A stretch of DNA of 64,000 nt from Favolaschia claudopus (lineage: Eukaryota; Basidiomycota; Agaricomycetes; Agaricales; Mycenaceae). The DNA lies in the NCBI GenBank assembly GCA_037176885.1, contig JAWWNJ010000054.1:496001-560000 (forward strand), in the 5' to 3' direction. Both the position numbers and the translations under genes were made by a program. This document shows positions 1-64,000 of the stretch, piece after piece. Numbering within the stretch: position 1 is the first letter of the stretch; the number at the start of each line of letters is the position of its first letter. Below the pieces are notes generated by a model. That model was not told where the DNA came from and ran no database searches. It was given only the letters and a program-made list of their open reading frames with translations.

Positions 1-155
1 TCTCTCCTCGGACAGCGTTCCTGCTCCTTGGTGCTTGGAGCCTCGCTGGGTTCTGGTTCACCTTCTCTACACTTCTATTAGCTCGTTTCTGCAGGGAAAA
101 CCATACCAAATAATGAGATTTTGTTCAATTTCAAAGAATTTGGTCTCAGGACTTA

Positions 156-521
156 CAGTTGCGGCAAAATCAATGTACTTACCAAATAAAGAAATTTTCA
201 TCAAACCCGCTCTACCGCACAGCAAAACCACAAGCACGTTGAAATGGCACAAAGGGCCTATACTCCTGGAGTTGAGCCGGTCTACGCACAAAAAAAAACC
301 GGATTCGTCATGTTTCTCACTGCCTTTGGCTGCACTTTATGAGACAAAGTTGCTGGTTATCCCGGCAAAACCAATACAAAGGAGCCAGTTTTTCTACATC
401 AGGAATATAGGCCAGCAGTTCTTAGTATTCTTATCAACTTACCGCTCTAAAAAAACGAGCAAAAGGAGCGAATTGACGAGAATTTCCTTATTTAGTAAGT
501 AAATTGATTTTACCGCAACTG
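156..521. mobile_element. Tc1/mariner-like MITE, 366 bp
   Basis: The ends are inverted repeats of about 50 bases starting CAGTTGCGGCAAAATCAAT; the right arm read in reverse differs at only a few places. A TA dinucleotide lies directly outside each end (154-155 and 522-523), as expected for Tc1/mariner insertion. The inside has no convincing coding sequence. A related copy with CAGTGGCGGCAAAATC ends and nearly the same length (370 bases) is at 60861-61230, so this is a dispersed family. Superfamily is inferred from TA flanks and CAGT termini. Confidence 0.8.
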
Positions 522-650
522 TATTTGGCTTTGAAATGGCCTGGATCTCTGTAGGAATGCTCAGGAAGTTGCCTGCTGGCCTTTCGGGACTTACGATTTT
601 TTTTTTTTTCGTGTCACGGTCGGTCTGGACGATTTAAGAATCCCGTTTTT

Positions 651-1798
651 GAAAAATCGGTCATTCCGAGGCTTTTCTGGGTGCCGAAAACGCGTTTTCC
701 CGGCCGAGGGATTTCCCCTTGGAGGAGGGAAAACAATGACCCACCGTGGGAACCTCGACCGTTTTGCCATCACCCTCGGAATGGAGAAGTTCCCTGCATC
801 AGTCGGCTTTTCTGTCGACTCTAGTGTTGCCGGGAGCTGAGTTGGAGCTGAACTCGAGTTGATTGCCCATCAGCTCGCTGTCAGCTCGAGTTGACCGGAG
901 CTGGCTCAGAGCTGATACCGGATATGGGAATCTAGTGTCCCAGGGTTCATCTTTCCACCCGAAGGGCAAAATTTTAGGGGAGAATGGACCAAATTTTTAT
1001 GTGGAAGGTTTTCCTGAGCTCTCTTCAAGCTCAAACTGCTTTTTATACGTCGAAAACGGCCAAGAAACGGCCAATACAGAAACTGGGGAGGGAGTGTGAT
1101 GTCACTCAGTTACACCACCGTAAATGTCACGTCGTCCGCTTTGGGTGACGAGGGTGGAGTCGAGGCGAGCTGGCATCACCTCGAGGTGCCGCTTTTGGGA
1201 AGGGGTCGAGTTGGAGTTGAACTCAGCTTGGAGCTAGCTCCAGCTTCCGGCAACACTACACTGCTCCTGGAACGTCTCTCTCGCCTACCATGCCCTACAA
1301 TACCTTCCGCTACATCCCTCCTGCACACAAGCGGCTCCTGATTACCATGGCCGCCTAGGCTGCAACACGAGGTCGCCCCGCCCTGACGCACCGTCGACGC
1401 AATGGATCCGGCAGTGCCTACCTCATATGGTAATTGACGTCATCGCATCAATGGGAACTTTTTTTCGGGGCGCTCCAGTGTTTTGTAGATAGCTGGAAAT
1501 TGAGCAAAATCCAGCTTCGTGTCGAAATTTTGCCGCGTTACGCGTGACGTGACACGTCATGTGACCGATCGTTGTAAGTGACTGACGCCTACCTTACGGC
1601 CTCAGGCGCACCACAATTATGAAGCAAGGTGTCAGAAACTACTAAGATGGGGCTGGGAACTTCTCCATTCCGAGGGTGATGGCAAAACGGTCGAGGTTCC
1701 CACGGTGGGTCATTGTTTTCCCTCCTCCAAGGGGAAATCCCTCGGCCGGGAAAACGCGTTTTCGGCACCCAGAAAAGCCTCGGAATGACCGATTTTTC
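651..1798. mobile_element. Long-TIR element carrying a nested hAT MITE
   Basis: Two near-identical arms of about 144 bases, 651-794 and 1655-1798, are in inverted orientation. The inside is mostly a second element (822-1259). A short stretch around 1290-1350 reads MPYNTFRYIPPAHKRLL before a stop and may be the debris of a transposase start, but it is too short to call. I found no clear target duplication. Confidence 0.7.
822..1259. mobile_element. hAT MITE, internal-deletion derivative
   Basis: The left end starts TAGTGTTGCCGGGAGCTGAG and the right end finishes CCGGCAACACTA. Both subterminal regions align with the full hAT element at 24038-28033, including the GAGCTGAnCTCGAG-type repeats on the left and the block GGCATCACCTCGAGGTGCCG on the right. 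The transposase region is missing, so this is a deletion derivative. The flanking eight bases (814-821 and 1260-1267) do not match, so the duplication has decayed or one flank has changed. Confidence 0.75.
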
Positions 1799-2833
1799 CC
1801 ATCCACCCTCGACAAACGTCACGTGGTGCAACGTAACACCTTCCATATTCGGAATGGATGGATAAACCGACTACAGTGCCCGTCACCACGTCACGGTTCC
1901 CGATTTGGCAGGGAACGGCATCAAAAGTTGAAGTCGCTACTACATTATGCCGTCATCACAGGTAAACTTAAAAACAGTGTAAAGCGTCTCTAGAGATGTG
2001 TAGCAATGCACCTTGTGGTTTGCAGGGCAATCGGATCACTTTTTGTTTTCTCACCTCGGAAAAAGTGAAACAAACCCTAATGATGTGATCAAATCATTAC
2101 TAATTGCTATAACCAGCCATGATAAGGCAGGGTTAGAGTCACGTGAAACCCGGGCTTTGCCGACACAACAGACACAACTCAGTGCAATCACCTATTTGGG
2201 GCATGGCAGCCTCGGCTACGAAGCCTTCACTCATTTCGGAAGTGCCGCGGACTCGAATTGGGTTGAATCCATGCGAAATTCCTGTCCAAAACACTGTTTT
2301 ATTTTTTTTCAGACCCGAAAAAAAAGTGAAACACCGTGGGAAAAAATGGGTTCTCGACGCCAATCGCATTCTTTTGACCGGTTTCCTAAATTACAGAAAA
2401 TTATTTGACTATGAAATGGTGGTGTTGGAGAAGTGATGGTGGGCACTGTAGCTCTACGACAACGAAGAACATTGGGGCAAATCGCCTCGACCAGATTCGA
2501 GGTATCTATGCTATAAGAATGTGGCCAAAATTCTGGAGCGGTACGATGCCTGTGGGGGAGGATATTACAAGAACTTGATGAAAACTTGCTTCTTTGGGAC
2601 GTTCACCACCCATTTCATCTGCCTAGTATTTGGAAGACCATTGGGGTGTAGAATATGCATCAGGGTATGTCCTTGAGTCGATTTGAGGGCTTTCAGGCCC
2701 AATCTATTGTTTATATTAGCTGTCCAAGAGCCCCAATGTTCTTCGTTGTCGTAGAGCTAGTCGGTTTATCCATCCATTCCGAATATGGAAGGTGTTACGT
2801 TGCACCACGTGACGTTTGTCGAGGGTGGATGGG
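1798..2833. mobile_element. Inverted-repeat element, 75-bp TIRs
   Basis: Arms 1798-1873 and 2758-2833 are essentially perfect inverted repeats of about 75 bases (outer end CCATCCACCCTCGACAAACG). The left arm directly abuts the right arm of the preceding element. A further inverted element (2449-2759) is lodged against the right arm. No transposase was recognised inside, so it is probably non-autonomous. Confidence 0.65.
2449..2759. mobile_element. Small MITE, 29-bp TIRs, 311 bp
   Basis: Terminal inverted repeats of 29 bases begin TAGCTCTACGACAACGAAGA at 2449 and end at 2759. It lies inside the preceding element, directly against its right arm. No target duplication is visible and it has no coding potential. 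Confidence 0.55.
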
Positions 2834-2888
2834 GTCTACCTTACATTAAACACCACACTTACTTAACTTACGCTCTGCACAATTCGTA

Positions 2889-5800
2889 TCACCCTCTGGA
2901 TCTGCGGCGATATGCTGCCATCTCGCGTCTCGTTCGATAATTCATCACCAGCTCTGCGCTTTGCCGCCACACATACTGCCGCACAGCTGCAATGCTCATA
3001 TCGAGCGGCAGCACAACATCATTGCACAGGATCTCATAAAGATCCTCTGCGCGCGGTCGTGGCGCATCAGCCGCCGGAGGGTCAAGCTTGTCGAGTTTCT
3101 CTTGTACCTGCAGTGACAAACAATGAGCTCAAGAAATCATCAATCAGAAATCACACCGACATGTGCAACGAGTTTCCGAACACGAAGAAAACGACTCGCA
3201 GTCAGTTTTGATTGCTGGCTGCATGAAACATGAGTGTTAGTTATTCTTTCACGCTTGCAAATGAACCGAGACAACGCACGTATTCAATAATTCGGGTAAC
3301 GACTCTTCGTTATCCTTCCCCGTCCAAGGCAGCAGCACAAAACTGATCTTGACTTGAGGGGGAGGCGTGGGAAGATGGTGTAATAATAAATATTCAATAA
3401 GCCACATCGGCATCGCCGATTCCAGGGAATGAATGTCGGCTGCAGTCGAGCCGACCGTACCGCGATACACTGTCGTGAATCCCGGTGAAGCTTCCTCCTC
3501 TATCAAAAGCGGAATGTGTGGAGATAAACCCAATGTCGGCGCTTCAGACGAAGGCGGGGGCGACAGCGGGCCAGAGAGCAACTGCAGTAAAGGCGTCTTC
3601 GCGACAGGTTCTGGCGCTACCTCCTGTGACATCATGAATAAGCTGAACCACCCATGAGAGACCGCCACTTACTTCCACGACGGGCAGCTCAACCGTTGTA
3701 GGCAGCGCCGGAGTGGCATGATCAGCGGTGCGCTTGGATTTTCCAAAACTCTTCAGCCGCCCCATCAAACCAGTGGGCGTACTAGGTACTGGTGCACCAG
3801 CGCTACTTCCCGGCCCACTCCACCCCGAAAAATCGTCCGCGCCAGGTGTTGTCGCAACGTGCATCGACGTCTGCCTTGTTCTTGACCCAAAATAATCACC
3901 GGCAGACTCTTTCTCCTTTCCGTCCTTCCCATTTTCTAGCGTCGCTGTCCGCACACGTCGCTGCGGCTGCATCGGCATCGGCGTCGCATCATTCACCCCA
4001 ACCGCAGGAGAGGCAGGTATCGAGGGCATAACGAGTGACGCTAGTGTCCCCGTACCCGCCGATGCGGAGAGCGGCCGTCCATAAAGCGGAATGAGCGGTG
4101 TCAGTAGCGGCGAAGTACTGGGTGGCGGAGTGTCTTCTGTTTGAGGGGGGAGAGCGGGCAGCATCTTCGAAGCGCACACAACTGTCGAATTGCTTGAGCT
4201 CAGCCGACGAGTCTGCCGTGCAGTTGGTTCGCTGGAGAGTGACGGCCGGCGGCGCGAAGACGAGGACACATCACTTCCGACGCTGGTGCGATGCTGATGA
4301 TGTGGGCGGTGAGGCGACGACCCTCGAGGCACAGATGACGCAGTGTCTTGACTGTCGCGCCGGGGACGATGTCGTATTCGCTGCTCCTCACGGATAAAGC
4401 CTAAGAACAGATTCCGTAATACCCATTTGCCCAGGTTCACTGTAAATATAATCAGCCAGGTTGCGGAGATGAAAAGCACAACTCACGCTTTGCCTCGTCC
4501 CCAAATCGCCGATCACCCGCATACCCAACCTCGTACGCGTAGATCTCACTCTCAAACGACCGCTCATTCACATGCACCGCCAAAACACCCGCCTTGGTGT
4601 CCACAGTAGCCCACGACGCCACAACCGCCTCTCCCTCAATTCTTTCCCGCACACGTTCGAGCGCCTCTCTCGGACTCCACTCTTCGTTCTGTTGTTGCCC
4701 ACCTGTGGAACCCCCACCCCCACTATCCCACCCCAGCGCCTCACGCCCGTAAACACCCAAACACGTCCCCCTTACCAAATCCCATACAGCCACCTCCCCA
4801 CCCGTATCCACACTGACCGCGTGCACCCGATCGTTGAGTATCAACGCGCGAACCAGTCCTCGCTCCCCAGCGATCGAGCCCCCCGCCCCAACGCTATCCG
4901 GGACGCTCGCAAGCGGACTCGCCTCCGCCGCCAGCTCGCGCGCAAAGTACGCCGCGCGAGTACTGGGGAGAGGCGCACTCCCCAGCGGGGAAAGAAGGTT
5001 GTTCGTGTGCCCAGAGACGGAATTTGCAGAAGCGTAGAGCGGTGAACGGAGAGGCGGCACGCTGACCACGCTCGCAGCGGAATACAGCGTCGCCACCTCC
5101 GCGTCGCGCTCCCTGATGCCACTGCTGCTGCCAGCGCCGCCAACACTTCGCGCGGGAAAGGGGTCATGTGAATTTGTTAGTCGCACAAGGCTGGCATACG
5201 GGATCCCATTGCGCGTCAATCCACCTTCATCGTCGCCGTCGTCGTCGTATGACAGCACACTAGGCGCAAGAGAGCGGGCTTCACGCAAGTCCCACTCCGA
5301 CTCCTGCTCGTTCGGGCTCAACCGGGCGGCACTATTGCTTCCTCCACCAAAGCCAAACCCCGATGCGCTCGCGGTCGGCGCAGACCCACGCGACGGAATC
5401 CGCCACCGTCTGACAGTCGACACGCTCGTTGCCGTCCAAACGAGCGTGTCATCCACAACGACCAGTTTATTGATGCCTCCCTGACCGAGGTTCGCCTGCG
5501 GCTTCCGAATCTGCGGGCCCGATTTCGGAGGAGGGTCTGAAGGTGACCCCGGCGTTCCCCAATTCTCGCCGCCGTCGCGGCACACGAGTACACATTCACC
5601 TTCACCGACATCGCGCGTAATCCGTGAGACATCGACGCGACTGACGAGCCCGGCCCTGTCGCCGGCGTAGAAGGTTTCGAGAGCAGGATGCGCGGAAAAG
5701 AGCGACCGGACGCTGTCGGCGTGGTGTGTGAATGTGTGTAGACACCTTTGAGTGGCGAGGGACCAGAGTTTGATAGACGCTGCGTGAGGACGATGCAAGT

Positions 5801-7078
5801 TAAATGACAATAATGTGTTGATTGAGAACTACGCACCGTCCGCCGACATATACCTAGACATATAGAGCGAAATAAACACACGTATTTTGCATCCTCAGAC
5901 AAAAGAATCGCGCGAATGTTATCAGTATGGCCGACGAGTTTACCTGAACGGCAGCCCTAGCCATTAGCACGCACCACACAGTAAATGCACAAGACGCACC
6001 CGATCGCTTTCCCGACCGTGGATCCTACATCCGAACCACGCGCTCCGGACCACCGGACGCGACTGCGTGACCGAAGGGGTCGGCAGCCAAAGCATAGACA
6101 GAGCATTTCGCTGCCTGGGGGTCGGCCGGATGGAGAGTGGTGAGGGGTTCAGCGTTAGGCGTCGATTGACCACGAGAGAGGTCCCAGAGTTTGATCGTCC
6201 GGTCGAAGGAGCCGGAAGCGATCCAATTCTGGGTGCGGCATGCGGCGAGACACCGGGCGTAGTCGGAGTGGGTTCCAATAGTGGTGGGGTGGGGGGCGTT
6301 TGGAGCGTGAGGGGTCCATGCCTGTACAGTGCCATCTGAGGATGCGGACACGACTATGAACTGCATTAAGTAAATGCATGCATATGGTCAAGGGCCAACA
6401 GACCGGTCTGGTTGTAGTTACAAAGGAGAATATCGTTGACCCAGTCCGTATGGGTCTGCGCGCATTGGCGGAAAGAGGTGGGCTGCACGAGACAAGTTAC
6501 ACGACGATGGAAGATAGCAATATCATGCAACGGACTCGGGATGTCGCGTCGGGATCGATCTCCCACTTCTCCTCGTATGGAAGCTCGCGAATTCCCGCCG
6601 AGGGACGGCGTCGGCGGGCGGTCATGGCGGCGACGTCTCCCAGAATGTCGCCATCGCTTGTCGGTCTTTCATCTGCTTCCTCCGCTTCTTCGTCGATGGC
6701 GTCGTCTGCCCAGCCTGTGAGTGATTCCCAACGACCGCGTCGGAGTGGTGAGTCGGAAGTAGCCCGTGAGCGGAGGGAGAGGCCGAGGTCCCAAGAGAGC
6801 AACAAGCCATCACGGCCCGCGGTGTAGAGAATCCCCTCCGGAGCGGGGCGTGTTGAGAGTTGAGTAGAAGTGTCGAGAGCGAGAGCAGCGACGCCGAGAC
6901 GATGGCGGGGATACCGTGAACGGTGGTGGTGATCGGCGACGGGTTGAACAGTGTCGGCGATGAGGAGCGGGTTGACGAGACCAAGACGCGAGGCATTGGG
7001 CGGAGGTAAGACAAGACGGCGAGGAGGGTCAGTGGGTGCAGGCAAGACGTAGGAAACCCGCCGTTTAGCAGGCGCCAT
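2889..7078 (-). CDS. WDR48: WDR48/UAF1 (Bun107)-like WD40 protein
   Basis: This is the fungal relative of WDR48/UAF1, the WD40 scaffold that binds and activates USP1/USP12/USP46-type deubiquitinases (Bun107 in fission yeast). The chosen ATG (7078) precedes a proline-rich start. WD repeats follow in order, including [22 protein letters not shown] and [16 protein letters not shown]. The family landmark [19 protein letters not shown] lies near 5480-5430. The C-terminal half carries the DUF3337-type region: LPELLNT, then [14 protein letters not shown] (about 3200), VQEKLDKL and [20 protein letters not shown] just before the stop at 2889. At least six short introns separate these pieces. A low-complexity Ser/Pro/Arg insert (about 3700-4350) is longer than in animal homologues. 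The upstream neighbour stops only 77 bases before this start. The identity is firm; individual exon ends are approximate. Confidence 0.88.
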
Positions 7079-7155
7079 GCACGTAACCGCCAAACAAACG
7101 CTGCTAATTCTCGCTTAGACCGTAACAAATATACCATATCAAGTGCTACCACTAT

Positions 7156-8129
7156 TCATTCTAACCCTAGTCGCCGTCGTTCTACCCGATCTAACTCTAA
7201 TCTACCAATCTTGTCTTCCCCATCCATTATCGTGTCGTCCCAAGCCACGAACAGCTCAGACAGAGCGTCAACCTAATCGCGCGTTCAAAAATTAGACAAA
7301 TAAATTAGTATGCACATACCTGAGTAGCATGGCTTTCCATCAGTCGCGCGACGCGTTTCTCAAGAGACGCGACGAGCTCGAGGTCCTCTCGATGGCCTTT
7401 CAGCAGCGCGTCTAGCCGCGGCTGAAAGGTTTCGTATTCTACTCCCAGATTGGACTGAAACTATGTAGACGAATTCAAAGAACTCACCTCCCAGCTTTCC
7501 TGCGCCTGTAACACCCTTCTTCTCCAACACCTCTATCTCCTGCATGTCGCGTTCCGCAGCCCGTATGTCCGGCTCCATCTCCACCAAAAACGCCTCCAAC
7601 TCGCTCGCAGACATATTCTCGTACGTCGGAGGCGTCTCAGAAAGCGCGTAATCCGGCGTGAGCATATGTGCGTGTTGGTCGTCTACACGATGTCGACTGG
7701 TCAGTGCATAAGCTTGAGCCGAGAGCAGAGAATGCACAGACAATGGTCCATGAACCGCTTGAGGCCGTCGTTCGTGTTGACGATGCTGGTGAGTCGTTTC
7801 TGGAGGTCTTCAGCGGCGCGTATGAGTGTCTCTCCACGAGACAACGTTTCTCGTTCCTTGCCCTTCGTGCTAGGCTCGTGCTTTACGCCAAGAGGAATCG
7901 CTTCAAGCCATCGCAATCGCAATTCGAGAGAAAGCGCCGAGTCAACAACAGGTTTCGACTGGTGAGATGGTGATTCGGGTATGGGAGGTGGGGGCGGCGA
8001 GGGGATGGCTGAAAAGACGCTCGACATGCCGGAGGGTGGTGGAGAAGAAGGAGGAGTGCTTCTTGTGCCGGTTGAGAGGACTCTTCGTCGTTTCGAATCG
8101 CTCAAAAATGCTGAACCAATGTTGGCCAT
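7156..8129 (-). CDS. Basidiomycete coiled-coil protein, unknown function
   Basis: Three exons encode about 290 residues starting MANIGSAFLSDSKRRR. The N-terminus is Ser/Pro-rich. The middle and C-terminal parts are strongly charged and helical, with heptad-like stretches (ELEAFLVEMEPDIRAAERDM, then LLKGHREDLELVASLEKRVA) ending in SELFVAWDDTIMDGEDKIGR. An intron with a gtatgtgc donor lies near 7275-7321. It ends 77 bases from the WDR48-like start, in the same orientation. I do not recognise a named domain; the all-helical layout would suit a subunit of a cytoskeletal or kinetochore complex, but that is only a guess. Confidence 0.7.
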
Positions 8130-8291
8130 TCAAAGGAAGGAATTGATGCCAACCGTGACTGACTTCCCTGTCTTGTCTTTCTATCTCAGACTCCAACGAC
8201 CAAGTCAAGTAATTCTCAGTCTCTCGTAATTTCTATTGTGAACATGTCGTACGCGTTACATACACCATAGCATTTACCGATATTTATCTAC

Positions 8292-9999
8292 TCAATCCTG
8301 AATCTGAACCTTGATAGCACCCTGCGCAGGATCAGCAGCGACATGGAACGCAGAGATCGCGTCCTCGAGCGAAAACCGGTGAGTAACGAGCGGCTTAATG
8401 TTAATCAATCCTCCAGCGACGAGTCGGATAGCCTTGGGGTACTAAAGCGGGGCGTCAGCAAGAGAATAATCAAGGTAAAAAAGCAGGAAGCGACGGTACC
8501 TGATTCGCATAGCGATACTGGAAACTCACATCGATTTCGTTGGCACTAAGGTGCATGAAAGGGAACTGCGGGGTGTCAGACGGATCACCCAACTCAGCCA
8601 TAGATCGGGTCCGCTCACCACTTGTTCATTCTTGCCCACCCCAATAATGAAAACCTTTCCCCCAAATTGCATCGACTGGAAATATCAAACAGAAATCCAA
8701 CAAAAGGCGCCAACAGCTCACATAAATAGCAGTATGCACGCTGCTTTCCACACCCGTACATTCCAGCGCAACCTTAAGATCCATCCCCGCAACCTCCTTA
8801 ATCTCCTTTGCCTGCTCTTTCGCACTCGTCCCGCGCTTGATCAAGACGGTCCTCACGCCAGGAACCAAAGTCTTTGCGAAATCGAGTCGACTCTGGAAGA
8901 GATCCGTTATGATAATGGGCTCCGCCCCGGCTGCGCGCGCTGAGAGGAGAGTAACCAGACCTATCGGTCCAGCACCGCTGAGCGCAACAGCAACAGTCAA
9001 CTCCCAGGATAATCCGAGCGACAAAAAATGTTACCAGATGAGGAGGGGATCCCCTAGTTTGAGACCAGAGCGCTCGATACCGGCTAACGCAACAGCAAGA
9101 GGTTCACATAGTGAGCCTTCTTCAAACGACATATGGTCGGGTAGACGGTGCAGCCACTGCGCGGGGTGAAGATGCCAGCGCGTCAGCGTCCCTGTGAAGG
9201 AACGCGATTACTTCACTGGGTTTTGGAAAATCTCTTGAGCTTACCGTGGAAAGGCGGAGTTGAGAAAAAGACTGGAGAATGAATGTGTTGGTTAGACTGA
9301 ACAAAACGAAAATGATGTAACTCACCGACATCAGGGCACGCATTGTATTGGCCAGTGCGACATGCATCGCAGGCGGGCTGAGAACAGGGCACTCCTGCTT
9401 CAATGGCAACTCGGTCGCCTACAACCATGCGTTGAGCCGATTAACAAACATTTGCATCACCGCATAATCATTTCTCCTCACCGACTTTCCACTGCGTCAC
9501 GCCCTCTCCAACTGCTTCGACTTCGCCCGCCGATTCGTGGCCCGATCCGCACTTCACAGTAGAACATAACTCTCAGAGGATGGTGAAGCTAGTTGAAGAA
9601 AGGCGCACACACCTCGTCTCTAACGACCATACTGTCTCCTATCCTGCCATGTTGCCAAAAATGCACGTCACTCCTGGAAGTATTGTGAGCCACCGAGCAC
9701 TCATCGACGAAGGATTCATGAACCCGCAGATGCCAGTAGCTCTGACATGAAGGAGAACCTGTCCAGGCCCAGGCTTGGGCTTCGGTTTCTCAACAAGATG
9801 GATCTCATGCGCAGGATTATAAAACGCCGCGATGTTAGCGGTAGGCGCGGGCTTTTCTCCTGCACTCAAAATCCTGAACTCAGGGTGCTGCAAAACCTTG
9901 AGAGGACTATGATCGGTGGTGAGCGCGTTGAGCTAGAGACTGGGGCAAGGAAACTTGCCTGTAGATTTCGGCGTTTCCGACCTCAGTAATAGTGGCCAT
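8292..9999 (-). CDS. L-arabinitol 4-dehydrogenase-like MDR enzyme
   Basis: This is a zinc-dependent medium-chain dehydrogenase of the polyol family, closest in remembered motifs to fungal L-arabinitol 4-dehydrogenase. Xylitol or sorbitol dehydrogenase activity is possible. Such enzymes oxidise a sugar alcohol with NAD+ in the cytosol during pentose catabolism. Visible motifs: [16 protein letters not shown] (the Cys and His of the catalytic zinc site, split by an intron after ICG), [12 protein letters not shown] followed by the structural-zinc cysteines ([17 protein letters not shown]), the Rossmann turn GAGPIGL followed by TD (an acidic residue that favours NAD), [44 protein letters not shown] and the C-terminal GAIKVQIQD. 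The first exon is uncertain: an ATG at 9999 can be joined by a 49-base intron to the conserved part. Confidence 0.85.
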
Positions 10000-10315
10000 T
10001 GTCGAAAGCAATCGATGGCGGGGGTGTACTCACAACGTATCCGAGTCGTGAGTAGAATAACGGACCTTAAGGGAGAGCACAAGACGAGCCGGCGGACCGC
10101 AGGCCCGATAAAGCCGACGTTGCCTTGATCCATTTCCTTTTCGAGCTCGAAACATTGTGGCCAGGTCCAAAGACAACATAGGTCGATTCGCATACTTATG
10201 TCGTGTAGCGTAGTAGATCGCCGCGAGTCCGTCGTTAAATGGATTCCATTGAGCATTTGTTTCCATTGAAAATAAGTGTAATATGTCATTATCGATCATC
10301 TTCCTCCAGGCCCAT

Positions 10316-12208
<1,893 letters not shown>

Positions 12209-12442
12209 TTGTAGTGGAAAGAACTAGGAAAGATAGGGAATAAAGGTCGTGGTGGCTAGCGCATCAATTCTCGACCTCGCGTGAGCGTCACGGCGACAAC
12301 GATCATCTTCTCAATATCCAGATGTTCTCCAACTGAAGTTACTGAACGGACTGAACTCTAGACGCGACGCGAATTCATCGTCTGCACTGCTGTTAACACA
12401 TCTTTCACTTGAACCACGTCTTTGGCGACAAAAACTACAGCC
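12209..12442. promoter_or_regulatory. Divergent promoter, NDR kinase / PRP4
   Basis: This 234-base gap separates the divergent start codons of the NDR-family kinase (12208, minus) and PRP4 (12443, plus), so it must hold both promoters. I see no TATA box or named operator with certainty. Confidence 0.5.
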
Positions 12443-15400
12443 ATGTTAGACTTTGACTCACTCGTCGACGATGGCAATTACCTCGGTTCAGAGCGCGTCA
12501 GGCTCGAGAACAAGGTCATCCTGGATGAGCTTGAACGCAAAAAGAAGGCCAGGACCATGGCCGTGCCCACCGACGACAATCGAGTCAAAGCTAGACTTCG
12601 TGAAATTGGCGAACCTATCACTCTCTATTCACGACTGCCGAACTCGCCCATTCCCGTGTTTACATGCGCTGATCTCTGCGTTTTCGCGCAACTCTTTTGT
12701 AATCACCTTCTTGTAATACGCTTCATGCTCCATGGATCAAGTAATTCACTCGTTGCGCTCACATTCCAACCTTATGCACACCCGGTACTCATGCCCTGCA
12801 CTCTTCCTTTCACCCATAAATGCCGGATTCGATATCTCAGGCCTTCAGCTTCGAATTTCACTATGTTCCCCAGCCACAAGACTACCATCATGTCGACAAA
12901 TCATGTTGGCCACTTCTGTAATCTTTTATCCGGCCCACGTTCAAGTATCTCTGGACATGTTCGATTCCAACAGTTCAAGCGGCATCTGCGCGTTTACATT
13001 CATCTCACTCTCACACTCATGTGGCTTACAAGCCCTGAGTCCGCATTCACGATTCAATCTTACCCCAACTGCATCCGCGCTTTCATATTTTTCAGTCTTC
13101 ACAGTGACGAATCCCGACCTCTCATACAAGGGCAACAGCCTTTCTCGCAGATTATTTTCAATGTTCAAGAATCAACGCGCGCACTCCACATTCAACTGGC
13201 ATTTCTATTTTCCAAGTTCGAATGCACTAGTGAGTTATCGAATCAAGTCTTGGGCTCGCGATTCGGCTTGACGTTCAAAACTCCCATGACGCGAAATTCA
13301 AGAGCATATTTTCACCATTCACCAGTCAAGTATCTCGCGTTCAAGATTCGTTCTGCATGCCACGTAGTGGGGATATACCCCCCTTCTAATACCTTTCAAC
13401 ATCATCGCTCAAGATTCATTGTTAATGATTCGATTTTCTGATCTACAGTGTATTCCGCAAACTGGGGATTGCTACCGAGCATTTAAATTGCAACTCTTAC
13501 GAGCTCCTTGTTCATGCTTCAACCACCCTCATTTCCGGATGTCTCTAGTTTATCAACTTGGGCAATAACTACTGACGACGTAACCATCAACTCCACGGCT
13601 CTTCAAAGCTTCATCGGCGATAGTGTTCCTTACAGTAGCGGCCTAATCTTCATTCAACCAACCACCCGCCAATCCTGATCCCTCTTTTTGTACCCGGCTT
13701 CGAACGTGACGTGCGACTTCACCGTTTATTTATCCAGTCGTTCGCTAGCGTATGCTGCGCATTCTGACTCCTCATCTCCTTCGAATTCCATTCAATACAC
13801 GCGAAACGTCATCTCACACGGTGACACCGCGAATTGGGTTTGGTTGCCTACTTCTACAAGCGACAATCCCTCTACGTTCTCTTCGCATCTAAGCTCTCTG
13901 TTTTATGCTGCACATCGGCAACACCTGGTTCAAGACCTCGAATACCTTGACTTCTCAAATTCTTTTCCCTTAGGCTCCATTCAAGCCCAGCACGGGGGCA
14001 TGCCTTTCGATAGCCAGCAATTGAAGCAAATTCGTTTGGATACCATTTTATGTTCTGTTGTCAGCAGTATCCGCGGATTTCAACTCCACAGTCTCCACTT
14101 TCTAGCGCACGCTCTATGCTCTCTTCCCAACGTCAACTCCAGCACCTCCTGCTGTTACAATCTGCGCTTGAGCCTCCATTCAGCTGCAGATACCAAACAC
14201 AACGCCGTGCTACCCATTCGCAACTTCACATGCCAAAATTGTCCCCGTGTTGAATATTTATTATGTCACGTCGGATATTACCCACCTGGAACCAAAATTC
14301 GCAAAATCTCTATCAGCACTCCAATCCAGGTTTTCATGATTGTTGACTCACTTCAAGCGAATACTTACCGCTGTCGTTCGAACTGAAGATTTGTAAAAAT
14401 TCAACTCCTTCGCTGAATGCGTTCTCTACCGGATTCCTCACTCGCCCTTCAACGAACACACACGTTACGAATTGGGTTTACTTTTGATATTCAGCGTTTT
14501 CATTATTGAACAGGCATCTGATAATGTTCGCCATTCACGTACGCTGGCGACTTCATCCTCATCCAACGGCGATACCCAACCGGTTGACAAATTAATAATC
14601 ACCTTCATCGACGTCGCGTCCCCAGCGTTTGTGCGACTTAGGCCATTGGGCTCGAAAACTATATGCTCACAAGAACCCTATGTCACAACTGGAAAACTTC
14701 ATTTCACCTTGCTGCGTCTCGCGGAATGAATGTTCAGTTCAAGGCACAACGCCACCGCAGCTCATTGGCCTCAACCCATTTTCAACGGCCACTGTACCTT
14801 GACGACTCTTGGCTGTCTTTCCATCTCCGTGACTATATCAACTCATCTACTTCTCGGCCGAATCAATTCCACGGCGACTGACGGTGACAATTTTTCAGAC
14901 AATCTGATATGCACAGATCGATTGAGGTTGAACTCTCAGTCTACTTCACTTTCAAGCGCTATCCACTCTCTGCCAGTTCTCGCTTACCGTAGTTCGTGCG
15001 ATGTGCGAGATTCACGAGCGTGGTCTTACTCTCAGCCTCAAAAAAATTGAGAAATTCAAGCCACTTTATAATTTGGGAGCCGCCTTCTCTTGTGGGTTAG
15101 CCGCGGGCGCTTGGGTTGCCCTCGTCTGGGCGTCTCTGTTTTGGGTTCATCCTCACGCATCCCATCGCCCCACGCCCTGGGCGCCGGCGGTTCAAGTTTG
15201 TCACCGCCGTGCGTTCCCCACACCCACACCTATGTGGCTGTCTCCTTCTCTGACCGAACGAAGCATTGAACAAAATGGAAACACTGTCCGAGCACGGGAG
15301 GACAGTGTGCCGTTTTGTGACAGTGGCAGAGAGGGGGCCGATCTGATGTTTCAGATCCGAGCTCTTCTCTTTCCTCGACCACCATCATCCATTTCTTCCT

Positions 15401-17380
15401 GCTAGCTCTCTGGACTCACGAACATTCCGACTTCACGACGCTTTGCTTCTCCCACCCTCCCTTCCCTTTATATTCTCGTTAACCACTAGCACTCCAAGGA
15501 TTTCGAGTGGCAGCCGCAGAGTGGGGCAATGGGTTCATCCTCACGCATCCCATCGCCCCACGCCCTGGGCGCCGGCGGTTCAAGTTTGTCACCGCCGTGC
15601 GTTCCCCACACCCACACCTATGTGGCTGTCTCCTTCTCTGACCGAACGAAGCATTGAACAAAATTGAACCTCTCGTGTGTTTTTTTTCCAACTGAGTTCT
15701 CGCAGGCCGCCGACAGACGGGATCGACTAATATACGTTACCTCTCAAATAAATGCTGCTCGCGGCGATGACCCTATGCATGTGGATGAGGAATCGTCTGA
15801 TAGCGAGGAAGAGGTAATAGAAACTATGTTGTTGAGGTCTTGCACGATCTGACTTGCGATATAGGAAGAAGAGTTCTACTCTCCTGGTTCCCTCGAACTC
15901 CTCGAGGCGCGTAGACGTATAGCAGAATATTCACTACCCAGGTTGGATTTATACAGGTGAAACAAGGCAAGGTGCTTACACGCTTCCATCTTTTTCTTTG
16001 GCAGAGCTCAAAACCGCATCGCCCAGCAGCGAATAGACAGTAAAATGGATCTAGGTCGAATCGTCGATATAAGAAAGAAAGTGTTTGGAGAAGTCAAGGT
16101 AACACTTCGCGTTTAGTTTACTATTCTCCATTCATCTTTCTCCGTAGAAATACACCAACCTAGGGTCACAAATCGGCGACGAACGTCCTATATCACAAGT
16201 GCGTTTCGCTCCCAACAACGAATTGCTGGTCACCGGTAGCTGGTCCGGGACAGTCAAAATCTGGAACGTGCCTGCTTGCACACCTGTACGTTCTTTGAGA
16301 GGTAAGGTAATTTACTATGCGATGATATGCAAATAATATTCTCCAGGTCACGGTGACCGCGTCGGAGGTGTAGCTTGGCATCCCCAAGCAACATTAACAC
16401 AGCAGCCTTCACTTGTAAATCTCGCTAGCGGCGCCGGTGATTGCAATGTCCACTTGTGGAGTCTTGAAGGGTATGGGCAGCTGTTTCTGTTCAAAGAGGA
16501 CATATCTTTCTGACTCTCTCTCTAGCGAGTCTCCCTTGGCTGTAATGCAAGGCCATCAGGATCGTGTTTGCCGTGTAGCATTCCATCCTTCGGGTGACTA
16601 TGTTGCCAGCGCCAGCTTCGACACAACTTGGAGGTTATGGGATGTCAACACGTCAAAAGAGTTGCTTTTACAAGAAGGCCATTCAAAAGAAGTTTACTCC
16701 GTCGAATTCCAGGCGGATGGTGCACTCGTCGCTTCAGGGTAAGTCACTGTCAGTCGCCCATGCTCGTTGCTTACTCGTCATATCTAGCGGGCTAGATGCC
16801 ATCGGCCGGGTGTGGGATCTCAGAACCGGTCGAACTGCTATGGTTCTCGATGGGGCACGTTCAAGCAATATTTTCTATCGGGTTCTCGCCTAACGGGTCA
16901 GCATCATGGTCTCTGTATATCAAGTGGTTCGCTAACTTATCGCCCTACAGATACCAAATAGCCACGGGTTCTGGTGACGATACAATCAGAATATGGGATT
17001 TACGATCCCTCAAGTCATTATACACCATCCCCGCCCATCTCTCCAACGTTTCCGACGTGCGTTTCTTCCAAGCCGATGATCGGTTTTTCAAACCATCTGC
17101 GCCGCCCGACCCCGATGATGCCATGCAAGAGGATGCAAGCCAAGACCGTGATGCGGATGCGGATTTGGAAGAATGGAGGTATAGATCTGGGCTTTTCTTC
17201 GCGAGCGCGGGATACGATGGGCTGGTCAAGTTATGGAGCGCCGATGACTGGCAGCTGCTCCGTACACTTTCGACCGACGCGGGGAAAGTCATGTCGGTCG
17301 ATGTGTCGAGTGATGGAAAAATGCTCGCATCTGGCACATATAACAGAAACTTCCAGCTCTTTTCTCCTGACGACATGTAA
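12443..17380 (+). CDS. PRP4: PRP4 (PRPF4), U4/U6 snRNP splicing factor
   Basis: PRP4 is a nuclear WD40 protein of the U4/U6 di-snRNP, needed for tri-snRNP assembly. Exon 1 (12443-12655) encodes the PRP4/SFM motif: [19 protein letters not shown] and [11 protein letters not shown]. Exon 2 resumes at 15706 with [11 protein letters not shown]. Later exons carry [20 protein letters not shown], then seven WD repeats, for example [69 protein letters not shown] and [15 protein letters not shown], ending FQLFSPDDM and TAA at 17378-17380. Introns 2 onward are 50-60 bases. Intron 1, as the sequence now stands, is about 3050 bases; donor GTGTTT (12656) with acceptor CGCAG (15705) keeps the frame (phase 0). 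The exact donor is the weakest point, because homologues usually continue with Gly-Glu after PITLY/F. Confidence 0.9.
12656..15705 (+). other. Giant intron 1 of PRP4, strongly C-over-G
   Basis: About 3 kb lies between two parts of one conserved domain. It has no recognisable gene; several long open stretches result from few stop codons, not from coding homology. The plus strand is poor in G: three 60-base lines that I counted (12961, 13741, 14401) each had about 8 G against about 18-22 C. The 3' end contains the paired repeat at 15078-15664, followed by a pyrimidine tract and a plausible branch site (AACTGAG) just before the acceptor. Confidence 0.6.
15078..15664. repeat. Paired-repeat element, copy A
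   Basis: Two copies of a 135-base unit (15142-15276 and 15530-15664, starting TGGGTTCATCCTCACGC and ending GAACAAAAT) are identical and in direct orientation, separated by 253 bases. A lead sequence (15078-15141, GAGCCGCCTTCTCTTGTGGG) precedes the first unit only. The same architecture with diverged sequence recurs at 37861-38429. No terminal inverted repeat or target duplication was found. A very short LTR-like or SINE-like element is possible; GGTTCA resembles part of a pol III B box, but this is weak. Confidence 0.75.
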
Positions 17381-17468
17381 ACTTCCTTGTGAACCGTGAT
17401 ATAGCTCAGCGGTTTTTTTTGTTTCATTCAGCGGATTTGACATCCGAAGTGTGAATCTCCTCCCATGG

Positions 17469-17492
17469 AACAACAACAACAACAACAACAAC
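17469..17492. repeat. CAA microsatellite downstream of PRP4
   Basis: About eight CAA units lie about 90 bases after the PRP4 stop codon, in its likely 3' region. Confidence 0.8.
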
Positions 17493-17571
17493 CACAACCA
17501 CCATCATCTCGGTGGTGGGTTGGCGTTCCGTCGAGGTCGAGCTTCGGGCACTCGATATTCGACGTTAGATC

Positions 17572-18240
17572 ATGCCCAGTACCGCCCAGGGGAACCTTGG
17601 CGAGGTTATAGGCCCACTTTCACCGTCCACATCGACTTCCACACCACCCACTGCACCCACCATACCACCCTTTCGCAGACGTCCGCCCCTCACCGCGCCT
17701 AAACCGTCTTCCAAATCCCATTCACGACTCGACTTCATTACCCTCCCGCGCCGCCGTCCACCACTCTCTTCGCGCGCCGCTTGCGCCCGTTTTCGGCTAG
17801 CGAGGAAAAAGTCGTCATCTTCACATCTCACCATCGCGACATCTCCCACTATCATCATCCATCCGGAAGCAGAGCTTCAGGCTTTCGCGACCCGGATCTC
17901 TTGCAAAATCGATTCCCTTAACCACGATCTCTGCGCTACATTATCCATCCTAAATATCCTTGACATCCATTTGCGACACCTCGCATCCAGCTCAATCCCG
18001 TCTTGCTACATCTCCGACGCGTCTACACACATTCTACACACCCCTCAGGTCGGATTGGCCACCCAGTGGACCGTCGCGCCGCCGGAGACCAGCCTCTGCG
18101 CCCTCTCGCCGCCCTCGCCCTCTTTCCTGAGGATGCCATCACATAATGTCACGTGGCCAGTGACACGTCACTCCTTTACAGTCACAGTCACTACTCATGC
18201 GGCGCACGATTCGGAAAAGCAGGAAAAGTGTTCGCATTGA
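17572..18240 (+). CDS. Hypothetical Pro/Ser-rich protein, doubtful
   Basis: An uninterrupted reading frame of 222 codons starts at an ATG (17572). It is rich in Pro, Ser, Thr and His, with a central segment (HPEAELQAFATRISCKIDSL) that looks helical. No domain was recognised. It could be a real small gene or chance opening in C-rich DNA. It ends 45 bases before a fold-back element. Confidence 0.3.
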   Translation: MPSTAQGNLGEVIGPLSPSTSTSTPPTAPTIPPFRRRPPLTAPKPSSKSHSRLDFITLPRRRPPLSSRAACARFRLARKKSSSSHLTIATSPTIIIHPEAELQAFATRISCKIDSLNHDLCATLSILNILDIHLRHLASSSIPSCYISDASTHILHTPQVGLATQWTVAPPETSLCALSPPSPSFLRMPSHNVTWPVTRHSFTVTVTTHAAHDSEKQEKCSH

Positions 18241-18285
18241 ATACAACGGCCCGTCGAGGAGCTTATAGCTACCTTAGTATGTTTG

Positions 18286-18731
18286 TAAGATAGGCCGCAT
18301 CCATAGACAGCTAGCTGTGACCGTGATTGGTCACAAAAGCCTAATTTTCGACCATCTCCCTCATATCTCGACAACGGAGAAGAAAATAAGAAATCTGTTC
18401 CGTCAATCAATAGGGAGGTAATCTGGCTGGATTCTCCCCAAATTATAAAGTAGTTAAGGTGGTTTTGAGGGAGGAGATAGAATTTTGATGGGGGATCTTG
18501 TAAAACCCCAATTTTGTGAGCAGCCGGACTAAAAATCTATCTCCTTCTTGGATACAGCCTGAATCACCTTGAAATTTTGGGAGAACCTAGCCAGACTATC
18601 TGTACATCGATTGACGGAACAGATTTTTCATTTACGCCCTCAATGTGGAGATATAAACAAAGTGGTCGAAAACTAGGCATTTATGACCAGTCACGGTCAC
18701 AGCTAGCTGTCTATGGATGCGGCCTATCTTA
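18286..18731. mobile_element. Fold-back MITE, 446 bp
   Basis: The left end TAAGATAGGCCGCATCCATA is mirrored at 18712-18731. Pairing continues inward over roughly 130 bases per arm, including CAGCTAGCTGTGACCGTGA and an internal match around TCTGTTCCGTCAAT. The whole unit could form one large hairpin. It has no coding potential and no certain target duplication. Confidence 0.7.
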
Positions 18732-20769
18732 TGTACGGAGGCGGTGACCTAATCTATATTACAATCGAGGGTTGACTCTGGACAAACGTCAATCAAGTGG
18801 TTCCGGGAACGCCCGAAAGCCCCACTCACGTCATCAGTCCGCAGCCAAACAACTTACGACAACTTTGTTGCTGCCTCTCCCGTCGACCGGACACCGCTCC
18901 ACACCCAATGATGTAGCTGTACCCGTAGCGTCGTCTCCAAAGACTCCAATGAACGTTCTTTCTTATCTTTCTGTGTGAACATTGAACATCTAATCTCTTT
19001 TCCACCGTGAAATCGACATCCAATGATCCAAATGTGCGAGCACCGTTTCTCAATTACAGTGGGCTGGACTCATCGCGTGTACAGGAATTTATTGGCACCT
19101 CCAACGACGCCTCAACGGAAACAACAGCGACAGCGAGAGATCCAACCCGCTATACGCGAAACCAACCAAGCCAGCCTGCGCCGTAGGCGTGTACCTGCTC
19201 AACGCGATGAGAATGTCCCGCCTGATACTTTCACCACCGCTGCCCCCAATGCCCGTTCTCTCAGTCAGCTCAGACGACATGCGAGAGCCCGAGAAAATCG
19301 TCCACACCCTCCAACGGAAAAGCCGAGCAATACCTTTCTGCGGCCAGGTCCCCAAATAATATTTTCCCCACCCACTGTGTCCCCGAGACACCGAGGTGGG
19401 AGAAGTATAAACTTATTCTGGGGAAGGGAAAGAGTCTCTTCGTGGATGGTTTTCTTACTGGTCTCAAGCTGAACGACGATTGTTCGGTGAAGTTTTTCAT
19501 CATCGATTTCGACAGCACCAAAAGCGGAAGAGAGTCCAACCAAAATTGGTTCGTTTGTTTTCTCTGCCTTGGAATTAATCAAAACTAATATATATATCTC
19601 AGCCAACAACGGTACCCCCGCGCGTCTCAAGTTCACAGGCTTCTTCGGCGACCAGGCGTCCAATGCTGCCTCTTCCGAGCCGAACCCGAAGAAGGGCAAG
19701 CTTAACCACCGCTCTAACGAGCAGGAAGACAAGGGGGAAGGAACTTCGACGGGTCGGCGGGCTGGGGGATCCAATGGTAAACATTAACTTAATCTCGAAT
19801 CCCCAACTCCAAGGCTCCTATGTAATCAAATTCAAATGTAATTGTAATACAAGCGACTAATTTTTTTGCGTGCTACTGTATCGTGCTCTTCTCTTTCTTT
19901 GGATCCGGTTCCCACCGTAGCGTAGCACGGGTAACTGCTAGTAATGTAAACAACTCACCGTTTTTCCACGGCGACAGTTCCGGTCTTTGCGAGTCTTTGC
20001 GAAACAGTGTGCTTGCTCAGCTTGCTCGGAAATACGGAAGGTTCGGCTAGTCTCTGGGTAAGTAGTATACCCTGAACGCAAGGAAGTTTCATGTTCATTG
20101 TTCCCGCGGTACCGCCAAAAAACGTGTCATATGCAGGGACAAAGGAACTCCGGGGCCCAGAGTCCTCACGATGCGACATAAGGTAATACCGACCAGAAAA
20201 CTTAATTGAATCGAGGTCTACACCTGGATCTCGATAAGCGGGGTGTGAGGCCGGCTCGCCCGATACGACGGGCATCGGGATTCGGCCGCGCCTCGACCTC
20301 GAATCCTGGTTCTAGCTTCCAAAATCTGAATGGCGGCCAAATTGCGGACCGCGCAGTTTTCTGTTTTTCCAAAGTCTCTTCGAAGTTCGAACATCAATGT
20401 CCTTTTGAAGACTGTGGAGCATCGTCATGGAAGTTACCGCATCCGCTCACAGCCTTCCTTCTTTTGCACTAGACCAGCGACCACGCTACATATGTCGAGT
20501 CGAAAATGGTCATGAACCCATTGGGGTATCGGGCGACGGGATCCGGGCAATCTTAACCAGGAACAATCTAGCAAAAAAAAAGAGTGGGTCGAGTGGCCAA
20601 GCCGATGTGTGGCTGACGACATTATCAAGTGACATTTTGCCCAAATTTGCTCCAAAACGACAAAGAAACCAAAGCTGGCGAAACGAACCAAATGATGCCC
20701 CAAAGGTCAGATTATTATTTTATCTATGATTCCATCCATCCACGAACATTCCGTAGTCATTATAACATC
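18732..20769. other. 2 kb with no confident gene
   Basis: Several open stretches exist on both strands (for example plus 19569-19787 with FTGFFGDQASNAASSEP, minus 19955-20275), but none shows a domain, a consistent exon chain or a codon pattern I trust. These may be decayed gene remnants. Confidence 0.4.
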
Positions 20770-22196
20770 CTAATCGAAAGCCAGATCTTTTGACCACTCT
20801 TCGCTGGTCTCAAGGTCAGACTTGATCGCCGTCCATCTCGCACTAAAGGCAGCCTGCAAGCACGCGTCGTTCAGAACGATTCTGGCCGAGAACAAAGCCA
20901 AGAGGAACGAACCTTGGCATCGTCACCAAATGCGATTCGGTAGGGTGGGTTCTCCAACTTGCTCAAGTCCCAGAACTTGTTGATGAGTTTGCGGGCGTCT
21001 TTGAGGAGAGGGCTGTCTCCGCGGATGAGACCGACGCCCAGCTCTCAGACCTGGTAAAAAACGGAGCTGAGCCAAGTGTTCAACGAAAGGCAAGTTGGAC
21101 GCGTCAAACCTGCATGGATCCGAGATTGGATTTGCCGGCGTATTCGGGATGGACGTCTTCAACGACGGCGTTGACGAGGGTCATGTTGGCTAGAGCGTAT
21201 TAGGAAGGCCCGTCGTGAACGCCGTACTAATACGCACTTTTGAACCAGCCTGGGCAGAAGATCATGACCTATAGTTGTTTCTGAGGTTCGGTTCTCCGTG
21301 TTTCATTGGGACGAAGATTACCTTGATTTTCCAGGCGGGATCCAACTCTTTGACGAGCGAGTCGGTGAGTGCATCGAAGGCTAGAGACGGAAGGTTGACT
21401 CAGGTATTTCAAAGGCGGCAGGGCATCTTACCAAATTTGCTAATGCGAAGTGGATCGGAATAAATAAAAAGTCGAAGAGAATCGAGCAGATCACGCACGT
21501 AGCTGCATAAAAGCCAGCGCCTGGAGGGGCATCGACTCCGAACATCGAGCTCATGTTGATCAAGAGGCCGCCGATCGGATCGTTCTGGCGGAAATATTGG
21601 AGGGCTTCCTTGGTGACGTTGAATGAACCCCAGAAGTTGACCTTGGTGTTCGAATGATTGTGAGCTAAATTGAGAATGGAGAAATGGACTAGGACTGACC
21701 TCGAACAGATTCCTCGCGTTTGCATCGCTGATGCCCTCCACCTCTGAAATAATACCATATCCGGCGTTGTTGAATACTACGTCGATACGGCCAAAGGTCT
21801 GTTTTGCTGTAACGAATGCGGCTTTAACCTCTTCCTTGATGGTGACGTCGACTTTGAGAACGAGGAGTTGTTTGTTTTGTGTCTTTTTCTCCAAGTCGTC
21901 GTTGACCAAGTCGGATAGAACCTCTGGCTTGCGTAAAGTGGCGATAACCTGGAAGGATTTCCCGTCAGGAGAACGCTGACAATGTGTGAAACAGATCCCC
22001 TTACTTTCTCGCCATTCTCGAGGGCCTTTTCGGCCATGTACAGCCCAAAGCCCTGTTAAAGTTGAAGCAAGACTGTTGAACTGAGGAAGACAGCGTGCGC
22101 TACTGGCACCGGTAACTGAAGAGATTTGTGAGGAAGGTCGTTGAATGGATTCAGAGGATTATCAGGATACTCACTGAACCAAACGCGCGAAGTCAT
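20770..22196 (-). CDS. Short-chain dehydrogenase/reductase (SDR)
   Basis: This is a classical SDR, predicted to be an NAD(P)-dependent oxidoreductase; the substrate is unknown. A short first exon (MTSRVWFS, ATG at 22196) leads to a middle exon with GFGLYMAEKALENGEKV (cofactor-binding region), VIATLRKPEVL, VLKVDVTIKEEV, FGRIDVVFNNAGYG (the NNAG motif), NFWGSFNVTKEALQYFR and INMSSMFGVDAPPGAGFYAA (catalytic Ser and Tyr region). Then come YAASKFALD-type and PG motifs, less clear by eye. The C-terminus ends EEWSKDLAFD. About five short introns. It stands alone, with an inverted-repeat element 320 bases beyond its 5' end. Confidence 0.82.
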
Positions 22197-22517
22197 GATG
22201 TTGAGAGGGGAAAGGCAGGAAGTGTGAATGCCAGAAATGATGGTTATTCTTGTATGGCTGCCGTTTGGCGGCGGCCGCCAGGGTCGTCAAGGATTGTCGA
22301 GGAGGACACCCAAACCAGGGTCAGTTTCGATCGGTTTGTGGGCTTGGCTCAAGCTGGAAATGGATGTGCCCACAAAGCGTTCGTCCGGATCACGCAGGAT
22401 TGACATTTCCAGCCAGAAAACCACCGAAGCGACGCACAGAGTACGTTACGGCGCGAACTTAAATTTCAACCGTGAGAGCTTGGCCGGCCCGGACTCAAAT
22501 TTGTATCTGAAAACATA

Positions 22518-23884
22518 CAGCTGTTTTACGGTTTTTGTCCGGTTTTTGATGGAGTGGGGCATTTCGTTTCTTGTTTACACCTGTATGCCTCCGAGTCGCC
22601 GTATGGCTCCACTCTGGCCTCAAATTGGGCTATTTGCGGCATTTTGCTCCACCAGTGAATGCAGGGGGGCTGCGGTGGAGCGGTCAAGCTGTCGCCGGCT
22701 GCGGTTAACCGACCGATCAACTGGGTCCACTCAACATGTCAGGTCTCACAGCCACCACTCCCACCCGCCAAACGACGTTCCGAGCTGCCGAAGCTGAGTG
22801 TGACGTGACTGTAACATCACACTCAACGACTTTCTCGCTCGTTTTCTTGCGATTCCTCGACGAATTCGCTTCTAGCCTGCCTTCAGCCGCATCTGGAGCG
22901 TGTAAAACGCCGCTGAGCAGTCAAAACACGCTCTCTGTGGTCTTCAACACATCAAAACGGCTCGATTTAAAATGCCTACCTCAAATACTACTTGCCTCTT
23001 TGTGCTCCCCGACATTGACGCGTCTTGGCAGCGGGGACTAAGGAAAACACTGGGGACTGTCTGCTGCAGCTCGGAATATCGTCTCTGAACTCCATTTAGT
23101 CCATCGGCTAGCACATCTACAAGGGAAAATCAAGTACCTCACCAATATTGGCCCAATGTACACACTCGAAGCACACAAACGCTCTGACTCCTTGAGTCGT
23201 CCCTCCCTCCGAGACCTTCACTTCAAACAAAATGTGCAACTTGTGCAAGCTTATTGGGCACGGCACGAGCTGAGCATCATATCTCTTGGCATAACTTCGA
23301 CGAGTCACCATCCCAAGATTTTCTGGCCTTCTGCTCTCTCTCAGTGGGTTCAATCTCTAAATCACAGGTCTTCAAACCTTGTAGCTCCCGTTCAAGCAAC
23401 TCTGCTGGTACGAACCTTCACTAGCTTCCCATTTCGTTGACTTTTGTATATAAATTCCCTCAAATTACTGGCTTCTCGTGTATTTCATTGGAGAATAAGT
23501 TGGAATAAGTGTCACTTGAGTCTTGGGGTGTATATATATTCAGTTGCATTGCAAGAATCCCGCGAAGTCAAGCATTCAGCATTTTTACGACGTGGGCAAC
23601 GGTAATCACGACTTCGGTGCTCGTGGCTCTGAGACCATTATAGTGATTAAGTAAACTGATTTTGAATTGTTTTTGAGCGTGCAATGAACTTTCGGAGTTC
23701 TCCTTTCTTTCTTTCTTTTTCTTTCTTTTTCCTTCTTTTTGCGCGTTTTTCCCCTTATGGATACCCAGTAGTATGGTCGGAAAACCCCGGCTGCTCGGCG
23801 AGGGCACGCACCAGCAATCACAGGTAAACAACTCCTGAAGAGCCCCACTCCATCAGAAACCGGACAAAAACCGTAAAACAGCTG
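22518..23884. mobile_element. Inverted-repeat element flanked by TA
   Basis: Arms at 22514-22560 and 23842-23888 are 47-base inverted repeats with one mismatch (CAGCTGTTTTACGGTTTTTG inward from 22518). TA stands immediately outside CAGCTG on both sides, so a Tc1/mariner-like insertion is possible, but the symmetry of the flanks makes TA weak evidence. The 1.37 kb inside includes a TTTC-rich microsatellite (about 23698-23740) and no recognisable transposase. Confidence 0.6.
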
Positions 23885-24037
23885 TATGGTTACAGAAGGT
23901 TGGTTGAGCAAGTCGTTGGAATCCAACGAGACAAAATACACCTGGAGAGCGGTGAAAATAATGCGCTGAGGCCAGGAGCTACTGACGACTCAAAGGGGTG
24001 GGCAGGGTGATAATTAAATTCGGTGTTGGCTGAAAAG

Positions 24038-27000
24038 TAGTGCTGCCGGGAGCTGAGTTGGAGCTGAGCTCGAGGTGATTGCCCATCAGCTCGCTCGAGC
24101 TCGGAGTTGGGCCGAGGCAGCTTGGAGCTGACATCCATAAACGGAAGTTTCCGTCCCACGGTCCCCCGTCTCCTCGTTTCGAGCTACATTGCATTGTTTT
24201 GACCTCGTATGCACCTCAAAAATGTGGTACAATTCTCCAAAAAGTATAATAAACATATGGACAATAAAAGACTATACAGTTTATGAGTAAAGTATGGAAC
24301 AATACAAAGCACAATGATCATACAAGTGAATACAACGTAAAAATCAAACGGGCGAAGCCCAGGAAGATTCTATAAGATCCTCCGCAATCAACCTTTCTGC
24401 TACATCAGGGTCAATATCAACAACAGACAGATCTTCCTCGGTTACGACTAACTCGTCGCAAAATTTGATGCGATCCTGTCGATAAATTAATTTGAGAATC
24501 TGGAGCATTTCCATCATCTCGGGGGAGAGACTGTTGCGTAGGGAGGCATCTGTGTCCTTGCTCGAAGAGAAAACACGCTCGCATGGTACCGCTGAAGCCT
24601 GAACAGGCAATACATCGACCGCCACGCGAAATAGGTGCCGGAACCGATACTGGCGAGCCTGTAACAATTTAGAAACCAACACAATCACAAAGAATACTCG
24701 AAACTCACCTCCCAGTAGCGAAGCAGGTCGAGGTCCTCATATTCTGGATCCGATCCACCCAGAAGGCCCTCCCTCTCATATTCATTCAGCTCCGTGTCGA
24801 CAATCTGCTCATCTTCGGCAGCCGCCCGGCGCTCCGCCTCGGCTTGCTCTTCCTCCGAAAGCGGCTGTGAATCTTGACTGCTTGGTGGAGATTCAATGTC
24901 GGAAGCAGAGAGCTCTTTTACAAGAGCACCCAGTTTTGCAAAACCAGATTTCTGTGCACGAGCGGCGTGGGACGAGGACGGCGTGTGAACAGCGCGGCGA
25001 CTGGCAGTTAAAGGAATCTGGGCAGTGCTTGCAGAGTTCTGGTTAGTGCGGAACTCTCGGCGGTACTCCAGCATCTTGGTAGTTTGTCAGTAGTGCAATA
25101 ATGGGAAGATTTGGGACGCACTGCTGCACGTATCCAAGTTCTGGCTTCCTCCGCATCTGACGGGGACCAGTTATCCCTGAGCCATTGAAGTTTTGTTGTC
25201 GGATTTAAAACTGAGAAATAATATGAGTGGTTGAAGCGAATGAGGTGAAGAAGAGCGAAGTGTTTACCCATGGCCAGCGCGTAAATTCGAGTGCGCCGAG
25301 ACATCCCGAGGTATTCGGTGAATTTATCGACAGCGGCGTTAATACCGAGACTGATTTTCGGGAGCTCTCGAGCAAGAAGCTTGAGTGCGGCAATGAGCTG
25401 CTCATAGAGTGGGAGCACATAGGACAGGGTAGGCGCTTTCTCCGCAGATACTATCTCCTGGACAAGATGTGGGACCTTTAAAAAGCGCCGAATGTCGACG
25501 AGCACAGTCTTGGCGATCGGATCGAGTCGGTCATCTGAAATCTCGACTTGCATTGGGTCGTCGAGAAATGCCTCAACAGCCTGAACGAAATTGCAAGTCA
25601 AATTCAATCCCTACCAGCAAGAAAAAAACAATAGAACAAACCAAATCTTGCTCAAGATACCGGTCTATCATCAAGAACGTAGCCGACCAACGCGTGTCGA
25701 CATCTTGCAAGAGCTGTATGACGCGCAGCTTCAAGGCGGGTTCGCCGAAGCCGCCCTCCTCGTTGCCACGTTCGATCGTCTCCTTAAAATTATCCCGTCG
25801 TTGACCAGACGCTCGGCACGATGTAACGAGTGTCCGAGTTTGTTTGACTGGATTTTTTCTTAGCGCCTCCCAATACCCGACATCCTGCTTCAGTGCCTCG
25901 GGAATCGGCGTGCCGTAGTTGTCCGAATCGACACCATCTTGATAAGCATGTAATTCGGGAAGTGTTGCGAGAGCGGCTTTGACAGCAATATTGACGACAT
26001 GCGGAAAACAGCTGAACACGGTTAGCCCTCAGACTCGGGAATAAATCATCAAAACTCACCGAATTCTGTTCCCTTCCGCATCGAAAGGAATTCCGAGTAC
26101 GGCGAGCTCCTGCGCAATATACACCATGCATGTGTTATTGTTGCTAGCATTGTCGCATGTAATCATTCCGACCTGAGTGATCATCAGCAGGCCGTTCAAT
26201 TCACAACTCTATGTGACTTACTTTGTGCAAACAACCAATCTCCTTCAAAACTTGTACAAAGATTTTGGCGATATTTTGACCGGTATGTCTCCCATCCAAT
26301 CGACGAAAAGCAACGAGCCGAGTTTTAAGTACAAGGTGCCCATTCGCGTCTCGGACGATGTAGTGCGCGGTAATCCCCAAATGCGAGTCAAGATTTTCGC
26401 GACTCCACACATCCTGGGTGTAAGACTGTCGCCCAAGCGAGTTCTGCGCATATAATTAGAGGGTGAATCGTTAGAATATAACATGACATACCTGTATTTC
26501 ATGAATCATTAACTGATATTCGGCCTGGAACCGTTTGACAATCAATTCTGATAACTTCGTGCGATGAGGAATGTCCTTGTCCTCCAATTGAGCCCCAATA
26601 AAGAGGAGGAGATCACGGAGTTCGGGACAATCCACCACGTCCAGAGACTAACCAAATATATCAGAATCGCAAGAAACAATGATGAGATAGCACCAACCTG
26701 ATCATCAACAGCGATCCACTTAACCAATCGTTCGTAGAATCCGGGAATAGAAAATTCCTCTCGCTCTCCCGGAGTCTTCGGCGCCTTTGCGAGAATATCC
26801 CAATTCTTGAGCCCCTTCAAGATGACCATATCCTTCCAAACTTTACCATGTTCTCCCTCAAGATGATTTCGGATGGTCTTGGTTTGTCCAGGACCATTCT
26901 TCCATGCCTTCCATTTTGGAAATCTAACGAAAGAAGGGTTTAGCTTGAATAGGTACACGAATAAAATACAATGGAACACTCACGGACAGAGGCGGCATGA

Positions 27001-28033
27001 TAAATGAGAAAAGACCTTTTTATCCGGGCGATCTACCTTCATTTCGGTAGGTTCTGGTGCGACAGTTGGCGCAGAAGGGCCGTGGACACCTCGAACGAAA
27101 TACCAAACATCCGTCGCATCGTCTGCAGATGCCGAAGATTTGTTGATCAGAGAGCCAAAGTTTGCGTGAGGGATCGCGGGATGGGAAACAGATTCAGACG
27201 CTGCGGCTGCTGCCGCCATGTTTGCACCAGACGGACCCACCCCATAAACCGCGGGTTCGGAGGTTGAATTAGAGTCAACGCGGCGCCGGGTACGGGAAGT
27301 AGTTGCCGAGTTAGCATTGGGATTAGCTTTGCGTTTCTTCTTGCGCTGTGTCGGAGCGACGTCGGCATTAATCGTATTAGTCGCGTCGATAAATGGGGCA
27401 CGAGGTTCCGTAGACGAAGGGGGTGGTATCACGGTGTTGAATGAAGCAGGGTATGAATTTTGAAAGGCGTAAGCCTGGCCGAAAGCGGCGTGAGGTGGTG
27501 GTGGAGGATACGGCGATCCGGGGATGAAAGCCGGAGGCGGGAGAGACATAGGGGACACCTGAGAGCCAGGCCATGAGCCAAAGACGTTGGGGGTTGGGTA
27601 CGAATTCATCGTGAAGTTGTAATGGAGTATAATTGGGGCAATATATATGACATTTTAGAGGTATCTATTGCACGTACCTTGGACCCTGAGTGCGCCATGC
27701 ACTGTCCCGACGCGCCACCTTTGCGTCATATTTCCAGCTTTGTGGGGCGTTTCGCGTCCTGCGGGGCAGTCAGCCGGTGACGTCGATGCCAAGCGAGGTT
27801 GAGGTGAGGCATAGGAGGATTGGTTTGCGCCAGGATGCGCTGGTCGGTGAGCGGGAGGAGGAGGAGTGTGGTAGACGCGTCAGTCACTCAGTGACGCTGT
27901 CAAAAATGTCACGGTGCCTGTTTTGGGAGCGGAGGCGAGGCGAGCTGGCATCACCTCGAGGTGCCGTTTATGGTAACGGGTCGAGTTGGAGCTGAACTCA
28001 GCTCGGAGCTAACTCCAGCTCCCGGCAGCACTA
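24038..28033 (-). mobile_element. Complete hAT transposon, 3996 bp
   Basis: Termini TAGTGCTGCCGGGAGCTG (left) and its exact complement (right) give an 18-base perfect TIR, followed by subterminal GAGCTGA-type repeats. The eight bases CTGAAAAG occur directly outside both ends (24030-24037 and 28034-28041), the target duplication expected for hAT. The transposase inside appears intact. The insertion lies about 510 bases upstream of the DUF6534 gene. A second copy begins at 62060 and a deletion derivative lies at 822-1259. Confidence 0.95.
24344..27609 (-). CDS. hAT transposase, BED zinc finger type
   Basis: This enzyme would cut and paste the surrounding hAT element. It starts MNSYPTPNVFGSWPG (ATG 27609), with a Pro/Ser-rich leader and a basic patch (QRKKKRKANPN). 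A BED-type zinc finger follows, split by an intron: CRLC, then KNGPGQTKTIRNHLEGEH. Next come RNase H-fold blocks: TQDVWSRENLDSHLGITAHY, VGMITCDNASNNNTCMV (an Asp-containing catalytic block), CFPHVVNIAVKAAL and DVDTRWSATFLMIDRY (the conserved RW motif). The C-terminal dimerisation domain is clear: VLPVQASAVPCERVFSSSKD and SPEMMEMLQILK, ending SWASPV and a stop at 24344. There are about nine short introns and no stop or frameshift seen in the exon chain, so the copy may be functional. Confidence 0.88.
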
Positions 28034-28543
28034 CTGAAAAGGAAGAACGTCGATCATTATATTGGCGCTTCTGTCGGCAATCTTCAATTACCCAATGGCC
28101 ATATCAGGTCACCGTCAGACCATGCCCAAAATGGGTACCAGTCCACGACATTTGAACGCCGTTCCGCATAAAATCTAGAGCCGTCCACCCTCCGTCGTGA
28201 AGCTTGTTGTTTGCATCCCTTGGTCTCGAGGCCAAGTATTGCCTGTTTGGTCTCCACCCCTAACCGTCTATCGACGTCAATCACCACCGAAATTCGTCTT
28301 CGAAACGGAAAATTAAGTAGTTGGGTTCTGCCATGCGAGCGAGCCAAGGACCAGCCGGGTCCTTTCGTACATGCGTTTCACTTGCCGGGGCCGTGGAGCT
28401 TTTACCTAACTAGTAACCATCGAAATACCTCTTCCAGCCCGCACGCGACCTCACACCGTCGACGGCCTGAGAGTTCTCTATTTTCCTACTTATATCTCTT
28501 CCTAATTCCATTGCTATCTCTTACCAACTTCCCCGACTAAAAA

Positions 28544-30488
28544 ATGGCCGTCCCAAGCACCCTTGACAATACTTACGGTCTCCTGTATATTGCTGTCGTT
28601 GTTTCTGCTGCGTAAGTCCCTCCTGGTGCGCCCACATACCTAGCTAATTTGTTTCCACCGCACCCAAGTCTGTATGGAGGTCTGTAGAGCGCATTGACGC
28701 GTAGCGCGTAGCGACCCGTTGCTGACTCTTGGAATCAGCTGGGATCCTTCAGTTCTGGATGTACGTTCGAAAGTACCATTCGAAAGATCCGTTACTTCTC
28801 AAATCCCTGGTATGTCTAGTAGTTGATGCCTAGTATCTTGTTCTGCTTCATGCGCAATCACTCACCAATTGTTACGGTCTGTAGGTTTTCGCGGTTCTCA
28901 TATGCGACACTGTCCAGCAGGCTCTACTTTGCCATTCAGGTACGCAAATCAAGATCTTCTGTCTTCCAGTTCTCATCGCTGTGGATTAGTATATAAGTAT
29001 TTGGGTAAGTCGCCCACGAGCACAGCAGTTCCTTCATAACGCAAGTCCGGCAGTGACGTCCATCGGAGACCCAGGGATCCTAATCATCGTCGAACAGTAA
29101 TTGATGTGGCACCAGGATTTGTCCTTGGCGTACTGACCTCAATCCAGAACGCTCATGATCGAGCTGTTTTTCAGTTGCGCAATTGCCACTCTTGTCCAAC
29201 AGTCAGTACATACTTCTAGACCATGCAAATCTCGCACTTACAATATCCAATAGGTTCTACTGCTGGCGAATCTACAAGAGTACGTCTGGAGTATGCGATG
29301 CAGTCAGTCTAACTCTTACCCGCACAGTTGGTAAAAGCGCTGTCCTCGCGATTGCCGTATCTCTGGTTAGCTGGACATCTTGCGGTATTTATTGGCTACT
29401 TTTCCTTGATCGTCTTGAAATAAACATCGTTGCTCGTAGTGACGTTAACAGGTACGAGTGTCATTTTGAACTTTACGCTCAATCAACGCTGAAAACGCAT
29501 CAACGCAGTCTACTCGGTCAAGGCGTACGTGCATGCCTCATCAGCTCCGTCTCGCGCTGAGTTCAATTCTCTCTAGTGTTCAACTGAAGCTGCTCAGTGA
29601 TGTGATCACATTGAAGGTACTTGCGTGTTGTCATATCTTTCATTGCAATCCATGTTGAACCATGCTGTAGAAATTATCAATCGCTGCAAACACGCTGTCC
29701 GCGGTGACGGACGTAACGATTTCTGTTGTGCTCGTAATCATTTTGCATGCCGCCAAGACAGGATTCAAAAGGACAACGGACCTCGTCAACAGATTGGTAT
29801 GTCGCGAATAGCGCTTGGTAGTTGAATAAGTTTCATCTGATTGTCTGACGTTTAGATGATATTCACCTTCAACACTGGTAACTCAATCTGACTGGCCTTC
29901 AAATAAAGATTGACGGAATCTGTCCAGGCTTGCCGACCAGCGTGTGCGCACTAGTAGCCACCGTTTGCGTAAGTTGAAGTCATTTTATTTTCCGTGGCGC
30001 CAAGGCGAACTCATAACCATCAGGTTGCGGCCTTCCCCAACACATTCCTTTAGTGCGTCTTTTTCCGCGTTCGCGAGGTGATAGTCCTGATGGGTTTCAT
30101 CCAGTATCTTCTTCTTCCTGCTCCGTGAGTCTAAACCCGGCCATGCGATTCATTTCCACTGAAATCGTATACAATACAAGTCGGGCGCTTTTACACCAAC
30201 TCGATTCTCGTCACTCTCAATTCACGAGAATACATCCGGCACGCAAGCGACGTTGCTAGCCAAGAGCATTACTCTCTAGATTCGGGACGCGTTCGAGTGA
30301 GTTTTTCCGCTCGTTTCTGCATGCATTCTCGACAACGATCACTCACTCACCTTCGGTATTCGCGTCAGGCACAACCTAGTACTCTGTCGCGCGACGCTAT
30401 CGCAATACGAATCGACACGAACACAATGCACGACAACGTAAGCTGTTCACTTGCCGTCTCGATTCCGTTAACACACACACTCAATTAG
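28544..30488 (+). CDS. DUF6534 multi-pass membrane protein
   Basis: This belongs to the large basidiomycete family of seven-helix-like membrane proteins with a C-terminal DUF6534 domain; function unknown. Many very small exons are joined by 45-60-base introns. The start MAVPSTLDNTYGLLYIAVVV (first membrane helix) is followed by VRKYHSKDPLLLKSL, VFAVLICDTVQQALLCHSVY, ELFFSCAIATLVQQFYCWRI, SIAANTLSAVTDVTISVVLV and IFFFLLR. The hallmark near the C-terminus is GRFYTNSILVTLNSREYIR, then AIAIRIDTNT. The 3' end is uncertain: a 76-base intron (gtgagt...gtcag) before the last exon is likely. The complete hAT element lies 5' of it and could affect its promoter. Confidence 0.8.
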
Positions 30489-31705
30489 AACTCATCTCAG
30501 GATCTGAAGAGCTCCCATTAGACGTTTGAAGGGAGTTCTTGTAGATAATGCTTATAGCGTACCGCTACCCTAATACCTTCCGGATGTTATACCGCCTTTA
30601 TATTGTTAGTACATAGTGTTGCGGATTTAAGAGATTTGGCGGGCGTTTTGCAGTGCTTAAATTTAACACTTCGCTTGTGTACCGTGTGATGGAAGCAGTT
30701 GAGTGAGGCGTGATTCTTTCACGGTTCTATTCAGGTGTTAGATTTGAACAGCTCAATTCAGCGCCCAACTGTTATAATTATACGCTTCAACTGTGGTCTT
30801 GAGTGCGTGCTGTAAACAGTTGCTCTTGTATCAGCCTTCCTCTAAAGTAATAAAAAACATCCAAATTATTATTTAAAAATTATCCTTAGAGCTGCGGGAA
30901 CTGCAGGCAATATTTCAAGCATCGTCTGAGCTGGAGGAGGGAGGACGTGGTGTTTTGAGTTTGTACTGTCCTTAAATCAGTTCCTAAATTTTCCTTAAAT
31001 TCTCACATAGTCACTACATATCTGCCACATAGTTGATGAAGATTTAAGCACTGTAGGAAGTGTAGTATTTTGACACTATAGCCAAAGGTGTAGATTTTAC
31101 ACATCTCTCAGGTGTTCACATTCAACAGTTGAAAGATGAGTGAAGTGTGAGAATCGCGCAGTTGATCTCAAAGTGTGTTAATAGGACGTCGCTGAACTGT
31201 GTAAATCAAGCAGGCTATAAGGAGAGCGAACTGCGAAATTTCAACAATTTCGTGCAACTGTGTAAGTTAAACAGTTGAGCTATGTTTAAAGTTTGCAGCT
31301 TGTCCGGCTCCTTCCCCATTGGGAACTGCTTAAATTTCACACTTCGCTTCGCTAAATTTCCCCCAACTATGACCTACATAGAAACGAAATCGAGTTTTGG
31401 CAGCGCTTGAAGCGACTGAGATCGTCTGTTCAGTGTTCGGGTGTGAAATGGGGAATGCCGTGAAGGAGAAAGCTGCCAGTCAATAGCCTCTTGATCAAAC
31501 CATAAAGAATGCCAAATAGAGTTCCATATTCGGCAATTAAACTTCAATGTGAAGAAATAGGAAGGAGTTGACGATCATTCGCCAGTTCGCCAGACATGTC
31601 GTAAATGATACATCGGGGACCAAAACGTAGCAACAGTGATTGTACAGCAATAACCAGACCACACCAAGAGCCTCAGATGTAACCGTCCCTGACCTGTTCT
31701 CCATA
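30489..31705. other. 1.2 kb A/T-rich intergenic DNA with short repeats
   Basis: No gene is visible between the DUF6534 gene and the APSES gene, both of which end here. Two near-copies of GCTTAAATTTnACACTTCGCT (about 30655 and 31328) and two of AACTGTGTAAnTnAAnCAG (about 31195 and 31256) hint at an old, decayed repeat. Confidence 0.5.
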
Positions 31706-34067
31706 TTAGTGCGCCGAAACCGCTTGCAAATAACAAGAAAATACTTTTTGCATGAAGCCAGACACTCGACCAATGTCGACGATTGACGATTCGCTTTCGA
31801 CAGCGACAACGAGATTTTCGAGCATCTGTTATGAATTAACAGAGACAAGGGAGGTCGGAGACGATTCGAAAACACACCTCTTCCACTTTGTCAATCGGAA
31901 TTTGTGCACAAAGAGCAACAATCTTCTTGCATTGATATTCTTTCTCTGCGCTTGCGCCCTGGAGTCCCTTCAGACGCGCCTTCATCAAATCCTCCATACG
32001 TGCGTGCCACAATTTTAACCGTCTGAGGCGAATGAGGCTTGTCACCGAATCAACGGGCGGCAAAGGCGGCTCCGGCTCGACATGTTCTGCAATGTCGATC
32101 GATTCACCGACGCCTACCATGGTGGAATTCGTCCCCCGCCATTGGAATGCAGGGCCACCATTGTTCTCGTCCCCAGCATTGGCATCCTCCGTCTCATCTT
32201 CGACTTCTCCTTCTGCATCAGGATCGCCACTACCATTGCTACGACCCGTCCAGTCGAACTGGTCCTCTTCAATGAGTGCTTTCTCGATGTTGCGCACTCG
32301 TTGCGAGATTTGATCCAAATCACCGCACCGCGCTTGCCATGCCTGGACTTGCTTTCGCTGTTCAGAGAGCTCGCGCGTCGCTGCTCGTAAATGGGCCTGA
32401 GTGACATCCAGTGCATCCTGCTTCGACTTGATTTCGGATTGAAAGTCAGTACTGAGACTTTGTATCATGGTGGTCATGTCTGCGAGTAATCGCTGAGTTA
32501 CTCGGGAATTTGAAATGCAATGAGGGGACGTACCAGCTATAACATCCTGACTCTTCTGCACAGGAGCTGGTGGCCCCGTCCGTAAGACTGCCAGAATGTC
32601 TTCGGGCCGCGAACCACTGCTCAACACCTACGCAATGGCGAGTCAGGGCAAATTGTGAGGAAGGAGGAGATGGCTTACCTCTGTCTCAACGCCGAAGTCA
32701 CCAGGCCGCAATCCCAACTTATTTGGCAGCATCCTATTCGCACTAGACTTGCCGCGAGATGGAGAGCAGTATGACCTTGATCATCGAGAATGGTGTCAAC
32801 CTCAATTGAAGCTGGGGTGGCAGAGGTGCTGGGGCCAGCGGAATCGGGCGTCAACTCTCGTAGAAGCTCTATTACTGCGTGAGGGTCATCGGTTTGGCAT
32901 ATGGAGGCAATGACAGCGGCTCGACGAGGGTCGCGTATTGGTGCAGTGGGGTCAATCGATCTGGGAATGGAGGGTTTCGTCGCAAAACGGGTTGGAAAAT
33001 TAGCGAGTTCCCCTGAACCATTGGCGGGTTTGGCACTAGTGGAGCTGGGGGGTCGGGATACACCATTTGAGGGTCCAGCGACATTTATGGCCGACTGCAA
33101 AGAGGTGCCTTGAATGTTTTGAGGGATCTCTTCCGTCCTCAGACGTTTTGACGGTGAGGGGCCAATTTCACCATTGGTGGTGGCATGACCAGCGGAGGGA
33201 GGGCGCCCTTCGAATCCTGGCATTTCTGGCAATATTAGGCAGGGAGGTAAAGCTGAGAATGGTAAGCTACCTATTATGCTCATAGCCATTTCCATGTCTG
33301 TATCAGAGCGATTTCTCTTCAGAGCTGCTGGAGGAGGAGTCTGGGATGGGGGGTCCGGAGAGAAGGGCGACTGTCCATATGACGGCGAGGCAAAGCCTGG
33401 TTGTGAAGCGCTTGAAGTAGACGGGGTGAATAAGCCCTGTGCACGACCTTGATTAAGCAGCCGGAGAGCGGAACCAGGCATGATGGGCGGCGGGGCGAGA
33501 CTAGAGGGCATTTGTCCAGAATAGCTGCCCTGCGAGCCTGGTAGCGACGCTGGAAGGGTGCCATAGGAAGACGCGGCGGACAAGGGGCGCGGAGAGGCGG
33601 TTCCGATTGGCGCGGCCAACGGAAGGGGACCCAGAGAGCTTGTACTAGGGATGAAGTCGAATAGAGGGGCTAACAGCGGCCCAACGCCATACTGAAGGGC
33701 TATGTCGCGTCCACGTTCCAAAGGGATCCTGACAAAAGCTGAGGAGCCTGGAACAGGCGTTGAAAGAAGCGGACGAACCAAGTTCCCTGGTATTTTCCGT
33801 ATCCTCCTTGTACAATCTCGTGTTTCCCGGGCAGAATTTCTTTCTCGAGGATCTTGGTACGCCTGCCCTTGTCTACGCCGGCGACTTTGAGGATTTGGGT
33901 CGCGTTTACATAGGAATCTGCGCGACGGCGCATCACGGCGATGTTTCTGACCATACATTCGTAGACCTGGGACGCGTTGAGCAGAGCGCAAAGGATACAA
34001 GGAATAGACTTGCCTGTACAGACGAGTAGACCGCATTGTATATTTTGACTGCGTTGCCCGATTGCAT
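31706..34067 (-). CDS. APSES factor of the MBF type (Mbp1/Res-like)
   Basis: This is a DNA-binding subunit of an MBF-like complex, which drives G1/S transcription through ACGCGT boxes. The ATG at 34067 gives [16 protein letters not shown], joined by a 53-base intron to [40 protein letters not shown] and [14 protein letters not shown], the APSES/KilA-N winged helix (about residues 10-100). A Pro/Ser-rich linker with [17 protein letters not shown] follows, then ankyrin repeats ([14 protein letters not shown]) and a coiled-coil tail ([20 protein letters not shown]). The end is [20 protein letters not shown], then VSGFMQK and a stop at about 31706. It is divergent from the YVC1-like gene with start codons 46 bases apart. 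Identity is firm; the last exon end is less so. Confidence 0.87.
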
Positions 34068-34081
34068 GATGGGCGGAGTAA

Positions 34082-34087
34082 ACGCGT
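34082..34087. promoter_or_regulatory. MCB box (ACGCGT) between MBF-like and channel genes
   Basis: A perfect ACGCGT, the palindromic site bound by MBF, lies 15 bases upstream of the MBF-like ATG and 27 bases upstream of the divergent channel ATG. A second ACGCGT is at 33972-33977, inside intron 1 of the MBF-like gene. The sites are seen; autoregulation is inferred. Confidence 0.55.
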
Positions 34088-34113
34088 TGTGTCACACTTT
34101 TCTCTTGGCTCCC

Positions 34114-37100
34114 ATGGAAGAAGGCGTCGCGGCAGAAACCCAGCCTCTCATCAGCCCGTTCGTCTCCCCTCGGCCAGTCTATAGTTATTGACCGTATAGC
34201 AGTCGGGACATCGATGCCACTCCAGGTACATACCCCAATTATTGAATTTTTTGTCGGCGCGCCATAATGCCCGTTTCTTCAAGTGTACCCTGTCATTCAT
34301 ATGTGGGTCGTTCTATTGCTAGCATTGAGGGCTATTTTCGATAATCTTGCAGGATCAAGCTGGTTCGTATTGCGCACCATTGACAATGTATTTCCCGTCT
34401 CACCTGGGAACTCGTTTACTAGGATATCATGGTCCGTTTCTTTCTTCTCTCTACGCGGGCGAATTCATCATGTTATTGCCTTCCAGCATTTCATAGATAC
34501 GCCTTTGAGCTACGAGGCGCTGACCGCTCCAGATCTAACATATACGCTCATCCACCCCCTATTGGAGAAATATTGCAATCTGCAAAGGGCACATTCTAAC
34601 CTCTCCATCGTCTTCTGTCTGCTATTGAACAGGGTTCACTTCATTCGCGACGATAATATCTGTACGCGTCTACCCTTTCTCGTTGGTTTGCAACTGAACA
34701 AAATGCGCCGAGGCAGCGACCGCCGCGGTCTCCCAATCCCGTGCCATTCTTTGCGAAATCTTAGCCATTCGTACACTGCGCGATTACGGTAGCAGCATGA
34801 TGGACTTGACCGTCATTCTGACGACCAGCTGGCCGAGTTCGTGGATGAAAGTGTTCAGTACACCCGGGCTTTGCTAATTCGCTTCCCAGTATATTCTGGT
34901 GCGCCACAGGACGTGCTCGTCCATGGACGTCGAGAATTCGCAGATTTCGACGACGAAGAGCGAGTGGGAAACGCGATAGAAATGGCCATTATGGGCACGG
35001 CTAAACGCTTCATCAAGAGCTCTTCTTGCCAGAGGGTGATCGATGGTATCTATTCTGGCCGCTATGTGTATCAAGCAGAGAGCAGTCATTCTATACTTTC
35101 CGATGTGATGATTTGTCCCTTACCTCCAGTTCTTGCTGACGTCTTGCTTATATCTAGACATATAAACGAACTCCAATCCACATGTATGACCCACATAAAG
35201 CACCTCTTTTGGACCACTACCGGTTCGTTGTCGGAACTGTGTTGGTAATGTTTTTGCTGATTATCAGAAATTATGTAGCCTCAAAGTCCCTGCAATACGC
35301 TCTGTGCTCGAATACTCCAAGTAATTCGAATCACTCCACCTGGTCGCATTCTTTTCTCATATTGTAACAGCTTCTTGATATTATTCGTTCTATTCATCAT
35401 CGCGATGGAGACGAATGAGCTTCAACGCATCAATTTCTGGGAGGGCTTTTTCATGATCTACGCCCTCGGCTTTACCCTCGAGAAAATAGCCGCAATGCAG
35501 GAGCATGGAATCAAAGGTGCTTGACTCGCACTGTTTTTTTTTCAGAATTTTCTTATATTCCCAGTTTATTTCAACGGCACCTGGGTATGTGTCTCGGATC
35601 AGTCGTCCTTACCAGTTGGCTCAAACCTGCACAGAATGGCTTCGATATGGTTTTCGGTCGGCTTTAGTCCCTCGTTAGCTGCTTATATCATTGACCTGTT
35701 CGACAGTTGGAACGTACGGTGTCTACGCGTTTCTGAGAATGTATGGCGTCTATCACGATCGTAGGATTTCTTCGTCGTTTCGCCACCAGCCTACTTGACA
35801 TCTTGTAGGCCCCTGGGCTCGGGCAATGGGCGTGGATTCCATGGCCGCGATTGCCTGTCTGATGTTCCCTCGGTGAGCTTCATTCGACTAACCACCAAAA
35901 CGTGGGTTCAGTACCTCTCAGACTGGCTTTTGTCACTCTCAAGAACAACTTGATGGTTCTGAGTTTGAGGGCTATGCTTCTACAGGTTTGTTCATTCGAT
36001 AATGCTTGCTGCATCTCGCAATCCTATTTGACTATGCATGCGTCAGTTCGCCGCCCTCATGATGATTGCTGCCTTCTGCTTTTGCGGGTTCCTATATGGG
36101 CTATGGACGTGCGTCGTGCTGTCCTCGCACTTGTTTCCCGGCGTACAAGCTCACCTTTGATATCAGACTAAGCCGCAATTCAGCAGGGTGGCTCTTGACT
36201 GAGTGGTACTCCATTCCATACTGACAAAATTTTTCAGTTATAGCATATCCCAGATCGGGTGGTGGATGTTGGACTTGTGGTTTGGATTGGATGCCTCAGG
36301 GTTCGATAACGCTAGTCAGTGCCCTTATGATCAATCAACCTATGAACACTCACCGAACTCGCATCTAGGTCAATTCGATCCCATATTCGGTCCAGTCTTG
36401 GTTTGTCAGTTCATTCGCCTGACTTCGTGGACTCAGTCTCGTAGATGATCACATATGCCTGTCTGTCGAACACGCTGCTACTCACAGGTTCGCCTCTCCA
36501 TCCACGCGAGGCGTGAACTTTACAACTGATCCGGTTACGTCATGCAGTTCTGGTGTCGGTGTGTATATCTTGCATTGTACTGTTCCGCTCTCTGACCCGT
36601 TCCAAGATTCTTTCCAACACGTTTGCGACCATCAATGAAGATGCTGCTGCAGAGGTCAGTTTGTATCCCTTTCCGCATCATTGGTTTCTTCTAATCAACG
36701 CAATCAAGGCGATGTTCAGGAAAGCTGTTTCGACTATTGAAGGGTAAATTGAACTCTGCCATCATCCCTGATTTCTTTTGTCTAAATCTGTGAGCTTAGA
36801 GTGAAGGCAGACTTTTTGTTCTCATATCAACCTCCAATCAACTTGATTGCCTTATGTGTGATGTTACCATCGAGTTACATCCTTTCGCCTCGATGGTTCC
36901 ATAAAGTAAATCCTGCATCTTGTTGCTGAAAGGTTCTGACCGTCTCTTCGACAAGGTCAATGTGTTTATGATACGGTGGGGCTCCATCGACGGACCTTCA
37001 CAACGTTCTTTCTGATGCTCCGTCTAGGATAACGAGTTTCCCCATCTTGTTAATGATTTCGCTATATGAACGTCAAGCAAAAAAGAATGGGACAACAAAC

Positions 37101-37885
37101 ATTTACGAGACGCTCTCTGTGGTCACCGAAAGAGTGTTGGAAACTCTTCCTCGGAAGTTCAAGCTGCTGAGTGCGTCGTCAAGCGTTCTAGCTTTTTAGT
37201 CGTTGGAGGCTGATCCCTTAACCTACTTAGATTCTCTCGAGGGTCTCGCCGGCTCTGACGGGTAATCTGAATTTTGTGTTCACATTCAACTGTAGACTGA
37301 TGCGGTTACAGTGACATTGATATGGTTTTTGTTCTTTTCTCCGTTTCAGCAGCAGGTAGGCTGACCATAGATTCAGGTGTTTGAGATTGAAGATGAGCTC
37401 GCAATGGAGAGCGCGCTGGCCACAGACGATGGTCCCAGTAACATGGACGCCATCAAGCACCACGACAGGCGTTTGTCACCTCAACGGCAACGCGACCACG
37501 ACAGCAAACTCAAGCTCCACCGCAACAGCCCTCTTCTTCTTCCCCTCCTCACCCTCCTCCTGCCCCAAGGACGCGGCTCAATTCTCTTATGCAACGGGGA
37601 GCTGAGGCCGCACACCCTTTCACGAGCCCCCTTGCTCAATTATTCCAGCCCCTAATAGTCGACGATGGCGGCATTCCCGAGGATGCTGAAGTACCACCTG
37701 CACAGCAACCGACGACGTTGTCTCCCTCCCAACCAGGCTGGAACCAGATCTGTTTCAAATTGTCTACCTCATCCGATGGCTCCGACCAGTTCTCCCCTAT
37801 CTCAATTCCTCCCAATATTCTTCCTCCAATAGGTGCATCCGTAATGTTATATAACTTACTGAGCCGCCTTTTTCTTGTGGGTTAG
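34114..37885 (+). CDS. YVC1: TRPY/YVC1-like cation channel
   Basis: This is a homologue of the fungal vacuolar TRP channel Yvc1, a calcium-permeable channel of the vacuole membrane. An ATG at 34114 gives [15 protein letters not shown]; a 42-base intron (gttcgt...tatag) joins it to [15 protein letters not shown] and avoids an in-frame stop at 34189. Later blocks are [69 protein letters not shown] (membrane helix), [54 protein letters not shown] (pore region), [30 protein letters not shown] and [16 protein letters not shown]. More than a dozen short introns. Near 37440-37480 the conserved tail ([19 protein letters not shown]) continues in a different frame without a normal-sized intron. The final codons run into a paired repeat. 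Confidence 0.85.
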
Positions 37886-38429
37886 CCGTGGGCTCTCCGG
37901 GTGCCCTCGTCTGGGCGTCTCGTTTCTGGGTTCATTCTCGTTCCCCCTTCGCCCCACGACCTGGGCACGAGCAGGGTCAAGGTGTACCCCTGCTCTGTGC
38001 TTCCCACACCCAACCCCAAGCGGTTGTCTCTTAGATGGCGAACGAAGCACCGGAACAAAATGTGAACACAGGAAACGTAGTGACTGTGTGACTTTTTGTG
38101 ACAGCGGAGTGATGTAGTGATCGGACCTTCTCTCCTTCTCCCACCACGTCGACGACACGATGAAGACTTCCTCAGCTCGGCTTGGATTCATTCGGCAAGA
38201 ATTTTCTTTCCCCACCCACCCTCTCCTTCTTTGAATTCTCTCTTCTTCCTCACAGGTATTTTTCATCAGAGGCAGCCGCTAGTGGGGCGAAGGTTCGGGT
38301 TCATTCTCGTTCCCCCTTCGCCCCACGACCTGGGCACGAGCAGGGTCAAGGTGTACCCCTGCTCTGTGCTTCCCACACCCAACCCCAAGCGGTTGTCTCT
38401 TAGATGGCGAACGAAGCACCGGAACAAAA
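37861..38429. repeat. Paired-repeat element, copy B
   Basis: It has the same layout as 15078-15664. The lead GAGCCGCCTTTTTCTTGTGG is followed by two identical 133-base units (37928-38060 and 38297-38429, GGGTTCATTCTCGTTCCCCC to GGAACAAAA) with 236 bases between them. Just before the second unit both loci have GGCAGCCGCnnAGTGGGGC. The units are identical within a locus but clearly diverged between loci. It covers the end of the YVC1-like reading frame. Confidence 0.75.
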
Positions 38430-38633
38430 CTGGACCGGTGGATATAAATATTAGATAGATTTCACAAAAGAAACGGCGCTTTGCACAACCACAATAGGAA
38501 TTACAAGAAGGAAGCGGCGACCACCAGGCGAGGGCTCTGTCATGATCATATCTACTTTGAAAAATAAAAATACAGGATAAAGTATACAAATAAAGCGTCA
38601 GTTGTACATTTTAGAGGTATAAGTCATTTGGCT

Positions 38634-41600
38634 TCAATCCCATCGTCTTTGCGGTCCATTATTGTGTCGACGTGGCCACCCGGAGTCAGCAGGGGGCGGC
38701 GGACCACCTCGACCACCTCCTCGGCCTCGACCACGACCGCGGCCGCCACGATCATTACCCCAGCTATTGTCGCGCCCACCGCGATCATATCCCTGCTGTT
38801 GGTCGCGACCGTACTCCCGCCGCTGATATGGCGATTGAGGAGGCTGCTGTCCATAGGCCGGACTATGCTGTTGGTGCGGTGGAGGATAGGGAGGCGGATA
38901 TCCCATTCCTGGAACGGGGGCAGGACCATGTGTAGGCATTCTTGGACCATGATCATGACCGGGCGGAGGCATCCCCGGGTGACCCCATCCTTGAGGCGGT
39001 GGCATTCCTCCCGGTTGGGTCATGGGCATTGCCCCCGCAATTGGGCTCTGCGTGTTTGTAACAGGTATGGTATTGAGGGTGCTCGCTGTGAGGCTTTGAA
39101 GCATCACGCGGACTTGCTCGGGCGTCAACGCCGCGACCTCTGCAGCGAGAACGGACGGCTCAAATGTGAGCTGCGGAGTGGGTGTCGCGGACGGCGGTGT
39201 CAGCATATTGAGCGGATGGGCGATTGCAGGCCCGGTTGCTGGCGCAGGCACAGGCGGAGGTGATGCGAGCTTTCCCTTGTTGAGGATCCAAACACCAACA
39301 AGATAATTTGCGCTTCGAGTTTTCGGTAGAACGAAGTTGTCGAGAAGCTCCATATAATCTGGGAGCTTGTCACTTGATAGAAGAGGAATAATATAGAGCT
39401 CTTTTCCGGGGTGGTGGTCTTTGGGACGACTGCCCCAGGGGAACACGAGTCCGTGACGCTTGTATGAAAATGAGAAATGAATTAAAACTTCGCGTGGGAG
39501 GAATGAAACTCACCCTTTCGCAATCAGAAAGTCCATTAAAATCTGGAAGCCAGCATTGGCAGTAGAAGACCCAGGTGAGAAAGCGACAGCAACCAGTTCT
39601 TTCGCTGAATTCATTCTCGTTTGGAGCAAGAACTGGGCTGACTTGTCCACTGGCACGCGGCCATCAATGCGCAGAAGATCGGTGGGGAACAGTGTCTTCC
39701 AGAGGGAAGAAGTAGAATCAATTGTTCGTCCCCCGATTTGGCGGGCCACGACAGGAGTTTCTTGAGGGATAGTCGAGTCCAAAGGCATATTGATCTGCGT
39801 TGAAGACATTAGCATCATGTAGAAGATACACAAAACGTTACGAACCCTTCCAGACCATACTTGAGCCGTGTTTTCAAACGCAGCTTGTAGGACTTCAGTA
39901 CTGGGAGGACCTCCGCTCTCTTTTTCGTCCAGAAACATATCAAAGTCTTGATCTTCCGTGATGTCCATGTCCACCGTCTCATCCTTGGTGTCCCGCGAAT
40001 CGTCCATGGGAACAGGGGAATGTGTTTGCGGAGGTGAGGAAGTCGTTGCAGGGGCCGACACAGACGTGTCGGCGTCCTCCATATCTTCTTTCTTTGGCGC
40101 CGCCCACAACGCATTCAAGTCAAAGGACGGTCCACTGCCCTTGCTAGCAAAAGGCGAAAGACCTGTCGTTGAAGCCGTAGGCGATGCAGCCGGCGGAGCT
40201 TCCGGAGACACACTGTGGTCGCATAACCCCCTGACTTTCCCATAGTTGGTTCACAAGGTTTCAATGGGAAATTCACCGGAAAACTCTGTGAATTCTTGTG
40301 AATTTCACGGAGATATTTTCACTGGGTCCAACTATGTGAGTGGGACATTCCATGGTGTTAATTCACATGGTTTGGGAATGATATCCACCTCATATTCCAA
40401 TGAAAACTTTTTCACTGTGTTGGATTCCCTTCCAATACTCCCGGAAGTCACTCGAAAAATACGTGAAAACACAGTGGAAACTGCATGAAAAATCTACTAC
40501 GTACCCCTCGCTTTGACCAGTGTCAACATACAAGTATTAGTCTTATCTCTTTTGTATGGAAGTACTTACTGAACAAGTACAACAAGTCTTTACTAACGAT
40601 TACTAAGTTACGGTACTATTCAAAGTATGTAAATTGACTATATTACTGTATTAGGAACACAACCAGTACTGGTGACCAGAACCATGTACCATGTTCGAGG
40701 CAACTTGAACTCCATGAATTTCACGAGGTTTACGGGTGAATTTCCAAGAGTTGCCAGGAAGCGAGGAATGAACTTTCTGAGCAGTTTTCACACATATGCA
40801 TTCATTCGTGAAATTCACGCATTTCATATTGCGGACTCTAATTATGTGAATTGGGTACGTGAAGTCACAACCCCATGAATCTGAATTCACTAGATAAACC
40901 CGTGAATTGTGGAATTCATGGTCCGGCTATGGGAAATTCATGGGGTTCTGCGACCACAGTGGACAAAGCACGCCCAAATCCCGGAATTGGCGACGAGGCC
41001 TGAAAGTCAAAATTCGGCGCGGGACCAGATGCAGGTGGTACAGTACTGCTTGGGCTCTCTTGAGCAGCAGCAGGCAACTCGTCGTCAATATTGATGAGAT
41101 CCGCGAGATTCATTTCAGGCTCTGCACTTGTGTCTGCAGCGACCATAGCAATATCCGCGCTCGATGTCGGCAAAAGCGGGGTATGCATAGGAGGACGTTG
41201 CCAGCTCGCCGACATTGGTGTGACGGGCGACATAGGCGACTCGGGCGGCACAGACACCGACGTCGTGCGCTGCCTCGCTCTCGCTGCACGCTCCCTTTCC
41301 CTCCTCTCCTCTTCCTCTCTACGTCTGTCGACTTCACGCTCACGTATCATCGACGTCTCACCGAGACCTTCGATATCCTCCAGGCCTTTGTGCGTCAGTT
41401 TCGCGCGCGGAATATCGGTCTTTTCAAGAATCCAATGCTCGAGTGCTTCTTTCTCTGCCATCCTGATCGCCTGCTTTGCTTGCTCATTCGCAAGGTCAGT
41501 GCTCGACATTAGCGAAATCTCTTTCGCTGTGATATCACCCGACGCTATGCGCTTGTGCAGCACGGTACGGTCAACTTTGCTCAAATTAAACTGTAGCATG

Positions 41601-43248
41601 CGGAAACGCTCCCTGCACGAAGAAAATGGCATCATCAGCATATAGATTGGAGACAGACAAAATCCAATGTAAAAATGAACGCACTTGTACTTCGGCCCTG
41701 CAGAAGGACTCCCCCGCTTATCCGGCTCAGAATATATACCATACACACATTGCTCAAGCTCATTAGCAAACTGCTTTGCAGCCTCTTCCACCTGGGCGTT
41801 CTCCTCCTCACTCAAATCCATCGGCAGCTTCTCCTTCGGTATCCCTTGCTCATCGCGTACGTATGGATACCGCAGAAATATGTCATGAAACATGTCCGTA
41901 AATTTCTTCAGGCAGAATTCGCGTATGGGATCCTCCGATGCCCCCGTTCCCAATCCCGAAGCCGAAGCCGTGGACTCTCCCCTCTTGCGTTTTGGAGGCG
42001 GGGCATGGGCTTTGGAATGTAAGTGCGAGGATGCCGCTGCCTTGCGCTTCAGGTTCTTCGCACCGGGAGACTTGCGTTTCGCCCGGCCGCTGACTTCAGA
42101 GTCGGAATCCGAGCCACCAGACTCATCGGAGAAGGACAGCCGACGTGCGCGTCGGCGCTGTAGTCACAGGTAAGCCGGAAAATGAACATCAAAATAAGAT
42201 AGAAACGTACCTGAGAACTGGTACCTTGCCCTCGATCCACCACGTACTCGTCCTCGCTGCTTGGATCATCATCCGCCGATTCCGGCTCGTCGAAGGGAGC
42301 CTTGTCGATCTTCTCTTTCTTCACGGCTGGCTGCTTGGGGTTGCTGGACCTGCTGCTGAACCCGACATCTTCCACGGCTTCTGGACCTTCCCATAACACT
42401 ACGAGGGGAACGAAAAGCGGGTCAGCACAAGACAACGCGGATTGAGTAAGAGGGAGAATAAATAAATGGGTATGTAAATACGGCCGTTTGGCTCAAGTCT
42501 CTTTCGTAGCAATGTATGTACGACACGCGGACGACTCAGACAAGCCTCAAGACAGCACAAGCAGGTAAGAGGACTTCACGCAAACACAGGAAAAGACCAT
42601 GAAGTCGGCGTATTTGCGAATAAGCGCTCGGGTGTCTTGAGTGTACAACAAAGTGCAAAGCATGAGGCAGATGCAGATAATCGTCACTCGCGGTACTGTA
42701 ATAATGCAAAGCGGGGCCAAAGGTACAAGATATGATGTTTGTTGAACTACACGAAGGCCGTAGGTGTATGGAGAGAATGGAAAGTACTCACTGACTGTAC
42801 GGTGGCCGGTTTTCTGGGAGCATGGTGGACAGACATACACATCTGCGATATCGACCGTTAGATGTGAATGATGAGTCGGAAAAAGTCATGCTCACTTATG
42901 TCTTCTGCCGTTTGGTCGTTTAGGTCAACACAGGCAAAATGGAACCTGTTGCGTGTTAGGAAAACGAAGTGGCTGCGGAGAGAGGAAAAAAACATACCAA
43001 TCATCACATTCAGCGCAGTTGACCATTGGCGAGCCATCGTCGCCTTTCTTACACAGACAATAGACAGCGGGATTGGGCGATTTGACTCTTTTGCCATTGG
43101 ATGTGGACTTGGCTTTGAGCAGGGTTTTGGGTCGATCGTTTTCGACATTGTCGGAACGCTTTGACTTTGTGGGTGTCGGATGAGCTTTAGATACTGGTTT
43201 GGTGTTGGCTGCGCTTGAGGTAGTCCGCGTTCGCAAGCGCGTACTCAT
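38634..43248 (-). CDS. PHD-TFIIS-SPOC protein (Bye1/PHF3-like), interrupted
   Basis: This resembles Bye1/PHF3/DIDO proteins, which bind RNA polymerase II through a TFIIS central-type domain. ATG at 43248 (MSTRLRTRTTSS). The PHD finger is YCLCKKGDDGSPMVNCAECD, then FHFACVDLNDQ and VYVCPPC. After a basic linker (RRRARRLSF; AKRKSPGAKNLKRKA) comes the TFIIS-like region: REFCLKKFTDMFHD, YGIYSEPDKR, FNLSKVDRTVLHKRIASGDI and LMSSTDLANEQAKQAI. The SPOC domain (about 39900-39300) has VWSGRINMPL, FPTDLLRIDGRVPVDK, YIIPLLSSDKLPDYMELLDN and YLVGVWILNKGK. The tail is Pro/Gly/Arg-rich (RGRGRGRGGGRGG). A 751-base element at 40211-40961 breaks the frame between TFIIS and SPOC. Unless it is spliced out, translation ends shortly after entering it and the SPOC domain is lost. 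Confidence 0.85.
40211..40961. mobile_element. MITE-like insertion in the SPOC gene, 751 bp
   Basis: TIRs of about 38 bases start CACTGTGGTCGCA at both ends and continue through AACCCC and TTTCCCATAG with about five mismatches. GACA lies directly outside both ends (40207-40210 and 40962-40965). Removing the element and one GACA rejoins the host frame, giving GRALSPEAPPAASPTAS. The inside has many copies of GTGAATT/AATTCAC in both orientations, like subterminal transposase sites, and no coding capacity. The CACTG start recalls CACTA elements, but a 4-base duplication is unusual for them, so the superfamily is open. Confidence 0.9.
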
Positions 43249-43301
43249 GTTCTTCGATGGTCTCGTCGTGGTTGTCTGCTAGGTGTGTTCAAACTCCGCC
43301 C

Positions 43302-43341
43302 AGTCACAGTGTCACAGTGTCACATTGTCACGAATGAGTCA
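43302..43341. promoter_or_regulatory. GTCAC-repeat cluster and AP-1-like TGAGTCA
   Basis: The gap between the divergent SPOC gene (ATG 43248) and the transposase-like gene (ATG 43575) holds four spaced GTCAC units at 43302-43331 and a perfect TGAGTCA at about 43335. TGAGTCA is a bZIP/AP-1 type site. A regulatory role is inferred. Confidence 0.4.
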
Positions 43342-43574
43342 CTTCAGGTCACTTGTCAGTCATGTAGCAACGTCATTTGCCCACGGTACAACTGTTTTTA
43401 TTTCTCAAATCTCACCAATGCGCTTCTTCTTGTGAATGTACGTGTTAATTGCAGTTCAGGGTGGGTCTGCCACCGGCCTGCGTGGGTTCATTAAGTCTGT
43501 CGTCGTAAACCTCGGCGGCCACCGCACCCGCACCCGAGGTTGTTCAGACAAACGCGATCCAAGGCCTGTGCCGC

Positions 43575-46402
43575 ATGAAATCGGCAAATAGCATCCCAGA
43601 AATACAAAACTATCAGAAGCCCTCGAATGCTCCAGTTGGAAGTTCCTTCATCCGGCAGTTCAACTATCAGACGGCAAAAAGTACATCCGCCACTCGAGCC
43701 GATGTCAAGGAGCGACTGCAAAATGACCGAGAGTTTCGTGAGGAGACCTTTTCACCATCTCGTGATGTTTTCCTCCGAACCTTGGCCTATTTGGCTGCGC
43801 TGAAGAAGTTGGGATGCAGCAGACCCTTGGACGAGGAGACTTATCTCCTGACATCAGAGGATGAAGAGCGCGAAACGAGAGAGATCTACCTGCACCAAAT
43901 TCAGCGGGGATATCGCCCTAAGGAAGGAATATGTGAGGGGAGGCTGGTTTTCGGTCGGAGCGATGATGACGAAGAGCGCCCGTTCATATGGTAAATGATT
44001 TCATTGTAACTTCGACATGCATACTCAATCCATTCAGTTGCGAACACTACATTCCCGGCAGTAGCAAGGACCATTTCTACGACTCGTCCATTGGAAGCGG
44101 GTCCTACGATGTCGACTATATCGAAGCTGTTATTACAGGTGATCTCGAGGAAGCTACCATGATAGAAGAAGAAGCTCGTGACTCTGGCTATGGACCTTTG
44201 ATTGAGTGTACAACCGTAGCGAATTTCTCGTCTCAAAAGGCATATTGTCGTGAGCTTTCTTTCCCTTCTTTCGAACTTTACAATATACTGAAATTGTTTA
44301 GCCTTCCCCCATCGCAGCACATCGGGAGAAGGCGAGCTTGTACCTTGTACAGCCGTTATTAGAGCGTATGACATGCCCCAGCAAATTCCGAGTATACGAG
44401 CCAATACCAGCTGCTCGTTCAGAATGCCCGTTTATCCTGATCGTGACTTCTAATGCTCACGAGCATCCTGTCCCTCTCCCAACTAAAACTCCTGCTCACA
44501 TTCGATCTAAACTGATGGACCTCTTGAAGGACACGGACGACGATTTGCCAGACCTCACTCCTCGTCGCTTTCTTCGCCACCCTATCCTCAAAGCGTTTCT
44601 TCTTAAAGCTCTACCATCTGTCCTGAATCCGACTCTGGCAGATTGGCATGTCTCGCTGGCCAATCGCTCACATATCAAGGCGTACATAAAACAAGCTCGG
44701 CAAATTCATTATCCATTCGGAACTGGGTGGAACGGTGAGTGTGCTCAATCTCCATAGGGCGAACTCTTCTCACCTCATAAAGGTATCGTCAATCTTAAAG
44801 CGCACCAGGACGCTCATGTTCCGAAGGGCAGCCACTACATCAGAAGACTCATAGCTATTGAGCATCCCGGCAACACTCATGATGAAGAGGATGACGAAGA
44901 AGATGCTGCCCTCAAGCAAGATAATCGCCTTCGACTCATTATCTGCATGACACCAGAGGCCAGCCACAGGCTGATTTGCTCCGGTCGCTATCTTCAAAGT
45001 GACATAGCTTTTCGTCGCATCATTGGATTCAAAGAGTTTGAAGTGGCAGTAATGGACCGGGACGCCAACACCAGTAAGACTTGACTTATATGCATGTTGC
45101 TTCATTGACGTTCACGCTTGTTGCTGCATAGGTGTAATTTTTCTCCGCATCTTTCTCAACAGAATGACAGCCTTTGCCCATCAACGCGTGTTTGAAGAGA
45201 TCGAAGCGATAGTGTTAGAAGACACAGGAAAGCGTCTCAAGTGGCATCATATTCACGCCAGCAATAAGGAGGATGGATATGATTGCATGATCCTCTCTTG
45301 GGTTAGCGATCAGCATCGCGGTCAGGCCAAAGGTCTGCCACCTGTTTTTTCACTTCTCTATCTTATGCTCTCGCCATAGGTCTTGGTCTCCACCTGCAAA
45401 AACTTGCTTCTACTCTGCCTTCGAAGCCTGATCTGTATGAGCCTCATCGAACTATACAAGAACTGTCGCCATACGACCATCTACACCGGATCTTCCGAGT
45501 CTGTACCGTTCACTACTTCCGCCTTGTGAAACTCTGCGCTACAACAGAACAAGTTCGATGGCTCATGAGAAGCTTGGTATGCATGGAACACCATGACTGG
45601 GACGGTACTTTGCAGTCGATTGGCGAACTCGGTGGGAAGGCAGCACAAGGTGAGTGTTTTCTCTGTTTCGAATGCTATTTAGATTACGCTCTAAAATGAT
45701 ATCAGATTGGCTGAATAACAAATTGTCGAGTGGGTTTGTGTTTGAAGGCATTTGCTGGGAGAAGAGTTTCATCCCTCGAATTATTTGGGAGGCAGGTGAT
45801 GGAAACTCAAACCTTATAGAGACTGTCCACCGTGACGCCAATCGTGAGGGTGTTCAATGTACGCTACTGGGAGGCCTCAAAAAAGGTCAAGCTTTCGATC
45901 GAATGAAGATGAAGGCTCTTCAGGTATGTTCTTCTTCTTCTTTCGTTGTTGTTTTTGACACTGTTCATAGTCTTTCGAGGAATTTGGTGTGACACCATCT
46001 TACAAAACAGGACATCCTTTCGATAATGCCCTCATGAATCTCAAACGGCGAGGTATCTCTATTTTCATTCCATTATCAAAGACTCGAGACTCAATTCTTT
46101 GTTCAGATAACCAACGACACAAACAAGTCATTAACGACGACTCCAAAATTCACGCCTGGAACCATAAGCTCAAGAATGCGATCGATACTTTGGAGAAGGC
46201 CCGTCGTGCTGCTCAAGCCAAGTCCAGGCAACTTGAAAATTGTCAAGACACTCAAAAGCGCACGAAACTCCAAGGCGAGGTTGAGAAGAAGCATAGGGCT
46301 GAAAGCAAAGCTTTAGACGCGTTGCAGAAAGTATGGATAGGTCGGTCAGCTCTGGAAGCCATAGGTTCAGGACGTGTCCCTCTTCTTGAATTACCATGTT
46401 AA
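43575..46402 (+). CDS. DDE-transposase-like protein of an Agaricomycete family
   Basis: About 750 residues in several exons with short introns, ATG at 43575 (MKSANSIPEIQNYQK), stop at 46400-46402. I recognise the layout of a large Agaricomycete family resembling MULE-type transposases. An N-terminal region has LIECTTVANFSSQKAYC and a putative DNA-binding part (YLVQPLLERM, FILIVTSNAHEHPVPLPTKT). Three blocks could supply a D-D-E triad: GRYLQSDIAFRRIIGFKEFE, LSWVSDQHRGQAKGLGLHL, and SNLIETVHRDANREGVQCTL with LGGLKKG after it. The family link is from memory, and the triad assignment is inference. The C-terminus is a charged coiled coil (LEKARRAAQAKSRQLE). I saw no internal stop and no flanking TIR, so it may be a transposon whose ends I missed or a resident (domesticated) gene. 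Confidence 0.6.
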
Positions 46403-46630
46403 TCTTTAATCACCTTGTTTCTTGTTTCTCACACCGCACACACATTGTCTTTCACCGCCCTACTTCGCCTCCTCGCCTCTCTTCACCGATGGGATCGTTG
46501 GACTGGCCAATAGCAACAGCCAATAGCAAACTTACCACTAACCGACAATTATACTTTGTGCATCGTGTCAGCGCCTCTTTGTGTGTCGACTCCCAGCACA
46601 ATCTCCCTCTCCTCCTCTCTGCTACACAAG

Positions 46631-47795
46631 AATGTGTCTCCAGAAACCGTGGCAAGGTCTATTCGACGCAGCCTATGCCAATCTCCAGCGTAAATCATCA
46701 GGAGATATCGTGATCACTTTCGTAGACCCGATAGGGAATGTCTATGTCGTCAAACTAGCATGGCCAGTATTTTCTATTTATTTTTTCCCCTCATTTGTTG
46801 CTTACACTCTGTGCAGGCCCACTGTGAACGGGCATCCGGTCCCTGCTGCATATCTATCTCAATATCTCCATACAAAAAACAGATACTTCCCCTGTTTCTG
46901 TATCGAGTTCGGACAGGATGTCTCGTCGAGAATGCTGGTTAACATAGAAACAGATTCGTCTGTCGCTGTTTGTCACCATGAGCCACCTCGGTGTCAATTC
47001 TTCCGTAGGAGTTTTTTCATATCTCATCTTTAGTCACTCACTCAGTCTATCGCAGTTGATCTTAATAAAATCCTCAGATCAACGGATCTCTTTAGTGATT
47101 TTAAGAGTGTTTCCGCTGACTACAAGCCAGTTGATGCGGAGTTGCCGAGCTGGGTGCCTAGAGTGCTGCCGCCACTCGACAAGCCAGGCGGATATCTCCC
47201 CCAGAACCTAGGGGAGGTTGGGTATCAGATATGGTGGGGGACGTGACTTCATGTCATACCGGAATTTTTGGAATTTTGACCTGAAACCTGGCCAGATCAA
47301 CTCGAAATACCCAAATTTGTCGACGAGGAGACATTGGGAATCGAGGCAAGGGCTTCGCGTTGGCGGCGAGCCTTACGAGATGACTTGGCGCGTTGCGTGG
47401 CGGCGATGCGCTCAGGTTCTGAGTCCGAGACGTGTGAGATGTCTGAGGACGAGCGACGAAGGGTAACAGAGGTAGGAGGCCCGACTCACTATTAATGTTC
47501 TGTGAGCTTTTCTTGTCCGTTTTCCCTCTCAAACTCATTTTCTGACTTGTATTTCCTAAAGCGGCAAAAAGCAGATACTGTAAATACTTGTACCGAGGCA
47601 ACCGTCACGGTCACGGAGGGGTCAGTTGCGTTGCCCAAAACGCAGAGGACATACTTTGCAGCCCTGACCTGTAACAGGTATCAAGATGATATCACGCACC
47701 AGAAGATGCAAAGAGAGGAGAACTCACAAGTAGTATGGCTTAATACGCACGGGACTTTATCATCCGATCCAGGGTATTTGAGGAGCTCGACGTAA
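46631..47795 (+). CDS. Hypothetical multi-exon protein, possibly broken
   Basis: Coding-like blocks line up on the plus strand: MCLQKPWQGLFDAAYANLQR (46631), TVNGHPVPAAYLSQYLHT, VDLNKILRSTDLFSDFKSVS, LPSWVPRVLPPLDKPGGYLP with GEVGYQIWWGT, then DQLEIPKFVDEETLGIEARA and SEDERRRVTE, joined by plausible short introns. The first junction (46766-46820) does not keep the frame with any obvious splice pair, so it may be a pseudogene. No domain recognised. Its 3' end overlaps a minus-strand fragment. Confidence 0.35.
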
Positions 47796-48301
47796 ACCTC
47801 ATGCCCTGCTATAGTCTGTCCTGAAGGCTTCCCTCGAGAATAAACCACATTTTGGATTGGGTTCGACCAATCTTCAGGATCCATCGCAAATAGATGGCCA
47901 ATAAAACCAGTAGAGCTGGTCTCGGGATACTCGACGACAGTCCGGACTGGATACCGGAATAACGTTTCGAGCACAGTCTCTCGATTCAGTTTTACGTGCT
48001 GCTCAGACTCCCTTTGCAAGTTGTCATTGGGATTCTGGAAATGGAATGTCGGTACAGCCAGTTCTCGCGTAGAAGAAGGAGTCGATAATGTGGAATGAAG
48101 GTGGTCAAGGGCAAGCTTCAGATGGTTACGGATGTCTAAGGGCACTCGAATCTGCTCATGGGTAGAAAACGAAGCAAGGTCTTGAATGAGTGGGAGTATG
48201 TCGACAGTTTCTTCGTCAGGATTAAGCAGGGAGCTGACTCCCAGCACTCTATGGTGCGCGCGGCCTAAACACCACCAAATAGGTCCCATCATTGATGCCA
48301 T
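47622..48301 (-). CDS. Hypothetical protein fragment, TE-associated family
   Basis: It reads SSLLNPDEETVDILPLIQDL, LDIRNHLKLALDHLHSTLS, TVVEYPETSSTGFIGHLFAM and HEVYVELLKYPGSDDK, then across a 63-base intron to a Cys-rich end, CVLSHTTCQGCKVCPLRFG, with a stop at 47622. The C-x7-C-x2-C-x2-C end recalls the N-terminal part of Agaricomycete transposase-like proteins such as the one at 43575, but that is from memory. The 5' end runs into an inverted repeat (48248-48279), so it is probably truncated. Confidence 0.35.
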
Positions 48302-48707
48302 CAGTGATGTCTCAAATCGACCGGCGGAAAAAATTCGAATTTAAATTGCATTTTCTGCTGCAGAATAAGGTTGGGGCAGACTCAGGACGTACTCCCCAGC
48401 TTTCATGAGTGTAGGATATAGCTCATGGACCTCTCTGAGAGCATATGAAGCCAGAGTCGGAACCCAAATTGGGCATATTCCGTAAGCTCACATGACTGAT
48501 TGACTGATGCCATCACTGATGTCTCAAATCCGCCTCGAGAAAAAAGAATTTATTGTGAGTTTTGAGGGGATGGTAAATTCCTTTAGAGTGATTAGTCTAC
48601 TACCTAATCGGAGTGTTTTCACCAGAGGATCAGTCATGGGAAGGTTCTGATCAGGTGCAATAGATTTTGTTCCTGTTTGGTGGTGTTTAGGCCGAGCGCA
48701 CCATAGA
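48248..48707. repeat. Inverted 32-bp repeats enclosing a direct repeat
   Basis: Arms 48248-48279 and 48676-48707 are inverted with one mismatch (GGCCTAAACACCACCAAA core). Inside, a 26-base motif with one mismatch is repeated directly at 48293-48318 and 48505-48530 (GATGTCTCAAATC core). This may be a MITE or the result of a local inversion and duplication. Confidence 0.5.
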
Positions 48708-49154
48708 CAATGGCCAGCTGATTTCAACAGGTGGATTTAGCAGCTTGTGAACGTCCATTGTGCAGACAACTACTCCGACGACCGACTACCAGTCCGCGGT
48801 GTCTTGCTCAGTCCTCCGGAGAGTCGGTATCCTCTATCCAATCGAAAGGCATACCACAGCAGAGGGCCATCTGGATAAGCAAGCTAGAGGATAACATCGG
48901 ATATCTCTCAAAAGAGAGCAAGAAGAAGACTGAATTGTTGAGAAAGCGACGAGAATCTTCGTGCCAAAGAAACGTGTTTAGAGACGGAGATTAGAGCCAG
49001 AGTGACCTTTTGTGACCGACTGGACCAGCCATCAGTCTGTTCAACTCCCGACAGGTCCGTTTTACGGCCATCAACTCAGATTATCAGCATAGATTATCAG
49101 CAATCAGCAAACACCGACAAACCGCCTCCGACAGCGTCCGACAGGCTCGGTAAT

Positions 49155-49607
49155 AGAGAGTTTGCGGTGAGCCGCCAGAAGCCACCTGGCGGCTCTAATG
49201 GCATGCGGATTGGAGCGGCTATGCTGTCTGGCGGCTCGTTTGGCGGCTGGTTCAAATTTGGTTTTGCGAGTCTATTCTTGGTGCTTAGTCATCTATATCT
49301 TGAGCCATACACAAACTTGACACAAACGAAGAAAGTTGGACCCGAAAATCTGACGCTATCGCACATTTGAGCCGAAGACTTCGGTTGACGCTGGAAATTG
49401 CTTCAATTCAAAACAATTATGCACGTTTGGACAACGAACTCTCATTGGCTGAAGGTATTGTCAAATATACAAGGTACCCAACCTCGAAATTGTGCTAAGG
49501 ACCGCGCGCGACGAGCCGCTGAACGAGCCGCCACATGAAGGAGCCGCTCCAATCCGCATGCCGTTGGAGCCACCAGGTGGCTTCTGGCGGCTCACCGCAA
49601 ACTCTCT
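49155..49607. mobile_element. GC-rich MITE, 100-bp inverted arms
   Basis: Outer ends AGAGAGTTTGCGGTGAGCCG; the arms (about 49155-49255 and 49505-49607) are about 90% matched. The arms hold repeated GCCGCC/GGCGGC motifs that form smaller hairpins. The three bases AAT stand outside both ends (49152-49154 and 49608-49610), a possible 3-base duplication. No coding capacity. Confidence 0.65.
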
Positions 49608-49610
49608 AAT

Positions 49611-50372
49611 CATGTTTATAGGCGGCCAGAAGGAGAAGAAAAAAATCACCGAAAAAGGAAAGAAGGAAAGAGGAAAAAGGGAGAATTTCGTCATAGCTAT
49701 TTAGCCTCGTAGAACTCGATTTTTCTTCGCTGCGCGGCAACTCTCAGGAGGGCCGGCTCGCCAGTGCCCTGCATAACTTTCCCAGCAATTAAGTGAGGTT
49801 TTGCTAAGAAATGCTCAGTTCATGGCTGCAAACATTTCATCTAGGCAATGGACTACTAGACCTCCAGTGTTGAGCTTGACAGAATGCTCACCAGACGAGA
49901 AATTTTTCTGCAGCTCTATGCATCAAGTATACTGCTTCAATAATGGGTGACCCTTTGGGTTGCCCGTGATAAGGACATACTATTAAACTGCCACATCTGC
50001 ACAGAATTTTTGATGGACATACTGTGGACTCAAATAACCGCGGATTCTTCCGGGGATATAACAGTCCCGTCACGCGGCGTTTGCCGCCGATCGCGTGGGA
50101 CTGTCTTTTCGCTTAGGACTGGGAGGTTTTCGGCCTCCGTCGCCCGTCTTGTCAAAACTCCGTAAACAAACTGATTCGCGTGGTTTCACAGCTCCGTCCT
50201 GTATCGGCTCGCCCTCGATCGCGTCGAGGGCGACGCCACGGGCGTCTGCGCCGCGGCCGCCCCTTTCTGGTCTCACCTCGACACCGTCACCGTCCTCGTC
50301 TTCGTCGCCGGCACCGTTCTCGTTCTCCTCCCTCTATCTGAAGCTCTCCTGCTGGTTCTCGGCGCTTTCTTC
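49611..50372. other. No confident gene before the SAP gene
   Basis: The stretch 50175-50372 stays open in the frame of the following gene and encodes a hydrophobic run (TVTVLVFVAGTVLVLLPLSE), but it has no ATG and no clear upstream exon. The rest shows nothing I can support. Confidence 0.4.
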
Positions 50373-51945
50373 ATGCCCAAGGATCTTTCGAATGACAACG
50401 ACCCGGCTCTTCCTTTCCCTGCCGACTACGACACGGAATCTGGTTTTCCAACGCAATATATTCGATTGTATGTCCCTTTCTATACGTCTGTTTTCATCTA
50501 CAGTATATATTCATCTAACTCTTGACCACTTCCAGGGCGACACTTACAAACCCGCAGCTCAATGAACACTGCAAGACCTTCCGGCTGGCATATACGGGGA
50601 ATAAAACAGCTCTTATCAATCGTTTGAAGGAATTTAGTGGCGATCGTGCTCAGTGGGACCGGTACGTACTCTTAATTATCAGTTATGGATTTAGATGAAC
50701 TCGTTCATTCCGTTTAGACTGCTACAAACACACACAAGGGTGCCCGCAAGGCGAGTGGGGACAGGAAAACCAAGCCGAAGGCGTCTGTCACCCGGCGCGA
50801 GATCCTTTTCGCGGCTGCGGATGGTGTACGCACCCTGCACGTCCCCCTCACAGAGCGCTCGAAGGACTTGCGGACAGCGAACGAAAAGGCTAGAATAAAG
50901 CCCTGGGTATGTTCTTCTGTTTATGTTTCTACATTCTACATACTGACCAACGGGTTACTCAGGCTGAGATGATCGTCGCTAAATTTCCGTTCGACCCCAG
51001 CGTACTTGATCAAAACAGGTCCCTCTACAAACCCCAGCCCGCAGCTCTACCCACATCAACGCCAACAACGCCACCTGTTGCCGCTGGACATGTCCGCCTC
51101 CAAGATGATCATGCTGCCCCGATGGTTGGAATAGCATATATCTGTCGGGTGGCGAAATGCTTATCAAAAGATTAGGGAACTCCACCGCAGGATTTCTTCC
51201 CAGTGCGGCCTACCCCCGCTGACGAACCAGCCGATATACACATAACATCGCCATCTCCCCCTCCCTTCATTGCTGCCACCTCCGCCTCTGACCCGAATCC
51301 GGCCACTGACAACATCCCGACACGCACCTTGCTCCTCGCAGGTGGAATCGCTCTCACGGTTCAGTGAAGAGGATGTTCCGGATCCCCCTGCAATCAGCTA
51401 CGCGCACCGCGGTGTCAACTCGCTGTTGGTGGAATGGGACGACAACTCTCCTCGTTGGCCTGGAACGTCTTCGCTTACTATCAAGGGTGTTCCCATCGCC
51501 GTCAAGTATTGGTCGCGCGTGTACAAGTATTGGAAATCATCTCAGTGGCAAGGCGTCAAGAAAAACTCTTTTGATTGGAAAGTACGTCCTTCATTTCAAT
51601 GTAATTTGTCCGTCTCATTTCTTTCAGACCCTTGTTACAGCTATCCTGGCTGCGCCTTCAATCGACGAATTCTGGGCCAAGTACTCCGTACCTGGAAAGG
51701 ATGGGGTGCTTCAGCGTATGAAATACACCCCGCTACTCAAGCAACTTACTCGACGGAAGGAAGAGGTCACTCGTATCGCTGCAATTGCTATTCAAGAACT
51801 CACTCCCGAGCAATTGACTTACCGTAAGGGTGGCCAGTATTGTGTGATGAGAAAAGCCTCGACGATTGCGGCTCGCTATCGGGAGCTCAAAGGGTTGGTG
51901 GGGATGGACTTGGGGGAGGAAGAGGAGGAAGGGGAGGACGACTAG
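50373..51945 (+). CDS. SAP-domain protein beside the tyrosine recombinase
   Basis: ATG at 50373 (MPKDLSNDNDPALPF). After the first intron a SAP DNA-binding motif is clear: LTNPQLNEHCKTFRLAYTG followed by NKTALINRLKEFSGD (helix, turn with Gly, helix). Then come a basic region with REILFAAADGVRTLHV, a Pro/Thr-rich linker and a conserved-looking C-terminal half: AHRGVNSLLVEWDDNSPRW, IKGVPIAVKYWSRVYKYW, WQGVKKNSFDWK, then APSIDEFWAKYSVPGK and TYRKGGQYCVMRKASTIAAR, with an acidic tail and a stop at 51943-51945. It converges on the recombinase gene, whose stop lies 134 bases away. SAP domains bind A/T-rich DNA, so a role in target or end recognition of a mobile element is plausible but inferred. 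The N-terminus is uncertain. Confidence 0.65.
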
Positions 51946-52078
51946 TAGTGGCTCATCTATATAACAGTCTCTTTAATTCAAATTGACGCGATTTGTGCGA
52001 ATTGAAGTCAAGTCAAGCCAAACAAGTAATTGAATACTATTTGTATACAAATTGGAACAGGAATCAAGTACTATTGAA

Positions 52079-52996
52079 TTAGATACAATGACATGTTCTA
52101 CCGCAACTAAAACATTTCTTCGTCGGAGGGCGGTTAGGATTCAAATAGTCTTCACGACGCTCGGACGGTTCATCGGCGTAAGAAATCAAGTACTTGACAA
52201 TGGTCAAGTTGCTGAACTCGGTACTCCAGCCACCCCAGTCGCAAATACGAATCAGCCCCCAACGACAACAACTATATAACCATTGGCAGCCGCCACGACG
52301 GAACGAATGGGTACCATATGGCGCCGGGTCAATCTCAATATCAAGCAAATTGTTTCTGAACATCTCCAGAAAGCACTCGCTCGTCTGAAAGCAAGTATTA
52401 GAATGATATATAATGAAATGTGTTTGGGACGTCACCATGTGTGTGTTCTCTCGAGAAACTCGGTCGCCAGATACTATTTTTCGGAAAAGAAACCCATCTT
52501 CAATATCTGAGACATACAGCCAATTCGCAAGAGCACGAATCGTACAAAGGTGGGCCAGGTGGGGAGGGAAGAGGTGTAGATAGAATGGTTTCACACCTGA
52601 CCTATCCGTAAGTTCAGCAAATGAAGGACGAATTCCTCCTTACCGCCAAACTGACTTGTCTTGCGAAAAGGGAGTGTCAGCGTGTTGGAAACGAACTCTA
52701 TGTCGTGTATTTGGATCTTTAGCACCTCGTCGAAGCGCAGCAGACAAAGAAATCCCAGCACATAGGCCAAAGTCAGAAGTCTGCGAGCGCGCGCACCTCC
52801 CCATTCATGTGACTCCTTCTCTGCTTTTCGTGAACGTGGGGCGTACTCTTTGACTTGTGCTATCTCTGGCTTGTTATTGAATTTGTATACATGAGTAGCG
52901 TCTCCTGAATCACCATTAGCAAGAGAGGCTTACAAAGTTTGGTTTACCTACTTCTGTGATTGCATGAGCGCTCGTTGCAGTTTCCCCGGCTCGTAC
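52079..52996 (-). pseudogene. Tyrosine recombinase, C-terminal part (split gene)
   Basis: This is the catalytic half of a Crypton-like tyrosine recombinase. From 52996 it reads VRAGETATSAHAITE, then (intron) GDATHVYKFNNKPEIAQVKE, LTLAYVLGFLCLLRFDEVL (box I Arg), HDIEFVSNTLTLPFRKTSQF, (intron) VKPFYLHLFPPHLAHL, FLFRKIVSGDRVSRENTHM, (intron) and YGTHSFRRGGCQW (box II, His-x-x-Arg). It ends with ICDWGGW and STEFSNLTIVKYLIS (candidate nucleophile Tyr), then a Cys-rich end (CFSCGRTCHC) and a stop at 52079. The N-terminal part lies at 59200-59845 on the same strand; the exon junction falls at the end of the inserted segment. No internal stop was seen, so the gene would be whole if the insert were removed or spliced over. 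Confidence 0.85.
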
Positions 52997-53004
52997 CTGC
53001 AACA
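52994..53004. repeat. Direct repeat (left) of the 6.15-kb insert
   Basis: TACCTGCAACA here and at 59148-59158. Bases outside the 11 do not match. Read on the minus strand it is TGTTGCAG plus GTA, that is, a complete splice acceptor and the first codon of the next exon. A related CTCGTACCTGC occurs again at 53040-53050, in the loop of a small hairpin (CTACATACA/TGTATGTAG arms). Confidence 0.8.
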
Positions 53005-53246
53005 TAGTCTCTTGTAAACAGACGCTACATACAATGGTCCTCGTACCTGCGGTGTATGTAGTCTGTCAACTTGCTGTCATCGGCGATTGGAGGTGAGGAT
53101 TATGCCGTAAAGTGCGGAGTTTGAAAACGAAACGCGTCATGTCACAGTATGTGACACTCTCAATTGACGCGTCTTCTTCCTTCGCTTCCGCCTCATTCAG
53201 CCCACTCGTCGCGTCATTGACCGCCAAAACTCTCGCCTCACTTCCT

Positions 53247-56200
53247 ATGGAGGAGTTTAATCCAAATACCATCCGGAAAGTGCGGTCATATAGGCGCATT
53301 CCGTCGAAGTTGACAGTCGACATACCATCTTTTTCATTCAACGGCTCGGCCTCTGCACCTGCAACGCCTGCGACGGCAACACCACCCTTTTCATTTGTCA
53401 ATGAGATTCGTCCCAGACGATCTAAATGGGAGAAGGTTGACGAGGTCTTCTTGAATTGGGGATTTGACAGTCTCGGCGAGTTTCTTCAGGCAGTCTTTCA
53501 TCCGCATCGGCGCGGGGAAGAAGACCTTCGGACCCCAAGACATGTTGCTACTGTGACTCGATTTCTACAAGGCAGTTCTGCGGTCAAACTGGCGGATATC
53601 ATCGAACTCATCTACAATCACCCCCAAAGTCGTCCCAAACTCAAATTCCCTGACCAGATTAACGCAGCCTTCTCTCCCGATAAGCCACTGGAAGAAATCC
53701 GCTTTGCTAAACCCTGTCTAAATGCATGGGCAACGCGAGTAGTTGGCGATGAACTCTATCGGCGCACGGGGCAGCTCGCTAGAAAGAACGACGATCCTAA
53801 CGACCGAAGACACTTACGTGCTAGCACAAATGGGAGGAAAGAAGGAGTTAGGGTTGTAACGTGGGATGACACCCGGTTTACGATTCAAGGGCTGGCGGAT
53901 CGCTATCAAGAGGAGGATGGTCTCATGTGGTACATCACCGAGTGTTTTTGCGCTCCGCGAGTGGATGGGAAGGTTGTGGTTCGCAAGCGCCGGCCCCATC
54001 CTGCGGTATGGCCTTTGAAATCGATTGTTAGCACAGCACCTAATGAAAGCATTAGATCCAGGTTGCCGCCCTCAGCTCCTTCATTCTCAGCCGGAATTCC
54101 TATGCTAGTGGAGACCTCGCCTTACCGCTCGGCATCTGGCATTTTGCATCACAGTCCCATGTCGATGTCAAACGAGTTTATTGTCGACTTGGCTCGACTG
54201 TCAGTGACTCAACAGCTCGCAAAGCCCTCGACTCGGTCTCTGATGCTGACTCCCTCGCGCTGGTGACTAGAGTCGATACTGCGGCGGATCAAGGAGAGTC
54301 TGCGGGCTCCCTCGTTCTCGATAACATCCAATATTACGATCTCACGTATGAGCATGGGATAGGACGCGGAAACGAACTCAAAGTCGGCACGGCAGCTACC
54401 TTCGCCTTCTACCACGATGCCCAACCTGGCGCTTTTGACGCTCGAGATCATGTAGACCGTATCTGTAAAGAAGAACGCCAAAACTTGACCACAGAAATGA
54501 TTTACAACGACATCGATTGGCTCAAACACTACGATATTTCTGACCACCATCTGGTCCGCGTCCTGGCAGAGTTCTCTCCTCATCTTTCCCACATGACTCC
54601 CCAGATCTCGGCTCGTTTTCGGGAACTCCTCGCCATACACCGTATCCCGCTTCACAAAACTGATCTACAGCCGCTAGGAACGAATGCAGAACAAGAAGGA
54701 ACCTCTCAGGGGATGCATCAAGCGTTGAAGGACTTTGACCAACAGATTGGCGTTCAGCCCGAGAAGTTTCGCAATATCTTGTCTTGGGTTCGCGGAGACG
54801 GAGCTTCGCATGCGACGATCATGGGCCTGAAGAAATTACTTGCCGACACTCCAGATATCTATGATTCTCTGCGCAATGTCATCACCACTCCGGAGACTTG
54901 GCACACGAAAGCGACCGACCTCAATTCTTGTGCATCCAACCATTATGGCCCTGCCGCTTCCAAAGATCCATCCTCCCTTTCACGTAGTTCCAACGCAGCT
55001 AATATGAAACGACCAACGGATCTCAAAAAGTGCGATTTTTATCCCACTTCTCGTAGTATGACTTTGATCTGGGAGGCGCGTGTACTTGATTGTTGGCGGT
55101 AAGTTCTATCTCTCACCGTATTTTTCCTGAAAGATGACGAACCATAGCATTGTCCTCGGTGTCGACGATATACATGATCACTTCGAGCAACTCGCACAAA
55201 TCGACGCGCTTCCAAGTCTGGACGAGCTGCTTCTACATGCGGCTGCCCTGCGACGTAATTATGCCTCCCACACCGCCTACAACCAATCTTTGTCGAAAAC
55301 AGAATACGACTCTGATCCAGATACGGCGATCCCCATTGGAACTCCGAAACCTTTCGCTGCGGACAACATCACAACACCGGCTCCAGAAAAGTCGAACGCT
55401 GGGACGGGAAAGGGCAAGAAAGCGCCGGAAGTGCATGTCGAGGCTGAGGGATTCGACGGAGACCGAGTGTTGAGTAACTCGATTCTCTTCATAATGGAGT
55501 TCGGGTGGTGGGTGGAACTCAATTACGCCATTCCTGAGGGCGATATTGGGCGGGTTCTTGAAATCTTTAAGGTACGCCGTCCGCATTGCAATGAAAGCAA
55601 GGCTCAACCGAAGATATATTTATATTTTCTCCTTTGCTGGAACTTCAAACCAACACTACATGCGGTATATGTTGGAGTTATACGCCCTTCTCAAGTACGA
55701 ATGCTCTCCCGCCCTCAAACTCACCCTCCTCAACAATTACCTCTTCAACCTTCGCGGTGAACTTGGTCATTCTGTTGAAGGCGATTTGACCCAGGAATGG
55801 AGTAATAAATGGATCATTGGGATGGCGAAGAAACGCGGTGGGGAGTTTGATGAGCAATATTTTCGCAAGACGATCTCTCCAAATGTTCGTCACTTTCTCC
55901 AGATTAAAGAGGATGTCGAGTCTGCCTTTGATTTGAAGCGTAGAAGCAAGTCACATACCTCCCCTCACCTCCGCGACGAAACGAAAATTCTGCTCCGCAT
56001 GTACAAGGAAGAGGAGCTTCATTCCTTTTGCTCGGGACGGAGTATGGGACACGTTGCGGTCAATCGATTTGACCGAGGATATGCACGACTCGAAGGCGGC
56101 AAGTTGGATGATTTCTTGAAGAAGAGCAAGGACTATGTGTCAGTATTGAAGACGATGGAGAAGCTTCGCCGTATGGAAGACACTCAGCTTATGGATGTTG

Positions 56201-56601
56201 ATCCTTCCACCTCCTCTCTTCCCCGCAATTCAGCATCCTCACCTCCGAATCCATCATCCCCTCCTCCCGCCCCAACTCGTCCCGCTTCCGCTCTCTCAAA
56301 TTCCTCCACATCGTCCTCCGACTCATCTCAATCCAGTCACTCTACCGCTTCGCATGTGGCCACAGAGCAAGTTGAAGAGCACGATCCGGAAGACCGCAGT
56401 AATGAAGAACTTACCAGCGGGTCAGACTTGACTGTCACCGTCGACGCCGCGACCGGCCAGATGAGCGGGGATTGGTATGAAGAGCACGAATTTCCGGAGG
56501 CATTGCTGAAAATGAACGAGGAAGACGCAGAAAGTTCGGAGGAAGAGGACGAATTGAAACCCACTGACGATGTCGATTCAGAGGATTCAGGGGAGGACTG
56601 A
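53247..56601 (+). CDS. DUF6589-family protein
   Basis: Four exons (about 53247-54006, 54063-55099, 55147-55571, 55614-56601) give about 1070 residues with no stop or frameshift seen. DUF6589 is a very abundant Agaricomycete family of unknown function. Recognised family blocks: FLNWGFDSLGEFLQAVFHP, ALSSFILSRNSYASGDLALP with GIWHFA, VKRVYCRLGSTVSDSTARKA, SLVLDNIQYYDLTYEHGIGR, ILSWVRGDGASHATIMGLKK, TTPETWHTKATDLNSCASNH, then LNYAIPEGDIGRVLEIFK and FAGTSNQHYMRYMLELYALL. The C-terminus is Ser/Pro-rich and acidic (EEEDELKPTDDVDSEDSGED). Asp residues in LDN and GDG, with an acidic pair in PEGD, could be an RNase H-like active site; this is my inference. It converges on the helicase gene with 94 bases between stops. 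The ATG at 53247 is the first Met in a good context; an upstream in-frame start is possible. Confidence 0.82.
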
Positions 56602-56695
56602 AATAATTGAGTTCAATAATCTACCTTACAATGCATTCAGTAATCAATGTATACTCCGAGCGAATCACGCGAAATAAAAACAACACATAGCGAGC

Positions 56696-58981
56696 TCATC
56701 CTCTATTCCGCCGGCTGGTTGCCGTAGTTCGATAGGCTGGCCGATGACTGGCAGCGATTGTTGCAGAGGTGAATTTTGACTTGTCTTCCGTTGTTTGTCG
56801 ACGTGAACCAGCCGTCTGATTTGTAACGTCGTCAAGTACAGTCGAGCGGCGAGCGCGTTTTGCGGGAGGAGGGACAGGTGATGAGCGTCGGCGACCTTGA
56901 TCATCACCGCTAGATGCCGCCTCATGCTCGACCTCCGATTCTTCCACCTCGACCTCTTCCATCTCCTCAGACTCAGAGCTGTCCACCACTTTCTTCTTTT
57001 TCTTTGATTTCCGACGCGGCTTCGACTTGTTGTGGTGTTTGGCATTTTTCTTCAGTCGAGCAGCCTCGCGATCCGAGCGAATGGTTGACTGAAGGTCGAG
57101 AATGACGTCGTAGAGCGTGAAGATGTGTGCTGCGGCGAATATCCAAGGTTGAACGAGTTCTGAAAGCGATTGAACTGAATCTATTGAGAGCAATTTGTCG
57201 AGAATGAGCGTGCTGATCGAAACAGGAAAGTAAGATGACTTCGGTCGATGAATATTGGCTGAGCGACGCTGTTCAGCCAGGCGAAGTTTATTCCCGAACT
57301 CTGCCAGTTCCGTCGACGCAAGTTCGCGTTCTTTCTTCTTCAATTGAAGCTTCTTCTCCGAAGCCGAAAGTACGATCGGTTGTGTGCCGGCGGAAGGTGT
57401 GAATGGTGGTAAGACGACACGATCCGGCAGAGGGGGTGACGGGAACGAAAGCGTGATGTTGGCGCGTTTAGCACAGAGAGAGCAAGGGAGAGGGCGCTTA
57501 GCAGCGATACAGTCAAGAGTTGTCGTCGAAAGCGGGGGGTTTTGATAAATGCGATTCCAAACAGCCATATAACAGGTTTTTTCGGTCAAAAGGAGCGCCT
57601 TGCTGTGGTCCATAGGTTTTGTTTTCTTTTCGGGATGAGTGGTGTCAGTATTTGCGGCAGGCTTTTGTCGTCTAGAGGTGGTAGGAAGAGGTAGACCTGC
57701 AAAACATTTAGTCGAGAAGAAATGAGTTTGAAAAAAGCGCACCGAGCTGTTTTATCGCATCTAGAAGCATACTTGGCTGATAGAAAGCAAAGGCGCGGGC
57801 GGGTATATCCAGGCGTCGACCCGCACGACCTCCCTGCTGATTCAATGCATCTGGATCAGGAATACCGATTGAGTAGCTGTCAAGCAGTGACGGCGCGTGA
57901 ACTCCATTCGCAAAGGCAATGGTCGCGATGACCACCTGGCACATCGGATCGTCCTCCAGCAATCGGATTGTCTCCTTGTTGTAATCTGAAGTGCGAATAG
58001 AGTGGTAAGTTCTGATGCGTCGCAAGCGGTGGAGACCTTCAGGGAGAGAATTCCACAGATACATATACACTCGGAAGAGATCATCGATAGCGACGCAGTG
58101 AATGATGCCTTTTCGTCCAGAGTTGAGGTAGGGCAAGAGTTGAGGGAATTCGGTGCTGCCGACTCCATTTACCAGCGCTTCCATGATGAATTGAGTATTC
58201 GGACGCTCATTACTGAGCCGGAGGAGATAGAAATCATTGCCAGAGAATCCAAGACTCTTGCAGATGCTATCGGTAGGCGCGCCAGGCTGCAGAGTAGCTG
58301 AGAGACCCATGACGGAGATTGTAGAGGGAAGACGGCCGCGGAAGAAGGCGCCGACGCGTTTGAACAGCGGACGAAACGATGCTCCCCATTCATTCACGAG
58401 ATGAACTTCGTCCAGACATCCATACACCGCATTTGCTCGAAACGTGTCGGAGGCTGTGATGGAGCGCCAAGCTTTATCGTGGAGGTGCTCAGGGTCGACA
58501 CAGATGACTCCGTAGGTATTGCATTCCCGGATGATCTTAACGAGATCCCGTTTATTCTTGCGCGCGTCGGTTACAGTTTCATGGCAATAGGCGAAGGCCG
58601 GGACGGATAGTTTTTCGAGTTCATATACCTATTTGGGTCAGCAGAGATAGTTCCGAGCAGACTGAGACGCACTATATTCCATGCCAGACCCTTTGTCGGC
58701 GTTATAACAATTCCTACGGGTTTGGCGCGAGTTGGGAGAGAAGGATAGAGGTGTGAATTCCGATTCATTTCCCTGAGGACGATGATGGGCACAGCAAACA
58801 TTGCCGACTTTCCACCACCTGTAGAGACACAGCAAAGCACGTCTTGCCCATCCAACACGCGGAGAATGATGTCTTCTTGGTACGAGTAAAGGCCATTCGG
58901 CCATTGTGGAATGAGCTTGCGGACGATCTCTTTGACAGTCTGACGGCCCTGGGTGTCGGTCCAGCGATATTTACTAGCCAT
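56696..58981 (-). CDS. RecQ-like SF2 helicase
   Basis: This is a DNA helicase with a RecQ-like ATPase core. ATG at 58981 (MASKYRWTDTQGRQTVKEIV). In order: YSYQEDIILRVLDGQDVL (Q-motif-like), CVSTGGGKSAMFAVP (Walker A, about residues 53-59), IVITPTKGLAWNIV (Ia), CLDEVHLVNEWG (DEVH, motif II), VMGLSATLQPG (III), GIIHCVAIDDL (IV), QVVIATIAFANGVHAPSL (V) and QQGGRAGRRLD (VI). After an intron near 57700 comes an extension typical of fungal transposon-linked helicases: a CSLC pair, a coiled helical part (LQLKKKERELASTELAE), and a Lys/Arg- and Ser/Glu-rich tail. I see no RQC or HRDC domain. No stop or frameshift was seen in the exon chain. It sits with DUF6589 inside the recombinase gene, so a role in moving or copying this element is likely but inferred. 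Confidence 0.88.
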
Positions 58982-59147
58982 AGTGATGTATTCCGGCCAG
59001 CCAGCGGCAAGAGAAGCAAGAAAGAAGCACCCAAGAAGACGACGCAGCTGTGGTAGCTGTCAAGAGCCGTGTGGGAACTATTTCCCAATCCGTACATTAC
59101 GGCATTATGCCCACCTCCGTGCATCACCCCCGTGGCAAAATACAGAC

Positions 59148-59158
59148 TACCTGCAACA
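59148..59158. repeat. Direct repeat (right) of the 6.15-kb insert
   Basis: Second copy of TACCTGCAACA (see 52994-53004). On the minus strand it also supplies an acceptor, so the upstream exon could splice here (next codon GTA, followed soon by a stop) or skip to the distal copy. Confidence 0.8.
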
Positions 59159-59199
59159 ATATGTGAGTCAATTCTATACCTCTAAGAAGATAGGCAAAC

Positions 59200-59845
59200 C
59201 TTCCGACGACGCCAACTTGTCATGTATGTGGCGACAGTTTCGGAAACAGAAGGGTTACCAACCGATTCGCTTTCATGCCAGGGAAGAGAACCTAGCCCGT
59301 TCAAGCGTCCGAACGCATAGGTCATAGCGGCACGCATTTTCTGTGCATGGGCGTAGCTTGCTCGAAAGACTGTACTATGCTTTTCTGTTCTGTTAAAATC
59401 ATACTCGTCGCATCTGAATCATTGTTAATAAATCAGGGCACAGTCAAGAGGCTCTGACGCACTCATGCATAATCCAAGCGCAGATACAAAACGGAACAAG
59501 TTCACTTGGGTTCTTGCCAAAGAACTTATCATCGGCTTTAATGAGTTTATTTTCTTTGAGGAATTGTACGCATTGGCTCATCAAGCTGTGGAAAAGTCAA
59601 TAGCAAATTTCATCTTTAAAATGTACTGACCGTCGATATTCCTTGTCAGTTTCATTTGTGACGCCTTTTGAGGCGTCCAAGAGATGCTCCTGCAGTTGCG
59701 ACACATCATAGATATCCTCCGTTACCGTTTCGCCCTCAGCCTCTATATCATCTTCAATTTCTCCGGAGTAGGCACGGTCCTCATCGCTCGCATGGTGTAT
59801 GGCTTCATAGATTGTGGTGAAGATGGGCGGGATCTCACTGGACAT
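59200..59845 (-). pseudogene. Tyrosine recombinase, N-terminal part (split gene)
   Basis: ATG at 59845 (MSSEIPPIFTTIYEAIHHAS). The exon chain gives an acidic leader, then SLMSQCVQFLKENKLIKADD, GKNPSELVPFCICAWIMHE, DEYDFNRTEKHSTVFRASY, AHAQKMRAAMTYAFGRLNG, LGSLPWHESESVGNPSVSE and TVATYMTSWRRRK. This is the N-terminal helical (core-binding) domain typical of Crypton-like tyrosine recombinases. Introns lie near 59591-59635 and 59412-59459. The next normal exon (VRAGETATS) is 6.2 kb away at 52996. If the proximal acceptor at 59151 is used, the product stops within a few codons. Confidence 0.85.
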
Positions 59846-60348
59846 AGTGGAAGAGAGGAAACAATCAATGTATTGTACCCCTGTCTAGTGTATAGAAAGG
59901 AGCTGCAAGCGTAATCTACAGGTGTTTCAAATCCAGCCTACGACCCTGACGGCTAGGTTAACAAAAGATAGTCAAGGAATAGATTTACCTAATGCATCGC
60001 TTGAGTTGTCAATTCAGCCATGTAAGGTCAATGATTTCGGAGCCTGAGAGTGTCGAGTCAGAGAACATTGAGTCAGAAAGCGTCGAGTCGGAGAGTAACT
60101 CTATAATAGACTCGTTAGCCAGCATCCATTGTCGACTAACAACAAGAACATACCAAGTGTGGTAGCGGAGCTGCTGGCTACTGCACTAGCCTTATGCGCA
60201 GGCTTCCGAGTGTGGGACTTGCGTGTGGAGCGGGGTCTACGTGTCGCCAAGCGAGAGCGGGACAAGAGCCCGGGAAGTGCGTAATCAATAATGGCGGCCG
60301 GTATCCATTTGCACATGGCTGCCGGGATTACAAAAGCTGAAGCGTCGG
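59846..60348. other. No confident gene; short tandem motif
   Basis: At about 60048-60095 a GTCGAGTCnGAGA-type motif is repeated three to four times with changes. It may be the decayed edge of the recombinase element. Nothing else was supported. Confidence 0.4.
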
Positions 60349-60647
60349 TTACGCCCGCCTTGGCCCGAAGACTGACGGCGCCCGCCGACATCTGGACTTA
60401 GTAGAGTAAGAGAGACTGGCCATGATATGTACTGTAGCTGTCTTGGTCTTGAGAACTCGAAGCACAGAGGAGCGGTGGAAATCGTCAGTGTCGGTGCTGA
60501 GACCCAATTCAAGATGGGCTTCCATGAGCGCATGGAGATCATAGGGCTGGATACGGTAATCACAATGGACACAAGCGAGAAATGCGAAACACGGACCTTC
60601 AATAAGGATTGAAACGCTACACCGGGGAATAACAGCACCCCATGTTG
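60349..60647 (-). pseudogene. Zinc-finger fragment, TE-associated type
   Basis: An open stretch with no ATG reads ILIEGPCFAFLACVHCDYRI, QPYDLHALMEAHLELGLSTD and FHRSSVLRVLKTKTATVHI before a stop at 60349. Cys and His are spaced C-x2-C-x9-H-x5-H, a layout I associate with zinc fingers at the N-terminus of Agaricomycete transposon-linked helicases. It is probably the remnant of another element. Confidence 0.35.
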
Positions 60648-60860
60648 TTACATATCAAAAGTCTGAGGAGGCAGAAAGGTAGTTTCAGGTAATATAATGA
60701 GCATTCCCTCAAAAAAAGAGGAAAGAACACAATTTTTGAGGGAGATATACGCGACGTGAAACCTGCTTATATAATACATATTAGCTAATAACATTCTGAC
60801 ATGGGTGGAGGCTGGTGGAGGGGCGCGGCAAACATAAGACTATGTCACAGTCACAGTATA

Positions 60861-61230
60861 CAGTGGCGGCAAAATCTGATGTCACCCCCAAAAAAGAAAA
60901 TTTTATCAATCCGCCCCTAATCTGCCCTTGCCATCGCCATCTGGTAGTGACAAGGGCACAAATCCATTGGAACGGCAAATCCACAGGCAAGATTGAGAAA
61001 GATAGGTCCATTCATTGAGGAGAACTGGGCCAAAGATGGTTGGGAAGTCTTGCCCAAAAAGTGTCAATTTTCGAGGTATCCTAAGATGGAAAAGGGTGCA
61101 TGTGTTTCAAATCTATGTCTGGAATGCACTGTGAAAGGTCCGACCACAGAAAACAGGGCACAGAAAAGAAACCGAGTTGAATTGATGAGAATTTCCTTTT
61201 TTGGGGTGACATCAGATTTTGCCGCCACTG
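60861..61230. mobile_element. Tc1/mariner-like MITE, 370 bp
   Basis: TIRs of about 49 bases begin CAGTGGCGGCAAAATCTGAT; the right end is GCCGCCACTG. TA stands outside both ends (60859-60860 and 61231-61232). It is of the same family type and size as 156-521. Its right end has been hit by the hAT MITE described next. Confidence 0.85.
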
Positions 61231-61233
61231 TAT

Positions 61234-61971
61234 TAGTGCTGCCGCGAGGTGGAGGCCCTCGGAGGTGAGGTGACCTTGGCCTTAAACTGTTGCCATTTAT
61301 GGTAGTCGAGGTGATGGCGCCTTGAGACTGTTTTCGGAAATAATATTTAGAAACAGTTGTTAACACCAGATAAACATGATAGGTGCTCATGAGTGGGCCA
61401 CTGTAGGCTAGCTGAACTTTTTTCGCGGCTCAGGGAATGAAAATGAAGTGAAGAGAGTGAATTTCGAGGTGGACCGCTGAGGTGACGTCATCTCAAGGTG
61501 GGTTCAAGGTTGATGGGCCATCACCTCAAGGTACCTCGACTAGCGCTGTGTAAGAATCAAAATCCGGGCTGTGAGAAATGTGAGATTCAAACTACCCCCC
61601 TGGTTATTTAACATGGATATGTTAATAACAGGGTTCATAACATGACGTAAGCCTGCCCGGATTTTTTTTTTCCGCCTGATTTTCAACCGAATTTCTTGAA
61701 ATTTGCCTCCTATTTGGCTTCGAAATCTTCTGAACTCAGCAGGGCAATTTTTTGACTCCATCTTATGGGCTTCAAAGGCAAAATCAAGCTGAAAAAGTGC
61801 TCTCCAAGGCGCCGCCGGGGACCCCTCGGCACACATAAATAACAGGTGTTTCTGGACCTCCATTGTGAGAAATGTAATTAACGTGTTAATAACAGTGTTA
61901 TAAAGTACCTGTTATATAACACTTTGATTCCTACACAGCGCTAACCTCGACCTCGCCTCGCGGCAGCACTA
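61234..61971. mobile_element. hAT MITE, 738 bp, in the mariner-like MITE end
   Basis: Ends TAGTGCTGCCGCGAGG (left) and CGCGGCAGCACTA (right). The eight bases CACTGTAT lie directly outside both ends (61226-61233 and 61972-61979). The left copy is itself the last CACTG of the mariner-like MITE plus its TA, so this element entered after that MITE. The termini resemble those of the large hAT family but the inside is different. Confidence 0.9.
61541..61943. mobile_element. Second-family hAT MITE nested inside, 403 bp
   Basis: TIRs TAGCGCTGTGTAAGAATCAA with one or two changes between ends. Exact 8-base duplications ACCTCGAC lie at 61533-61540 and 61944-61951. It sits inside the 61234-61971 element, so it is the youngest of the three layers. 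No coding capacity. Confidence 0.9.
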
Positions 61972-62059
61972 CACTGTATTACGTGGTCTATCGTGCCATC
62001 GGCCGCGTGCCGCGTCCGAGTGGCTGTACCAGGTCGCGCACACGGCACTCTAAACCCGG

Positions 62060-64000
62060 TAGTGCTGCCGGGAGCTGAGTTGGAGCTGAGCTCGAGGTGA
62101 TTGCCCATCAGCTCGCTCGAGCTCGGAGTTGGGCCGAGGCAGCTCGGAGCTGACATCCATAAATGGAAGTTTCCGTCCCACGGTTCCCCGTCTCCTCGTT
62201 TTGAGCTGCATTGCACTGTTTTGACCTCGTATGCACCTCTAAAATGTGCTACAATTCTCCAATAAGTACAATAAACATATGCACAATAAAAGACTATACA
62301 GTTTATGAGTAAATTATGGAACAATACAAAGCACAATGATTATATAAGTGAATACAACGCAAAAATCGAACGGGCGAAGCCCAGGAAGATTCTATAAGAT
62401 CCTCAAGCTCTTGAGTACGCCCTGCCGCAATCAACCTTTCTGCTACATCAGGGTCAATATCAACAACAGACAGATCTTCCTCAGTTACGACGAAGTCCTC
62501 GCAAAAGTTGATGCGATCCTGTCGATAAATAAATTTGAGAATCTGGAGCATTTCCATCATCTCGGGGGAGAGACTGTTGCGTAGGGAGGCATCTGTGTCC
62601 TTGCTGGAAGAGAAAACACGCTCGCATGGTACCGCAGAAGCCTGAACAGGCAATACATCAAGCGCCACGCGAAATAGGTAACGGAACCGATATTGACGAG
62701 CCTGCAACATTTTTCAGACCAACATTGTATAAGAACATACTTAAACTCACCTCCCAGTAGCGGAGCAAGTCAAGGTCCTCATACTCTGGGTCCGAGCCTC
62801 CCAGCAAACCCTCCTTCTCATAGTCATTCAGCTCCGCATCGACAATATGTTCATCTTCGGCAGCAGCACGGCGCTCTGCCTCTACTTGCTCTTCCTCCGA
62901 AAGCGGCTGCGGACTTCGAGTACTCGGTGGGGATTCGATGTCGGAAGCAGACAGCTCTTTTACAAGAGCACCAAGCTTCGCAAACCCAGATTTCTGGGCA
63001 CGAGCGGCATGGGATGCAGACGGCGTGTGAACAGCGCGGCGGCTGGCGGTCGAAGGTATGTGCACAGTGCTCGGAGAGTTCTGGTGAGCGCGGAACTCCC
63101 GGCGGTACTCCAGCATCTTGGGAGTTTGTCAGTAGCGCAGTATAATGTGAAAGTTGGGACGCACCGCTGCACGAATCCAGGTTCTGGCTTCTTCAGCATC
63201 TGATGAAGACCAGTTGTCCCTTAGCCACTGGAGTTTTGTCGTCGGATTTAGAACTGAAAGTTAAATATGAGTGATTGAAGCGAATTAAGAGACAAACAAG
63301 GAAGTAATTACCCATCGCTAGCGCATACATTCGAGTGCGCCGAGACATCCCAAGATATTCTGTGAATTTGTCGACAGCGGCGTTGATACCGAGACTGATT
63401 TTCGGGAGCTCTCGTGCAAGAAGCTTGAGGGCGGCAATGAGCTGCTCGTAGAGTGGAAGCACATAGGACAGGGTAGGTGCTTTTTCCGCAGAGACTATCT
63501 CCTGGACAAGATACGGAACCTGTAAAAACCGCCGAATGTCGATGAGAACAGTCTTGGTGACTGGATCGAGTCGATCATCCGAAATTTCGACTTGCATTGG
63601 GTCATCGAGAAATGCCTCAACAGCCTAAACGAAATTCCAAGTCAAATTCAATCACTACTGGCAAGAAAAAACAATAGAACAAACCAAATCTTGCTCAAGA
63701 TACCGGTCTATCATCAAGAACGTAGCCGACCAACGCGTGTCGACATCTTGCAAGAGCTGTATGACGCGCAGCTTCAAGGCGGGTTCGCCGAAGCCGCCCT
63801 CCTCGTTGCCACGTTCTATCGTCTCCTTAAAATTATCCCGTCCTTGACCAGACGCTCGGCACGATGTAACGAGTGTACGAGTTTGTTTGACTGGATTTTT
63901 TCTTAGCGCCTCCCAATACCCGACATCCTGCTTCAGTGCCTCGGGAATCGGCGTGCCGTAGTTGTCCGAATCGACACCATCTTGAGGAGCAGGTAATTCG
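62060..64000 (-). mobile_element. hAT transposon, second copy, cut by window end
   Basis: The left end TAGTGCTGCCGGGAGCTG and the following 1.9 kb are nearly identical to 24038-25990. Left flank AAACCCGG (62052-62059) is the predicted target duplication; the right end lies outside the window. Confidence 0.9.
62303..64000 (-). CDS. hAT transposase, second copy, partial
   Basis: The C-terminal portion of the same transposase as 24344-27609, with matching exon order: VDTRWSATFLMIDRYLEQD, QVEISDDRLDPVTKTVLIDI, AAVDKFTEYLGMSRRTRMYA, RRAVHTPSASHAARAQKSG and the dimerisation domain VLPVQASAVPCERVFSSSKD. Differences: seven residues (AGRTQEL) near the C-terminus are absent from the first copy. The stop after SWASPV has become an Arg codon, so the frame runs on for about 21 residues to a stop at 62303. 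The N-terminus is outside the window. Confidence 0.85.

Follow-up and report, generated by a model that had tools for sequence, protein, structure and literature searches.

What has separated the two halves of a recombinase-like gene in Favolaschia claudopus? In the 64,000-nucleotide stretch of DNA analysed here (the window, located on contig C54 of an assembly of 264.6 Mb in 460 contigs), a DUF6589 gene and a RecQ-like helicase gene stand convergently between the halves, on the plus and minus strand, respectively, as an earlier note on this DNA had described (Table 1). The same note took the insert to be a two-gene mobile unit lodged at an intron acceptor, and this view is borne out by empty sites elsewhere in the genome and by the same gene pair on shared contigs in relatives. 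The insert is a cut-and-paste DNA transposon, probably of the AcademH type, with DUF6589 as its likely transposase and RecQ as a putative accessory helicase.

Table 1 Features of the transposon and of the gene that it interrupts (window positions).
Feature	Positions	Strand	Remarks
C-terminal part of interrupted recombinase-like gene (host)	52079..52996	-	joined to the other half at empty sites
Left target-site duplication CCTGCAACA	52996..53004		same as 59150-59158; one copy at empty sites
Transposon, TAGTCT...AGACTA	53005..59149	+	6,145 bp; relatives share the ends to the same base
Left terminal repeat TAGTCTCTTGTAAACAGAC	53005..53023	+	
Left-end hairpin: CAGAC-stem, near-invariant loop TCCTCGTACCTGCGG, stem-GTCTG	53019..53065	+	arms covary between relatives
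Inner copy of terminal motif TAGTCTGT	53059-53066		overlaps hairpin
Inner left inverted repeat	53059..53130	+	counterpart of right end
DUF6589 gene, probable DDE transposase	53139..56601	+	exons 53139 (or ATG 53247)-54005, 54056-55098, 55148-55571, about 55618-56601
RecQ-like SF2 helicase gene	56696..58981	-	731 aa, open; exons 58981-58673, 58628-57743, 57696-56696
Right terminal inverted repeat, TAGTCTGTATTTTGCC... read inward from end	59081..59149	-	
Right target-site duplication CCTGCAACA	59150..59158		pairs with 52996..53004
N-terminal part of interrupted recombinase-like gene (host)	59200..59845	-	joined to the other half at empty sites

The insert had been described as lacking terminal inverted repeats (TIRs), but TAGTCT...AGACTA repeats are present at its two ends (left TAGTCTCTTGTAAAC, right TAGTCTGTATTTTG), and a longer, imperfect inverted repeat lies internally, with 53089-53126 matching 59081-59118 at 79%. 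The left end starts TAGTCTCTTGTAAACAGAC; the right end, read from the other side, starts TAGTCTGTATTTTGCCACG. The 11-base direct repeat reported around the insert, TACCTGCAACA, is exact; it is not the unit of duplication, which is the 9-bp sequence CCTGCAACA. An 11-bp target duplication was rejected: its two extra bases are a TA shared by target and element end, the terminal TA of the element being matched by a TA that chanced to precede the 9-mer in the target. In other copies with matching repeats, the 9-bp repeat is placed after the terminal TA. Keeping one copy of the repeat restores a 49-base GT-AG intron, as had been predicted.

A whole-genome search with the insert region, in which the best 40 of 681 candidates were scored, returned one further relative of full length (94%), distant relatives at 65-72%, partial copies and short copies consisting of the ends only. 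Among the same 40, the flanks meet at four genomic places, alike around a single TACCTGCAACA, and the uninterrupted gene with its empty site, which the note had proposed to seek in related genomes, is found four times in this one. These sites lie in other copies of a repeat that includes the recombinase-like gene, and around the insertion point they share 98-99.9% of their sequence with the window; at least five copies of the repeat (window about 51438-60798 minus the element, and L015-L018) are present, about 98-99.9% identical. The gene is only the victim of the insertion. It is called a tyrosine recombinase for its R...HxxR...Y motifs, recognised by eye; none of its pieces had a Pfam match at E ≤ 0.1, and one piece compared with the PDB had no match there.

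Judged by sequence, none of the four empty sites seems to be an allele of the window locus. Stretches 7.5-9.5 kb away from them to one side, and about 3-4 kb away to the other, have short repeats or nothing in common with the window, and two of their contigs, C172 and C93, are 99.86% identical over 1.45 kb. Window positions 41000-48000 were matched over the whole 7 kb nowhere else among the best 40 of 579 candidates, the best match being 2.7 kb. The genome of this fungus, as published, measures 265 Mb, and 86.8% of its BUSCO genes are duplicated (PMC10905254), so both nuclei were probably assembled. Two repeats were seen nearby: a 164-bp sequence (47315-47478), found in at least 33 other genomic places at 92-100% identity and probably a young MITE or SINE-like family, and a stretch (49151-49610) with internal inverted copies, to which sequence close to the empty sites of C218 and C251 shows 82-90% similarity.

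Ends were surveyed at 30 loci (the window and L021-L049). Exact 9-bp duplications were found at 17 of 19 distinct two-ended sites (20 of the 30 loci), while the flanking 9-mers were unmatched at two loci, L037 and L043, and eight loci had a single recognisable end or none (L021, L022, L023, L024, L032, L041, L047 and L049). The pairs L025/L026 and L029/L030, probable alleles (99.97% identical over 9.9 kb and 100% over 4.0 kb, respectively), were each counted once. No two of the 17 duplications are alike, and a core site is therefore absent; G or C occupies position 1 in 15 of them, and C occupies position 9 in nine. The earlier note had proposed looking for a direct repeat like TACCTGCAACA at the boundaries of related elements: duplications are indeed there, but they are 9 bp long and of 17 different sequences. 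The short copies at L037 and L041 have the left flank CTGGTGACC in common, and the right flank of L037 does not match; they are possibly alleles or a recombination product.

Two elements on contig C75 are 100% (343 bp) and 99.87% (5,986 bp) identical, have different duplications and showed no flank similarity within 800 bp on either side. As near-identical elements in unrelated flanks, they record recent transposition of at least one of them. Gene-less copies with the same ends and with 9-bp duplications are also present in the form of a MITE of about 505 bp: when the best 40 of 616 candidates matching one such copy were scored, alleles not being merged, 36 of the 40 matches cover both ends, at 82-100% identity. 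A relative, too, has its own short copies.

The public model of the DUF6589 gene product, P0001 (1,060 aa), matches Pfam PF20231 with an E of 3.2e-109 over nearly the whole profile. Comparison of copies gives the gene three introns, and at intron 3 the window copy has no AG at the acceptor position used by the others. When the usual donor was combined with each of five downstream AG sites, three combinations shifted the frame and two stayed in frame with part of the domain deleted. In P0001 a different intron is used, the domain stays complete and a few residues are added; since this other splice retains the domain, we dropped the idea that the window gene is probably broken. Of the two genes once called apparently intact, RecQ is so, with an open 731-aa frame; DUF6589 is uncertain, its usual intron-3 acceptor AG being missing. 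With the splice sites common to the copies, L033 has an open frame of 1,105 aa.

A structural model of DUF6589 has transposases and integrases as its best matches, from several superfamilies at once. D, D and E residues are conserved and the model matches DDE enzymes, at a Foldseek E of only 0.2; on this modelling, DUF6589 is probably the DDE transposase of the element. Sequence searches of solved structures with DUF6589 gave no transposase match, two DUF6589 proteins scanned whole against Pfam had no family besides DUF6589, and none of 32 pattern matches on viral contigs scanned with the DUF6589 alignment was confirmed. In the literature that we searched, no paper names DUF6589. New here are the activity proposed for it and the covarying hairpin described below. 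Mushroom genomes contain many members of DUF6589, classed as a domain of unknown function, and with a transposase as its probable activity, many annotated DUF6589 genes would probably be transposon genes rather than host genes.

The second gene of the element has helicase core motifs (GGGKS, DEVH, SAT and QQGGRAGR, read by eye), and its frame is open, at 731 aa, in L033 as well as in the window. Its matches in the PDB are RecQ (1oyw, 1.2e-17), BLM, WRN and other RecQ-family chains, and the whole protein scanned against Pfam gives DEAD only (9.9e-20). A search for other DUF6589-RecQ pairs, also suggested earlier, found the two together in relatives. Among the matches listed (the best 120 of 167, 150 and 168), a RecQ-type match was also present on 26 of 117 DUF6589 contigs, and on 32 of 164 once a second DUF6589 search was added; the measure is a shared contig, contigs being told apart by their lengths, and it does not prove adjacency. 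Most DUF6589 contigs had no RecQ partner among the matches listed. Adjacent or near locus tags were seen in Mycena alexandri (C8F04DRAFT_1244800/1), M. olivaceomarginata (B0H14DRAFT_3085158/9), Psilocybe cyanescens (CVT25_011485/9) and Stygiomarasmius scandens (VKT23_014627/8). RecQ thus recurs as a neighbour of DUF6589 in other Agaricomycetes, to which we take all organisms named among these matches to belong.

The left end of the element can form a hairpin. From the terminal TAGTCTCTTGTAAA inwards, CAGAC is followed by a variable arm, by the loop TCCTCGT(A/G)CCTGCGG and by a second variable arm, complementary to the first; GTCTG closes the structure, and this last part overlaps the inner copy of the terminal motif. 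In seven left ends (the window and six relatives) the arms vary yet pair with their own partners, the flanks of L022 being variant. These seven come from 13 aligned left ends, the other six having been left out as near-copies. With arms cut at the conserved flanks, the true partners gave a summed pairing energy better than every other of the 5,040 permutations under both RNA and DNA parameters, and arms cut earlier by hand gave an agreeing result. The minimum-energy fold of L022 is without the hairpin, though its arms fit the permutation test. All four short copies aligned have kept the hairpin. The covariation of the arms could come from selection for the hairpin or from conversion between palindrome arms. 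An 11-base match between the hairpin loop and the left flank of the insertion, CTCGTACCTGC, was set aside as chance.

How, then, was the element inserted, and to which group does it belong? The earlier note had proposed integration at a specific site or by way of a circle, possibly by a recombinase acting in trans, and both a target within a recombinase-like gene and a repeat that appeared to be 11 bp long would suit such a mechanism. Elements of site-specific tyrosine recombinases have a conserved core site at their targets, and none was present among the 17 different targets here; the TIRs, the 17 different 9-bp duplications, the unrelated flanks and an internal transposase-like protein leave this mechanism next to no probability. 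The insertion is ordinary TIR transposition without site specificity, which needs neither a circle nor a recombinase in trans, the element carrying its own probable DDE transposase. Mutator-like (MULE) elements make duplications of about 9 bp, and the inverted repeats here, extending beyond the terminal motif, would also suit one; but the Pfam scan gives DUF6589 only, with the MULE domain absent, and to our knowledge no MULE has a RecQ, so this assignment is highly improbable. Kolobok elements insert at TTAA with a 4-bp duplication, whereas the duplications here are of 9 bp and TTAA appears in none of the 17. The KolobokH lineage is likewise a DNA transposon of fungi, so far fungi-only, that encodes a RecQ helicase; its RecQ, however, lies downstream of the transposase domain (PMC9587614), whereas the RecQ gene here is on the other strand and converges with DUF6589, and we regard a KolobokH transposon as very unlikely. 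The Kolobok, MULE and site-specific or circle readings were accordingly rejected on the duplications, the TIRs and the Pfam result. Multicopy RecQ-like genes also occur in fungi as telomere-linked subtelomeric helicase families (PMC4522978); here RecQ lies inside a TIR transposon.

AcademH is a transposon lineage reportedly described by Kojima in 2020 in Mob DNA 11:15. It is described with 9 or 10 bp duplications and a helicase-coding capacity (PMC10045372) and with a low-copy presence in Basidiomycota, Ascomycota and Mucoromycota (PMC10799480), and the authors of the Marasmius oreades genome noted widespread putative non-autonomous Academ elements and sought autonomous ones (PMC8290104). Our element has a 9-bp duplication and a helicase (DEAD, 9.9e-20), and resembles AcademH in the 9-bp duplication, in the pairing of a transposase (here a probable one) with a DEAD/Helicase_C-type helicase and in Basidiomycota hosts; in these points no difference was seen. 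Because both duplication length and helicase match, the element is best filed as AcademH-like and is a probable member of that lineage.

It seems unlikely that DUF6589-RecQ elements instead form a superfamily of their own, related in fold to the hAT, P and RAG enzymes and separate from Academ. Such a standing would accord with the two whole-protein Pfam scans, with the failure of any solved transposase to match by sequence, with structural matches spread over several superfamilies and with a literature search that combined the hairpin feature with AcademH and found no paper on it. Yet fungal AcademH already pairs a helicase with a duplication of 9-10 bp, and parsimony favours identity. The hAT (Hermes), P-element and RAG1 enzymes had no sequence match to DUF6589. 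The hAT and P elements make duplications of about 8 bp, against 9 bp here, and we know of none that carries a RecQ. Improbable, too, is a version in which transposition in such a superfamily would be licensed by the helicase, with the left-end DNA (or RNA) hairpin as a recognition site read by the transposase and opened by RecQ; the hairpin would be a recognition site because compensatory changes keep it and non-autonomous copies have it.

For an AcademH-type transposon, we propose the following mechanism. DUF6589 would be a transposase with an RNase-H fold, a D-D-E triad and, in the model, a long helical insertion before the E, as the hAT, P-element and RAG enzymes likewise have. It would bind the TAGTCT ends and the inner repeats, excise the element and join it to staggered cuts 9 bp apart, the repair of which would yield the 9-bp duplication. 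RecQ would most likely open the DNA at the ends, of which the left is hairpin-capable, or aid repair of the excision gap; BLM acts in P-element repair in flies, which suggests the latter role. The gene-less copies of about 505 bp would be mobilised in trans by DUF6589. With these short copies, the near-identical C75 pair would offer a usable system for studying what a helicase contributes to a DDE transposon.

Some of the elements have themselves received insertions. The 94% relative on C24 (C24:2072363-2098927; L048 and L033) is split by a 20.4-kb insertion, and its outer flanks nevertheless match (AAGCAGAGC); the ends of this insertion, LTR-like direct repeats, are 100% identical over at least 1,102 bp, so it is probably young. 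Inside the element at L028 (1212-1734) lies a 523-bp insertion that starts GTGGGGGACGTGACTT and ends AAGTCACGTCCCCCACC, probably another, nested MITE family.
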